A DNA stretch of 46,155 bases from Candidatus Cloacimonadota bacterium (GCA_030600585.1 JAUVLU010000021.1:1-46155), one strand, 5' to 3'; shown: positions 1-46,155, numbered from the stretch's first letter. The notes: generated by a model not told the origin, from the sequence alone. Program-made: numbers and translations.

Positions 1-13
1 ATGAGTGAGAGTT

Positions 14-139
14 TTTAAAGATGGTGGTTATAGCGGTAAGGTCACACCTGTTCCCATCCCGAACACAGAAGTTAAGCTTACCCACGCCGATGGTACTGTT
101 CCGGCGACGGAATGGCAGAGTAGGTCGCCGCCATCTTTA
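14..139 (+). rRNA. rrf: 5S ribosomal RNA
   Basis: The stretch reads as a bacterial 5S rRNA. It has a 5' arm AAAGATGGTGG and the complementary 3' arm CCGCCATCTTT, the conserved loop containing CCCATCCCGAACACAGAAGT, and the GCCGATGGTACTG and GGCAGAGTAGGTCG segments. The complementarity continues outward (GAGTGAGAG with CTCTCACTC), as expected for the processing stem of the precursor, so mature ends are approximate. The 23S and 16S genes would lie upstream of the window. A protein reading across this stretch is spurious. Confidence 0.94.
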
Positions 140-167
140 AACACTCTCACTCGCTTTTTGTATAAAC

Positions 168-196
168 AGGCTCCATTAATCCGGAGTCTTTTTTTT
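168..196 (+). terminator. Rho-independent terminator after 5S rRNA
   Basis: A 7-bp stem AGGCTCC / GGAGTCT with an 8-nt loop is followed directly by a run of eight T. It lies about 30 bp past the 5S gene and most likely ends the rRNA operon. Confidence 0.85.
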
Positions 197-322
197 ATTC
201 AAATACAATTATTATAAGTTAGTAAAAAAACATTGCATTATTTTTAAATGATTAATAATTTGACATTAGTTAAATAGACGAAACCAAATATGATATGAAC
301 AAATTTATAAAAGGAGGGCGTT

Positions 323-904
323 ATGAAGAAAGTTAGTATTTTAGTAATTTTACTTATTTGTATTTACTCAGTTAATTTATTTGCACAGGAATCTGTAGGA
401 AAAACTGCAGAGTATCCTATTACCTTTCAATCTGGAGAGAAAATTGTTCAAGCCGGATTAGGATTTGGTATGATGGGCGTTTATGGAGATGTGGTTATTC
501 CACCAATAAGTGTTAGTGTTGATATAGCTAAAGAAATCGAAGGTTTTCCTGTTTCCTTCGGTGGAATTATTGGACTATCTAAATCTGAATATGATTGGAC
601 TTACTTATACTCAGATGAATATAAGTGGACTTATACATATTTTTTATTAGGTGCTCGTGCTGCTTATCATCTTAAAATGAAATCAGAAAAAATCGATCCT
701 TATGGTGGAATTATGTTAGGTTATAATATCGTATCAGTTAAAGAACCATCTAATTATCCAGTAGGATACTCAGCAAAAAGCAGTTATATGATGTATGGAT
801 TCTATGGTGGTGCAAGATATTTCTTTAATCCAAAAATGGCTGTTTATGCAGAATTAGGTTATGGATTTGGATATCTTAATTTAGGAATTTCATATAAGCT
901 ATAA
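323..904 (+). CDS. Outer-membrane beta-barrel protein, small
   Basis: The 193-residue protein starts with a classic signal peptide (MKKVSILVILLICIYSVNLFA, cleavage likely before QES). It continues with alternating hydrophobic/aromatic strands and glycine-rich turns (GLGFGMMGVYG, FYGGARYFF, AELGYGFGY), typical of an 8- to 10-stranded barrel. The last strand ends in GISYKL. A strong Shine-Dalgarno AAAGGAGG lies about 7 bp before the ATG, and a strong terminator follows, so it is a single-gene unit. The family resembles general porin-like or OmpW/opacity-like barrels, but no specific member is recognised and the transported substrate, if any, is unknown. A TTGACA at 260-265 lies upstream but has no well-spaced -10. 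Confidence 0.8.
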   Translation: MKKVSILVILLICIYSVNLFAQESVGKTAEYPITFQSGEKIVQAGLGFGMMGVYGDVVIPPISVSVDIAKEIEGFPVSFGGIIGLSKSEYDWTYLYSDEYKWTYTYFLLGARAAYHLKMKSEKIDPYGGIMLGYNIVSVKEPSNYPVGYSAKSSYMMYGFYGGARYFFNPKMAVYAELGYGFGYLNLGISYKL

Positions 905-925
905 TTTAATTAGTAGTTAATTTTT

Positions 926-956
926 GCCGGATCAATTTAGTGATCCGGCTTTTTTA
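926..956 (+). terminator. Rho-independent terminator after the barrel gene
   Basis: A perfect 9-bp stem GCCGGATCA / TGATCCGGC with loop ATTTAG is followed by seven T. It lies 22 bp downstream of the stop codon and separates the barrel gene from ligA. Confidence 0.92.
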
Positions 957-1087
957 TTATCTATTGATCAAATATAGTGCTTTAGCAAATCTAAGATTAT
1001 TATTTTCAAAAACATACGCATCACTCTTAATATTCACAAAAAAACATTGCTTTAAATTGCATTAATCCAATATTTGTCAAACTATAG

Positions 1088-3091
<2,004 letters not shown>

Positions 3092-4399
3092 ATGAAAATA
3101 CTGGAAAGATATATCTTAAAAGAAAATTTTAAGCCATTTGTCGTTTCGCTGATGGTCACCACTTTTGTTATGTTACTCGATAAGATAATTGATTTATTGA
3201 ATCTGATCATAGAAAAGCATCTCGATATTATAACGATCATCTCCATTTTTGGATTAAGTCTGCCATTCATTTTGGCACTTACTATTCCAATGGCAATTTT
3301 GCTCGCTTCTATTATGTCGTTTGGGAGACTGTCGGTTGATAATGAACTTATTGCATTCAAATCCTGCGGGATAAACATATACACGCTTATAAAACCGACC
3401 GTGATCGCTGCTCTTTTTTTATCATTTTTTATGGTTTACTTCAATAATGCTGTCTTACCGCAAACGAATCATATGCTTAAGAATATGATGATAAAAGTTA
3501 ATTACCGAAGACCCGCAACGGCAATTGTTCCGGGAACTTTCAATTCTATGAAAAACTACACCATTTATGTGAAAGAGCGAATTGATGATGAACTTTTTGG
3601 AATTCTTATTTATAATCGTGAAAAGGAAAAATTCCCGCAAACCATTTCTGCTGAACGCGGAAGAATTGAATTAGCAAATGGTGGTAACAGTTTGGAAGCG
3701 ATCCTTTACAACGGACAAATGCATGAACGGGATCAGAAAAACCCTGATAAATACAATATCAGTGAATTTAAAAAATTCACACTTAATCTTCCTGATCTCG
3801 GTTATAAAATGAATCAAGAGGGAACAGATTATCGAGGAGATCGAGAACTGAGTTCGAGTGCAATGCTGGAAATTGTTAATGAAAGAAAAAATAAAATTGA
3901 ATTAACACAATTTGAGATCGATAATATTCAAGTAAAAATTGATAATATAAATTCTAAAGAACAAGAAATAATTGATAAAAAGGAATTGAAAAAGAATTAT
4001 AATCAACTCAATTTAAAAAAAGATAAAGTAGCTGCTTTGAAATCTGATGTCAGGAAATATCAGGTGGAGATCCACAAAAAATATGCAATAGCATTTGCCT
4101 GTGTTATTTTTGTGCTTATCGGTGCGCCGATAGGGATGATGACTAAAACCAGTGGTGTGGGGATGTCGTTTTCTGTTAGTGCGATAATTTTTCTGATCTA
4201 TTACGGATGCCTGACTCTGGGTGAGGAACTTGCCGATAAGGGAGTTGTTTCTCCTTTCCTGGCAATGTGGATATCTAATATTGTTTTCAGCATTATCGGA
4301 GTTTATCTGGTTGTTATTTCTGTTAAAGAGATGAAGACAGTAGATTTAACCAAAATAAAGAATAAAGTGAATAAATTCTTGGGAATCAGTTTAAAATGA
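3092..4399 (+). CDS. lptF: LPS export permease, LptF/LptG family (first copy)
   Basis: YjgP/YjgQ-family permease of the LptBFG transporter, which extracts LPS from the inner membrane. In 435 residues it has an N-terminal block of three membrane segments (about 13-40, 47-74, 100-120), a periplasmic jellyroll region (about 130-250), a lysine/asparagine-rich coiled coil (about 255-325), and three C-terminal membrane segments. The coiled-coil insertion is longer than in E. coli LptF. It directly follows ligA (0 bp gap) and overlaps the next permease by 4 bp (ATGA), so the two are translationally coupled. Assignment as LptF rather than LptG rests on gene order only. The ATPase gene lptB is not in the window. 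Confidence 0.9.
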   Translation: MKILERYILKENFKPFVVSLMVTTFVMLLDKIIDLLNLIIEKHLDIITIISIFGLSLPFILALTIPMAILLASIMSFGRLSVDNELIAFKSCGINIYTLIKPTVIAALFLSFFMVYFNNAVLPQTNHMLKNMMIKVNYRRPATAIVPGTFNSMKNYTIYVKERIDDELFGILIYNREKEKFPQTISAERGRIELANGGNSLEAILYNGQMHERDQKNPDKYNISEFKKFTLNLPDLGYKMNQEGTDYRGDRELSSSAMLEIVNERKNKIELTQFEIDNIQVKIDNINSKEQEIIDKKELKKNYNQLNLKKDKVAALKSDVRKYQVEIHKKYAIAFACVIFVLIGAPIGMMTKTSGVGMSFSVSAIIFLIYYGCLTLGEELADKGVVSPFLAMWISNIVFSIIGVYLVVISVKEMKTVDLTKIKNKVNKFLGISLK

Positions 4400-5484
4400 G
4401 ATTATTAGATAAATATATTTTAAGGGAATATGTAATAATATTTCTGATCATACTTTTCTCTTTTTCTGTTCTTTTTCTGGTTGTAGATATTTCAGACAGG
4501 CTGCCGCGATTGCTGAGTAAAGGTGGGCAAATGCACGATATTATTTTGTATTTCCTGCTTCGAATTCCATATCTGGTTTTACTTTCATCTCCGGTAATGG
4601 TTTTACTCTCAGGTCTTTTTCTTATGAATAATCTTTCTAAATATAGTGAATCGGTAGCTATAAGAAGTGCAGGAATCAGCATACTGAGAATGGTCTCTCC
4701 TCTTATCTGGTTTGGATTGATCTTCAGTGTTTTAATCATGTTCCTGGGTGATTTTATTCTTCCTAAAGCTGAAGAATACAGAAATTATATTTATAAAGAA
4801 AAAATCAAACATCAGAAAGTAGAAGACAAAAAAATGAGATCGCATATTTATTATCTGGGAAGTGATAAAAATTTATATTACATCGGTTTCTTCGACGGTT
4901 ATCGGAATAGTTTAAAAACAATCGATATAACTACTTTCCATCCTGAAACAGGTGAAGTAAAGCGAAAAATAACAGCGACCAGTGCTTCATGGGAAGCTGA
5001 GGAATGGGTATTTCATAACTGCTATATCAGGAATTTTGAGAATGGAATTCCAATTGGAATGGAACACTATGAAGAAAAGACAATAGAAGAAGTTGATGTA
5101 ACTCCACTCGATTTTATCAAAAGTGCTAAAAAACCAATGTCGATGAATTTCTTTGAATTAAAAGAATATATCGGACGACTAAAAAAAGTGGGTGAGAAAT
5201 ATACAAAAGAATTGGTAGAGTTAAATCTTAAAGTGTCATTCCCGTTTGCTAACCTGATCATTTTGCTTTTTAGTGTACCGCTGGTTTCAACATCCTCACG
5301 CAGTAAAGGAAGGGGATTGATATTCGGAATGGGACTTCTGGTTTGTTTCATGTATCTTTCTACACTACGGATATGCCAGAGTTTGGGTTATAATGAAGTA
5401 CTCTCACCATTGGTTGCAGCATGGCTTCCAAATGTAGTCTTTGCTGCTATCGGTACTGTATTTGTAATTAAAGCGGAAGTATAA
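4396..5484 (+). CDS. lptG: LPS export permease, LptF/LptG family (second copy)
   Basis: Second YjgP/YjgQ permease (362 residues) and the partner of the gene before it. The start RLLDKYILREYVIIFLIILF is typical of the family (short cytoplasmic helix, then the first membrane segment). Further membrane segments lie at about 50-75 and 98-118, followed by a periplasmic domain (about 120-280) and three C-terminal membrane segments (about 283-360). It lacks the long coiled coil of its partner. The ATG overlaps the upstream stop by 4 bp, and its own TAA overlaps the next ATG (TAATG), which links LPS export to the glycan genes that follow. Confidence 0.9.
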   Translation: MRLLDKYILREYVIIFLIILFSFSVLFLVVDISDRLPRLLSKGGQMHDIILYFLLRIPYLVLLSSPVMVLLSGLFLMNNLSKYSESVAIRSAGISILRMVSPLIWFGLIFSVLIMFLGDFILPKAEEYRNYIYKEKIKHQKVEDKKMRSHIYYLGSDKNLYYIGFFDGYRNSLKTIDITTFHPETGEVKRKITATSASWEAEEWVFHNCYIRNFENGIPIGMEHYEEKTIEEVDVTPLDFIKSAKKPMSMNFFELKEYIGRLKKVGEKYTKELVELNLKVSFPFANLIILLFSVPLVSTSSRSKGRGLIFGMGLLVCFMYLSTLRICQSLGYNEVLSPLVAAWLPNVVFAAIGTVFVIKAEV

Positions 5485-6659
5485 TGCGAATTTTAATGAT
5501 ATTGGAAAACACGTTCCCACCCGATGTGCGTGTAGAAAAAGAGATAAAATCTCTTAATAATGCGGGGCATGAAATTGTGCTGGCGTGTTCTTCACCCGTT
5601 TCTATGAATGAAGTAGAAGATTGGAATGGTGCTACTATCATTAGGAAAAGAATGCCGCTCTTCATTTATAAATCCAGTGTAGGATGTTTACAATTCCCAT
5701 TTTATTTCAATTATTGGAGGAAGTTCCTGAAGAAAGTATTCAGCCAATATAAATTTGATGCTATCCACCTTCATGATTTGCCGCTTGCTAAAGTTGTAAA
5801 AGAGTTTTCTGTAAAACATCAAATTCCTTTCGTGCTTGATCTGCATGAAAACCGACCTGAAATAATGAAATTATATGATCATGTAAGAACATTTCCCGGT
5901 AACTTTATAATATCAATAAAACGCTGGCAGCAATATCAGAAAAAAAGTATTAAAATTGCAGATAAACTTATTCTTGTTACTAATGAAGCAAAAAATGATT
6001 ACCTAAGTAAATATAATGTAAATCCTCAAAAGATCACCGTGATTTCAAACTATGTTGATCTTGATGATCTGAATTCCTTTTCATTTGATAATACCATTTT
6101 AGAAAAATATAATGATAAATTTGTTATGGTTTATTTCGGAGATACCGGATTGCGTAGAGGAACAGCAACGATTATTCAAGCTGCAAATTTATTAAAAGAA
6201 CACAAGAATATTCATTTTATAATAATAGGAAAGAGTAGGGAAGATGACTGCCTAAAAAGAAAAATTGGAGAATTTGATCTCTCAAATGTGGAACTGACGG
6301 GTTGGCTTCCTCTCAATAAAGCAGTTTCGTATATTAAAGCATCACAGATTGGACTTTGCCCTTTTCTGCGCAACGCACATCATGACACAACTTATGCCAA
6401 TAAAATGTTCCAATATATGGCTTATGGAAAACCGGTAATAGTTAGTGACTGTACCGCACAAAAAAAATTGATCGAGAATGAAAAATGCGGATTGGTGTTT
6501 GAAGCAGGTAATGCTGCTGATTTGGCAAAAATAATTCTAGAAATGAAACAAAGTTCAAGATATAAAAAATGGTCTGAAAATGCATTCAATATTGTTCTGA
6601 ATAAATATAATTGGAAAAATGCAGCAGAACAATTAATAATTCTCTATCAGGAATTATAA
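5484..6659 (+). CDS. Glycosyltransferase, GT4 family
   Basis: Retaining GT-B glycosyltransferase of family 4 (391 residues), probably adding a sugar to a surface polysaccharide or lipid-linked intermediate on the cytoplasmic side. The N-terminal Rossmann half shows PPDVRVEKEIKSLNNAGHEI, typical of the acceptor-binding domain. The C-terminal half has FVMVYFGDTGLRRGT (start of the donor domain), ELTGWLP, and a nucleotide-sugar pocket around KMFQYMAYGKPVIVSD, with the usual acidic residue of the EX7E motif shifted or weak. Donor and acceptor cannot be read from sequence. It overlaps the neighbouring genes by a base at each end (TAATG), so it belongs to the lptFG-polysaccharide operon. Confidence 0.87.
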   Translation: MRILMILENTFPPDVRVEKEIKSLNNAGHEIVLACSSPVSMNEVEDWNGATIIRKRMPLFIYKSSVGCLQFPFYFNYWRKFLKKVFSQYKFDAIHLHDLPLAKVVKEFSVKHQIPFVLDLHENRPEIMKLYDHVRTFPGNFIISIKRWQQYQKKSIKIADKLILVTNEAKNDYLSKYNVNPQKITVISNYVDLDDLNSFSFDNTILEKYNDKFVMVYFGDTGLRRGTATIIQAANLLKEHKNIHFIIIGKSREDDCLKRKIGEFDLSNVELTGWLPLNKAVSYIKASQIGLCPFLRNAHHDTTYANKMFQYMAYGKPVIVSDCTAQKKLIENEKCGLVFEAGNAADLAKIILEMKQSSRYKKWSENAFNIVLNKYNWKNAAEQLIILYQEL

Positions 6660-7846
6660 TGAGAATTAAATATTATATCAGGTTGATCGTGATGGAAACA
6701 TTTTCATTGTTTATGGGAATTTTAGCTTTAATAGTACCTAAACAGAGAGGACTGATATTATTTGGAAGTTTTTCAGCCGAAAGATTTGGTGATAATTCGG
6801 CAGTTTTGTATAATTATATTCGAGAGAACCATCCTGAATTTACTGCTATTTGGATGACGAACAATGATCAAGTAGTTGAAGAAATAAAGCAACTTAGCGG
6901 CTTAGTATTGAAACGTCGAACTCTTCGTGGTATTTGGTTATCTTTAAGAGCAGAAGTAGTTGTTTCTTCTCATGGGATAAAAGATGCCATAATGTTTGAA
7001 CCATTCTCCCATCGACCAAAATTAGTTTATCTGGGACATGGTATTCCTTTGAAAAAAGGTTGGATTGGAATTGATAATATTCCGGCAAGATTTAAAAGAG
7101 CGTCTCTAAAAAAAATCAGGTGTTCTACTTTTATGATTTCGTCTTCAGAATTTACTGCGCAACTGCAAAATAATTTTTTGCCGATTGGAAAAGATAAAAT
7201 CAAGATAACCGGACTTCCCAGAAACGATATACTCTTTGAATTAGAAAAGAATACTATTCAAAAAAAGTATGATATAAATGAATTTGAACATGTAATTTTA
7301 TATACACCTACATTCAGAAATTGGGAATTGACACGATTCTTTCCATTTGCAGATTATGATATTAAACAATTAAATGAATTTTGTAAATTGAATGAAATTT
7401 GTTTTGTTCTACGACCTCATCACGTTGACCTAAAAAAAATGAATTCAGAATTCTGGAAAGAGATAAAGGAATATCTCAATTTTAAAATAATTACTCATGA
7501 TAGATGTTCAAATGTAAACGAGTTGTTAGCAGCTTCAGACTGTCTGATAACGGATTACTCTTCTATTTATTATGATTATCTTCTTTTAGATCGACCAATT
7601 GTATTTATACCTTATGATCTAAAAACATATCAAAAAAAACATGGTTTCTTGGTTGATTATGATTCTGTTAGTTTTGGGTACAAACCAATAACTCAGAAGG
7701 AGTTATTAAGAAATATAAAACAGATAATCGACGGTAATGATGAATATAAAAGTTTAAGAAATGAATTAAAAAACAAAATTCATGTGTTTCACGATGCAAA
7801 TGCATGTTGCCGTGTAACAAAGGAAATAGAAGAGTTAATAAAATGA
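6659..7846 (+). CDS. CDP-glycerol glycerophosphotransferase-like protein (TagB/TagF family)
   Basis: The 395-residue protein matches the CDP-glycerol:poly(glycerophosphate) glycerophosphotransferase family, which adds polyol-phosphate units to glycans. Visible motifs are YLGHGIPLKKGW (the catalytic HGxPLK region), GLPRNDIL, ILYTPTFRNWE, FVLRPHH and DCLITDYSSIYYDYLLLDRP. The start chosen is the ATG at 6659, which overlaps the upstream stop (TAATG). An in-frame ATG 48 bp upstream lies inside the preceding gene and is rejected. In teichoic acid producers these enzymes build wall polymers. In a diderm setting one probably decorates capsule or O-antigen with glycerol- or ribitol-phosphate, which is an inference. 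Confidence 0.85.
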   Translation: MRIKYYIRLIVMETFSLFMGILALIVPKQRGLILFGSFSAERFGDNSAVLYNYIRENHPEFTAIWMTNNDQVVEEIKQLSGLVLKRRTLRGIWLSLRAEVVVSSHGIKDAIMFEPFSHRPKLVYLGHGIPLKKGWIGIDNIPARFKRASLKKIRCSTFMISSSEFTAQLQNNFLPIGKDKIKITGLPRNDILFELEKNTIQKKYDINEFEHVILYTPTFRNWELTRFFPFADYDIKQLNEFCKLNEICFVLRPHHVDLKKMNSEFWKEIKEYLNFKIITHDRCSNVNELLAASDCLITDYSSIYYDYLLLDRPIVFIPYDLKTYQKKHGFLVDYDSVSFGYKPITQKELLRNIKQIIDGNDEYKSLRNELKNKIHVFHDANACCRVTKEIEELIK

Positions 7847-8571
7847 GAAAGTTGAGAATAACAATTATCGGTAATTCCGTAGCAATTCGAAATCGTCCTC
7901 CTCAAATAAATCCTAATAATAAAAACTATGGAATGTTGTTGGAAGAATTACTTCAGAAAAAATATCCAGAGCAAATTGTTTTGGTCAAGAATATGGGATT
8001 TAGTAGAGCAACAATTACAAATGTCGTTCAGAAGTATGACGAATATATTGCTTCTATGCCCGATTATTTCATTATTAATATTGGGGTTAGTGATGCCTCT
8101 ACCCGGGAAATTCCTTTCTGGTTTGCTGAGATATTGAATAATCCAAAGCAAAGTTGGTATAAAACATTTTTTGCTGCTTTTCATAATTATTGTATAAAGC
8201 CTAAGAGAAGTTTTTTTGTTAAATTGCGAGGCAAGAAAAGTTGGATCTCCAAAAAGAAATTTAAAAAATATTATAAAGAACTTCTCATCTTTTTACAGAA
8301 GGAAACAAATGCTAAAATAATTACTGTTCCGATAAATCCAGCGGATGATCGGGTAGAAAAAGCTGTACCCGGAAGTTCTGATAATTACATCAAATATAAT
8401 AGTATGATCAAAACAATTACCGATGAATGTAATGGTATCTATTTGGAACTTGATGATCTGGATCTAAAAGTTCATTATCCCGATGGGATTCACTATTCAT
8501 TACAAGGAAACCAATTTGTGGCAGAAAAACTTTTTAATTTGATAAAAAAGGATATTGAATATGTTGAATAA
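7843..8571 (+). CDS. SGNH/GDSL-family hydrolase, probable glycan esterase
   Basis: The 242-residue protein has the block pattern of SGNH hydrolases. Block I is ITIIGNSVAI, with Ser in the GNS position. A block III-like NIGVSDAS (normally GxND) follows, and the C-terminal catalytic pair is HYPDGIHYSLQGN (DxxH, Asp-Gly-Ile-His). No signal peptide is visible, so it is cytoplasmic or acts at the membrane face. The start is the ATG at 7843, overlapping the previous stop by 4 bp; an ATG 39 bp further upstream would run through the upstream gene. Given its neighbours it probably adds or removes an acyl group on the polysaccharide, or on a precursor. The unusual block III makes the exact chemistry uncertain. 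Confidence 0.75.
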   Translation: MRKLRITIIGNSVAIRNRPPQINPNNKNYGMLLEELLQKKYPEQIVLVKNMGFSRATITNVVQKYDEYIASMPDYFIINIGVSDASTREIPFWFAEILNNPKQSWYKTFFAAFHNYCIKPKRSFFVKLRGKKSWISKKKFKKYYKELLIFLQKETNAKIITVPINPADDRVEKAVPGSSDNYIKYNSMIKTITDECNGIYLELDDLDLKVHYPDGIHYSLQGNQFVAEKLFNLIKKDIEYVE

Positions 8572-10018
8572 ACTTAAAGATACAGCTAAACATACATTTA
8601 TTTACAGTATTGGAAATCTATCTACAAAAATCATTGGTTTACTGTTATTACCTCTTTATACAGCAAAATTGTCACTTTCAAATTATGGAAGATTCACAAT
8701 TTTAGAAATAACTTCAATGTTTCTCACTATGGTACTGGGTTTACGGATAGTTTCTGCAATGATGCGGTGGAGTGCAGAAACAGAGGACAGAGATGAACAA
8801 GGTAAAATATTATTTAATTCCTATTTTATTCTGCTCATTATGGCTATTACAATAAATATTATATTCGCTCCATTAAAACCATGGTTATCGCAATTATTTT
8901 TCTCAAGTATAGATTATTCTCATTTATTCACAGTAATTTTTGCGATCATTGGCTTGGAAATGGTGAACCAAGTTCCGATGAATTTGTTCCGTTTTAAAGG
9001 GAAACCAATAGTTTACTCAGCTTTTTTTGCATCGAAATTAGTTGTTGTTCTAATTTTTAATATCTACTTTTTGGTATATGCAGAAATTGGTGTGATCGGT
9101 ATCTTTTATAGTCAATTAATAGCTAATGTAATTCAGATGCTATGTACAATTCCCATATTATTAAAGAACTTCAATTACAAATATGATCGTAGCTTGATAA
9201 AAGAGATGCTCGGTTATAGCATCCCGCTTATTTTCAGTGCAATCTCAGTTCAATTGCTGGTAATTGGAGATAAATATATAATCAAATATTTATTAGATTA
9301 TTCACAGGTGGGAATTTATTCTCTCGGTTATAAAATTGCCGGTGTTCTTAATGTGTTTGTTGTACAGGCGTTCGCCTTGGGTTTTTTACCAATTGCATAC
9401 AAAATGCAGAATTCACCCGACGCAGAAATATTTTTTAAAAAGGTTTTCAAATATCTTTCTATGATACTGGTTTTCGGTGCTTTAGGATTATCATTGTTTT
9501 CACGAGAAATACTATTAATTTTTGCACAGAAACCTGAATTTTATATTGCTTACAAAATTGTACCGCTAATTACAATTGCCTTTATTTTTAAGGGCATACA
9601 ATATATGTTCCTACTTGGATTTCATTACGTAAAGAAAACCAAGTATGTAGCCTATATTGTTACATTAGTACTGTTTATAAATATTGGTTTGAATTTTATT
9701 TTGATACCAAAATTGGGAATTTGGGGTGCAGCGTTAACTACGGTCGTGTCGTCGTTGTTGATTTCAGTTATCTCATATTTTGTTTCTCAAAGATTCTATC
9801 CTGTTAAATATGAAATTGGTAAAATGCTGCTGGTCTTTGCTGTAGGATTTGCATTATATTGTATGTCGGGATTTTTGGCAGATGCCAATATATATTTTGG
9901 AATTGGAGTTAAAATTGTTTTATGCTTAGCTTTCCCGATATTATTATACATTTTCAAATTCTACGAAAAAACAGAATTGGATAAAATGAAAAAAGTTGTT
10001 AATAAGTTTCGAAAATAA
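8561..10018 (+). CDS. Polysaccharide flippase (Wzx/MATE-like oligosaccharide exporter)
   Basis: Integral membrane protein of about 486 residues with roughly 12-14 hydrophobic segments and no soluble domain. It has the N-terminal signature of polysaccharide biosynthesis proteins (HTFIYSIGNLSTKIIGLLLL followed by YTAKLSLSNYGRFTIL). Such proteins flip undecaprenyl-linked repeat units to the periplasm. The ATG at 8561 is preferred over a TTG two codons upstream, because an AAGGA lies about 8 bp before it. It overlaps the end of the SGNH gene by 11 bp and is the last gene of the polysaccharide run. No terminator with a T-tract is visible on this strand after it. Confidence 0.88.
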   Translation: MLNKLKDTAKHTFIYSIGNLSTKIIGLLLLPLYTAKLSLSNYGRFTILEITSMFLTMVLGLRIVSAMMRWSAETEDRDEQGKILFNSYFILLIMAITINIIFAPLKPWLSQLFFSSIDYSHLFTVIFAIIGLEMVNQVPMNLFRFKGKPIVYSAFFASKLVVVLIFNIYFLVYAEIGVIGIFYSQLIANVIQMLCTIPILLKNFNYKYDRSLIKEMLGYSIPLIFSAISVQLLVIGDKYIIKYLLDYSQVGIYSLGYKIAGVLNVFVVQAFALGFLPIAYKMQNSPDAEIFFKKVFKYLSMILVFGALGLSLFSREILLIFAQKPEFYIAYKIVPLITIAFIFKGIQYMFLLGFHYVKKTKYVAYIVTLVLFINIGLNFILIPKLGIWGAALTTVVSSLLISVISYFVSQRFYPVKYEIGKMLLVFAVGFALYCMSGFLADANIYFGIGVKIVLCLAFPILLYIFKFYEKTELDKMKKVVNKFRK

Positions 10019-10092
10019 TCCATAGGTTTTTGCCACTGACTTTCACTGACTAAGCGCAGAGTTATTGTGTAAAAAGCAAAAGAAATTAAATT

Positions 10093-10128
10093 GATAAAAA
10101 AAAGCTCCAACTCAAAAAGAGAAGGAGC
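10093..10128 (-). terminator. Rho-independent terminator for the secreted LTD/OB protein gene
   Basis: Read on the minus strand, GCTCC...GGAGC closes a hairpin with an inner CTC/GAG pairing, followed by a run of eight T. It lies 18 bp beyond the stop codon at 10147. Confidence 0.8.
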
Positions 10129-10146
10129 AAATTAATTTATGACCGA

Positions 10147-11889
10147 TTATTTCAATAAAAGCATCTTCCTCGTTGCTGCCGATTTACCATCTAACAATAG
10201 TTGATAGAAATAAACACCAGAGGTAACAAGTTTATTGTTGTCATCCGTTCCGTTCCAAATTATGGAGTAGCCGACTCCGTCTGCTGTTGTGGAGAGAAAC
10301 TCTCCACACTCCAAAGTTTTTACTTTCTGTCCTTTAAGATTATAAATTTCGAGTGTCACAAATGAGGACGTTTGTGTTACGGAAAATGAAATCGTTGTTT
10401 CCGGATTAAATGGATTTGGGTAATTGCTTAAAAGATCAGCTTTAATTGTAATAAAATCATCATCAGCATCAGAACCGATCAGATCAATATCATCATCATT
10501 TCTTGGTTCCAGTTTAAACGTTCCATAAGTATAATCTACTATTCCTGTGAGGTTGTAGATCAGTTCGCCCAACAGAGGTTCATAAGTATAATCTCCCAAT
10601 CCGCCAACTATACAGGTACCGGATTCATCTTCAACTTCCCATTCTCCATAGCCAAGATCTTCATTGGAAACTGTTACATTCTGAAGTTTAACTAAAACAC
10701 TTTCGTAATCTTCTGTTGAAGATAGTTCTATGGTATTAATTATAACTGGTTCGGGAAGATCAGTTGTTCCTGAAATTGTCATATTGATTATATCGGTTAT
10801 CTCTGTTTTGTCATTGTATTCTAAAACAGTACCGGAAATTGTGATTTCATCACCAACCTCAACTTCTTGTAATGGATAGACAGTAATTCCATTCCAAGCT
10901 CCTATTCCATCCTGAATAAAGAAATAATACTCAAATATAGCAGTAACAACTCCGGAAGTTTCTACCAGTTCACCTTCATACGGAGAGGGTCCGGTAATGG
11001 AATATTGGATTTCATAAATTGTATAGGGAGTAACTGGGATTGGTTCAATAATAGAGAAAGGATCGTTACTCTGGTCTGACGGATCTCCATCAATTGCGTC
11101 AGAAATGATAATAACATACCCATCGCTAATTGATTGATCGATCGGGATATCCCATTCCCACTCTCCGTCGTTTTCAGTGGAAGCAATCAGAATTTCTCTG
11201 GTTCTTTCGTAAATCATACCCAATTCTATCTTTACATTATCTGTGAAATTTATTGATGTCCAGGTAATTGGATGAATAGAACCCTGTTCCCATTGTTCTC
11301 CACCGTTTGGACTTACTACAATAATTGTAGGTTCTGGAGTTCCTCCCAAAGTTTGACCAATATTCAATTCTCCGGGAGTTTCTGGTGCAGGATCTTGCCA
11401 GATAAAATCACTATAAACAGCTCCTGACCCAAGTAATTGAAGTGACTCTCCAATTAAAGTTGAGCTTCCTTCAACAACACCAATATCAGTTGACATCACA
11501 CCATTTGCCGGACCATCAACTGCTTCAAAAGTACCTTCATAACTTAGGAATTGTCCAGTGATAAGAGTGCCCTGGTAATCAATTGCAATCCCGTCTGGAG
11601 CTCCATTTTGAATGCCGGCAATTAATTTATGATAAATAGTGAAATTATCAATAACAGACCCTGTTGTAAAAGAATCTAGAGTATGTGTTCCATAACTTGC
11701 CCCTCCGTTACCATTATACTGAGTTAGTGTGAAATCACTTAATGTATAACTTCCTGCATCTTCCAGAATAATCTCAACAAATTCACCTTCATCGGTGCCT
11801 TCGTTATCGTAATGTAACTCGTTTATCCACACATTCTGTGCCGAAAGCAACGTTCCTAAAAATAATACAACTATGAACAATTTTTTCAT
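10147..11889 (-). CDS. Secreted LTD/OB-fold protein with type IX-like C-terminal sorting domain
   Basis: Exported 580-residue multidomain protein. Order: signal peptide MKKLFIVVLFLGTLLSAQ; a lamin-tail-like domain (INELHYDNEGTDEGEFVEI, about 20-180); a Kre9/KNH-like Ig domain (SPNGGEQWEQGSIHPITW, about 190-285); a YhcR-type OB fold (about 290-470, EGELVETSGVVTAIF, VGDEITISGTV); and the FlgD-Ig-like sorting domain starting at YPNPFNPETTISFSV, with terminal KMLLLK. LTD and OB domains occur in extracellular nucleases and binding proteins, but no nuclease active site is visible, so a binding or adhesive role is more likely. AGGAGG precedes the ATG. The gene follows the DUF6765-like gene by 19 bp. 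Two palindromic repeats are embedded in its sorting domain. Confidence 0.85.
   Translation of the reverse strand: MKKLFIVVLFLGTLLSAQNVWINELHYDNEGTDEGEFVEIILEDAGSYTLSDFTLTQYNGNGGASYGTHTLDSFTTGSVIDNFTIYHKLIAGIQNGAPDGIAIDYQGTLITGQFLSYEGTFEAVDGPANGVMSTDIGVVEGSSTLIGESLQLLGSGAVYSDFIWQDPAPETPGELNIGQTLGGTPEPTIIVVSPNGGEQWEQGSIHPITWTSINFTDNVKIELGMIYERTREILIASTENDGEWEWDIPIDQSISDGYVIIISDAIDGDPSDQSNDPFSIIEPIPVTPYTIYEIQYSITGPSPYEGELVETSGVVTAIFEYYFFIQDGIGAWNGITVYPLQEVEVGDEITISGTVLEYNDKTEITDIINMTISGTTDLPEPVIINTIELSSTEDYESVLVKLQNVTVSNEDLGYGEWEVEDESGTCIVGGLGDYTYEPLLGELIYNLTGIVDYTYGTFKLEPRNDDDIDLIGSDADDDFITIKADLLSNYPNPFNPETTISFSVTQTSSFVTLEIYNLKGQKVKTLECGEFLSTTADGVGYSIIWNGTDDNNKLVTSGVYFYQLLLDGKSAATRKMLLLK
10264..10312 (-). 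repeat. 49-bp double-hairpin repeat inside the sorting-domain coding sequence
   Basis: On the minus strand the outer arms GGAGT / ACTCC enclose a hairpin TGTGGAGAG-loop-CTCTCCACA and a second GAC/GTC hairpin. The same 49-mer with three substitutions occurs at 33385-33433 in the other secreted protein. It encodes most of the ECGEFLSTTADGVGYSI segment, which is longer than the usual loop at this place in FlgD-like domains. Confidence 0.8.
10357..10376 (-). repeat. Short palindromic repeat in coding sequence (CACAAAC family)
   Basis: On the minus strand CACAAACG-TCCT-CATTTGTG, near-palindromic with one mismatch. The same family occurs at 33321-33340 and 40450-40468. Here it encodes part of QTSSFVT in the sorting domain. 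Confidence 0.65.
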
Positions 11890-11908
11890 CTTTTCCTCCT
11901 GAAATTTA

Positions 11909-12910
11909 TTACCATTCTTTAATTTCTATTTGAGAGAAGATCGGTTCCATTCTATCGGCTGCTCTCTTCTGATAATTCTTTGCAGCTTCCTGGAATCTAT
12001 ACCAATTTGTTTTTTTATAATTTTCACTAAAAGAGAGTTTATCTTTTATTGGATCGAATTTAACTTTTTTATCATCAAGGAAATTAATATCTTCTGTAAT
12101 TGCTTCACAAAACCAGCTATATGGATCATATTCAACACTAATACCATGATCGGAGATAAGTTCTTTATACTTTTCTATTCTCATTTTCATTTGTTTCTTG
12201 TATGAAGGTAGCTGTCTTTCATCAATTTTATTTTTAAGGATCTCAGTGATATTAGCTTTAACTTCTGTCCAGTTAGTCGGGCTTGCAGTGAACATAAGAA
12301 AGTTCTTATAAAGTTTATTAGCTGCCAGCAAAACGCGTTCTGTATTATCAATTGTAGCATTCTCTTCTATGAGGCGTGGATCGTGCCAGACAAGGTTTGG
12401 TATATCCGGTTTGTAACCTGCATCTGCATGTCCAATATTTGGAGAAAGAGATTCCCAAACTCCTTTCATAGCATTCATCTCGTCAAAATTACCAATAAAA
12501 TTCTGATGAGAAATTGTATCGGCTAACATATGTGAAGCAATGCCAAGTGAGTATAAGTTTTCACTCTTTGTTGCATCATAGAATATTTCTTGAGCATGCG
12601 TACTGGAAGAGGTAGTTACAAGAAGATGCATTTTACCATCTTTCCTTCTCGTTTTGGGGCTTGTTGGGTTTCCGGGCAGGAAATGGAATAACAAATATAT
12701 TCGCATTAATTGTTTTCTGGGGCGAAGAATATTCTTAGTTTGAGTAATGTAATTCTCGTAATCAGACCCATCCGGAAGCTTAATTTTATATTGGGTTGAA
12801 TTATCATCTACATATTGTGATGAATAGGCAATAATCTCGGCTTCACTATTGTCAAAACCTGCTTCTAATGCCAAATACTTTGTCAGGTAATAATGAAATT
12901 CAATATTCAT
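11909..12910 (-). CDS. DUF6765-like conserved protein
   Basis: The 333-residue soluble protein has no signal peptide. It opens with MNIEFHYYLTKYLALEAGF and carries histidine/aspartate clusters (HMLADTISHQNF, IGHADAGYKPDIP, WHDPRL) that look like metal-binding sites of an all-helical HD- or phospholipase C-like fold. The arrangement resembles the DUF6765 family; I recognise the pattern but not a tested function. A GAGGGAGAG ribosome site lies just before the ATG. The gene is first in a two-gene unit with the secreted LTD/OB protein 19 bp downstream. A TTGACA on the minus strand at 13001-12996 could be its -35, but the matching -10 (AAACAT) is weak. Confidence 0.6.
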   Translation of the reverse strand: MNIEFHYYLTKYLALEAGFDNSEAEIIAYSSQYVDDNSTQYKIKLPDGSDYENYITQTKNILRPRKQLMRIYLLFHFLPGNPTSPKTRRKDGKMHLLVTTSSSTHAQEIFYDATKSENLYSLGIASHMLADTISHQNFIGNFDEMNAMKGVWESLSPNIGHADAGYKPDIPNLVWHDPRLIEENATIDNTERVLLAANKLYKNFLMFTASPTNWTEVKANITEILKNKIDERQLPSYKKQMKMRIEKYKELISDHGISVEYDPYSWFCEAITEDINFLDDKKVKFDPIKDKLSFSENYKKTNWYRFQEAAKNYQKRAADRMEPIFSQIEIKEW

Positions 12911-13134
12911 GATCTCTCCCTCTTATTATTTAAAAATCAACTATAATTAATTATATAATTATCCATGAATTAATGTTTATTAGATAAACCTATGGTGTCA
13001 ACTAATTATTATTTTATTAAAGTAGTTATACAAATAAGCGTCAATATAGCATGAGCAGGTTTGGAATGTAATGCAGACTGAAAATAATATAATCTTGATA
13101 TTTTGTACTACTGTCAAGTCAAGCGTGTTCTCGT

Positions 13135-13155
13135 TTCCAATCCCCTGATTGGGAA
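13135..13155. repeat. Short palindromic repeat (TTCCCAATC...GATTGGGAA)
   Basis: Arms TTCCAATC and GATTGGGAA surround CCCT. An almost identical copy lies at 22942-22963 downstream of ndk. Both are intergenic, suggesting a REP-like family. Confidence 0.6.
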
Positions 13156-13235
13156 CGCATTAAAAGCCAAGATCAAATGTGCTGATATGTCATTCAATGC
13201 TTTACTTAACATTACTTTTATCTTAAAAAATGTAA

Positions 13236-13269
13236 TTGAAAAAGCCCCATTCATTATCGAATAGGGCTT
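13236..13269 (-). terminator. Rho-independent terminator of rpiB-glyA
   Basis: On the minus strand AAGCCCTATTC pairs with GAATGGGGCTT (11 bp, one G-T wobble), followed by TTTTTCAATT. It lies just after the glyA stop codon. Confidence 0.88.
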
Positions 13270-13287
13270 ATTTGTATATATTAATAT

Positions 13288-14595
13288 TTATTTATCTTCA
13301 ATTAGAAGTTCGGGATAGAGTGGGAATTTGGCACAGAAATTACGAACTTCATTTTTGATTTGAGCTAATTTGTCTTCATCATTATGATTAGAAAAAACTT
13401 GAGAGATGAATTCTGCAATTTGTTCCATATCTTGTTCTTTCATTCCTCTTGTTGTAATTGCTGGAGTTCCAAGGCGAATACCAGAGGCTACAAATGGAGG
13501 TCTGCTGTCGAAAGGAACTGTGTTCTTATTTGCAGTGACACCAGCTTTATCGAGAGCGCCTTCCATCTTTTTCCCACTAGGATTTCCACTGTCTTTATCA
13601 CCCAGATCGATCAGCATGAGATGTGTATCTGTTCCACCTGAAACTAAACGGAATCCCTTTTCTTCTAAAGCCTTTGCTAAGGCTGCTGCATTCTTTACTA
13701 CTTGATCTTGATAAATTTTAAAATCATCTTGAAGCACTTCCTTAAATGCTGCTGCTTTTGCAGCAATAACATGCTCAAGCGGTCCGCCCTGTATTCCCGG
13801 GAAAACTTGTTTATCAATTTCTTTTGCGTATTCTTCTTTACAGAGGATCATGCCGCCGCGCGGTCCTCGTAAAGTTTTATGAGTTGTGGTCGTTACGATA
13901 TCTGCATACGGAACAGGATTCTGATGATTTCCAGTTGCAACAAGTCCGGCAATATGAGCCATATCGACAAATAATTTTGCATCGACTTCATCGGCTATCT
14001 CACGGAATTTTTTAAAATCGATTTTACGAGGATATGCACTGGCTCCGGTAAGTATCATTTTGGGTTTATGCTCGATGGCAAGTCTTCTTATCTCGTCATA
14101 ATCAAATTGTTCGGTATCTTTATTTACGCCATAAGGTATTATATTGTATAGCATACCGGAGAAGCTGAGTGGATGACCGTGAGTAAGATGTCCACCGTGA
14201 GTAAGTTCTAAACTTAGAACAGTATCGCCAGGTTTTACCAGAGAAAAATAAGTAGCCATATTTGCTTGGGAGCCGGAATGAGGCTGCACGTTAACATGAT
14301 CTGCACCATAGATTTCTTTTGCTCTTTCAATAGCGAGTTTTTCAACTTCATCTATCCATTCGCAGCCGCCATAATATCTTCCGTATAGTTCGTATTTAAG
14401 TTTTCCGGTCTTCTTGCTGTAGCGATAGGGGTAACCTTCGGCATATTTATTTGTGAGAACAGAACCGGCAGCGTCAAGTATAGTTCTGGAAACAAAATTT
14501 TCAGAGGCGATCAGTTCCAGATTTTCTGTTTGACGCTTCAATTCTTTGTACATTGCATCGTAAAGTTCCGGATCATTCTTTTTAATAAATTTCAT
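13288..14595 (-). CDS. glyA: Serine hydroxymethyltransferase
   Basis: PLP enzyme converting serine and tetrahydrofolate to glycine and methylene-tetrahydrofolate, the main source of one-carbon units. The PLP lysine is K240 in [16 protein letters not shown]. The substrate-binding [11 protein letters not shown] and [11 protein letters not shown] are intact. At 435 residues it is longer than E. coli GlyA because the usual EGYPGKRYYGGCE becomes EGYP, then about 14 extra residues ([15 protein letters not shown]), then GRYYGGCE. The rest aligns without gaps by eye, so it should be active. GGAGG precedes the ATG. It follows rpiB by 3 bp, a common gene pair, and ends at a strong terminator. Confidence 0.97.
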
Positions 14596-14598
14596 TTA

Positions 14599-15036
14599 TT
14601 ATTCCTCCTTTTCATAATCTGATATTTTATCTAACCTTTTTTGGTGTCTTTCACCTTCAAACTCAGTATTTAACCAAACATCAATGATTTCTTTTGCAAG
14701 ATATTCTGAGATGAATCTTCCTGACAAAACCAAAATATTGGAATTATTATGCTTGCGGGAGAGTTCGGCAAATTGCTTAGTCTGGCATAATGCAGCTCGT
14801 ATTCCTGAAACTTTATTGGCAACGATACTCATACCAAGACCGCTTCCACAGATCAGTATTCCTCTTTCACAATCTCCACCGGCAACCGCTTTTGCTGCCT
14901 TGAATCCGGTATCGGGATAATCCATCGATTCTGAAGAGTAAGTTCCAAAATCTACAATTTCCATTTCGGAAAAAAATTCTTTGATCTGCTCTTTAAGTTC
15001 AAAACCGGCATGATCGGAAGCAATGGCTATTTTCAT
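14599..15036 (-). CDS. rpiB: Ribose-5-phosphate isomerase B
   Basis: RpiB/LacAB-family isomerase (145 residues) interconverting ribose 5-phosphate and ribulose 5-phosphate. The start MKIAIASDHAGFELK carries the phosphate-binding Asp8/His9 pair. The catalytic cysteine lies in ILICGSGLGMSI (C63), and RKHNNSN supplies the conserved His. It is the normal full length of the family. It sits 3 bp upstream of glyA and is presumably cotranscribed with it. A GGGGA ribosome site precedes the ATG. The 104-bp gap to the upstream acyl-CoA synthetase gene shows no clear terminator, so readthrough from that operon is possible. Confidence 0.95.
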   Translation of the reverse strand: MKIAIASDHAGFELKEQIKEFFSEMEIVDFGTYSSESMDYPDTGFKAAKAVAGGDCERGILICGSGLGMSIVANKVSGIRAALCQTKQFAELSRKHNNSNILVLSGRFISEYLAKEIIDVWLNTEFEGERHQKRLDKISDYEKEE

Positions 15037-15140
15037 TTATTTGTCCCCTTATTATTTTCACCTTTTTCTGCCATCAAACAAGCAAAAGCAAAAGAATATA
15101 ATCAGTCTTATTCGGCATCATTAATAGAAGCTTCGAATTT

Positions 15141-16778
15141 TCAAATATTTAGTTTTTTAGTCATTTCATCGCGAAGCTTGAATTTTTGGATTTTTCCTGA
15201 TGCCGTCATTGGAAAACTATTAACGAATACAACATAATACGGCTGTTTGTGGCGCGCAATGTTTTGCATGCAGAAATCTTTAATTTCTTCCGGTGTTGCG
15301 ATTTCACCCTCTTTTAGTATGATCGCAGCTAAAACTTGCTCGCCATATTTTTGATCTGGCACTCCAACAACCTGAACATCGTTAATTTTTGGATGAGTAT
15401 ATAAAAATTCTTCGATCTCGCGAGGATAAATATTTTCACCACCGCGTATGATCATATCTTTGATACGTCCGGTAATTTTAAGATATCCGTCTTCATCCAT
15501 TACACCAAGATCGCCGGAATGCAGCCATCCGTTTCTTATTGCCGATTCAGTTTCCTTTTCCATCTTGTAATAACCGATCATCACGCATTCACCTGACATA
15601 ATGATTTCACCCTGTTCACCAAGCTTGCAGTCCATCCCACTATCAGGATTAACTATTTTCATTTTCATTGGAGGTAATGCTTTTCCCACAGTTGTTGTAC
15701 GATGCGCAACATCATCATCAACAGATGTCATGGTAATAACAGGAGAGTTTTCGGTTAAGCCATAGGCAATAGTGATCTGTGAGCAATGCATGTCGTTAAT
15801 AACCTTGTTCATAACCTCAACAGGACATGGTGAGCCTGCCATAATACCGGTACGAAGTGACTTTGTGTCATATTTATTCCTGTTTTCAACACCAAGCTCA
15901 GCAATAAACATTGTTGGAACACCGTGTAAAACTGTACATTTTTCATCATTGACAAGTTTCAGTACTTCTTCGGCATCAAAGTTAACTAACGGCAGCATGG
16001 TTGTACCATGTGTAATGGCGGCAAGTATTCCCAAAACGCAGCCAAAACAGTGGAAGAACGGGACAGGAATGCACATACGGTCTTTTTCAGAAAGCTTCAT
16101 CTGTTCACCGATAAGGTAAGCATTATTTGCAATATTATTATGCGTAAGCATAACGCCCTTCGGAAATCCTGTAGTGCCTGAAGTATATTGCATATTTACA
16201 ACATCATCTTCTTTCAGCGTATTTTTAATTTCATCCAGTTCTGCATCCGAGATGTCTTTGCCCATTTCTCTGAAATCTTTGTAGCTCAAGGCATGTTCAC
16301 TTGTTGGTCCATCAAATAAAACAACGTTTTTGAGCATCGGAATTTTTTTTGATTCAAGCTTTCCTTTACCAAGCCATTCCGCATCATCTAAAACCTTTTT
16401 TAACCAGTTAAAATATTCACTGCTTTTGAATTTATCTATCAAGAAAATCGCCTTAGAATCGGATTGTTTTAATAAATATTCGAGTTCATGAGATTTATAA
16501 TTAGTATTAACTGTAACAAGAACAGCACCAATTTTAGCGAGTGAGAACATTAAAACCGGCCATTCAGGGATATTAGTTGACCAAATTGATACGTGATCAC
16601 CTTTTTTGATATTCATTGCCAAAAGAGATTTAGCGACTTTATCTACCTCATCATTAAATTGCTTATATGTAAGACGAATATTTAGATCTGGATATACCAG
16701 AGCTTCGTTATCCGGAAATTCTTTGGAAATTCTTTCAATCAATTGTCCCAATGTATCATTAAGCGGCATTTTATTCAT
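15141..16778 (-). CDS. Acyl-CoA synthetase (AMP-binding, FadD-like)
   Basis: ANL-superfamily acyl-CoA ligase, 545 residues. It activates a carboxylic acid to acyl-AMP and then acyl-CoA. Motifs in order are the phosphate loop MQYTSGTTGFPKGVMLTH, YGLTENSPV (adenine binding), HSGDLGVMDEDGYLKITGR, IRGGENIYPREIEEFL (hinge and CoA side), and the C-terminal catalytic lysine in TASGKIQKFKLR. It is closest in pattern to medium- or long-chain fatty-acyl-CoA synthetases; chain length cannot be read. The start is the ATG at 16778 because AAGGAGA lies 6 bp upstream. An upstream ATG at 16826 would read through two alternative hairpins. It follows another acyl-CoA synthetase gene by 70 bp. Confidence 0.9.
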   Translation of the reverse strand: MNKMPLNDTLGQLIERISKEFPDNEALVYPDLNIRLTYKQFNDEVDKVAKSLLAMNIKKGDHVSIWSTNIPEWPVLMFSLAKIGAVLVTVNTNYKSHELEYLLKQSDSKAIFLIDKFKSSEYFNWLKKVLDDAEWLGKGKLESKKIPMLKNVVLFDGPTSEHALSYKDFREMGKDISDAELDEIKNTLKEDDVVNMQYTSGTTGFPKGVMLTHNNIANNAYLIGEQMKLSEKDRMCIPVPFFHCFGCVLGILAAITHGTTMLPLVNFDAEEVLKLVNDEKCTVLHGVPTMFIAELGVENRNKYDTKSLRTGIMAGSPCPVEVMNKVINDMHCSQITIAYGLTENSPVITMTSVDDDVAHRTTTVGKALPPMKMKIVNPDSGMDCKLGEQGEIIMSGECVMIGYYKMEKETESAIRNGWLHSGDLGVMDEDGYLKITGRIKDMIIRGGENIYPREIEEFLYTHPKINDVQVVGVPDQKYGEQVLAAIILKEGEIATPEEIKDFCMQNIARHKQPYYVVFVNSFPMTASGKIQKFKLRDEMTKKLNI

Positions 16779-16795
16779 ATTGATTCTCCTTAAAG

Positions 16796-16835
16796 ATGCT
16801 ATCACGAATCTGATAGCATACGGCATCAGATTCGT
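16796..16835 (-). promoter_or_regulatory. Two mutually exclusive hairpins in the leader between two acyl-CoA synthetase genes
   Basis: Read on the minus strand, ACGAATCTGAT (16835-16825) pairs perfectly with ATCAGATTCGT (16814-16804). Alternatively ATGCTATCA (16819-16811) pairs perfectly with TGATAGCAT (16804-16796). The two stems share 16811-16814 and position 16804 and cannot form together. The second ends 4 bp before the ribosome-binding site (16791-16785) of the downstream gene. No T-tract follows, so any control would act on translation or RNA processing rather than termination. Confidence 0.55.
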
Positions 16836-16848
16836 AATGGCAAATAAT

Positions 16849-18489
16849 TTATCCTCGTTCTCTCAATTTTCTTCTAAGAATTTTACCGGAAACAGTTTTA
16901 GGTAAACTATCATTATATTCTATCATTCGTGGATATTTATAGGGAGCGGTCTTTGATTTTACAAAATTTTGAATCTCTTTTGTCAATTCTTCAGACGGGC
17001 TATATCCTTTAGTAAGGACTATAAAAGCCTTAACAAGTATTCCTCGAATACCATCCGGGTCATTAACACCTACAACAGCAGATTCAGCGACAGCCGGATG
17101 TTCCATCAGAACAGATTCAACTTCAAATGGACCTATTCTATATCCGGAAGATTTGATAACATCGTCATCTCGACCGACAAACCAAAAATATCCATCTTCA
17201 TCACGATAAGCTTTGTCACCTGTAAGATAATAATCTCCCTGGAACGATGTTGCCATAATATCAGGATCTTTCCAATATTCTTTCATAAGTCCTGGAGGTT
17301 TTGGTTTGCTTTTATCCAAATATAATGCAATTTGACCTTCTTCGTTTGGAGGGCATTCCTGTAGATTCTGATCAATAATTCTTACATCATGTCCTGGAGT
17401 AGGGAACCCTACCGAGCCAAACCTTAAAGGAAGAAATTCGAAGTTAGATAAAAGCGCAACGGTTTCAGTTTGACCGAAAAAGTCATAGATATCAAGGTTA
17501 AAGTTATCCTTCCAAACTCTAATAACTTCTGGATTCAAAGGTTCTCCGGCTGCCATGCAATGTCTTAGTTTTAATTTGAATTTACTGAGATCAGTTTGGA
17601 TAAGCATTCTATATACAGTTGGTGGTGCACAAAAAGTTGTTACACCGTATCTTTCCATCAGGCCTAACAGTCCATCAGAATCAAATCTTCCCGGATTGTC
17701 CCACTGAATAATGGCTGCACCAACTATCATTTGACCAAATAATTTTCCCCATGCACATTTAGCCCAACCTGTATCAGAGACAGTCAAGTGTAAATCAGTT
17801 GGTTTCAAATTCTGACAGAATTTTGCAGTTACTTCGTGTCCCAGAGGATAAGCGTGTGTGTGAAGCACCATTTTGGGTTGTCCGGTAGTACCTGAAGTAA
17901 AATAAATCATCAATGGATCTGAACTTTTAGTATTGGTAATTTTGTTTTTATCCAGCGAAATTGGCATGTTTTTCATTTTAGCAACGAGATCTTCCCAACC
18001 GGTCTTTGAACCATCCATAAGGATTTTATGTTTTATATTAGTGCATTTTTTTAATGCTTTTTCAACTGATGCAGTATGATTAGAATTTGTAATAACACCG
18101 ACTGCTTCAGAGCGATTTAATCTGTATTCAATATCCTTAGTGGTAAGAAGAGCAGTTCCGGGCATTGGAACAATACCGAGCTTGAACATACCAAGCATGC
18201 AGTAGTACCACTCAGGCACAGAATCAGAAATGATCAGAATTTTATCTCCCTTCTTGAAACCAAGTTCTAATAAGAGATTTGCCATCTTGTTTGACTGAAC
18301 CATTAACTCATAAAATGTATCGAACTTAGCAGATTCGCCGTCTGGTAAAATTGAAACAAGAGCCAATTTTGTTTTATCCGCCTCTGCCCATTTATCTACC
18401 ACATCAAAACCAAAATTATAATATTCCGGTATATCCCATTTCCAAGTGTTATAAATATCCTCATAAGTTTTTTTATCTACTTTAGACAT
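16849..18489 (-). CDS. Acyl-CoA synthetase, medium-chain/acetate-CoA-ligase-like
   Basis: Second ANL-family ligase (546 residues), patterned on the medium-chain acyl-CoA synthetases (ACSM-like). The start shows WKWDIPEYYNFGFDVVDKWA, then the phosphate loop MIYFTSGTTGQPKMVLHTH, FFGQTETVALLSNF, TGDKAYRDEDGYFWFVGRDD, VIKSSGYRIGPFEVESVLMEH, and the catalytic lysine in PKTVSGKILRRKLRE. Substrates are probably short or medium fatty acids. GGAGG lies before the ATG. It is the first gene of a pair with the FadD-like enzyme; the 70-bp gap carries the alternative hairpins. It differs enough from its neighbour that the pair is not a recent duplication. Confidence 0.9.
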   Translation of the reverse strand: MSKVDKKTYEDIYNTWKWDIPEYYNFGFDVVDKWAEADKTKLALVSILPDGESAKFDTFYELMVQSNKMANLLLELGFKKGDKILIISDSVPEWYYCMLGMFKLGIVPMPGTALLTTKDIEYRLNRSEAVGVITNSNHTASVEKALKKCTNIKHKILMDGSKTGWEDLVAKMKNMPISLDKNKITNTKSSDPLMIYFTSGTTGQPKMVLHTHAYPLGHEVTAKFCQNLKPTDLHLTVSDTGWAKCAWGKLFGQMIVGAAIIQWDNPGRFDSDGLLGLMERYGVTTFCAPPTVYRMLIQTDLSKFKLKLRHCMAAGEPLNPEVIRVWKDNFNLDIYDFFGQTETVALLSNFEFLPLRFGSVGFPTPGHDVRIIDQNLQECPPNEEGQIALYLDKSKPKPPGLMKEYWKDPDIMATSFQGDYYLTGDKAYRDEDGYFWFVGRDDDVIKSSGYRIGPFEVESVLMEHPAVAESAVVGVNDPDGIRGILVKAFIVLTKGYSPSEELTKEIQNFVKSKTAPYKYPRMIEYNDSLPKTVSGKILRRKLRERG

Positions 18490-18624
18490 ACTACCTCCAT
18501 TGGTTTAAATTTTATTCAAAACAAAAAATGTGAGCATAGATGTCAAGAAATTAAGAATTCACACATCCCCTGAAAAAAAATATTTGTGTTGTTTCTTTTT
18601 TTGAAAATGATAAAGTAAATTATT

Positions 18625-18761
18625 AGAAGCCCACGAATTTATTCGTGGGAATAATTATCCAAACTGCTTATATTAACCGGTTTACCGGTTTTTAATAAAC
18701 GATTGAAACTGTTATCTTTTTCTGTGTGTTTTCGGTCTCACGAATAGATTGGTGGGCTTCT
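18625..18761. repeat. 137-bp MITE-like element or structured RNA with 23-bp terminal inverted repeats
   Basis: The left end starts AGAAGCCCAC and the right end finishes GTGGGCTTCT. Over 23 bp the two ends are inverted copies with two mismatches. The left end also contains its own perfect palindrome CCCACGAA-TTTA-TTCGTGGG (18630-18649). The centre has AACCGG/CCGGTT repeats. No reading frame is present. It could be a small non-autonomous mobile element or a folded RNA; sequence alone does not decide. Confidence 0.6.
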
Positions 18762-18859
18762 TAGAAAAAATTTCAGCCTTAAAATATGTATGTTAGCGGC
18801 TTTGTTTCTGTATTTTTTTAGGGGGATGTATATAAAATGTTTTGATAGAAAAGTTGAAA

Positions 18860-18892
18860 TAAAAAAAGAGGTTGCTGAAAACAGCAACCTCT
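18860..18892 (-). terminator. Rho-independent terminator of the OFA transporter gene
   Basis: A perfect 10-bp stem AGAGGTTGCT / AGCAACCTCT with a 6-nt loop is followed on the minus strand by seven T. It lies 15 bp past the stop codon. Confidence 0.93.
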
Positions 18893-18906
18893 CTTATAAA
18901 TATGCT

Positions 18907-20163
18907 TTATACTGCTTTTTGTTTAGGTGGTTTTACACCGAGAATAATGCCGGCAGCGAAAAGACACAAAATTCCACAAATTGTGAAAGCGAGAGAGAAG
19001 TTGTTCATATCACCCAATTTTCCACCCATGATCGGTCCGAATATGCCGCCAATTCCGTAAGCAAGAAATACCCAACCGTAATTTTGTCCAATATATTTAG
19101 TTCCAAAAGTATCGGCTGTAATCGTGGGGAATAATGCGAAGTTTCCACCGAAATTGAATCCTATCAGAGCAGCTCCAAGATAAAGAAGAGCAGGAGTTCC
19201 TGCGATCCATTGGAATAAAATGACGAAAATACCTTGAGTAAGCATCATTATTACAATTGATTTTTTTCTTCCCAATTTATCACTTATAGCGCCCCATACA
19301 ATTCGACCCAATCCGTTTGCGAGGGAGAAGAAAACTGCCATTGCTGTTCCGGCAATTCCGGAAGCGACTACTTTATCAATTCCGTTAGCCATCAAAGCTT
19401 GCATTGGAAATAGTTTCATCAAGCCGATACTCATCAGACCGGCACTTGCTCCGAATACAAAGGTAAATAAAATCATATAAAATTGTGGAGTTTTAAGCAT
19501 CTGTCCACTTTTCATTTGATTTCCCGGAGCACTTGTATTTTTCTCAATCTCTGTAGGTTCCCAACCTTTTGGTTTCCAACCTTCCGGTGGGAATTTCATC
19601 CAAATACTGCCGAGAAGAACTGCGAGGAAAAATATAATTCCATAAACTGAGAATGTTTTACTCAATCCATAAGTTGCAATTAAACTACCCCATGTTCCTG
19701 CCAGCTTAACCCAGAGCAAAGCTCCAAAACCAAAACCGGCAACAGCGAGACCTGTAATAAGTCCCTTTTTGTCCGGAAACCAGCGCATTCCAACGGCGAT
19801 AGGCACAACATAAGCTAATCCAATTCCGGATCCGCCGATTATTCCTATAAAAATGAAAATTAACCAAAAATCAGTTCCACCAAAAAGTCCTGCGAGTAAA
19901 TAACCAAGACCGAGCACGATTCCACCGGACATTGCAAGTTTCTTAGGACCAAGTTTCGGCATTAGTCTTCCGGCAATAACCATCACGATTGCAAACAGCG
20001 CAAGACCGGCAGCAAATACACCTTGAGTTTGTGTTTTTGTCCAACCAGTTTCTACCAAAGGTTTTGTGAATACAGACCACGCATAAATTGCACCGAGACA
20101 AAGTTGGATCAATATAGCGCCAAATACTACGAAATTTCTATTCATCACTTTTTTTTCAGACAT
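18907..20163 (-). CDS. MFS transporter, OFA (oxalate/formate antiporter) family
   Basis: Major facilitator protein of 418 residues and 12 membrane segments. The first helix LCLGAIYAWSVFTKPL is the signature of the OFA family (OxlT-like). GRIVWGAISDKLGRKKS between helices 8 and 9 is the MFS loop motif. OFA proteins carry oxalate/formate, lactate, pyruvate or other small carboxylates, so it probably imports or exports the organic acids that the adjacent acyl-CoA ligases activate (inference from context). GGAG precedes the ATG. The acs terminator lies between acs and this gene, so expression is either by attenuated readthrough or from a promoter hidden in the 64-bp gap. Confidence 0.9.
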   Translation of the reverse strand: MSEKKVMNRNFVVFGAILIQLCLGAIYAWSVFTKPLVETGWTKTQTQGVFAAGLALFAIVMVIAGRLMPKLGPKKLAMSGGIVLGLGYLLAGLFGGTDFWLIFIFIGIIGGSGIGLAYVVPIAVGMRWFPDKKGLITGLAVAGFGFGALLWVKLAGTWGSLIATYGLSKTFSVYGIIFFLAVLLGSIWMKFPPEGWKPKGWEPTEIEKNTSAPGNQMKSGQMLKTPQFYMILFTFVFGASAGLMSIGLMKLFPMQALMANGIDKVVASGIAGTAMAVFFSLANGLGRIVWGAISDKLGRKKSIVIMMLTQGIFVILFQWIAGTPALLYLGAALIGFNFGGNFALFPTITADTFGTKYIGQNYGWVFLAYGIGGIFGPIMGGKLGDMNNFSLAFTICGILCLFAAGIILGVKPPKQKAV

Positions 20164-20175
20164 TGTGTCTCCTAT

Positions 20176-20211
20176 TAAAAAAAGCCGGAACTATAAAATG
20201 TGGCTCCGGCT
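20176..20211 (-). terminator. Rho-independent terminator of acs
   Basis: On the minus strand the stem AGCCGGA / TCCGGCT is followed by seven T. It lies within the 64-bp gap between acs and the transporter start and so could also attenuate transcription into the transporter gene. Confidence 0.87.
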
Positions 20212-20227
20212 ATATTTTTATCAATAA

Positions 20228-22213
20228 TTATTTAATTAATTTACGCTCTTCGATGAGATGTTCAACAACACTTGGATCAGCCAAAGTAGAAATATCTCCA
20301 AGATTATCAGCACTATTTTCTGCAATTTTACGTAAAATTCTACGCATAATTTTTCCGGAACGTGTTTTTGGAAGAGACGGTGCCCACTGAATTGCTTCCG
20401 GTGTAGCGATCGGCCCGATTTCCTTACGAACATGCATAATAAGCTCTTTCTTCAGTTCGTCAGTTGGTTCAATGTGTCCAACTAATGTAACATACGCATA
20501 AAGTCCCTGTCCTTTGATCTCGTGTGGAATTGGAGTTACCGCAGCTTCTGCAACAGCACTGTGACTTACGAGTGCACTTTCAACTTCCGCAGTTCCAATT
20601 CTATGACCGGATACATTTACCACATCATCGATTCTTCCCATTAACCAGTAATCACCATCATTATCGATACGGCAGCCGTCACCTGCAAAATAGAGATCAT
20701 TATACATTGTGAAGTAAACATCGATGAATCTCTCATGGTCACCCCACATTGTTCTCATCATTCCTGGCCAAGGTTTCTTAATACAGAGTTTTCCACCTTC
20801 GTTGCGGTCGCATTCTGATCTATCATCGCGTAAAATAGCAGGTTCTACGCCGAAGAAAGGTCTGCCGGCACTACCCGGTTTCAGAACATGAGCACCAGGA
20901 AGCGGTGTGATCATAAATCCACCCGTTTCAGTTTGCCACCATGTATCAACGATCGGGCAATTCTTATGACCAACCTTTTCATAATACCACATCCAGGCTT
21001 CCGGATTGATTGGTTCACCAACCGAACCGAGAATTCTCAAAGAATCTAATTTGTACTTTTCTACCCACTCATCACCTAACCTCATCAAAGCTCTTATTGC
21101 TGTTGGAGCTGTGTAGAAAACAGTAATATCAAATTTATCCACGACATGCCAGAAACGACCTGCATCAGGATATGTTGGAACACCTTCGAACATAACCGAA
21201 GTTGCACCGTTTGCAAGAGGTCCATAAACAATATAACTGTGACCTGTTACCCATCCGATGTCGGCAGTACACCAATAAACATCATCATCATGAATATTGA
21301 AAACATGTTTGTGAGTTAGAGCTGTGTGCATCAAATAGCCGGCAGTAGTGTGAACCACACCTTTTGGTTTTCCTGTAGAACCTGAGGTATAAAGAATGAA
21401 TAATGGATCTTCAGCATTCATATGTACAGCTTCGCAAACAGGATCTGCTTTTGCCATTTCATCATGATACCAGAAATCTCTTCCTTCTTCCATGTGACAC
21501 GGATCATCGTTCACTTTTACCACGACCACACTTTCGATTGAAGGAGTATCTTTTAAAGCTTCGTCAGAAATATCTTTAAGACGAATGTGCTTTCCTGCTC
21601 TATTTGAAATATTTGAAGTGATCAACATTTTGCAATCGGAATCGTTAACTCTTCCCTTGATTGCATCTGCGCTGAATCCACCAAAAATAATTGAATGGAT
21701 TGCACCGATTCTTGTGCAGGCAAGCATCACGATTGCCAATTCTGGAATCATCGGCATATAAATTGCAACTCTATCGCCTCTTTGGATTCTTTTTGATTTG
21801 AGAACATTTGCAAATTTGCTGACTTCTAAGTGTAATTCTTTGTAAGTATATTTTTTAACGTCATCTTCAGCTTCACCTTGAAAAATAATTGCCGTTTTGT
21901 TTTCGATTGGTGTGCCGAGATGTCTGTCTAAACAGTTGTAACTAACATTCATTTCACCATCTTCAAACCAGGTGTGTTCGATAATACGGTTTTTGGTATC
22001 CCAATTATACTTGAGACCTTTTGTAGGTTCTTTGAACCAATGTAACGATTTTGCCTGTTCCAACCAAAATCCATCCGGGTCATTGATCGATTTTTCCCAC
22101 ATTTTTTTATACTGCTCATCTGATGAAATATAAGCACTATTTCTCATTTCTGCTGTTGGTGGGAATGTTCTTTCTTCGTTCATTAACGAAGTTATTGCTT
22201 TTTTGTCTGCCAT
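20228..22213 (-). CDS. acs: Acetyl-CoA synthetase (AMP-forming)
   Basis: Full-length Acs (661 residues) converting acetate, ATP and CoA to acetyl-CoA. Motifs are the phosphate loop LYTSGSTGKPKGVVHTTAGY, the acetate pocket VDTWWQTETGG (Trp that restricts chain length), FAGDGCRIDNDGDYWLMGR, VVNVSGHRIGTAEVESAL, and the catalytic C-terminal PKTRSGKIMRRILRK, whose lysine is the site of Pat/CobB-type acetylation control in well-studied relatives. The N-terminal ACS extension (about 1-100) is present. AGGAGG precedes the ATG. It heads the minus-strand run acs-transporter and diverges from ndk. Confidence 0.97.
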   Translation of the reverse strand: MADKKAITSLMNEERTFPPTAEMRNSAYISSDEQYKKMWEKSINDPDGFWLEQAKSLHWFKEPTKGLKYNWDTKNRIIEHTWFEDGEMNVSYNCLDRHLGTPIENKTAIIFQGEAEDDVKKYTYKELHLEVSKFANVLKSKRIQRGDRVAIYMPMIPELAIVMLACTRIGAIHSIIFGGFSADAIKGRVNDSDCKMLITSNISNRAGKHIRLKDISDEALKDTPSIESVVVVKVNDDPCHMEEGRDFWYHDEMAKADPVCEAVHMNAEDPLFILYTSGSTGKPKGVVHTTAGYLMHTALTHKHVFNIHDDDVYWCTADIGWVTGHSYIVYGPLANGATSVMFEGVPTYPDAGRFWHVVDKFDITVFYTAPTAIRALMRLGDEWVEKYKLDSLRILGSVGEPINPEAWMWYYEKVGHKNCPIVDTWWQTETGGFMITPLPGAHVLKPGSAGRPFFGVEPAILRDDRSECDRNEGGKLCIKKPWPGMMRTMWGDHERFIDVYFTMYNDLYFAGDGCRIDNDGDYWLMGRIDDVVNVSGHRIGTAEVESALVSHSAVAEAAVTPIPHEIKGQGLYAYVTLVGHIEPTDELKKELIMHVRKEIGPIATPEAIQWAPSLPKTRSGKIMRRILRKIAENSADNLGDISTLADPSVVEHLIEERKLIK

Positions 22214-22522
22214 TTTGTGAATCCTCCTTTATTTTTTATACTAAAATTTGTCTCAAAAGCTGATGCGCAATGCTATAAGTCAAGTATTTTTTATAACTTT
22301 CTAAAGTATTTTAATATTTACAAATAAAAAAACATATAATTGATGTTTGCTATACAATTTATATAACAAATTTTGTCCTTTAATTGCGTTATTAATTATC
22401 ATATTAAACATTTTTCTTGCAAAAAGAAGACTGAAACAATTTTTTGCTTTTAGAATTTGAGTAATGAAAAACATTGAACTCAAATTAATTAATATTAATA
22501 AAAAAATATAATTGGAGAAAAA
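22214..22522. other. Divergent promoter region between acs and ndk
   Basis: This 309-bp, very AT-rich region must contain the promoters of acs (minus) and ndk (plus). On the minus strand a TATAAA lies 25-30 bp from the acs start, with no good -35. On the plus strand a TATAAT sits too close to the ndk start (about 12 bp). No repeat or RNA gene is seen. Confidence 0.5.
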
Positions 22523-22924
22523 ATGAAACAAAATACTTTGCTTTTGATCAAACCTAATTCTACAGGGAAAAATCAAATTGGATCAATCTTGAAAATGGTA
22601 GAAGAAAACGGATTTGTAATTGAACAGCTCAAAATGTTCAAAATGGACGAAGAACTGGCTAATGCTTTTTACGCAGAACACCTTGGAAAAGGATTCTTTG
22701 AAGATCTCAGTGCTTTTATGAGATCAGGAAAGATTGTTGGTGTTGTATTGAATAGAGAAGACGCAATTCTCAAGCTTCGAGAATTGGTTGGAAACACAGA
22801 TTGCACAATAGCAGCACTCGGTACAATTCGTGCGATTTATGGTGTATCTAAAGGTGAAAACGCTGTTCATGCTTCCGATAGTATTGAGAGCGCAGAAAGA
22901 GAGATTGGTTTAATCTTTTCTTAA
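22523..22924 (+). CDS. ndk: Nucleoside diphosphate kinase
   Basis: NDK transfers the terminal phosphate of ATP to other nucleoside diphosphates through a phosphohistidine. The 133-residue protein shows LLIKPNSTGKN (usually KPDAV), AEHLGKGFFEDLSAFMRSGK, LVGNTD, GTIRAIYG and the active-site His116 in NAVHASDSIESAEREI. HASDS replaces the near-universal HGSDS, and KPNS replaces KPDA, so it is slightly divergent but keeps the catalytic residue. GGAG lies before the ATG. It is monocistronic, followed by a palindromic repeat and a terminator. Confidence 0.95.
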   Translation: MKQNTLLLIKPNSTGKNQIGSILKMVEENGFVIEQLKMFKMDEELANAFYAEHLGKGFFEDLSAFMRSGKIVGVVLNREDAILKLRELVGNTDCTIAALGTIRAIYGVSKGENAVHASDSIESAEREIGLIFS

Positions 22925-22941
22925 ATCTTAATTCAATCTTG

Positions 22942-22963
22942 TTCCCAATCCCCTGATTGGGAA
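22942..22963. repeat. Short palindromic repeat, second copy
   Basis: Arms TTCCCAATC and GATTGGGAA surround CCCT. It matches the copy at 13135-13155 except for one base. It lies just after ndk. Confidence 0.65.
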
Positions 22964-22976
22964 TACCCTACATTTG

Positions 22977-23023
22977 AAACCCTGTTTCAATCATCAGATT
23001 GTTTTGAAAACAGGGTTTTACTT
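22977..23023 (+). terminator. Probable terminator downstream of ndk
   Basis: AAACCCTGTTT (22977-22987) pairs perfectly with AAACAGGGTTT (23008-23018), followed by TTACTTT. The T-tract is interrupted, so it is a moderate-strength candidate, about 50 bp past the ndk stop. Confidence 0.65.
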
Positions 23024-23122
23024 TAATTATGTTCTCAAAGAGGGCTTTGGGAACGAATGGTGAATAATAAATATATCAACTCTATTAAACATTATATCAT
23101 CACAATTTAAGCTCATTGTTTG

Positions 23123-24004
23123 TTAATAATAGTGGACACTTATATTTTCATTATTTAGTTGAATTTTTTTTACAAGACCATTTTCCCCAAATATAAGATT
23201 AGGAGATATTATAATAAATAATTCACTCTTATTATTCATTTTATCTATTATCAAATTATATAGATAATTAGTTAATGGTATATAAAGCTCTAAAAGTATT
23301 TTTTCTTGTGTTTTATCTTTTTTGTGCATTAAATTATACATCTTATGAAGTTCTTCAAAATTACCAGAGTCCTTCAATGAAAGTAAATTTACTAGTGTTT
23401 CAGTATTATTATATTGCTCTATTGCACTAACTAACAATTGCTCTTGGTGCTTATAGGATAGATTATTATAATAATTATAATCATATCCGAACTCATTCAG
23501 AAATTCAATTTTTGTATTTGGTACATCACTTTTTACATAGTTTAAAATCTCATTGTTAGTAATTCCAATTTTATCATATATAAAGTATGGAAGTGATGTT
23601 AAAGCAATTGCCCAAGGTTGCATTCTGTCAAATACAATGATATCAAGGTTTTCATTTCTCATTAAGGTTTCTAGTTTTGAATATGTTTGAGAGCTAATTA
23701 CATCCTTGAGCATCATATCAGAATCGGGAGGTAAAGATTCTATCTGATTATACCGTTGATAAATTTCTTCGCTAGTCAAAAATATAGAGTCATTTTCAAG
23801 AATAATTATATCGGATTTCGTAATTTGATTTACTAAAGTTTTTGGAAATTGTTTTAGATTTCTCATTGTTGAGTTATAATATGGTACAATTGTACAAGTT
23901 GTGCCATTAACATCATCTTTAACTTGAATGAAATGCATCTTACTTTTTTTACATGAGCTTAATGCAAGAAATAGAACTAACAACAAAATGGAATATAATT
24001 TCAT
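23123..24004 (-). CDS. TraB/GumN-like lipoprotein, degenerate active site
   Basis: The 293-residue protein has a lipoprotein signal peptide (LSSC lipobox, lipidated Cys18). The body follows the TraB/GumN pattern: SDIIILENDSIFL, LPPDSDMMLKDVISSQTYSKLETLM, MQPWAIALTSLP, NEFGYDYNYYNNLSYKHQEQLL, and a final hydrophobic strand before ENGLVKKIQ. The family normally has a His near the N-terminus (GTxH) and another near the C-terminus (GxxHL); here the equivalent places read VPYY and ISPN, so metal binding or catalysis is probably lost. Function is unknown. It lies 3 bp after the aminotransferase gene and is the last gene of the minus-strand operon. Confidence 0.6.
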   Translation of the reverse strand: MKLYSILLLVLFLALSSCKKSKMHFIQVKDDVNGTTCTIVPYYNSTMRNLKQFPKTLVNQITKSDIIILENDSIFLTSEEIYQRYNQIESLPPDSDMMLKDVISSQTYSKLETLMRNENLDIIVFDRMQPWAIALTSLPYFIYDKIGITNNEILNYVKSDVPNTKIEFLNEFGYDYNYYNNLSYKHQEQLLVSAIEQYNNTETLVNLLSLKDSGNFEELHKMYNLMHKKDKTQEKILLELYIPLTNYLYNLIIDKMNNKSELFIIISPNLIFGENGLVKKIQLNNENISVHYY

Positions 24005-24007
24005 GTT

Positions 24008-25201
24008 TTAACTTAGAGTCTTATATTTTATAAGACCTTCTCTAAAAATCTTCATCGCTTTTTGTAGATCGTTTTTGTTCAAGATATAAGCAAGTCTAAT
24101 TTCATTCTTACCAAGATTAGGAGTTGCATAAAAACCTTCAGCAGGAGCAAACATTACGGTTTCATTTTCGTAAGAATATTCTTCCAGCATCCATTTGGCA
24201 AAATGTTCTGCATCATCAATCGGCAGCTTTGCAATTATATAGAATGCACCTTTAGGTTTAATACAGATAATATCATCTATCTTCTGGAGTTCTTTAAAAA
24301 CTAAATTTCTCCTTTCGTCATATTCCTGAATAATACCTTTAAAATATTCTTCTTCAATATCGATTGCAGCATTTGCAGCAAGCTGATCTATAGTTGGAGG
24401 ACAGAGTCGCGCCTGCGCAAATTTAATTGCAGAGGAAATAAATTCTTTGTTTCTGGTAATTAAACATCCGATCCGTGCACCACATGCACTGTAGCGTTTG
24501 GAAATACTGTCAACCATGACAGCAAGCTCTTCCATTCCTTCTATATCCAGGATACTTGTATGTGAAAGACCATCATAAACAAATTCACGGTACACCTCAT
24601 CGGAGATAACAAAGAGATTATTATCTTTTGCAATTTTAGCGATCCTCTCCATTTCTGAACGTGGATAAACTGCTCCGGTAGGATTCCCCGGATTACATAA
24701 CATTATTGCTTTTGTTCTGGAATTGATCAAGGGTTTGATCTTTTCGTTTGATGGTAAGGCAAATCCCTCTTCAGCATAAGTTGTAAGTGGAACTATTTTT
24801 ACTCCTGTCATTGTTGCAAAGCCGTTGTAATTTGTATAGAATGGTTCTGGAACAATTACTTCATCACCTTCATTACAGGCGGTGAGCAGTGCAAATACGA
24901 TAGCTTCCGAACCGGCAGTTGTAACGATAATATCATCAGCATTAAGTTCGATATTATGTTTATTATAATAATTAACAAGATTATTCCTGTAGATTTCCAA
25001 TCCTTGTGATGGTCCGTATGCCAGAACTTTTGAATCGTAATTTTTATAGACATTCAGCATTTCTTTTGGTGTTTCAATATCCGGTTGTCCAATATTCAAA
25101 TGATAAATGTGAATCCCTTTTTTCTTTGCTTCGTTGGCAAACGGCATCAATTTTCTGATGGGAGATGCTTGAATATTGATCGCACGATCTGATAATTTCA
25201 T
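24008..25201 (-). CDS. Class I/II pyridoxal-phosphate aminotransferase (aspartate-aminotransferase-like)
   Basis: Fold-type I aminotransferase, 397 residues. Visible motifs are LNIGQPDIETP, AYGPSQGLEIYR, TTAGSEAIVFAL, CNPGNPTGAVYP (PLP and carboxylate binding), VISDEVYREFVYDG, and the PLP lysine in DSISKRYSACGARIG (K235). The pattern fits the AAT subfamily that uses aspartate, alanine or aromatic amino acids. The start is the ATG at 25201 with GAGGT 4 bp before it. A longer reading begins at 25273 but its extra 24 residues come from a dispersed repeat. It is separated from the DUF374 gene by 136 bp of that repeat and may be transcribed with it. Confidence 0.9.
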   Translation of the reverse strand: MKLSDRAINIQASPIRKLMPFANEAKKKGIHIYHLNIGQPDIETPKEMLNVYKNYDSKVLAYGPSQGLEIYRNNLVNYYNKHNIELNADDIIVTTAGSEAIVFALLTACNEGDEVIVPEPFYTNYNGFATMTGVKIVPLTTYAEEGFALPSNEKIKPLINSRTKAIMLCNPGNPTGAVYPRSEMERIAKIAKDNNLFVISDEVYREFVYDGLSHTSILDIEGMEELAVMVDSISKRYSACGARIGCLITRNKEFISSAIKFAQARLCPPTIDQLAANAAIDIEEEYFKGIIQEYDERRNLVFKELQKIDDIICIKPKGAFYIIAKLPIDDAEHFAKWMLEEYSYENETVMFAPAEGFYATPNLGKNEIRLAYILNKNDLQKAMKIFREGLIKYKTLS

Positions 25202-25229
25202 AATTACCTCACTATATAATTTATTTTTC

Positions 25230-25336
25230 CAACTCATTTTCCACCTCATCTGACTTCGTAACTTAGCCACCATCTTCTATCAAGGAGAAGAATTGCAATA
25301 GACTTCCTCTCCTTTAAGGAGAGGATTGAGGTGAGA
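25230..25336 (-). repeat. Dispersed repeat (S family) upstream of the aminotransferase gene
   Basis: Read on the minus strand it runs from CCTCACCTCAATCCTCTCC through TTCTCCTTGATAGAAG to GGTGGCTAAGTTACGAAGTC and ATGAGGTGG. The same order of blocks is present at 30429-30584 upstream of the large secreted protein gene, and both copies point toward the gene downstream. Inner inverted segments (CTCTCCTT / AAGGAGAG) allow hairpins. Confidence 0.75.
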
Positions 25337-25337
25337 T

Positions 25338-25946
25338 CTATTCTTTCACTATATTTTCTTTTGTTAATTCATCAAATTTGTTTTGAAGAAATTCCTTCTT
25401 TTCTTCGATCTCATCTTTTGTGTTTATGTATATCGGGTCTCCATAAGTAACATTGATCTTGCAGAAAGGATATGGAAGACGGAATCTGTCCCACGATTTA
25501 AAAACTTTCTCTTTATTAATATCTACAGCAATAGAAACAATTGGTAATTTTGTGAAATATGAAAGGAAGAGAACTCCATCTTTTATCTTTTCCGAAGGTC
25601 CTTTGGGTCCGTCCGGAGTTATGCCGATGGAATTATCTTTTGCAAGTTTAATTAGTTTTCGAGTTGCAGAACTTCCCTTTCTACCGGAAGAACCACGTGC
25701 TGAATTATAACCGAATACTTTAGCAGGTCCGGCAATTAATTCTCCGTCTTTGGAAGAAGAGGCGAGGATCACAATATTTTCACCGCGGTGCAGATACATC
25801 AAAGGGAGCATATTTCTATGCCAGAAAGCATAGATCACTTTCTCTTTTGGCTTTGGAGTTTGTAAATTATATCTCCATGAAATTCCAAGAATTTTTACAA
25901 TAAACGCAGCCAGATACTTAAACAAAAACAGCGAATATTTATTCAT
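25338..25946 (-). CDS. DUF374 lysophospholipid/lipid A-type acyltransferase
   Basis: The 202-residue protein matches the DUF374 family, related to lipid A acyltransferases and lysophospholipid acyltransferases. Key segments are VIYAFWHRNMLPL (the HxxxxD-like start, here FWH), ILASSSKDGELIA, ARGSSGRKGSSATRKLIK, and SIGITPDGPKGPSEKIKDG. One N-terminal hydrophobic segment anchors it to the inner membrane. It overlaps the end of lpxB by 8 bp, which supports a role in lipid A acylation or Kdo2-lipid A assembly. A single hydrophobic N-terminus and no export signal place the active site at the cytoplasmic face. Confidence 0.88.
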   Translation of the reverse strand: MNKYSLFLFKYLAAFIVKILGISWRYNLQTPKPKEKVIYAFWHRNMLPLMYLHRGENIVILASSSKDGELIAGPAKVFGYNSARGSSGRKGSSATRKLIKLAKDNSIGITPDGPKGPSEKIKDGVLFLSYFTKLPIVSIAVDINKEKVFKSWDRFRLPYPFCKINVTYGDPIYINTKDEIEEKKEFLQNKFDELTKENIVKE

Positions 25947-27072
25947 TTATCATTTTCCCAATAATGCCGGCAACTTCTGTAGAAGGAGTTTTGCTGCCGA
26001 GAACATCATGTAGTGCTTTTAGTTCATTACTAATTTTTTTATACTTATCCTCATCTGATAGAATATCGGAAATCGCAGCGTGTATGGTCTTACCATTAAC
26101 TTCACTTTGGATCAATTCAGGGACAATATTTTTCTCGATAACAATATTCGGCAGTCCGATCTTATCTATTTTTATAAAACGTTTTCCAATTTGATAGGAA
26201 ATATTGCTGGTTTTATATACAATGATGAAAGGTGTTCCCAAAAATGCGGTTTCTATTGTTGCAGTGCCGGAAGTTACAGTAAGAAAATCGCAATGCTTCA
26301 TCATTTCGTAGTTCATATTCCTTACGATTTTAATATTTTTATCTGTTTTATTTATTATTCTTTGAAACAATCTATTTGAAACTGATGAAGCCTGTGAAAT
26401 TAGGAATTCGTATTTATCAGGGTCGAACATTTCAATTGAATCTATGAATTGAGGCAGCATATTCTTTAATTCTGCATTACGGCTGCCTGGCAGGAATCCA
26501 ATCCATTTTTTATTCAGATCGAGATCATTTTTTTGTGCAAATTCCTCTTTTGAAAGTTTAATGCTTATCTCTTCTGAAATTGGATGTCCAACAAAGCTTG
26601 CATCAATATTATGTTTATCGAAGTGTTTTCCCTCAAATGGCAGAATGTATGCAATATGATCAGTGAATTTTTGTAATTTGAAAATTCTTTTGTATTTCCA
26701 AGCCCAGAATTGTGGAACAATAAAATACAAAACCGGAATATTATAACTCTTTGCTAATTTTGCGATTCTCATATTAAGTCCGGGATAATCTACTAAAATT
26801 ACCAAATCAGGCGGATTATTCTGAAAGATGTCTTTTATATGTTTTTCTACATCAGCAAAAAATGCCAAATGCTTAATAACTTCTACAAAACCCATTACGG
26901 AAAAACGTTCGAACGGAAAGATTGCTCTGAAACCGTGGGACATCATCATTTTCCCACCGATCCCGAAATTTTCAATATTGCGATACTGCTTATTGATTTC
27001 CGCTAATATGATCGAAGCATGAAGATCGCCGGAATTCTCACCTGCTATCCAGAATATTCTTTTATTCTTCAT
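25939..27072 (-). CDS. lpxB: Lipid-A-disaccharide synthase
   Basis: LpxB (377 residues), a GT19 glycosyltransferase that joins lipid X to UDP-diacylglucosamine to form the lipid A disaccharide. It begins IFWIAGENSGDLHASIILAEI and has FGIGGKMMMSHGF, ILVDYPGLNMRIAK, VPQFWAWKYKRIFKL, LPFEGKHFDKHNI, GFLPGSRNAELKNMLPQFI and TVTSGTATIETAFLGTPFII, all typical of LpxB. Its presence is strong evidence for a diderm with lipid A. It overlaps the Cys-rich protein gene by 11 bp upstream and the DUF374 gene by 8 bp downstream. Confidence 0.95.
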   Translation of the reverse strand: MKNKRIFWIAGENSGDLHASIILAEINKQYRNIENFGIGGKMMMSHGFRAIFPFERFSVMGFVEVIKHLAFFADVEKHIKDIFQNNPPDLVILVDYPGLNMRIAKLAKSYNIPVLYFIVPQFWAWKYKRIFKLQKFTDHIAYILPFEGKHFDKHNIDASFVGHPISEEISIKLSKEEFAQKNDLDLNKKWIGFLPGSRNAELKNMLPQFIDSIEMFDPDKYEFLISQASSVSNRLFQRIINKTDKNIKIVRNMNYEMMKHCDFLTVTSGTATIETAFLGTPFIIVYKTSNISYQIGKRFIKIDKIGLPNIVIEKNIVPELIQSEVNGKTIHAAISDILSDEDKYKKISNELKALHDVLGSKTPSTEVAGIIGKMINE

Positions 27073-27781
27073 CCCTTTTCACCGGATCATCGAACATCCA
27101 TTTGATCTTAGATAATTTGTGATGGTCTATACTAAAATTAATAGAATTTGCAAAATTGTCTAAAATTATAAGAGCATTTACATTTGCGTCTTTACCTTTG
27201 AGAGATGATAACCTGCTAAAGAAAGCTTTGTTTACCTCGTGAATCTCTTTGTAGATATCCATCAAACCATTCAATTTCCAATCAGGCTCTTTCCCATCTT
27301 GACCTATAAAAAACTGTTTTACAAGATACATGGAAACAGCTCTGTAGATAGTTTCTTCCGTGCTGGCAAAAGGAAGATGAAACCGAACCATCGGTTTCAG
27401 GTTGGAAAGAATTGGACATCCGGCGGTTGCCATTATCATTCCCAGCAAAGAACTCACTCCTTGCTGCAATGATGCTTTTTTGTGATATTCTCGCTGCGAG
27501 GTTGTTATTAGTACGTTTGCGTTTTCAAAGGATTTTGAATCTTTAAAAACTTCAACTATATTAACCATATTAGCAGCAACGGGGCAATATGGTGTTTTCT
27601 CTTTATCTAAAGGGCAATTAGGACATTTACAAAAATCAAGATCTGTCCAAACGGGAAGTGCTGAAAATGGTTCGTAGATCAATTCCAAAGATTGCGGATC
27701 GAGTTGTATATCGAAAATTCTGGTAGAACCATCTTCTCTCTTGAACCTATAAGAAAATATCAAATTATCTTTTTCCATCAT
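27062..27781 (-). CDS. Conserved protein of unknown function with N-terminal cysteine cluster
   Basis: Soluble protein of 239 residues and unrecognised function. It has an N-terminal region with a cysteine cluster FCKCPNCPLDKEKTPYCPVA (about residues 50-69), which looks like a metal-binding or Fe-S site. A helical core follows (about 105-230), including GVSSLLGMIMATAGCPILS. No signal peptide or membrane segment is clear. It lies between the DUF401 transporter (13 bp gap) and lpxB (11 bp overlap), so it is translated with the lipid A genes. The position gives no specific function; a regulatory or redox role is only a guess. Confidence 0.65.
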   Translation of the reverse strand: MMEKDNLIFSYRFKREDGSTRIFDIQLDPQSLELIYEPFSALPVWTDLDFCKCPNCPLDKEKTPYCPVAANMVNIVEVFKDSKSFENANVLITTSQREYHKKASLQQGVSSLLGMIMATAGCPILSNLKPMVRFHLPFASTEETIYRAVSMYLVKQFFIGQDGKEPDWKLNGLMDIYKEIHEVNKAFFSRLSSLKGKDANVNALIILDNFANSINFSIDHHKLSKIKWMFDDPVKRDEE

Positions 27782-27794
27782 TCAAACTCCTTAT

Positions 27795-28976
27795 TTAAAG
27801 TACGATCAAAGATAAAATAAACAACATTACAAATCCGATAAGAGTTGGCAGAAATGCTTTCTTAAAAAATTGCCAGTAACTGATCTTAAAATACTCTGTT
27901 GTTACAATTACGCAAGGATGAACAGGTGATACCATATAACCTAAAAATATAGAAGCATACATGATCACAAAGGCAAGTATCGTGAATTGATCAGCACCAA
28001 ACTTAGTGAGAAATATTGGTATTAATATAGAAATCGGTAGTTGTACCCGACCAGTTAAGAAACTGAGAACGCCGGCTATCAAAATAATGAGAAAATTCAG
28101 TGAAAATGAAAGTTGGGATATCCTGTCTGCAATAGCTGTAGCTTGAAATATTCTGAGATAAAGGAAAATTCCAATAATTATTAGAAAGTATCTCCATGGT
28201 TTCATCTTCTTTACCAGGGGCAGCAATTTATTAATTTTCATTCTTCCAAATAGGAAGGTTAGTATGATTGTAATTAAAACTGCTGTCAAAAGTGCTGCTT
28301 CATCCATTAAAAAGGTGCTTGAAAGAATGACATGAATTACCGGAGCACTTAAAATAATAAATAAGGGAATAAGTATTTTTTTAATGTTAAGTTTATGAGG
28401 TCGGGGCATATCTCCTTTAATAGGATGCAAAAAGAAAAAATAACCCAGAATGAATAAAACGAGGAAAATTGGAAAGATATACAGCATTGCCTGGTAAACG
28501 TTGAAATTTCCCATCTTGCTGCAGGGCAAAAGTGCTCCCAACGGATATATCAGAATAAGAATATGACGAAACCAGATATTAATTGCAGTATAAGTTTCAG
28601 GAGTTATATCGTTTCCTGATCTATTTAACATCGGAGCTGAAAGCAATGCACCACCCGGAATTGGCAAAAGACCCATAATTGCAGGCGAAAATCCAAGATA
28701 TACCTGTCTTTTCATTTGCAGATTATTTACAAGATCATTCATTAATCCTGACATCTGAAGTCCGCCGCCGATAAGGGAAATAACACCAACTGCCGAAGCA
28801 AGTAAAACGATTTTCATATCTATCATAGTTAAATGTGTGATTATATATAGATCACGAAATGGCAGGTTGACAGCTCCTAAAAATAATGCTCCTGTAATAA
28901 GAGCGAGCCATAAACTTTTCCTGGCGATGAACATAATTAAAATTATAGAAATAATAAAACTTAGCCAGATCTGCAT
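27795..28976 (-). CDS. DUF401 family integral membrane transporter
   Basis: Polytopic membrane protein (393 residues, about 10-11 hydrophobic segments) with the features of the DUF401 family, which belongs to the ion-transporter superfamily of carboxylate/gluconate permeases. Characteristic blocks are GVISLIGGGLQMSGLMNDLV, MGLLPIPGGALLSAPML (the conserved PGG in the first half), and FLGYMVSPVHPCVIVTTEYF (the matching PVH block in the second half). Substrate unknown. Its ATG overlaps the YjbQ stop (TAATG), so the two are translationally coupled; it is followed 13 bp later by the Cys-rich gene. Confidence 0.85.
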   Translation of the reverse strand: MQIWLSFIISIILIMFIARKSLWLALITGALFLGAVNLPFRDLYIITHLTMIDMKIVLLASAVGVISLIGGGLQMSGLMNDLVNNLQMKRQVYLGFSPAIMGLLPIPGGALLSAPMLNRSGNDITPETYTAINIWFRHILILIYPLGALLPCSKMGNFNVYQAMLYIFPIFLVLFILGYFFFLHPIKGDMPRPHKLNIKKILIPLFIILSAPVIHVILSSTFLMDEAALLTAVLITIILTFLFGRMKINKLLPLVKKMKPWRYFLIIIGIFLYLRIFQATAIADRISQLSFSLNFLIILIAGVLSFLTGRVQLPISILIPIFLTKFGADQFTILAFVIMYASIFLGYMVSPVHPCVIVTTEYFKISYWQFFKKAFLPTLIGFVMLFILSLIVL

Positions 28977-29368
28977 TAATCAATCCTTATTATTGCAGTT
29001 CGTGTGCGTGGACCATCGAACTCACAGAAATAAATTCCTTGCCAGGTTCCCAAAAGGAGTTTGCCTTCATTGATGATAATATCTTGTGAGCAGCCAACGA
29101 TAGAACTTTTTGTATGAGCATCGGAATTCCCTTCCATGTGTCTGAATTCCTTAAGATCGGGAGATATTCTGCTCAGGGCAATTACCAGGTCATGCTGCAC
29201 ATCGGGATCGGCATTTTCATTGATAGTTACAGCAGCAGTTGTATGCGGGATGAAAATTGTAACTTTTCCTTCGGATATATTCGAATCTCTTACAAATTGC
29301 CGGATTTCGGACGTTATGTCTATAAGCTGTTCATGCTTAGATGTGCGTACAGAAATCTTTTTTATCAT
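28976..29368 (-). CDS. YjbQ/UPF0047 family protein (secondary thiamine-phosphate synthase type)
   Basis: Small 130-residue protein of the YjbQ family, conserved across bacteria and archaea. Hallmarks are FIPHTTAAVTINENADPDVQHDL, HMEGNSDAHTKSSIVGCSQDI and LLGTWQGIYFCEFDGPRTR, with the histidines and cysteine that form the metal or ligand pocket. E. coli YjbQ has been linked to a weak thiamine-phosphate synthase activity; the true role is unsettled. It is the first gene of the long minus-strand operon YjbQ-DUF401-unknown-lpxB-DUF374. Its promoter must lie in the 134 bp to the divergent PspC-like gene. Confidence 0.9.
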   Translation of the reverse strand: MIKKISVRTSKHEQLIDITSEIRQFVRDSNISEGKVTIFIPHTTAAVTINENADPDVQHDLVIALSRISPDLKEFRHMEGNSDAHTKSSIVGCSQDIIINEGKLLLGTWQGIYFCEFDGPRTRTAIIRID

Positions 29369-29502
29369 ATATATTCCTTTTTAATTATTTCAATTTTCAA
29401 AATCTTAATAAGTGGTTTTATGTCAAATCATATCATTTTTCTTGACGAATTATGTTCAAAATCAGCAAGTTAAATTTGAAATGTATTTTAATCGGAGGAG
29501 AA

Positions 29503-29904
29503 ATGAAAAATCTGCATATCTCAGAGAAAGAAAAAATATTGACCGGCGTTTGCGGTGGTATTGGAGAATCATTTGGAATTAATGCTAACTTTGTGAGAGG
29601 AGCTTTTCTTATTTCATTGCTTTTTGGTTTTTCAGGGTTTTTTATATATCTAATTCTTACTGTTATATTGCCAAAAGGTGAAAAAAAACCGGAAGTGGTC
29701 GACGTGGAAGATGAAGAAGAAAAAACAAAGATCTGTAGAAGTTGGAATAATAGAATGATAGCCGGTGTCTGCGGGGGATTTGCTGATTATCTTGGCTGGG
29801 ATGTGAGTTTGATCCGTATTGCATTTGTAGCAATGACCTTTGCCAGTGGAATTGGGATATTTTTGTATCTCTTCTTCTGGTTTATATTTCCAAATGAAGA
29901 TTAA
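29503..29904 (+). CDS. Double PspC-domain membrane protein
   Basis: The 133-residue protein consists of two tandem PspC domains (about 3-60 and 72-133). Each has a K(I/M)(L/I)xGVCGG(I/F) turn followed by a hydrophobic segment (ILTGVCGGIGESFGI; MIAGVCGGFADYLGW). PspC proteins sense or respond to inner-membrane stress. The linker is acidic (VVDVEDEEEKTK). The ATG at 29503 has GGAGG 4 bp upstream; a reading from 29452 adds 17 residues without a ribosome site. The duplication within one chain is the only notable feature. The tautomerase gene follows after 26 bp and may be cotranscribed. Confidence 0.88.
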   Translation: MKNLHISEKEKILTGVCGGIGESFGINANFVRGAFLISLLFGFSGFFIYLILTVILPKGEKKPEVVDVEDEEEKTKICRSWNNRMIAGVCGGFADYLGWDVSLIRIAFVAMTFASGIGIFLYLFFWFIFPNED

Positions 29905-29930
29905 CATATTATAATAATTGTGGAGGAGTT

Positions 29931-30116
29931 ATGCCAATTGTAACATTAGAAAACGCAGGAAAACTAACCAGTGAACAAAAAACATTACTTATCAAAAAGC
30001 TCACGGATGTAGTAGTGGACGTGACTAATAAACCTGCCGCTGCCGTTTATGTGCGAATTGATGAAGTTCCAAGAGAAAATTTTGGTGTAGGTGGGAAGAG
30101 CCTGAGTTCGTATTAG
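29931..30116 (+). CDS. 4-oxalocrotonate tautomerase family protein
   Basis: The 61-residue protein starts MPIVTLENAGKLTSEQK, giving the N-terminal catalytic Pro1 once Met is removed. Its length is typical of 4-OT subunits, which assemble as hexamers. The central VYVRIDEVPRENFGVGG is the conserved strand with Arg and the C-terminal hairpin. The true substrate is not predictable; many such proteins are promiscuous tautomerases. GGAGG lies 5 bp before the ATG. Right after the stop begins a dispersed repeat (30126). Confidence 0.88.
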   Translation: MPIVTLENAGKLTSEQKTLLIKKLTDVVVDVTNKPAAAVYVRIDEVPRENFGVGGKSLSSY

Positions 30117-30616
30117 AATTGTCATCCTGACGAGTCTTGCATGATGTTCTCTTACGGAAGGATAAATAATATAAATGATTGATAAAATACTCTTCCCTAA
30201 CTCTTCGTTAATAAATCAGCAGGAAGATTCCTCCATCCTTCGTCCCGAAAGCATTCGGGACTATGGCTTGGCAAGCAGAGTGACGGGTAAACTGTCATTC
30301 CCAACTCGATTGGAAATCTAATTCGCAGGTTCAATCCGGCAACCGCCGGATTGAATCAAATATTTTGGACGCATCAAAATGATACGTCCGGCTATAATTA
30401 TAAAGAATATTCTATTGGAGGAATAAGAATCAAGCTACCTCACCTCAATTCTCTTGAGATCGTTTGCTTTGCAAGCCGACTCATACCTAAAAGGAGAGGA
30501 TGGCTATAGTGATCCTTCTCCTTGATAGGAGAAGGTGGCTGAGTTTACGAAGTCGGATGAGGTGGAAAAGGGATAAGAAATATTAATTATAAAGAATATT
30601 CTGTTGGAGGAATAAG
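30117..30616. other. 500-bp repeat-filled intergenic region
   Basis: It contains a dispersed repeat with a central hairpin (30126-30319), a perfect 11-bp hairpin TTCAATCCGGC / GCCGGATTGAA (30330-30355), an imperfect hairpin GGACGCATCA / TGATACGTCC (30367-30389), and a 156-bp S-family repeat bounded by a 33-bp direct repeat (30396-30617). No gene is seen. Confidence 0.75.
30126..30319 (+). repeat. Dispersed repeat R, copy 1
   Basis: It shares long blocks with 33562-33745: TTGCA(T/C)G, TGTTCTC, GGAAGGATAA, CTCTTCGTTAATA, GAAGATTCCTCCA, GGCTTGGCA, AGTGACGGG, GTCATTCCCA. Each copy begins within about 12 bp of a stop codon, in the same orientation as the upstream gene. The central hairpin is GTCCCGAA / TTCGGGAC here. 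Confidence 0.85.
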
Positions 30617-30617
30617 A
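30396..30617 (+). repeat. S-family repeat inserted at a ribosome-binding site, bounded by a 33-bp direct repeat
   Basis: Positions 30396-30428 and 30585-30617 are the same 33 bp (AATTATAAAGAATATTCT..TTGGAGGAATAAGA) with one difference. Between them lie 156 bp of the S family, related to 25230-25336. The downstream copy carries the GGAGG used by the large secreted protein gene at 30617; the upstream copy carries an identical GGAGG that now leads to no start codon. This looks like insertion with target duplication, although 33 bp is long for a target-site duplication. Confidence 0.7.
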
Positions 30618-33550
30618 TGAAATTACGTTTTGTAGCATTTTTATTGATAGTTATTGTTTCACTATCAGCACAGATATCTAACCCGCTTGAGATAAATGGA
30701 TACTTTAGTGGGAAACAAAGCAGTGGGCAGCGAGCTTATCAAATAGTTGACGGAATTACGTATATGACTTATCAATTTTATGATAATATCTATTTTACAA
30801 AAGTTACCGAGGGAAATATTCAAACTCATACAATTATTGATACATTAGATAATTGGTTTGATCGGTTTACGGATCCGGCAATTCAAGTTCTGGAAAATGG
30901 TAATATTGTAATTGTCTATTCTGAAATAGAGAACTCATATCTAGGATATTTAAGAATTGCTATATCTACAGATGATGGAGCATCATTCAGTATCGAAACA
31001 TTTGAGATAACCGATTTTGGAGATCCGCATATTGTTCAGAGTGATGATGGTTTAGATATTTGTTATTCAAATAACCTGCAGGAAAAAAATATGGCAGAAT
31101 TTCAGCACTTTACCGAATTTGAAGCTACTGAAAATGCTGATGGCGGAATTTATTCATCACGGCTACCATTCAAAGGAATGGATGAATATTATGAACCTGT
31201 GCATTCCAATGATTTTATCTGGATACAGAATATGGGAGGCTGGCCTACTTTTCATAGTATGGTTACAACTGCCGAATGGATTATGGATGCCGCAACGGGA
31301 GCACGTGCAATTTATTCTGCACCAATGGATGTTATATTTCTGGGTGGTTATGAAGAAGAAATTGAACCTTATACTAATAATGGCTTGGATGACATTCGTC
31401 AGAATGGTTTGGCACTTGGTTATGAGGATGTTGACATAGTTTATGTGAAGCTTCATGATGGTAGTTTTGATTGTATGTACGGTGAAATAGTGCAGACTGG
31501 AGTTGATACTTTTGGTGTTTACAGTTGGTTCCCGCAAAATGCAGAAGAAGCAAATACAATAGTAAATAATGGTGGTAACTGGTATGAAGATTCAGATCAT
31601 ATTTGGACGAATTACGTTACAATGTACGATACTATTTGGACGAACGGGCCATCATTTTCGGTTATAAACCATTCCGTATGGGTAAATGAAGCCGAGCTTT
31701 GGATTGAAGGTGAAGTTTATGGAGCGCAAACCTGGGCAAGTGCTGATACCGTGTTTATCGTCGGAGATATTACTTATGCCAATACTTCTCCCGGAATGCC
31801 GCCGGATGATCCTGATAATATAAATCTTACAGATTATTTTGGACTTGTTTCTGAGAAGAAGATATTGATCAGGTATAAACACAAAGATCCATTCGATGAG
31901 ATGGAAATACGTGATGATAATTGCAATAATGTAATGCTTTACGGAGCTTATGCCGCTTTGGGAATTGGAGACACTCTTATTTATGGAGAAATGGCGTGTC
32001 ATTATGACGGAATATTTACTCCTCAATACCAGCATCCACACGGCTCAACTCCTGATTTTACAGCACTTAGCCCTTATACGTTACAAGATACACTTTATAC
32101 TTATGTAGATCTGCATAAATATGTTTTCCCACAATCTGGTATGTTGCCACCGGAACTTGTTGGTTTCAATCTTCATGGCGGCACACCACAGGTTAATGGA
32201 ACTTGCGGATTCCCTTATGAAAGTCCTGCTTATATAAATTCGTATCCAAATAACAATTCAAGTGATTACGCTTATCCTTATGGAACAGATTATCCATGGT
32301 ATAATCCTGTTTGGCCGGAAAGCTCGGATGATATTGTTTTTGAAAGAGGAATTATGACTATTTACGGTTCTATAGCACAGACCCGTCGTGGTTATTCCCA
32401 TCGCTCAGGATCTGATCCTTATAATCATCCCGGAGATAATGAATGGGATTTGGAAGAATATCATTTTGATGGTTCTCACCATTCAACAGGATACGATAAA
32501 GATTATCATTGTGACACTCGGCTTGGGTCGGTACAACCTCCCGATTTTCCGAGAGTAATTCAAGCTCCGGAAGTTCCCAGAAATATAAATGTGCTTCACT
32601 CTTCCAACAATGGGCAGAATTTTTCTGAATCTTATATAGAGGAAGTGGGTGAGATGTTACAGGCACTTTGGATGGATTCAGATGGAGAAAGTGTATTAAT
32701 TGCTTATCAAACTGTGACTAACTTCACTGGTTTTCATTTCCTTATTTCGGATGATGATCCGCAGGATTATGAATATTATGTAGTTGATAGTGAAGGGAGC
32801 AAACTTAAAAATGCGCACATACTTGGAGATGAAATTTATGTTTTATCTGAATTTGGTAATAATGATAATATTTATTGTTATCAGATCGGAAATCCTATGC
32901 CCGAGTTGATCCAAAGTTTTAGTTCCGAATTTCATTTAAGTGATTTTTCGGTTGGAGATTCCGGTGCTCTTGCTTATGTTCAAGAAACATGGTATAATCC
33001 AAATGAACTACATCTTGATTTTCGTTATAATAATGAGAATGGAATAATGGCGGGAATTGTCAACTGGACTTATCCTTTTAATAATGTCTCTTTTTATGAT
33101 TCAGAGATCAGTATTAAGCTTGATGAAAATAATACCGTTTATTCCACGATCTTGTTAGATTCTAATACTAATAATTATTCTCAGGGAAAATTATATCTTA
33201 TCTCCGGTGAATTGGAAGGAATAGTAGAAATTAATGAAGATGAAATAATCCCACCGAAAGTTAGTATGCAGATCTATCCCAATCCTTTCAATCCTGAAAC
33301 AACTATCTCTTTTTCTGTACCACAAACGTCCTCGTTTGTGATGATCAATGTATATAATGTAAGAGGGCAGAAAGTAAAATCTTTGGAGTGTGGAGAGTCT
33401 CTCTCCACAACAGCCGACGGAGTCGGTTACTCCATAATCTGGAATGGAAGGGATATGAATGGAAAAAATGTTGCAACCGGAATCTATCTATTCGAGTTGA
33501 AAGCAGATGGAGAAGTGCAAAAAACAAAGAAGGGATTATTGTTGAAGTAA
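30617..33550 (+). CDS. Large secreted protein with Asp-box-like motifs and type IX-like C-terminal sorting domain
   Basis: The 977-residue exported protein begins with signal peptide MKLRFVAFLLIVIVSLSAQ. The N-terminal third resembles a beta-propeller: an Asp-box-like STDDGASF at about 118, and another, SSNNGQNF, at about 657. The middle is rich in Tyr, Asp and Trp and has no recognised catalytic motif (for example WTNYVTMYDTIWTNG). The end is a FlgD-like sorting domain (YPNPFNPETTISFSV, about 895 onward; final KKGLLLK), shared with the protein at 10147-11889. The role is probably extracellular binding or glycan interaction. GGAGG lies 5 bp before the ATG. Dispersed repeats flank it on both sides. 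Confidence 0.85.
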   Translation: MKLRFVAFLLIVIVSLSAQISNPLEINGYFSGKQSSGQRAYQIVDGITYMTYQFYDNIYFTKVTEGNIQTHTIIDTLDNWFDRFTDPAIQVLENGNIVIVYSEIENSYLGYLRIAISTDDGASFSIETFEITDFGDPHIVQSDDGLDICYSNNLQEKNMAEFQHFTEFEATENADGGIYSSRLPFKGMDEYYEPVHSNDFIWIQNMGGWPTFHSMVTTAEWIMDAATGARAIYSAPMDVIFLGGYEEEIEPYTNNGLDDIRQNGLALGYEDVDIVYVKLHDGSFDCMYGEIVQTGVDTFGVYSWFPQNAEEANTIVNNGGNWYEDSDHIWTNYVTMYDTIWTNGPSFSVINHSVWVNEAELWIEGEVYGAQTWASADTVFIVGDITYANTSPGMPPDDPDNINLTDYFGLVSEKKILIRYKHKDPFDEMEIRDDNCNNVMLYGAYAALGIGDTLIYGEMACHYDGIFTPQYQHPHGSTPDFTALSPYTLQDTLYTYVDLHKYVFPQSGMLPPELVGFNLHGGTPQVNGTCGFPYESPAYINSYPNNNSSDYAYPYGTDYPWYNPVWPESSDDIVFERGIMTIYGSIAQTRRGYSHRSGSDPYNHPGDNEWDLEEYHFDGSHHSTGYDKDYHCDTRLGSVQPPDFPRVIQAPEVPRNINVLHSSNNGQNFSESYIEEVGEMLQALWMDSDGESVLIAYQTVTNFTGFHFLISDDDPQDYEYYVVDSEGSKLKNAHILGDEIYVLSEFGNNDNIYCYQIGNPMPELIQSFSSEFHLSDFSVGDSGALAYVQETWYNPNELHLDFRYNNENGIMAGIVNWTYPFNNVSFYDSEISIKLDENNTVYSTILLDSNTNNYSQGKLYLISGELEGIVEINEDEIIPPKVSMQIYPNPFNPETTISFSVPQTSSFVMINVYNVRGQKVKSLECGESLSTTADGVGYSIIWNGRDMNGKNVATGIYLFELKADGEVQKTKKGLLLK
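33321..33340 (+). repeat. Short palindromic repeat in coding sequence (CACAAAC family)
   Basis: Perfect palindrome CACAAACG-TCCT-CGTTTGTG inside the sorting domain (encodes part of PQTSSFVM). Related copies are at 10357-10376 and 40450-40468. Confidence 0.75.
33385..33433 (+). repeat. 49-bp double-hairpin repeat inside the sorting-domain coding sequence
   Basis: Outer arms GGAGT / ACTCC enclose TGTGGAGAG-TCT-CTCTCCACA and CCGAC-GGA-GTCGG. It differs from 10264-10312 at three of 49 positions and is read in the same frame (ECGESLSTTADGVGYSI). Confidence 0.8.
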
Positions 33551-33561
33551 ATTTGCGTCTT

Positions 33562-33745
33562 TCTGGCGAATCTTGCACGTTGTTCTCATAGGAAGGATAA
33601 GTAAAATTATTTATTAAATGTTCCCATCTGACTCTTCGTTAATAGATCAGCACGAAGATTCCTCCAGCCTTCTTCGGCAGCTGCCGGAGAAGGCTTGGCA
33701 GGCATAGTGACGGGCATATTGTCATTCCCACGGAAGTGGGAATCC
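33562..33745 (+). repeat. Dispersed repeat R, copy 2
   Basis: It matches 30126-30319 over most of its length. The central hairpin has a different sequence (GCCTTC..CGGCA / TGCCG..GAAGGC) but keeps the hairpin fold at the same place. It starts 11 bp after the stop codon of the large secreted protein. Confidence 0.85.
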
Positions 33746-33822
33746 AAGAATGTTCAAAAGAGAGATTCTCAATCAAGTTGAGAATGACAGCAACAATTTA
33801 TCATTTCCACGCAAGTGGGAAT
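33724..33822. repeat. REP-like palindromes (CATTCCCAC...GTGGGAAT family)
   Basis: Two copies, ATTCCCAC-GGAA-GTGGGAAT and ATTTCCAC-GCAA-GTGGGAAT, with a related ATTCTCAA...TTGAGAAT palindrome between them. This form of intergenic REP is widespread in bacteria. Confidence 0.75.
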
Positions 33823-33913
33823 CTATTTTTCCTCAAATAACAACATTCACTTGACTTGCAGGGAATCATAAATTGTTTTCATTTAAAAAATATATTTTGG
33901 ATAGATTGAAAGA

Positions 33914-36900
33914 ATGAAGATAAAATTAGTTATTGGGATTATTTTTTTGCAGGTTGTATTATCTGCCTATAATTTCTTCTCTCCAATGATCAAGCGGGAA
34001 AGGTTGAACGTAACTGATCCCGGAGCATCAATAGAATTATCTTTCAATAACATTATTATAAATTCAGAAAAAGTATATAACGATTCAATTGTTTTTGGAA
34101 GTGATGAATACAAGATCGACTATCAAAAAGGGATAATCACATTTAACAAAGTTTTAGGTAATTGCACAATTGAATATTACATTTATCCCGAACATCTTAC
34201 AAAAAGGTTCTATCTTTTTCAAACGCATGAATATTCCGATACAACCGATGTGAAGATCAGCAAAATGCAGTCACGCCAATTTTACAATAACACCGATCTT
34301 GATATTACAGGAAGCAAAACCATTTCCATATCGGTCGCTAATAATGAAGATTTCGATCTGGATCAATCATTGTTTCTTAAGATCAATGGGAAATTGAGTG
34401 ATGAGATGAGCATTGAAGCGCAGCTTTCCGACAGCCAAACTCCCATAACTCCGGAAGGAGATTCCCGTGAACTGAGCAGTCTGGATAAAATATTTATCCG
34501 GTTATACGGAGAAAGATACGAACTTGCTTTTGGCGATCTGGAAATGGATTTTGATAATTCATCTTTTATGAAATATTCAACTAAATTTGAAGGATTGAAA
34601 GCGGGTTGGAGCGGGAAGAATACAATAACGGGAGCGTTAGCAGTTTCCAAAGGTAAGAAGATAACAGATTCATTCGATGGCACGGAAGCCAAGCAGGGAC
34701 CGTATTATTTGTCTGTTGAGGGAACATCGGGAGTTCAGGTAGTTCCGGGATCGGAAGAAGTATTCCTAAATGGACGGCAGATGCAGCGTGGAACAGATTA
34801 TTCGATAGATTATTCGGAAGGCGGGATAACATTTTCTAACCGGCATTTTATTTCATCGACCAGTCATATTCGGGTTACTTTCCAATATTCCGATGAAAGT
34901 TACAATCAGAATATGTACCTTGCTTCATCAGAAGTGAATGTAACAGATAAATTCAAGATCAGCAGCAATATAATAATCCAAAATGATGACAGGAAGAACC
35001 CTCTGCAGGATACTTATTCGGAAGATGAAATTAATGCCTTGGAGGCTGCCGGTGATGAAACTGCGTGGGTAAGTGGAATATCGGAAGCTGAAGATGGTGA
35101 ATATGAGATCTCCGAAGATGAGTTGTATTACTATTATGTAGGCAGTGACAGCACAATAACGGGACATTACAACATTCATTTTGAATATGTTGGAGATGAA
35201 GACGGAGATTACGATTACAATTCCGAAGGAGCTTTTTACGAATATGTCGGTGTTGGAAATGGAAGTTATCTTCCTCTTAAAAAACTTCCTCTGCCGCAAA
35301 GTAAATTAAATTGCGATCTCAGTTTGAAATATTCTGGAGAATTCTATAACTTAGCAGCAGAAGGATTATTCACTTCTAACGATAAGAATACTTTCTCCGA
35401 TATTGATGATGAAGATAATAATGATTTTGCTTCCAGATTTAGTGTTCGTTTATTCCCTGATTATGATAAGATCAATCCCGATCTGAAATTAATGTATGAA
35501 AGACTTGGTGGAAACCTTTCTGCTTTTGCTCAATTGCAAAGTGCTGCGGATGCTCACGAATTTACGCAGTTACCGGATAGTTTGAATAGTGAAGAATATT
35601 CGGCTGAATTGAGTATGAATATTCTTGAAATATATTCACCATTTATTATCTACAAACAGAAACAAGTACCTGACTTTGCTGATCAGCAATATATTTCCGT
35701 AACTTCTAATATTAAACAGATCAAGATTATTCCACAATTTTATCATCGATATCTTTCAGTAAAACAAACTTCGGAAGATCAGCAAATTAATGACTCTAAA
35801 ATTGAGCAGCATGATCTAAAAGGTAAATACAGTTTTGGAAAATTTGTTTATGGCTTAGATTATTCAAACCGCAATTACGAATATGAAAATACAGAAAACA
35901 GTAAATTTTACGAGAGAAATAAAAATTGGAAAACTCAGCTTGAAACTGCAAATTTAAAGTGGATAACTTCTCGCATATTCGGGCAAATGAGAGATGATTT
36001 ACAAGGACAAGATAATGAAATAGAATCGATAATTAATAGTGACCAGAGATCATACACCTACGGAATTGAAACTTTTTTAAATACTTCTAAGCACCGGGTG
36101 AACATTGCATTAACACATCGGCAAGTTAATAAGTTAAAACAGAATGTAACCAACGAATTTGATATTGCAGATTTTTCTGCTAGGAATGTTTTTTTGAAGG
36201 ATCTGGTGAATATTAATTCCAATTACTCACTGAAGAATATCGAGTTCTATCCAAAGATCAAAGAGTTTCAATATGTTGGTGAAGATATGGGTTCCTATGA
36301 TATTGATACTCTTTTTGTAGGAGATTTTCAGGGAGATTATGATTGGGAAATTATTGAGATAGATTATGAAAATCCCGAAATGTCAGTGGAGATCAATGCC
36401 AGCCTTTCGCTGCATCTCACACCAAAAATGATCACGAATTCTTTCCTAAAGAAATTCCAAACAGAAACATATATTATGATAACGGAAAATTCCAGAGAAG
36501 AGGATAAAAAGGCAGTTTACATTTTGAATCCTGAGGTATTAATGGATTCGGTCACAACGATCTACGGTCGAAGAATTCTGCATCAGACTTTATGGCTTGA
36601 TATTTTAGAAAGAAAGCTAACTTCTAAACTGGGCTATAAATTAGAGGAAACCCTCGATAACCGCTATAATGAAGAGACTGCAAAAAAAAATGTGGAAACT
36701 TGGGATGCAGAATTACGTGTTTTAGCATTTAAAAACACAAATATGGAACTGCATTTCGATCATGTTAGAGAAGAAGATTCACATTATAATTCGCATATTG
36801 ATTTGGATCAGATTGAATTTGATATTCAAAACAGATTCTCTAATGATATAACGCTAAAATCATCAGTTTCTTATTCTTATGAAAAGGGGGGTGACGATGC

Positions 36901-37195
36901 AAATGAAAATCAATACTCGATCAGCGCCTTTGAAATAGAAGAATCGGCATCTTACTTCTATAAACGGAAATACAGGTTCTTTGTCAAAGCCGGTTATAAA
37001 CGGAATAATCGTGACGGTTCAGGATTCTTGAGCTTCCTTGCCGATAAAAAAGAAGGGAATATTTTCAAATGGGATGTCAATATGGACTATCGAATGAGCA
37101 ATTACACTTCATTAAATCTTCAATATTCCGGAAACAGCTATCCGGAAGAGAAGCAGGTTCATAAACTTAGTGTAGAAGTGAAAGCAGAATTCTAA
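33914..37195 (+). CDS. Very large exported outer-membrane-associated protein
   Basis: The 1093-residue protein has an N-terminal signal (KLVIGIIFLQVVLSA, cleavage near residue 18). It then shows segments typical of a large family found in FCB and related phyla: GSKTISISVANNEDFDLDQS, LKINGKLSDEMSIEAQLSDS, then SYLD-like GERYELAFGDLEMDFDNSSF, and VEGTSGVQVVPGSEEVFLNG. A motif of the form YVGxxxGxYD recurs at about 424, 445 and 786. The second half is amphipathic beta-strands ending in Phe (SVEVKAEF), as in BAM-inserted barrels. I infer a soluble strand-rich N-terminal part plus an outer-membrane barrel. No enzyme motif is seen and the role is unknown. A GAAAG lies before the ATG. Confidence 0.75.
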   Translation: MKIKLVIGIIFLQVVLSAYNFFSPMIKRERLNVTDPGASIELSFNNIIINSEKVYNDSIVFGSDEYKIDYQKGIITFNKVLGNCTIEYYIYPEHLTKRFYLFQTHEYSDTTDVKISKMQSRQFYNNTDLDITGSKTISISVANNEDFDLDQSLFLKINGKLSDEMSIEAQLSDSQTPITPEGDSRELSSLDKIFIRLYGERYELAFGDLEMDFDNSSFMKYSTKFEGLKAGWSGKNTITGALAVSKGKKITDSFDGTEAKQGPYYLSVEGTSGVQVVPGSEEVFLNGRQMQRGTDYSIDYSEGGITFSNRHFISSTSHIRVTFQYSDESYNQNMYLASSEVNVTDKFKISSNIIIQNDDRKNPLQDTYSEDEINALEAAGDETAWVSGISEAEDGEYEISEDELYYYYVGSDSTITGHYNIHFEYVGDEDGDYDYNSEGAFYEYVGVGNGSYLPLKKLPLPQSKLNCDLSLKYSGEFYNLAAEGLFTSNDKNTFSDIDDEDNNDFASRFSVRLFPDYDKINPDLKLMYERLGGNLSAFAQLQSAADAHEFTQLPDSLNSEEYSAELSMNILEIYSPFIIYKQKQVPDFADQQYISVTSNIKQIKIIPQFYHRYLSVKQTSEDQQINDSKIEQHDLKGKYSFGKFVYGLDYSNRNYEYENTENSKFYERNKNWKTQLETANLKWITSRIFGQMRDDLQGQDNEIESIINSDQRSYTYGIETFLNTSKHRVNIALTHRQVNKLKQNVTNEFDIADFSARNVFLKDLVNINSNYSLKNIEFYPKIKEFQYVGEDMGSYDIDTLFVGDFQGDYDWEIIEIDYENPEMSVEINASLSLHLTPKMITNSFLKKFQTETYIMITENSREEDKKAVYILNPEVLMDSVTTIYGRRILHQTLWLDILERKLTSKLGYKLEETLDNRYNEETAKKNVETWDAELRVLAFKNTNMELHFDHVREEDSHYNSHIDLDQIEFDIQNRFSNDITLKSSVSYSYEKGGDDANENQYSISAFEIEESASYFYKRKYRFFVKAGYKRNNRDGSGFLSFLADKKEGNIFKWDVNMDYRMSNYTSLNLQYSGNSYPEEKQVHKLSVEVKAEF

Positions 37196-37290
37196 AAAAA
37201 ATGATAATTTTCTTTAAGAAACGCAAAATCCTATTGACGTTGAATAGATAGAAAATAATTCTTTCGTCAGAAGTGGGAAAGGATGAAATG

Positions 37291-37881
37291 ATGAATAAAA
37301 ATATTGAAATGTCATTAATAGAATCTGCACAAAATTTTGCAGATTTTGCTCTAGATAAAAGAAATATAAATATAATTGAACAAATATCCAATACGATTGC
37401 GCAAGCTTTTGAAAACGAAAAAAAGGTTCTTATTTGCGGTAATGGCGGCAGCTCTACGGATGCAATGCATTTTGCTGAAGAACTAACAGGGAAATTCCGT
37501 AAAGAACGCCGCGCGCTTCCGGCAATAGCATTAACCGATCCTTCACATATTACCTGTGTTGCAAATGATTATGGTTTTGATGAAATTTTTGCAAGATCAG
37601 TAGAAGCTTACGGGAAAGAAGGTGATGTGCTCATTGCAATTTCAACCAGTGGGAATTCGCAGAATGTGATCAATGCTGTAAAAATAGCAGCAGAAAAGAA
37701 AATGATAAGCTTTGGATTACTGGGGAAAAATGGCGGAAAGCTAAATGGAAAATGTGATCTTCAAATTATCGCTCCCGGCATAACAACCGATAGAATTCAG
37801 GAAATTCATATTACAGTTCTTCATATAATTATTGAAACGATCGAGAGAATTCTTTTTCCAAACAATTATACGGATCAATAA
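37291..37881 (+). CDS. gmhA: Sedoheptulose 7-phosphate isomerase GmhA
   Basis: SIS-domain isomerase (196 residues, normal for GmhA) producing D-glycero-D-manno-heptose 7-phosphate for the LPS inner core. It shows VLICGNGGSSTDAMHFAEEL (phosphate loop), RRALPAIALTDPSHITCVANDYGFDEIFARS, and ISTSGNSQNVINA, with the C-terminal TTDRIQEIHITVLHI carrying the active-site His. The ATG at 37291 was chosen because GGGAAAGGA lies about 7 bp upstream. An in-frame GTG at 37273 would add 6 residues but precedes the ribosome site. It joins dtd with no gap, suggesting an operon gmhA-dtd-HAD. A TTGACG at 37234 is a possible -35. Confidence 0.93.
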   Translation: MNKNIEMSLIESAQNFADFALDKRNINIIEQISNTIAQAFENEKKVLICGNGGSSTDAMHFAEELTGKFRKERRALPAIALTDPSHITCVANDYGFDEIFARSVEAYGKEGDVLIAISTSGNSQNVINAVKIAAEKKMISFGLLGKNGGKLNGKCDLQIIAPGITTDRIQEIHITVLHIIIETIERILFPNNYTDQ

Positions 37882-38319
37882 ATGAAATTAGTAATTCAAC
37901 GCGTAAAACATGCTAAAGTAGAAGTTGATAGAAGAGAAGTATCCCGCATTGGGAAGGGGTTACTTATCTTTATTGGTATTTCTAAGGAAGACGATGGAAC
38001 CCAAATTGAATGGCTGGCAAAAAAGGCGGTTGAATTGAGGATATTTGAAGATGAACAGGAGAAGATGAATCTTTCTCTAAAAGATATCGGTGGTGAGATA
38101 TTACTCGTATCACAATTTACGCTTTATGGAAACTGTAAAAAGGGTCGCAGACCGGATTTCTTAAATGCTGCCCAACCGGAAAAAGCTGAGAAAATGTATC
38201 TCGATTTTGCCGAAGCCTTAAAGCAGAACGGCATTATTCCAAAACTTGGAGAATTCGGTAAACACATGAATATCACACTATTAAATGATGGTCCCGTCAC
38301 GATGATTCTGGAGAAATAA
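37882..38319 (+). CDS. dtd: D-aminoacyl-tRNA deacylase
   Basis: Dtd (145 residues) removes D-amino acids wrongly attached to tRNA. It starts MKLVIQRVKHAKVEV, carries the catalytic SQFTLYGNCKKGRRPDF and the cross-subunit NDGPVTMILE near the C-terminus (Gly-cisPro in the GP pair), as in all bacterial Dtd. It follows gmhA directly and overlaps the HAD gene by 1 bp (TAATG). The operon mixes LPS precursor and quality-control genes. Confidence 0.95.
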   Translation: MKLVIQRVKHAKVEVDRREVSRIGKGLLIFIGISKEDDGTQIEWLAKKAVELRIFEDEQEKMNLSLKDIGGEILLVSQFTLYGNCKKGRRPDFLNAAQPEKAEKMYLDFAEALKQNGIIPKLGEFGKHMNITLLNDGPVTMILEK

Positions 38320-38915
38320 TGAAGGATATTATTTTTGATCTCGGTAAGGTTTTGGTTGATTATAATTTTGATGTATTCTACAAAGAATTAGATTATAAAC
38401 CTGAAATTGGAATTCTTATGGAATCAACTATTCCGGTTCTAAAGTTTGAATCGGGAAGAATTACACGACAGGAATTTTATCAGCAACTGAAGGAGATCTA
38501 TAAATTTGAACATTCTATTACTGATTTTGAAAGAGTGTGGTGCAGTGTTTTTACAGGGCTTACACCGCTGGTGAATTACGCCCGTGAATTAAAAGAAAAT
38601 TATAATGTTTACATTCTTTCAAACACAGATGAGATTCATTTCCCACTTATTTGGAAGGAATTTCCAGAACTTCATTTCTTTGAAGATAACCTGATGTTGT
38701 CGTATGAGCTGGATTCGGTTAAACCTCAGAAAAAAATTTATGAACGTGCTTTAGAAAAATTTGATCTAAAACCTGAGGATTGTTTGTTTATTGATGATAA
38801 ATTGGAAAACATTGAGGCTGCAAAACAAATTGGAATTGCCGGAATTGTATTTACAAATGTAGAGGAGACAGTAGCCAATATCAGAAAAAGTTTAGGCTAC
38901 AATTATAATAATTAG
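38319..38915 (+). CDS. HAD-superfamily hydrolase (subfamily IA)
   Basis: The 198-residue HAD phosphatase opens KDIIFDLGKVLVDYN; the nucleophile is the Asp of FDLG and the second residue is the Asp of VD, as in other GKVLVD-type HADs. It continues with VYILSNTDEIHF (motif II, Ser/Asn-Thr), DSVKPQKKIYERAL (motif III lysine) and CLFIDDKLENIEAAK (motif IV, two Asp). A helical cap lies between motifs I and II, as in subclass IA. The substrate is not predictable; given gmhA upstream a heptose phosphate is possible but not supported by motifs. It overlaps dtd by 1 bp. Confidence 0.88.
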   Translation: MKDIIFDLGKVLVDYNFDVFYKELDYKPEIGILMESTIPVLKFESGRITRQEFYQQLKEIYKFEHSITDFERVWCSVFTGLTPLVNYARELKENYNVYILSNTDEIHFPLIWKEFPELHFFEDNLMLSYELDSVKPQKKIYERALEKFDLKPEDCLFIDDKLENIEAAKQIGIAGIVFTNVEETVANIRKSLGYNYNN

Positions 38916-38926
38916 GAGATAAATAT

Positions 38927-39568
38927 ATGATAAAGCTTGAGAGAGTGATATTGATAAGTATAAACGATCAAAAATTGATGTTAATACAAGATAATTATAT
39001 AATTGCAGAATACCCAGTATCAACTTCCAAATTCGGTATTGGAAATAAAATCGGAAGTAATATGACACCTTTGGGATATCATGTTATCAAAGAAAAAGTG
39101 GGGAATCGCATTAAGAAAAATTCAATTTTTAAAGCCGGTAAATTCACTAAAGAAATAGCTGCAATAAATAGTAAAGAAGAAGATTGTAAAGACTTAATAA
39201 CAACTCGTATTATTAAATTAGAGGGAATGGAGAAGGGCATCAATAAAGGTAATAACATAGATTCATACGAAAGAGGGATCTGGATACATGGTACACCGTC
39301 TGAAAGAGATATTGGAATTCCTGCATCTTATGGATGTATAAGAATGAAGAATGACGATATTATAAAATTGTATAATTCTATCGATATTGGAATGTTGGTC
39401 GATATTAAAATAAAAGTCATCGGTAATATTCTGAATAGAAAAGATCATATGGCAGAAAGAAGACACACTTTCAGGCTTAACAATAGACGGAAAAAGGGTG
39501 TTTTCGATTCTGCGCTTTGGAAGTTGAACAGTAAAGAGCGTCGAAAAGAAAATGAACGAAGAAAATAA
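38927..39568 (+). CDS. L,D-transpeptidase (YkuD) catalytic-domain protein, no signal peptide
   Basis: YkuD-domain protein (213 residues). The catalytic site is IWIHGTPSERDIGIPASYGC, with His121 and nucleophile Cys137 in the pattern HGTP...S.GC(I)R. These enzymes crosslink peptidoglycan via 3-3 links or attach proteins to it. No N-terminal signal is visible (start MIKLERVILISINDQK), unusual for a periplasmic enzyme, and the C-terminus is strongly basic (RRHTFRLNNRRKKG). TAGGAGA lies 8 bp before the ATG. It is the last gene before the terminator that isolates the CRISPR region. Confidence 0.88.
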   Translation: MIKLERVILISINDQKLMLIQDNYIIAEYPVSTSKFGIGNKIGSNMTPLGYHVIKEKVGNRIKKNSIFKAGKFTKEIAAINSKEEDCKDLITTRIIKLEGMEKGINKGNNIDSYERGIWIHGTPSERDIGIPASYGCIRMKNDDIIKLYNSIDIGMLVDIKIKVIGNILNRKDHMAERRHTFRLNNRRKKGVFDSALWKLNSKERRKENERRK

Positions 39569-39607
39569 TAGATAAGATTTGCAGATAATATTTAAATGAA
39601 TTCAAAT

Positions 39608-39638
39608 AAAGGTCACAGTTTTCTGTGACCTTTTTATT
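39608..39638 (+). terminator. Rho-independent terminator before the CRISPR locus
   Basis: A perfect 11-bp stem AAAGGTCACAG / CTGTGACCTTT with loop TTTT is followed by further T. It ends the L,D-transpeptidase transcription unit. Confidence 0.94.
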
Positions 39639-39800
39639 TTATGACTGTAAATAAATGTATTATATTTCGTTGTTATTATTACTGGCTGGGCAGTATTATT
39701 CTTGACACAACTTAACCTTATCATTTTTTTCAAATTGATTTTTAAATTATCTCAGAAATAAGTATTGTTTCTCAATTATTCAAATTTTTGAAGGAAGCTT

Positions 39801-40469
39801 ATGAAAACAAAGATTATTAGTATAACTTTTCCAGACATGAAATTGAAAGTGTATCAAATTCCTAAACTACGAGGTTTCTTTTCAAATAAATTTCCACAAA
39901 ACACAGAATTTCATAATCATCTTCCGGGTGGAAAATTTTCTTATAAATTTCCTCAAATTCAATACAGAATTATAGATCATCATCCTGTTCTCATCGGCAT
40001 TAATGACGGTATTGATATTCTTAAAAAAATATTTTTCGATTTAGATGAAATTATCATCAGTAACCGCAAATATTCACTTAACGAAAAAGAGATAATATTA
40101 ACAGAAAAAGAATTCGGAATAGCAGATAACTTTATCAATTATCGTTTCATATCACCATGGATGGCTCTGAATGAAGATAATTACGCAAAATATATTCAAC
40201 TCAATAAAATCGAACAGCAGAAACTTTTGAAACGAATACTGATTGGTAATATAATCAGTATGGCAAAAGGTTTTCATTATAACATACCAGATGATTTTGA
40301 GATTAAAGTTGAAGGTTATTTCAAGCCAAAACAGGTAAATTTCAAAAACAAGAAAATGCTCTGTTTTAAGGGTGATTTTATGACCAATTTCAATATCCCT
40401 GATCATCTCGGTTTGGGAAAACAAAGTGCGAGAGGTTTTGGAGTGGTGACACAAACATCCTGTTTGTGA
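39801..40469 (+). CDS. cas6: CRISPR-associated endoribonuclease Cas6
   Basis: Cas6 (222 residues) cuts the long repeat-spacer transcript into crRNAs. It has a ferredoxin-like start (MKTKIISITFPDMKLKVY), a LRGFFSNKF segment, and a C-terminal glycine-rich loop LGKQSARGFGVV (about 205-216) diagnostic of the Cas6 superfamily. Positively charged segments suit RNA binding. The pattern resembles Cas6b-type proteins. GAAGGAAG lies before the ATG. The last residues TQTSCL, beyond the normal end at GFGVV, come from a palindromic repeat (40450-40468). It heads the locus and is separated from the SWIM gene by 139 bp holding a REP doublet. Confidence 0.88.
   Translation: MKTKIISITFPDMKLKVYQIPKLRGFFSNKFPQNTEFHNHLPGGKFSYKFPQIQYRIIDHHPVLIGINDGIDILKKIFFDLDEIIISNRKYSLNEKEIILTEKEFGIADNFINYRFISPWMALNEDNYAKYIQLNKIEQQKLLKRILIGNIISMAKGFHYNIPDDFEIKVEGYFKPKQVNFKNKKMLCFKGDFMTNFNIPDHLGLGKQSARGFGVVTQTSCL
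40450..40468 (+). repeat. Short palindromic repeat forming the last codons of cas6
   Basis: CACAAACA-TCC-TGTTTGTG: 8-bp stem, 3-nt loop. It encodes TQTSCL and the stop codon overlaps its end. Related copies sit in the two secreted-protein genes. Confidence 0.75.
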
Positions 40470-40474
40470 ATGGA

Positions 40475-40526
40475 GGTGACGTTTGCCAACGTCGCCTTCA
40501 AAATGACAACAATGCGCAACGTCACC
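40475..40526. repeat. REP-like doublet A between cas6 and the SWIM gene
   Basis: A palindrome GGTGACGTT-TGCC-AACGTCGCC (40475-40496) is followed by a half copy AACGTCACC (40518-40526), which can also pair with the first arm. It belongs to the REP family repeated across the cas module. Confidence 0.85.
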
Positions 40527-40608
40527 TCTTCGGATTGGATGTTTGTTGTATGAAGACAAGATTGTATGATATTACCGATTCTCAATAAAATATTTAAAGG
40601 TAAAAAAA

Positions 40609-42360
40609 ATGAGCAATACAAAATTGCCAAAAGTAACATTGGAATTGTTAAAAGACAGATCTACAAATGAGAGCTTTAGAAGAGGAAGAAATTATTATCG
40701 ATCAGACTTTGTTTCCAACTTAAGAGTACAAGATAATTCATATATTGCATCTGTTACTGGCAATTATCATTATGAAGTAAAGATCACACAAAATAATAAT
40801 GATATTGATTTTTCTTGTACCTGTCCCTACGATTGGGGAGGTATCTGTAAACACTGCATTGCCGTCGGACTTTATATTCTAAATCATGATAAAGAAGTTG
40901 TAAAAAAGGCTAAATCAAGGAAGAAACTGAAAACCGAAGACAAATTTGATGTAGTTGAGATTATGAATAAAGCTACTTCTAAACAGAAAGATGAATTTCT
41001 GCAAAAAATTCTTCGGGAGAATCAAGAATATAAAGAAAAGTTCTTTGCAGCGATCTTACTTCAAACCGAACTGGAATCAAGCATCATAATTGATCCCATA
41101 AGGGATAAGGTTATTGATATTATAGAAAACTTCGATCTGGAAAATTATCAACGATTTTATGATTACAATGATAACAGATATGGCTATCGGGATGAATGGG
41201 AAACAATATTCGATGGAGCAAATGAGGAATTGAATAAAAGTCTTGATTTTATAACTATAAAAATCGAAAGAAATATTAAGAATGGAAATATCATTGATGC
41301 ATCAAAATTGATGTTTGGACTTTATGAGGGTATTTCATTAACAGATTGTTATGAGATAAATGATCCTGCTGGTATTTTTGATGGTGAATTCAAAAATCAG
41401 GTAGAGATATTTTTTCTTGAGTTTTTGAAAAATATCATTCCATCTTTTTTTTCTGCTTCAAAAACTTCACAAGCTATTTTTAGGATTATTGATATCTTCT
41501 TTGAAAGAGTTACTTACTATACAAAATCAACTTTTGAAGACTTTAGCTATGATTTGTTTCTGTTCCGTGATTTTCTTAATGCCTTGATAATTGATCAGGA
41601 AACAGCAAAACATCTATTTTCATATCTCAATAAAATGAAGTTACTTAATTCATCCACAGATACGGTTCAATTAAAAATCTATGATATATTTAACGATAGT
41701 GAAAAATGGCTGCATACTGCTGAAAAATATTATAAAAATAATACCGAGATTGCACAGGAATTACTGGATTATTATAAAAGTTCAAATATGGATAAATTCA
41801 TCGAAATAGGAAAAATTGTCTTTCAGAAATGGGCAAATGATTTTGATGAATATCTCTACGAAAATCTGAATATAAAATATGATCGGGATTTCTTTAAAGA
41901 GGTTATGTTCCAATATGCTAAAAAAACCCAAAGCCTACCTTTATTCAGAGAAATTAAAGATAATTTTGGTGAAAAAGCTGCAAAACAATTTATAGAAAAG
42001 GTGAAACAAAAAACTCTTTTTTATATCAATCTTTTAAATGAACAAGGTGAATACAAAACGATATTACAATTTGTTAAAGAGAACACCGATGATTGGCATT
42101 TCGTAAAGCTCATAAAACCTATTCTAAATGTTTATCCAGAAAAATGTTTTGAGATTATAAAGAATAAATCCGATGGTTACTTGAAAGAAAACGTAGGAAG
42201 GAAATATTATGTAGAAGTTGCTCATTGGTTAGAACTTCTTTTAAAAATTAAAGACTCAAAAATTAAATCGGGAATAAATTCATATTTAAAAGAGTTGTTG
42301 CAAAAATATAAAATGCGACCGGCATTGAAAGATGAACTCAAAAAAGTTGGAATAAAATGA
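40609..42360 (+). CDS. SWIM zinc-finger protein within the CRISPR locus
   Basis: The 583-residue protein has an N-terminal SWIM zinc finger (C70-x-C72-x7-C80-x-H82; context DFSCTCPYDWGGICKHCIAV). The remaining 490 residues are helical and repeat-like, without recognised catalytic motifs (about 120-580, with many Phe/Tyr and Glu/Lys). SWIM fingers bind DNA or proteins and are best known in SWI2/SNF2 and MuDR-like proteins, but stand-alone SWIM proteins exist in many bacteria. No ATPase motif is present. It sits between cas6 and the UPF0158/cas1 genes, same strand, 43 bp before UPF0158. Whether it has a CRISPR role or is a passenger is open. AAAGG lies before the ATG. Confidence 0.8.
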   Translation: MSNTKLPKVTLELLKDRSTNESFRRGRNYYRSDFVSNLRVQDNSYIASVTGNYHYEVKITQNNNDIDFSCTCPYDWGGICKHCIAVGLYILNHDKEVVKKAKSRKKLKTEDKFDVVEIMNKATSKQKDEFLQKILRENQEYKEKFFAAILLQTELESSIIIDPIRDKVIDIIENFDLENYQRFYDYNDNRYGYRDEWETIFDGANEELNKSLDFITIKIERNIKNGNIIDASKLMFGLYEGISLTDCYEINDPAGIFDGEFKNQVEIFFLEFLKNIIPSFFSASKTSQAIFRIIDIFFERVTYYTKSTFEDFSYDLFLFRDFLNALIIDQETAKHLFSYLNKMKLLNSSTDTVQLKIYDIFNDSEKWLHTAEKYYKNNTEIAQELLDYYKSSNMDKFIEIGKIVFQKWANDFDEYLYENLNIKYDRDFFKEVMFQYAKKTQSLPLFREIKDNFGEKAAKQFIEKVKQKTLFYINLLNEQGEYKTILQFVKENTDDWHFVKLIKPILNVYPEKCFEIIKNKSDGYLKENVGRKYYVEVAHWLELLLKIKDSKIKSGINSYLKELLQKYKMRPALKDELKKVGIK

Positions 42361-42403
42361 TATTTGTTAATATTTTCAATAATTCAAAAAGGAGAAGATC
42401 AGA

Positions 42404-42802
42404 ATGAAATATTCGGATAAATTAATTGAAAACATTATCGAAGCATTAGATAATGCTGACTTTGAAACGACTTATTATTTTAATAAAAAGACACTGGAAA
42501 TTACCAGTTTTACAAATTATGATGAGGATGAAGAAGTTGATATTGATTTGAGTAAATGGATTAATATCGATGGAATCGAATCTTATGAAAAATACAATCT
42601 TATGGAAGATTTTGCTTCAAGACAAAATGATAGATTGAGAGAGCTTCTGAATGTTGCTTTAAATGGGAAAGGTGCGTTCCGCAGATTCAAGGATGTATTG
42701 TATCACTTCCCGGAAGAACAGGAAAAATGGTATGAATTTGAACACGAATGGTTTAAACAGCAAGCAATCGATTTTTTGGATGAGGTTTATGAAAACACAT
42801 AA
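42404..42802 (+). CDS. UPF0158 family protein
   Basis: Small acidic protein (132 residues) of the UPF0158 family. It has FETTYYFNKKTLEITSF near the start, YNLMEDFASRQND in the middle and the hallmark NGKGAFRRFKDVLYHFPE followed by WYEFEHEWFKQQAIDFLDE. Function unknown across the family. GGAG precedes the ATG. It follows the SWIM gene by 43 bp with no repeat in between, so these two look like one transcriptional unit inserted as a pair between cas6 and cas1. Confidence 0.88.
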   Translation: MKYSDKLIENIIEALDNADFETTYYFNKKTLEITSFTNYDEDEEVDIDLSKWINIDGIESYEKYNLMEDFASRQNDRLRELLNVALNGKGAFRRFKDVLYHFPEEQEKWYEFEHEWFKQQAIDFLDEVYENT

Positions 42803-42822
42803 TACACCGGTAAAGATTAAAG

Positions 42823-43197
42823 ATGGCAGAAGAAATTATGAAATATGATCTTTATGTGTTTTGTTTGAATTATGATCATTTTGAAGGCAACGTTGGCATT
42901 TTGAAGGATTTTGAAGGCGACGTTTGCCAACGTCGCCTTCAAAGGGAATTCGACAAAACCACATATCAATATCGACAACAATACATTGCAAAATTCGGGA
43001 ATGATTTTCAACATCCAAAATTCAAATGGCAAAAATCATTTCACGATCATATCATTCGGAATGAAAAGGATTTCAACAACCATTGGAATTATACGATGTA
43101 TAATTATTTGAAACATAACCTGCCGGAAAATTGGAAATACACGGGATTGAATTATCCGGAATTGATCGATGATATAAATGATTTTGAAATTGAATAA
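42823..43197 (+). pseudogene. Decayed REP-associated tyrosine transposase (RAYT) remnant
   Basis: The reading frame (124 codons) keeps the C-terminal half of a Y1/RAYT transposase: QYRQQYIAKFGNDFQHPKF, then WQKSFHDHIIRNEKDFNNHW, then NYTMYNYLKHNLPENWKYTG and LNYPELID. That region carries the nucleophilic Tyr of the family (NYTMYN, usually (D/E)YIxxNPVKHG). The N-terminal HUH part is absent; in its place is sequence holding a REP palindrome (42910-42943). Hence it is probably inactive. RAYTs normally mobilise REP/BIME elements, and such elements surround it. Confidence 0.7.
42883..42943. repeat. REP-like doublet B inside the RAYT remnant
   Basis: A degenerate half copy (GGCAACGTTGGCA at about 42886) is followed by the best palindrome of the family, a 15-bp stem (arms TTTGAAGGCGACGTT / AACGTCGCCTTCAAA) with loop TGCC at 42910-42943. 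Confidence 0.88.
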
Positions 43198-43202
43198 ATG
43201 CG

Positions 43203-43310
43203 GCGATGTCGAAGGCGACAATTACCATTGTCGCTTTCATGTCGGAAACAAACTCGAAAGCGATGATGTCGAAAGCGATGATGTCGAAAGCGACGTTGGC
43301 AAACGTCGCC
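43203..43310. repeat. REP-like doublet C with 15-bp tandem repeats upstream of cas1
   Basis: The first palindrome is GAAGGCGACAAT-TACC-ATTGTCGCTTTC (43211-43238), the second GCGACGTT-GGCA-AACGTCGC (43290-43309). Between them, TCGAAAGCGATGATG is repeated in tandem (43254-43268, 43269-43283, partial from 43284). The cas1 ribosome site AGAGGT follows at once. Confidence 0.85.
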
Positions 43311-43324
43311 AACAGAGGTAAAAT

Positions 43325-44302
43325 ATGGAATTATATTTAAACACATACGGCACATATCTTCACAAAAAAGAAGAAATGTTCGAGGTTCGTATCGAGGACG
43401 AGAGCAAACGCATCTCTCCCAAAAGAATTTCGTCTATTATCATTTCCAATGCAGCCCAAATCACGACAGATGCAATTCAAATGGCTTTGGAATATAATAT
43501 CGATATTGTGTTTTTGGATAAATATGGTACTCCTTATGGTCGTTTGTGGCTGCCGAAACTCGGAAGTACTACATATATTCGAAGACGTTTATTGGAAATT
43601 TATCAGAACGATACCGGTTTGGAATTCGTGAAACGCTGGATAGGTCGAAAAACAGATAATCAATTAAAATTCCTGAAAGAAATATTGAAAAAGAGACCTC
43701 ATCTAAAAATGGAAAATAAAATTGATGAAATTTCTCGTTTAAAAAATCAACTGGTTCAAATAAACGATGTTCTTTCTAAAACCGCTTACCGGATACTTGG
43801 AATTGAAGGAAATATTTCTCGTGTATATTTCCAAACTTTATCTGTTTTGCTTCCTGAGAAATATAATTTTCACGGTAGAAGCAGCCGACCTGCAAAAGAT
43901 CCTTTCAATGCCTTCCTGAATTATGGTTATGGTGTGCTTTACAGCAAAGTTGAAAAAGCTCTGATCATTGCGGGTTTAGATCCTTACATAGGTTTGTTGC
44001 ACACAGATAATTACAATAAGAAATCTCTGGTTTTCGATTTCATTGAACCTTATCGTATTTTAATCGATGAACCTGTTTTTTATCTTTTCAGTCGTCGAAA
44101 AATAAAAAATTCTTTTTATGATGAAATAAATAATGGTGTTATCTTAAACGAGGAAGGTAAGAAATTCTTCATAACAGAATTAATGGAAAGTTTTGATAAA
44201 AAGATCAGGCATAAAAACAGGAACATGAAGAATATAAATCAAATACAGGCAGATGCTCATGCATTTGCAAATTTCTTGATCGGCAAAAGAAAGGATTATT
44301 GA
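43325..44302 (+). CDS. cas1: CRISPR integrase subunit Cas1
   Basis: Cas1 (325 residues) inserts new spacers with Cas2. The N-terminal beta-domain begins MELYLNTYGTYLHKKEEMFE. The catalytic triad is visible as E161 (GIEGNISRVYF), H226 (GLLHTDNYNKKS) and E241 (FDFIEPYR). Both the N-terminal DNA-contact loop region and the C-terminal helical tail (HAFANFLIGKRKDY) are intact, so it should be active. AGAGGT lies 5 bp before the ATG. It is followed by a REP doublet, then cas2 and cas4, an adaptation module cas1-cas2-cas4. Its stop codon TGA is the first part of a REP copy (TTGAAGGCGACG). Confidence 0.96.
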   Translation: MELYLNTYGTYLHKKEEMFEVRIEDESKRISPKRISSIIISNAAQITTDAIQMALEYNIDIVFLDKYGTPYGRLWLPKLGSTTYIRRRLLEIYQNDTGLEFVKRWIGRKTDNQLKFLKEILKKRPHLKMENKIDEISRLKNQLVQINDVLSKTAYRILGIEGNISRVYFQTLSVLLPEKYNFHGRSSRPAKDPFNAFLNYGYGVLYSKVEKALIIAGLDPYIGLLHTDNYNKKSLVFDFIEPYRILIDEPVFYLFSRRKIKNSFYDEINNGVILNEEGKKFFITELMESFDKKIRHKNRNMKNINQIQADAHAFANFLIGKRKDY

Positions 44303-44359
44303 AGGCGACGTTGGCAAACGTCGCAAACAAACAACGAAAGCGACATTGGCAAATGTCGC
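44301..44359. repeat. REP-like doublet D between cas1 and cas2
   Basis: Two palindromes, GCGACGTT-GGCA-AACGTCGC (44305-44324) and GCGACATT-GGCA-AATGTCGC (44340-44359). The arms carry matching changes (GT/AC to AT/AT), so pairing is kept. Confidence 0.88.
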
Positions 44360-44381
44360 ATACAGGAAACCGGAGGATTTT

Positions 44382-44672
44382 ATGTTAACATGGGTAATGT
44401 ATGATATTCCAAAAGACAGAACACGAAATAAAATTGCCAAATTATGTGAAGAATCCGGAATTTACCGTGTTCAATATTCCATCTTTCTTGGTGATCTGAA
44501 CAATGCTCAAAGAAAAGAGCTTATTACAAATTTGAAAGACTTGATGAATATCGATGAAGACTCTGTTTATGTGTTCCCAATGTGTAGTGAAGATTTCAAT
44601 AAATGCAAATTATTAGGACAGGCATTTAATAAAGAGTTGATCGCAGATGAGATAAAGACGCTTTTTTTATAA
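44382..44672 (+). CDS. cas2: CRISPR adaptation protein Cas2
   Basis: Cas2 (96 residues), ferredoxin-like partner of Cas1. It begins MLTWVMYDIPKDRTRNKIAK, with the conserved Asp8, and has YRVQYSIFLGDL, typical of Cas2. The start is the ATG at 44382 with GGAGG 6 bp upstream. An upstream ATG at 44346 lies in a REP repeat and is rejected. It follows cas1 by 79 bp and precedes cas4 by 9 bp. Confidence 0.95.
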   Translation: MLTWVMYDIPKDRTRNKIAKLCEESGIYRVQYSIFLGDLNNAQRKELITNLKDLMNIDEDSVYVFPMCSEDFNKCKLLGQAFNKELIADEIKTLFL

Positions 44673-44681
44673 GGATAGATA

Positions 44682-45365
44682 ATGATAAAAGAAAATATAT
44701 CTCAAATCGAAGGCGACATTGGCAAATGTTGCATACAATGTGAAAACAACGAAGGCGACATTGGCAAATGTCGCATTCAAACAAATATTTTCGTCACCCC
44801 ATCTGAAGTTATTGAATATTTATTTTGTCCTCGCTTCATTTATTTTATGAATGTTCTGAAAATAGAACAACACGAACATAAAAGAAAATTGGTGAATAAA
44901 GGAAGGGACATTCATATTCTTAAAATGGTTTGCAACAAAGATTATCTCAGAAAAAAGATAGGTGCTATCGATAAAAAAATTGATGTTTATCTTACTTCCA
45001 AAAAATTGAAATTGGTGGGAAGGATAGATGAAGTTCTCTTTTTGGAAAACGATGAAGCAGCACCACTCGATTACAAATATGCTTTTTGGGAAGATAGAAT
45101 ATATAAAACATTGAGAATTCAGCAGACTCTTTATGCACTTTTGATCGAAGAAAATTTTAACAAGAAAGTGGGGAAAGCATTTCTCGTTTATGTACGAAGC
45201 AAAAATCATCTTGAGGAAATTCGGATTACAGAAAATATGAAAAAGGAAGCTATCGTGATTGTGAATGAAATATTCGATATCTTGAACCAAAATTATTTTC
45301 CTAAAGCAACAAAAAACAAAAATAAATGTTTGGATTGCACTTATCGAAATATTTGCTCGGTCTGA
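44682..45365 (+). CDS. cas4: CRISPR-associated exonuclease Cas4 with repeat-derived N-terminal insert
   Basis: Cas4 (227 residues) trims prespacers and helps choose PAM-side ends. The typical beginning VTPSEVIEYLFCPRFIYF (from residue 38) has Fe-S Cys49; C216, C219 and C225 (CLDCTYRNICS) complete the cluster. RecB nuclease motifs are GRIDEVLF, PLDYKYA and IQQTLYALL. Ahead of this, residues 1-37 contain two copies of EGDIGKC(C/R)IQ (10-19 and 24-33), encoded by REP palindromes at 44713-44732 and 44755-44774. AAGGA precedes the ATG, and no other ATG lies between it and the Cas4 domain, so the repeats are translated. Confidence 0.92.
   Translation: MIKENISQIEGDIGKCCIQCENNEGDIGKCRIQTNIFVTPSEVIEYLFCPRFIYFMNVLKIEQHEHKRKLVNKGRDIHILKMVCNKDYLRKKIGAIDKKIDVYLTSKKLKLVGRIDEVLFLENDEAAPLDYKYAFWEDRIYKTLRIQQTLYALLIEENFNKKVGKAFLVYVRSKNHLEEIRITENMKKEAIVIVNEIFDILNQNYFPKATKNKNKCLDCTYRNICSV
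44709..44774 (+). repeat. REP-like doublet E in frame within cas4
   Basis: Two palindromes, GCGACATT-GGCA-AATGTTGC (44713-44732) and GCGACATT-GGCA-AATGTCGC (44755-44774), are spaced 42 bp (14 codons) start to start and read in one frame of cas4. Confidence 0.9.
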
Positions 45366-45547
45366 ATCAAAATTATTGACATTTTAAGTAAAAATTGTTC
45401 TTTTACCTGCAAATAGAAGTGTTAAGAAAAGTCTAAGAGAAAGAAAATAGGTGTTTTGATATATTTTGTAGTTAATCTATGTTCATTTAACATTGTTAAG
45501 AAAATTAGATAACATTATACTCTACAATATTTTGAATTTCAAAACGC
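45366..45547 (+). promoter_or_regulatory. CRISPR leader with sigma-70-like promoter
   Basis: This AT-rich 182-bp region lies between cas4 and the first repeat and serves as the leader. A -35 TTGTTA (45493-45498), 17-bp spacer and -10 TATACT (45516-45521) form a good promoter, predicting a transcript start about 20 bp before the first repeat. New spacers should be added at this end. No palindromic repeat of the REP family is present here. Confidence 0.75.
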
Positions 45548-46155
45548 CTTTTAATTCGTAAATCCAATATAACAAGGATTGAAACCGCGTGTGATAGCCA
45601 CATATAAAAGACGTCGTTCCTCCTTTTAATTCGTAAATCCAATATAACAAGGATTGAAACATTTTGCACCTAAAATATCACTGTTTTCAGGCAGCAATCT
45701 TTTAATTCGTAAATCCAATATAACAAGGATTGAAACTTCCGTCTCCATCTCCATCCCAAACACGATGATTTTCTTTTAATTCGTAAATCCAATATAACAA
45801 GGATTGAAACCAAACAGCTTCTCGATCTTCCCGGACATTGAAGGACCTTTTAATTCGTAAATCCAATATAACAAGGATTGAAACTTGCATAATATTTAAT
45901 ACTCATGATTATTTTTCCTCTTTTAATTCGTAAATCCAATATAACAAGGATTGAAACATTGCCGATCAAACTGAGGATGAAGAAGTTCATAAAGCCTTTT
46001 AATTCGTAAATCCAATATAACAAGGATTGAAACAATATGATGAAGAATTAAGACAAAAAAAGTTCGATTATCTTTTAATTCGTAAATCCAATATAACAAG
46101 GATTGAAACATGGCAGTGCTTTAATGGGGATTTTTTCTCAATTAACTTTTAATTC
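45548..46155 (+). CRISPR. CRISPR array, 8 complete repeats and a partial ninth, cut by the window end
   Basis: The 38-nt repeat starts CTTTTAATTCGTAAATCC and ends AACAAGGATTGAAAC. Copies lie at 45548, 45623, 45699, 45773, 45847, 45920, 45996 and 46072, all identical by eye, and the first 10 nt of a ninth at 46146. The eight spacers are 37, 38, 36, 36, 35, 38, 38 and 36 nt. The end ATTGAAAC is the usual 8-nt crRNA handle of type I-B/III systems with Cas6. AATCC and GGATT inside the repeat can form a weak 5-bp stem before the handle. Transcription runs left to right from the leader. Spacer targets cannot be told from sequence alone. Confidence 0.98.

Follow-up and report, generated by a model that had tools for sequence, protein, structure and literature searches.

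REP palindromes in a Cloacimonadota CRISPR-cas module and a RAYT subfamily recurrently associated with cas loci

The CRISPR-cas module at the right end of a Cloacimonadota contig contains eight copies of a palindrome which, judged from their sequence, are REP elements, together with an open reading frame (ORF, 42823-43197) that is the remnant of a RAYT gene. These REPs quite probably belong to a selfish subfamily of RAYTs (HUH Y1 single-strand transposases), which recurrently settles in CRISPR-cas loci and copies its REPs locally.

The window, by which we mean the whole stretch of DNA analysed, is the entire contig C46 (46,155 bases) of a 2.58-Mb genome, 96.8% complete and in 89 contigs. Like all genomes compared in this study, it is a fragmented MAG. 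The gene order at the right end is cas6b, a SWIM-like ORF, a UPF0158 ORF, the truncated RAYT ORF, cas1, cas2, cas4 and the CRISPR array, and the features are placed as follows:

39801..40469, plus strand: cas6 (Cas6b; Pfam: PF17262/PF17955)
40471..40502, minus strand: REP copy 1, in the gap between cas6 and the SWIM-like gene, one arm mismatch, GAAG head on the minus strand
40515..40530, no strand assigned: half copy (GCGCAACGTCACCTCTTC), from direct reading
40609..42360, plus strand: SWIM-like ORF (Pfam: PF04434, weak)
42404..42802, plus strand: UPF0158 ORF (Pfam: PF03682)
42823..43197, plus strand: RAYT remnant, N-terminal/HUH half gone, WQKSFHDHIIRN...NYTMYN (Tyr) half retained, 83% identity to the intact RAYT of a sister species
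42874..42898, plus strand: half REP bordering the deletion inside the RAYT remnant
42912..42943, plus strand: REP copy 2, in frame within the RAYT remnant (EGDVCQRRLQ), at the site of the in-gene REP of intact relatives
43210..43241, plus strand: REP copy 3 (AAT/ATT arms), 5' of cas1
43256..43284, plus strand: two REP half units in tandem (GAAAGCGATGATGTC)
43285..43316, plus strand: REP copy 4, immediately 5' of cas1
43325..44302, plus strand: cas1 (Pfam: PF01867)
44300..44331, plus strand: REP copy 5, overlapping the stop codon of cas1
44335..44366, plus strand: REP copy 6, in the gap between cas1 and cas2
44382..44672, plus strand: cas2, start set at MLTWVMYD (Pfam: PF09827)
44682..45365, plus strand: cas4 with an N-terminal extension encoded by REP (Pfam: PF01930)
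44708..44739, plus strand: REP copy 7, in frame in the cas4 N-terminal extension (EGDIGKC)
44750..44781, plus strand: REP copy 8, in frame in the cas4 N-terminal extension (EGDIGKCRIQ)
45549..46155, plus strand: CRISPR array with repeat CTTTTAATTCGTAAATCCAATATAACAAGGATTGAAAC, running past the contig end

A first-pass annotation of the window had reported eight full copies and several half copies, and all were confirmed in place, the half copies lying near 40515-40530, 42874-42898 and 43256-43284. It had seen none before the module or in the array, and our pattern search of the window likewise found no copy in the first 39.7 kb and none in the array portion at 45549..46155.

The eight copies lie between 40,471 and 44,781 and share the consensus GAAR-GCGACNWT-4nt-AWNGTCGC. 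Their arms are GCGACGTT/AACGTCGC and GCGACATT/AATGTCGC, with GCGACAAT/ATTGTCGC found one time only, and the DNA hairpins have z-scores from -3.7 to -7.1. Shuffled windows contained 0.05 copies on average, compared with eight in the real window; chance or base composition as the source of the palindromes was rejected by these shuffles and by a pattern scan of the genome. An origin as relics of CRISPR repeats was also rejected, the palindrome and the CRISPR repeat being unrelated in sequence and no copy lying within the array. Five of the eight copies are extragenic or at gene ends and three are in frame, which gives the multiple, mainly extragenic copies expected of a REP family. The copies had been called REP/BIME doublets; the REP-like part of this name holds and the BIME part does not, because both doublets (44300-44366 and 44708-44781) are direct, head-to-tail pairs with their GAAR heads oriented alike, and no inverted or alternating pair, as in REPINs and BIMEs, was found among the doublets of the window.

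The head is GAAR in most copies, and GTAG in one copy of genome G027 and in Patescibacteria. It is asymmetric, with G in 41, A in 39 and A in 42 of 44 copies, the orientation of the copies having been picked by the head. The stems covary: among 42 copies, 94.9% of stem cells are paired versus 85.3% in shuffles, 42 double-change stem cells were observed versus 15 in shuffles, the covariation score is 0.294 versus 0.129 shuffled (0/500 shuffles) and pairing drops to 21-55% in slid controls, where the shuffle and slide controls somewhat overstate the case since the copies are kin and were partly gathered by palindromy. Most of the variation is at two stem pairs (A-U/G-C 20:20, U-A/A-U 22:19). Independent support for the covariation comes from four sites which are orthologous between the window and its nearest relative carrying the element, Candidatus Tenebribacter mawsonii (G008), whose genus is treated as Cloacimonadota (PMC8542988), which puts the window in this phylum too. 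Each of the four sites has one compensated stem pair changed and none has an uncompensated stem change, so the compensatory arm changes first noticed in the window are supported by the score as well as by orthologous copies.

One explanation of such stems is that the palindromes are kept for the benefit of the cas operon, acting between its cistrons as RNA hairpins that stabilise the cas transcript, terminate it or take part in its processing. Copies at gene junctions, covarying stems and stem changes that are all compensated pairs at the four sister-species sites speak for this. Replacement by another REP copy, however, predicts symmetric change equally. The loops also flip from GGCA into its reverse complement, TGCC, which hints that copies were inverted or replaced. 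Because the variants already exist within the family and because of these loop flips, the symmetric changes are explained equally well by stepwise selection and by copies being replaced or inverted, whether through the RAYT or through conversion.

The remnant ORF itself has no match in a Pfam search. Its sequence from position 42913 onwards shares 83% identity with the C-terminal half of a G008 protein that is intact and 211 aa long; this supports the earlier reading of the ORF as a RAYT remnant. The intact relative matches Y1_Tnp (Pfam: PF01797), and a PDB sequence search with it returned TnpA_REP (PDB: 4ER8) as the sole plausible relative (E 0.027), residue 115 of which (Y115) is aligned with the conserved Tyr. 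An AlphaFold model built from three sequences (pLDDT 68.7, pTM 0.71) was compared with the PDB by Foldseek, and the best match was again 4ER8 (E 6e-6), the structure of a RAYT in complex with a REP hairpin. Intact relatives conserve an HFH motif and NYTMYN, the Y1 domain with HUH motif and catalytic Tyr which characterises RAYTs. The stretch WQ..F..H.IRN..D...H..Y, which aligns to 4ER8 residues 91-125 and is common to E. coli TnpA_REP, is retained in the window remnant. This RAYT/REP homology to Y1_Tnp and 4ER8 also upholds the mobile history and REP-like nature that had been proposed for the palindromes.

The window RAYT lacks most residues before NYDHF and most of those between NYDHF and the in-gene REP, and at the deletion junction a half REP abuts a full REP. 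The shape of this junction suggests that the HUH half was lost by a REP-mediated deletion. Between loci, the codons of the RAYT evolve under purifying selection, with omega at 0.09-0.16 and synonymous sites close to saturation. Comparing G015 with G027 gives an omega of 0.09 at a dS of about 1.2, and this indicates a RAYT that was probably functional for much of its history. Purifying selection is expected for an active transposase and a domesticated one alike.

Searched across the genome with up to two mismatches, GCGACRTTKGCMAAYGTCGC has 7 sites, all at the cas locus. When a laxer 24-mer was allowed 3 mismatches, all eight cas-locus sites were recovered, along with four isolated, chance-like sites elsewhere. 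All seven strict palindrome sites of G008 are on one 9.3-kb contig, which is the cas locus. Another RAYT of the window's genome (contig C77) serves as an internal control: its flanking palindrome CACGTTCAaggTGAACGTG is found at ~19 sites on a dozen contigs. As these C77 REPs are recovered dispersed in the same assembly, it is the cas-locus family itself that is confined, and the general REP behaviour of the genome is ruled out as the cause of the clustering. The clustering at the CRISPR locus thus withstood the genome-wide count, in which an equal density elsewhere was not seen. Every genome is a fragmented MAG, and dispersed copies might have been dropped in assembly or binning, making the confinement merely apparent; yet the ~19 sites of the other short REPs were recovered in the same assembly and two separate Tenebribacter MAGs show the same confinement, and we consider such an artefact very improbable. 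Matches to a 20-mer in GC-rich genomes (Collimonas, Catellatospora, Planctomycetota, Woeseiaceae, Devosia and others) were headless, chance- or coding-like, and were rejected. A viral origin was likewise set aside, the exact palindrome occurring on one viral contig only.

A RAYT search in 125 Cloacimonadota genomes gave 16 matches, which correspond to 15 loci after two contig ends of G107 with an overlap of exactly 127 bases were merged. Ten of these 15 loci of the subfamily are within cas loci. The RAYT is found immediately 3' of cas6 in G015, G020, G027 (contig C55), G107, G113 and G115 (contig C113), in G041 behind a Cas6 that belongs to a different family, between cas4 and cas1 in a second type I locus of G027 (contig C70), intact between cas3 and cas1 in G008 and, as the tenth case, in the window as a remnant. 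The five loci outside cas are in G010, in G019 (at a contig edge), in G109, where the RAYT is behind obgE, and twice in G115, one of them behind recG (gene names read from the protein sequences). With cas loci making up near 0.5-1.2% of a genome, the chance of this excess is about 1e-16 with independent loci and about 2e-6 when conservatively counted as only four of nine events, so that the excess is overwhelming on either count. A Marinimicrobia relative lies ~620 bases beyond a three-repeat array adjoining cas7e and cas5, an I-E cas/CRISPR remnant, in a genome that was picked for the palindrome and not for cas genes. None of the RAYT relatives in Patescibacteria and Gracilibacteria is at a cas locus, other phyla being thinly sampled by a named-genome scan with a single exact pattern. 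Recurrent residence of this kind is beyond the reach of a first reading of a single window.

The RAYT and Cas6 trees are discordant, as the G113 RAYT groups with those of G015 and G027 and the G113 Cas6 with that of G107, with several forks weakly supported. There is also a near-empty site: the cas6 of G109, 91% identical to that of G115, runs straight into the cas8 start, whereas G115 has a RAYT in between, the start of which overlaps the cas6 end. Together, the tree discord and the RAYT-free G109 cas6 make repeated arrival or exchange the simplest reading, suggesting that the RAYT may have reached cas loci repeatedly or been exchanged. That the RAYT was inserted once at an ancestral cas6 and then passed down with the locus was unsupported, the RAYT and Cas6 groupings being different, with many forks weak.

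The gene overlap in G115, the recurrent position between cas4 and cas1 or right behind cas6 genes from two families, the purifying selection and the catalytic residues retained by intact copies could also belong to a domesticated CRISPR accessory gene, with a role for example in hairpin or single-stranded prespacer processing during adaptation and with the REPs as a by-product. We consider this quite unlikely. The RAYT adjoins cas6 in just 6 of 30 inspected cas6 loci and occurs with more than one subtype, unlike a core or subtype-specific cas gene, and close cas6 relatives are without it. Moreover, the RAYT of the window is dead, yet its cas1, cas2 and cas4 are under strong constraint, and 5 of 15 RAYTs are outside cas loci. 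Due to this patchy presence and the five RAYTs elsewhere, a selfish passenger is preferred to a dedicated immune function. It is also quite unlikely that the subfamily is actively attracted to or kept in cas operons because its nuclease activity on single-strand hairpins aids CRISPR adaptation or related DNA processing; if this were true, the subfamily would be a CRISPR-associated HUH transposase.

The palindromes track the RAYT. As the first-pass annotation had proposed, the cas modules of sister genomes were compared: none of seven RAYT-free cas loci of relatives contains the palindrome, and G008, with a RAYT, does. Palindromes are present behind cas6 without a RAYT in G030 and, by eye, as a degenerate copy in G029, consistent with possible scars. 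REPs flank the RAYT gene in G008, G015 and G027, mostly in the same head orientation; no recognisable REPs flank that of G113. In RAYTs with sufficient sequence, from three phyla, an in-frame REP or its trace is found at one inter-domain site (EGDxGQxRLR), degenerate or altered in G113, G020 and G041. This site corresponds to residues 103-124 of the model, a linker of low confidence (pLDDT below 50) which is left disordered. Furthermore, the reading frame of cas4 opens with a REP in the window and in G008, G015 and G020 (three genera); cas4 of RAYT-free loci starts near a conserved (F/Y)(V/I)TPSEV motif.

The recurrence of the REP at the cas4 start in three genera could again be counted for RNA hairpins serving the operon. 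However, several copies lie within coding sequence (RAYT and cas4), related RAYT-free cas loci have no palindromes and RAYT genes outside cas loci also carry copies, and on balance we hold this function to be unlikely. The copies are stop-free in frame and stand in frame in cas4 and RAYT, which would also fit palindromic coding inserts of the Rickettsia RPE type with no relation to a RAYT. Already disfavoured by the RAYT linkage in three phyla with its conserved in-gene copy and by the many extragenic copies, this explanation is hardly credible.

For the selfish RAYT subfamily we propose the following course. The RAYT gene would have entered the operon as in the sister genomes, behind cas6 or between cas genes. 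An active RAYT may then have copied or recombined REP hairpins nearby, at gene junctions, in its own linker region and at the cas4 start. Later the catalytic HUH half was lost, apparently by a deletion ending at REP copies, with eight REPs left as scars. We infer that the RAYT moved these copies, that the movement was local and that REPs mediated the deletion. TnpA_REP binds a single-stranded hairpin, and its 5' tetranucleotide acts in recognition and in the choice of the cleavage dinucleotide (PMC8266576); by analogy, the RAYT described here may recognise its hairpins likewise, via the GAAR head. Against this reading stand a GAAR head where the canonical one is GTAG and doublets which are direct, not inverted. 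Nor does it account for the local confinement, another RAYT family of the same genome being dispersed. A cis preference of a weakly expressed RAYT, a short time since its arrival with the cas locus, or selection could each have kept the spread local.

REP/RAYT systems are commonly regarded as residents genome-wide. For this subfamily the address is strong and recurs: it resides in several kinds of CRISPR-cas locus and in two phyla, and its REPs are local and even part of its own RAYT and of Cas4 reading frames. This makes it a setting in which the target choice of RAYTs and the spread of REPs can be tested. One may also ask if cas operons just tolerate the RAYT or benefit from a nuclease that acts on single-strand hairpins.

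Earlier work has described RAYTs and REPs, including REPs within genes and REP families that cluster locally (PMC2817692, PMC3733652, PMC3116915). In a literature search that mostly covered papers outside subscription, no account turned up of a RAYT subfamily that resides in cas loci and has a conserved REP within its own frame, and the recurrent settling of this RAYT's relatives in CRISPR-cas loci of more than one phylum appears to be previously undescribed. The system shares with REPtrons of the GTAG superfamily (PMC2817692, PMC3733652, PMC8266576) a short hairpin whose 4-nt 5' head is conserved and whose stem covaries, the cognate HUH Y1 transposase with HUH and Tyr motifs, and REPs local to the RAYT gene. 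It differs in the GAAR head (GTAG in some relatives), the direct doublets, the conserved REP in the RAYT frame, the location of the RAYT in CRISPR-cas operons and the confinement of the REPs to the locus. REPINs and BIMEs (PMC3116915) are likewise composite REP pairs and RAYT-related mobile elements within a genome, but their pairs are inverted or alternating and usually many per genome, whereas here there are eight copies with head-to-tail pairs. Rickettsia palindromic elements also lie in frame within coding genes; they are grouped with REPs without a dedicated transposase in PMC3733652, in contrast to the palindromes described here, which are tied to a RAYT. The GTAG-23 REPs of T. roseum are a family also clustered at few loci and not dispersed, for which the available part of the same paper reports no CRISPR-cas location, unlike the palindromes of this study.

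The genome that contains the window carries further RAYT-like genes on contigs C77, C10 and C38 (loci L141, L144 and L145), each with its own palindrome family. In the order of these contigs, the families are:

C77: CACGTTCA-agg-TGAACGTG
C10: AACGACGT-tca-ACGTCGTT
C38: CCCACGAR-gga-YTCGTGGG

The CACGTTCA-agg-TGAACGTG family occupies about 19 sites, which are dispersed in the genome. Outside the cas module, the window itself holds two palindromes that match the family found at the C38 RAYT-like gene:

18630-18649: perfect palindrome CCCACGAATTTATTCGTGGG
18737-18756: second, imperfect copy

Two ORFs, one SWIM-like and one of the UPF0158 type, fill the stretch between cas6 and the RAYT remnant (40609-42802 of the window), the place that cas8-cas7-cas5-cas3 takes in the sister genome, and a search of the window's genome found no homologue of the sister's cas3. 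The start of a SWIM-like gene also follows cas6 in G023 (loci L092/L135), which belongs to a different genus. In two different cas loci, a 23S-rRNA-IVP-type gene sits between cas1 and cas2:

L072, 549-989: 23S-rRNA-IVP-type gene (Pfam: PF05635)
L023, 2385-2852: 23S-rRNA-IVP-type gene, its resemblance judged by eye

Five near-tandem GCGACAAT-type palindromes lie within 250 bases at locus L120 (220-462) of genome G041, on a contig (C27) in which neither a RAYT nor a cas gene was recognised. In the Patescibacteria genome MM_PC_MetaG.mb.11 (loci L043, L045, L046, L048, L049, L058, L061, L066 and L067), many contigs carry the palindrome of the cas-locus type in dispersed copies, which are often bordered by GTAG/CTAC flanks, and L058 holds one RAYT with this palindrome in frame.
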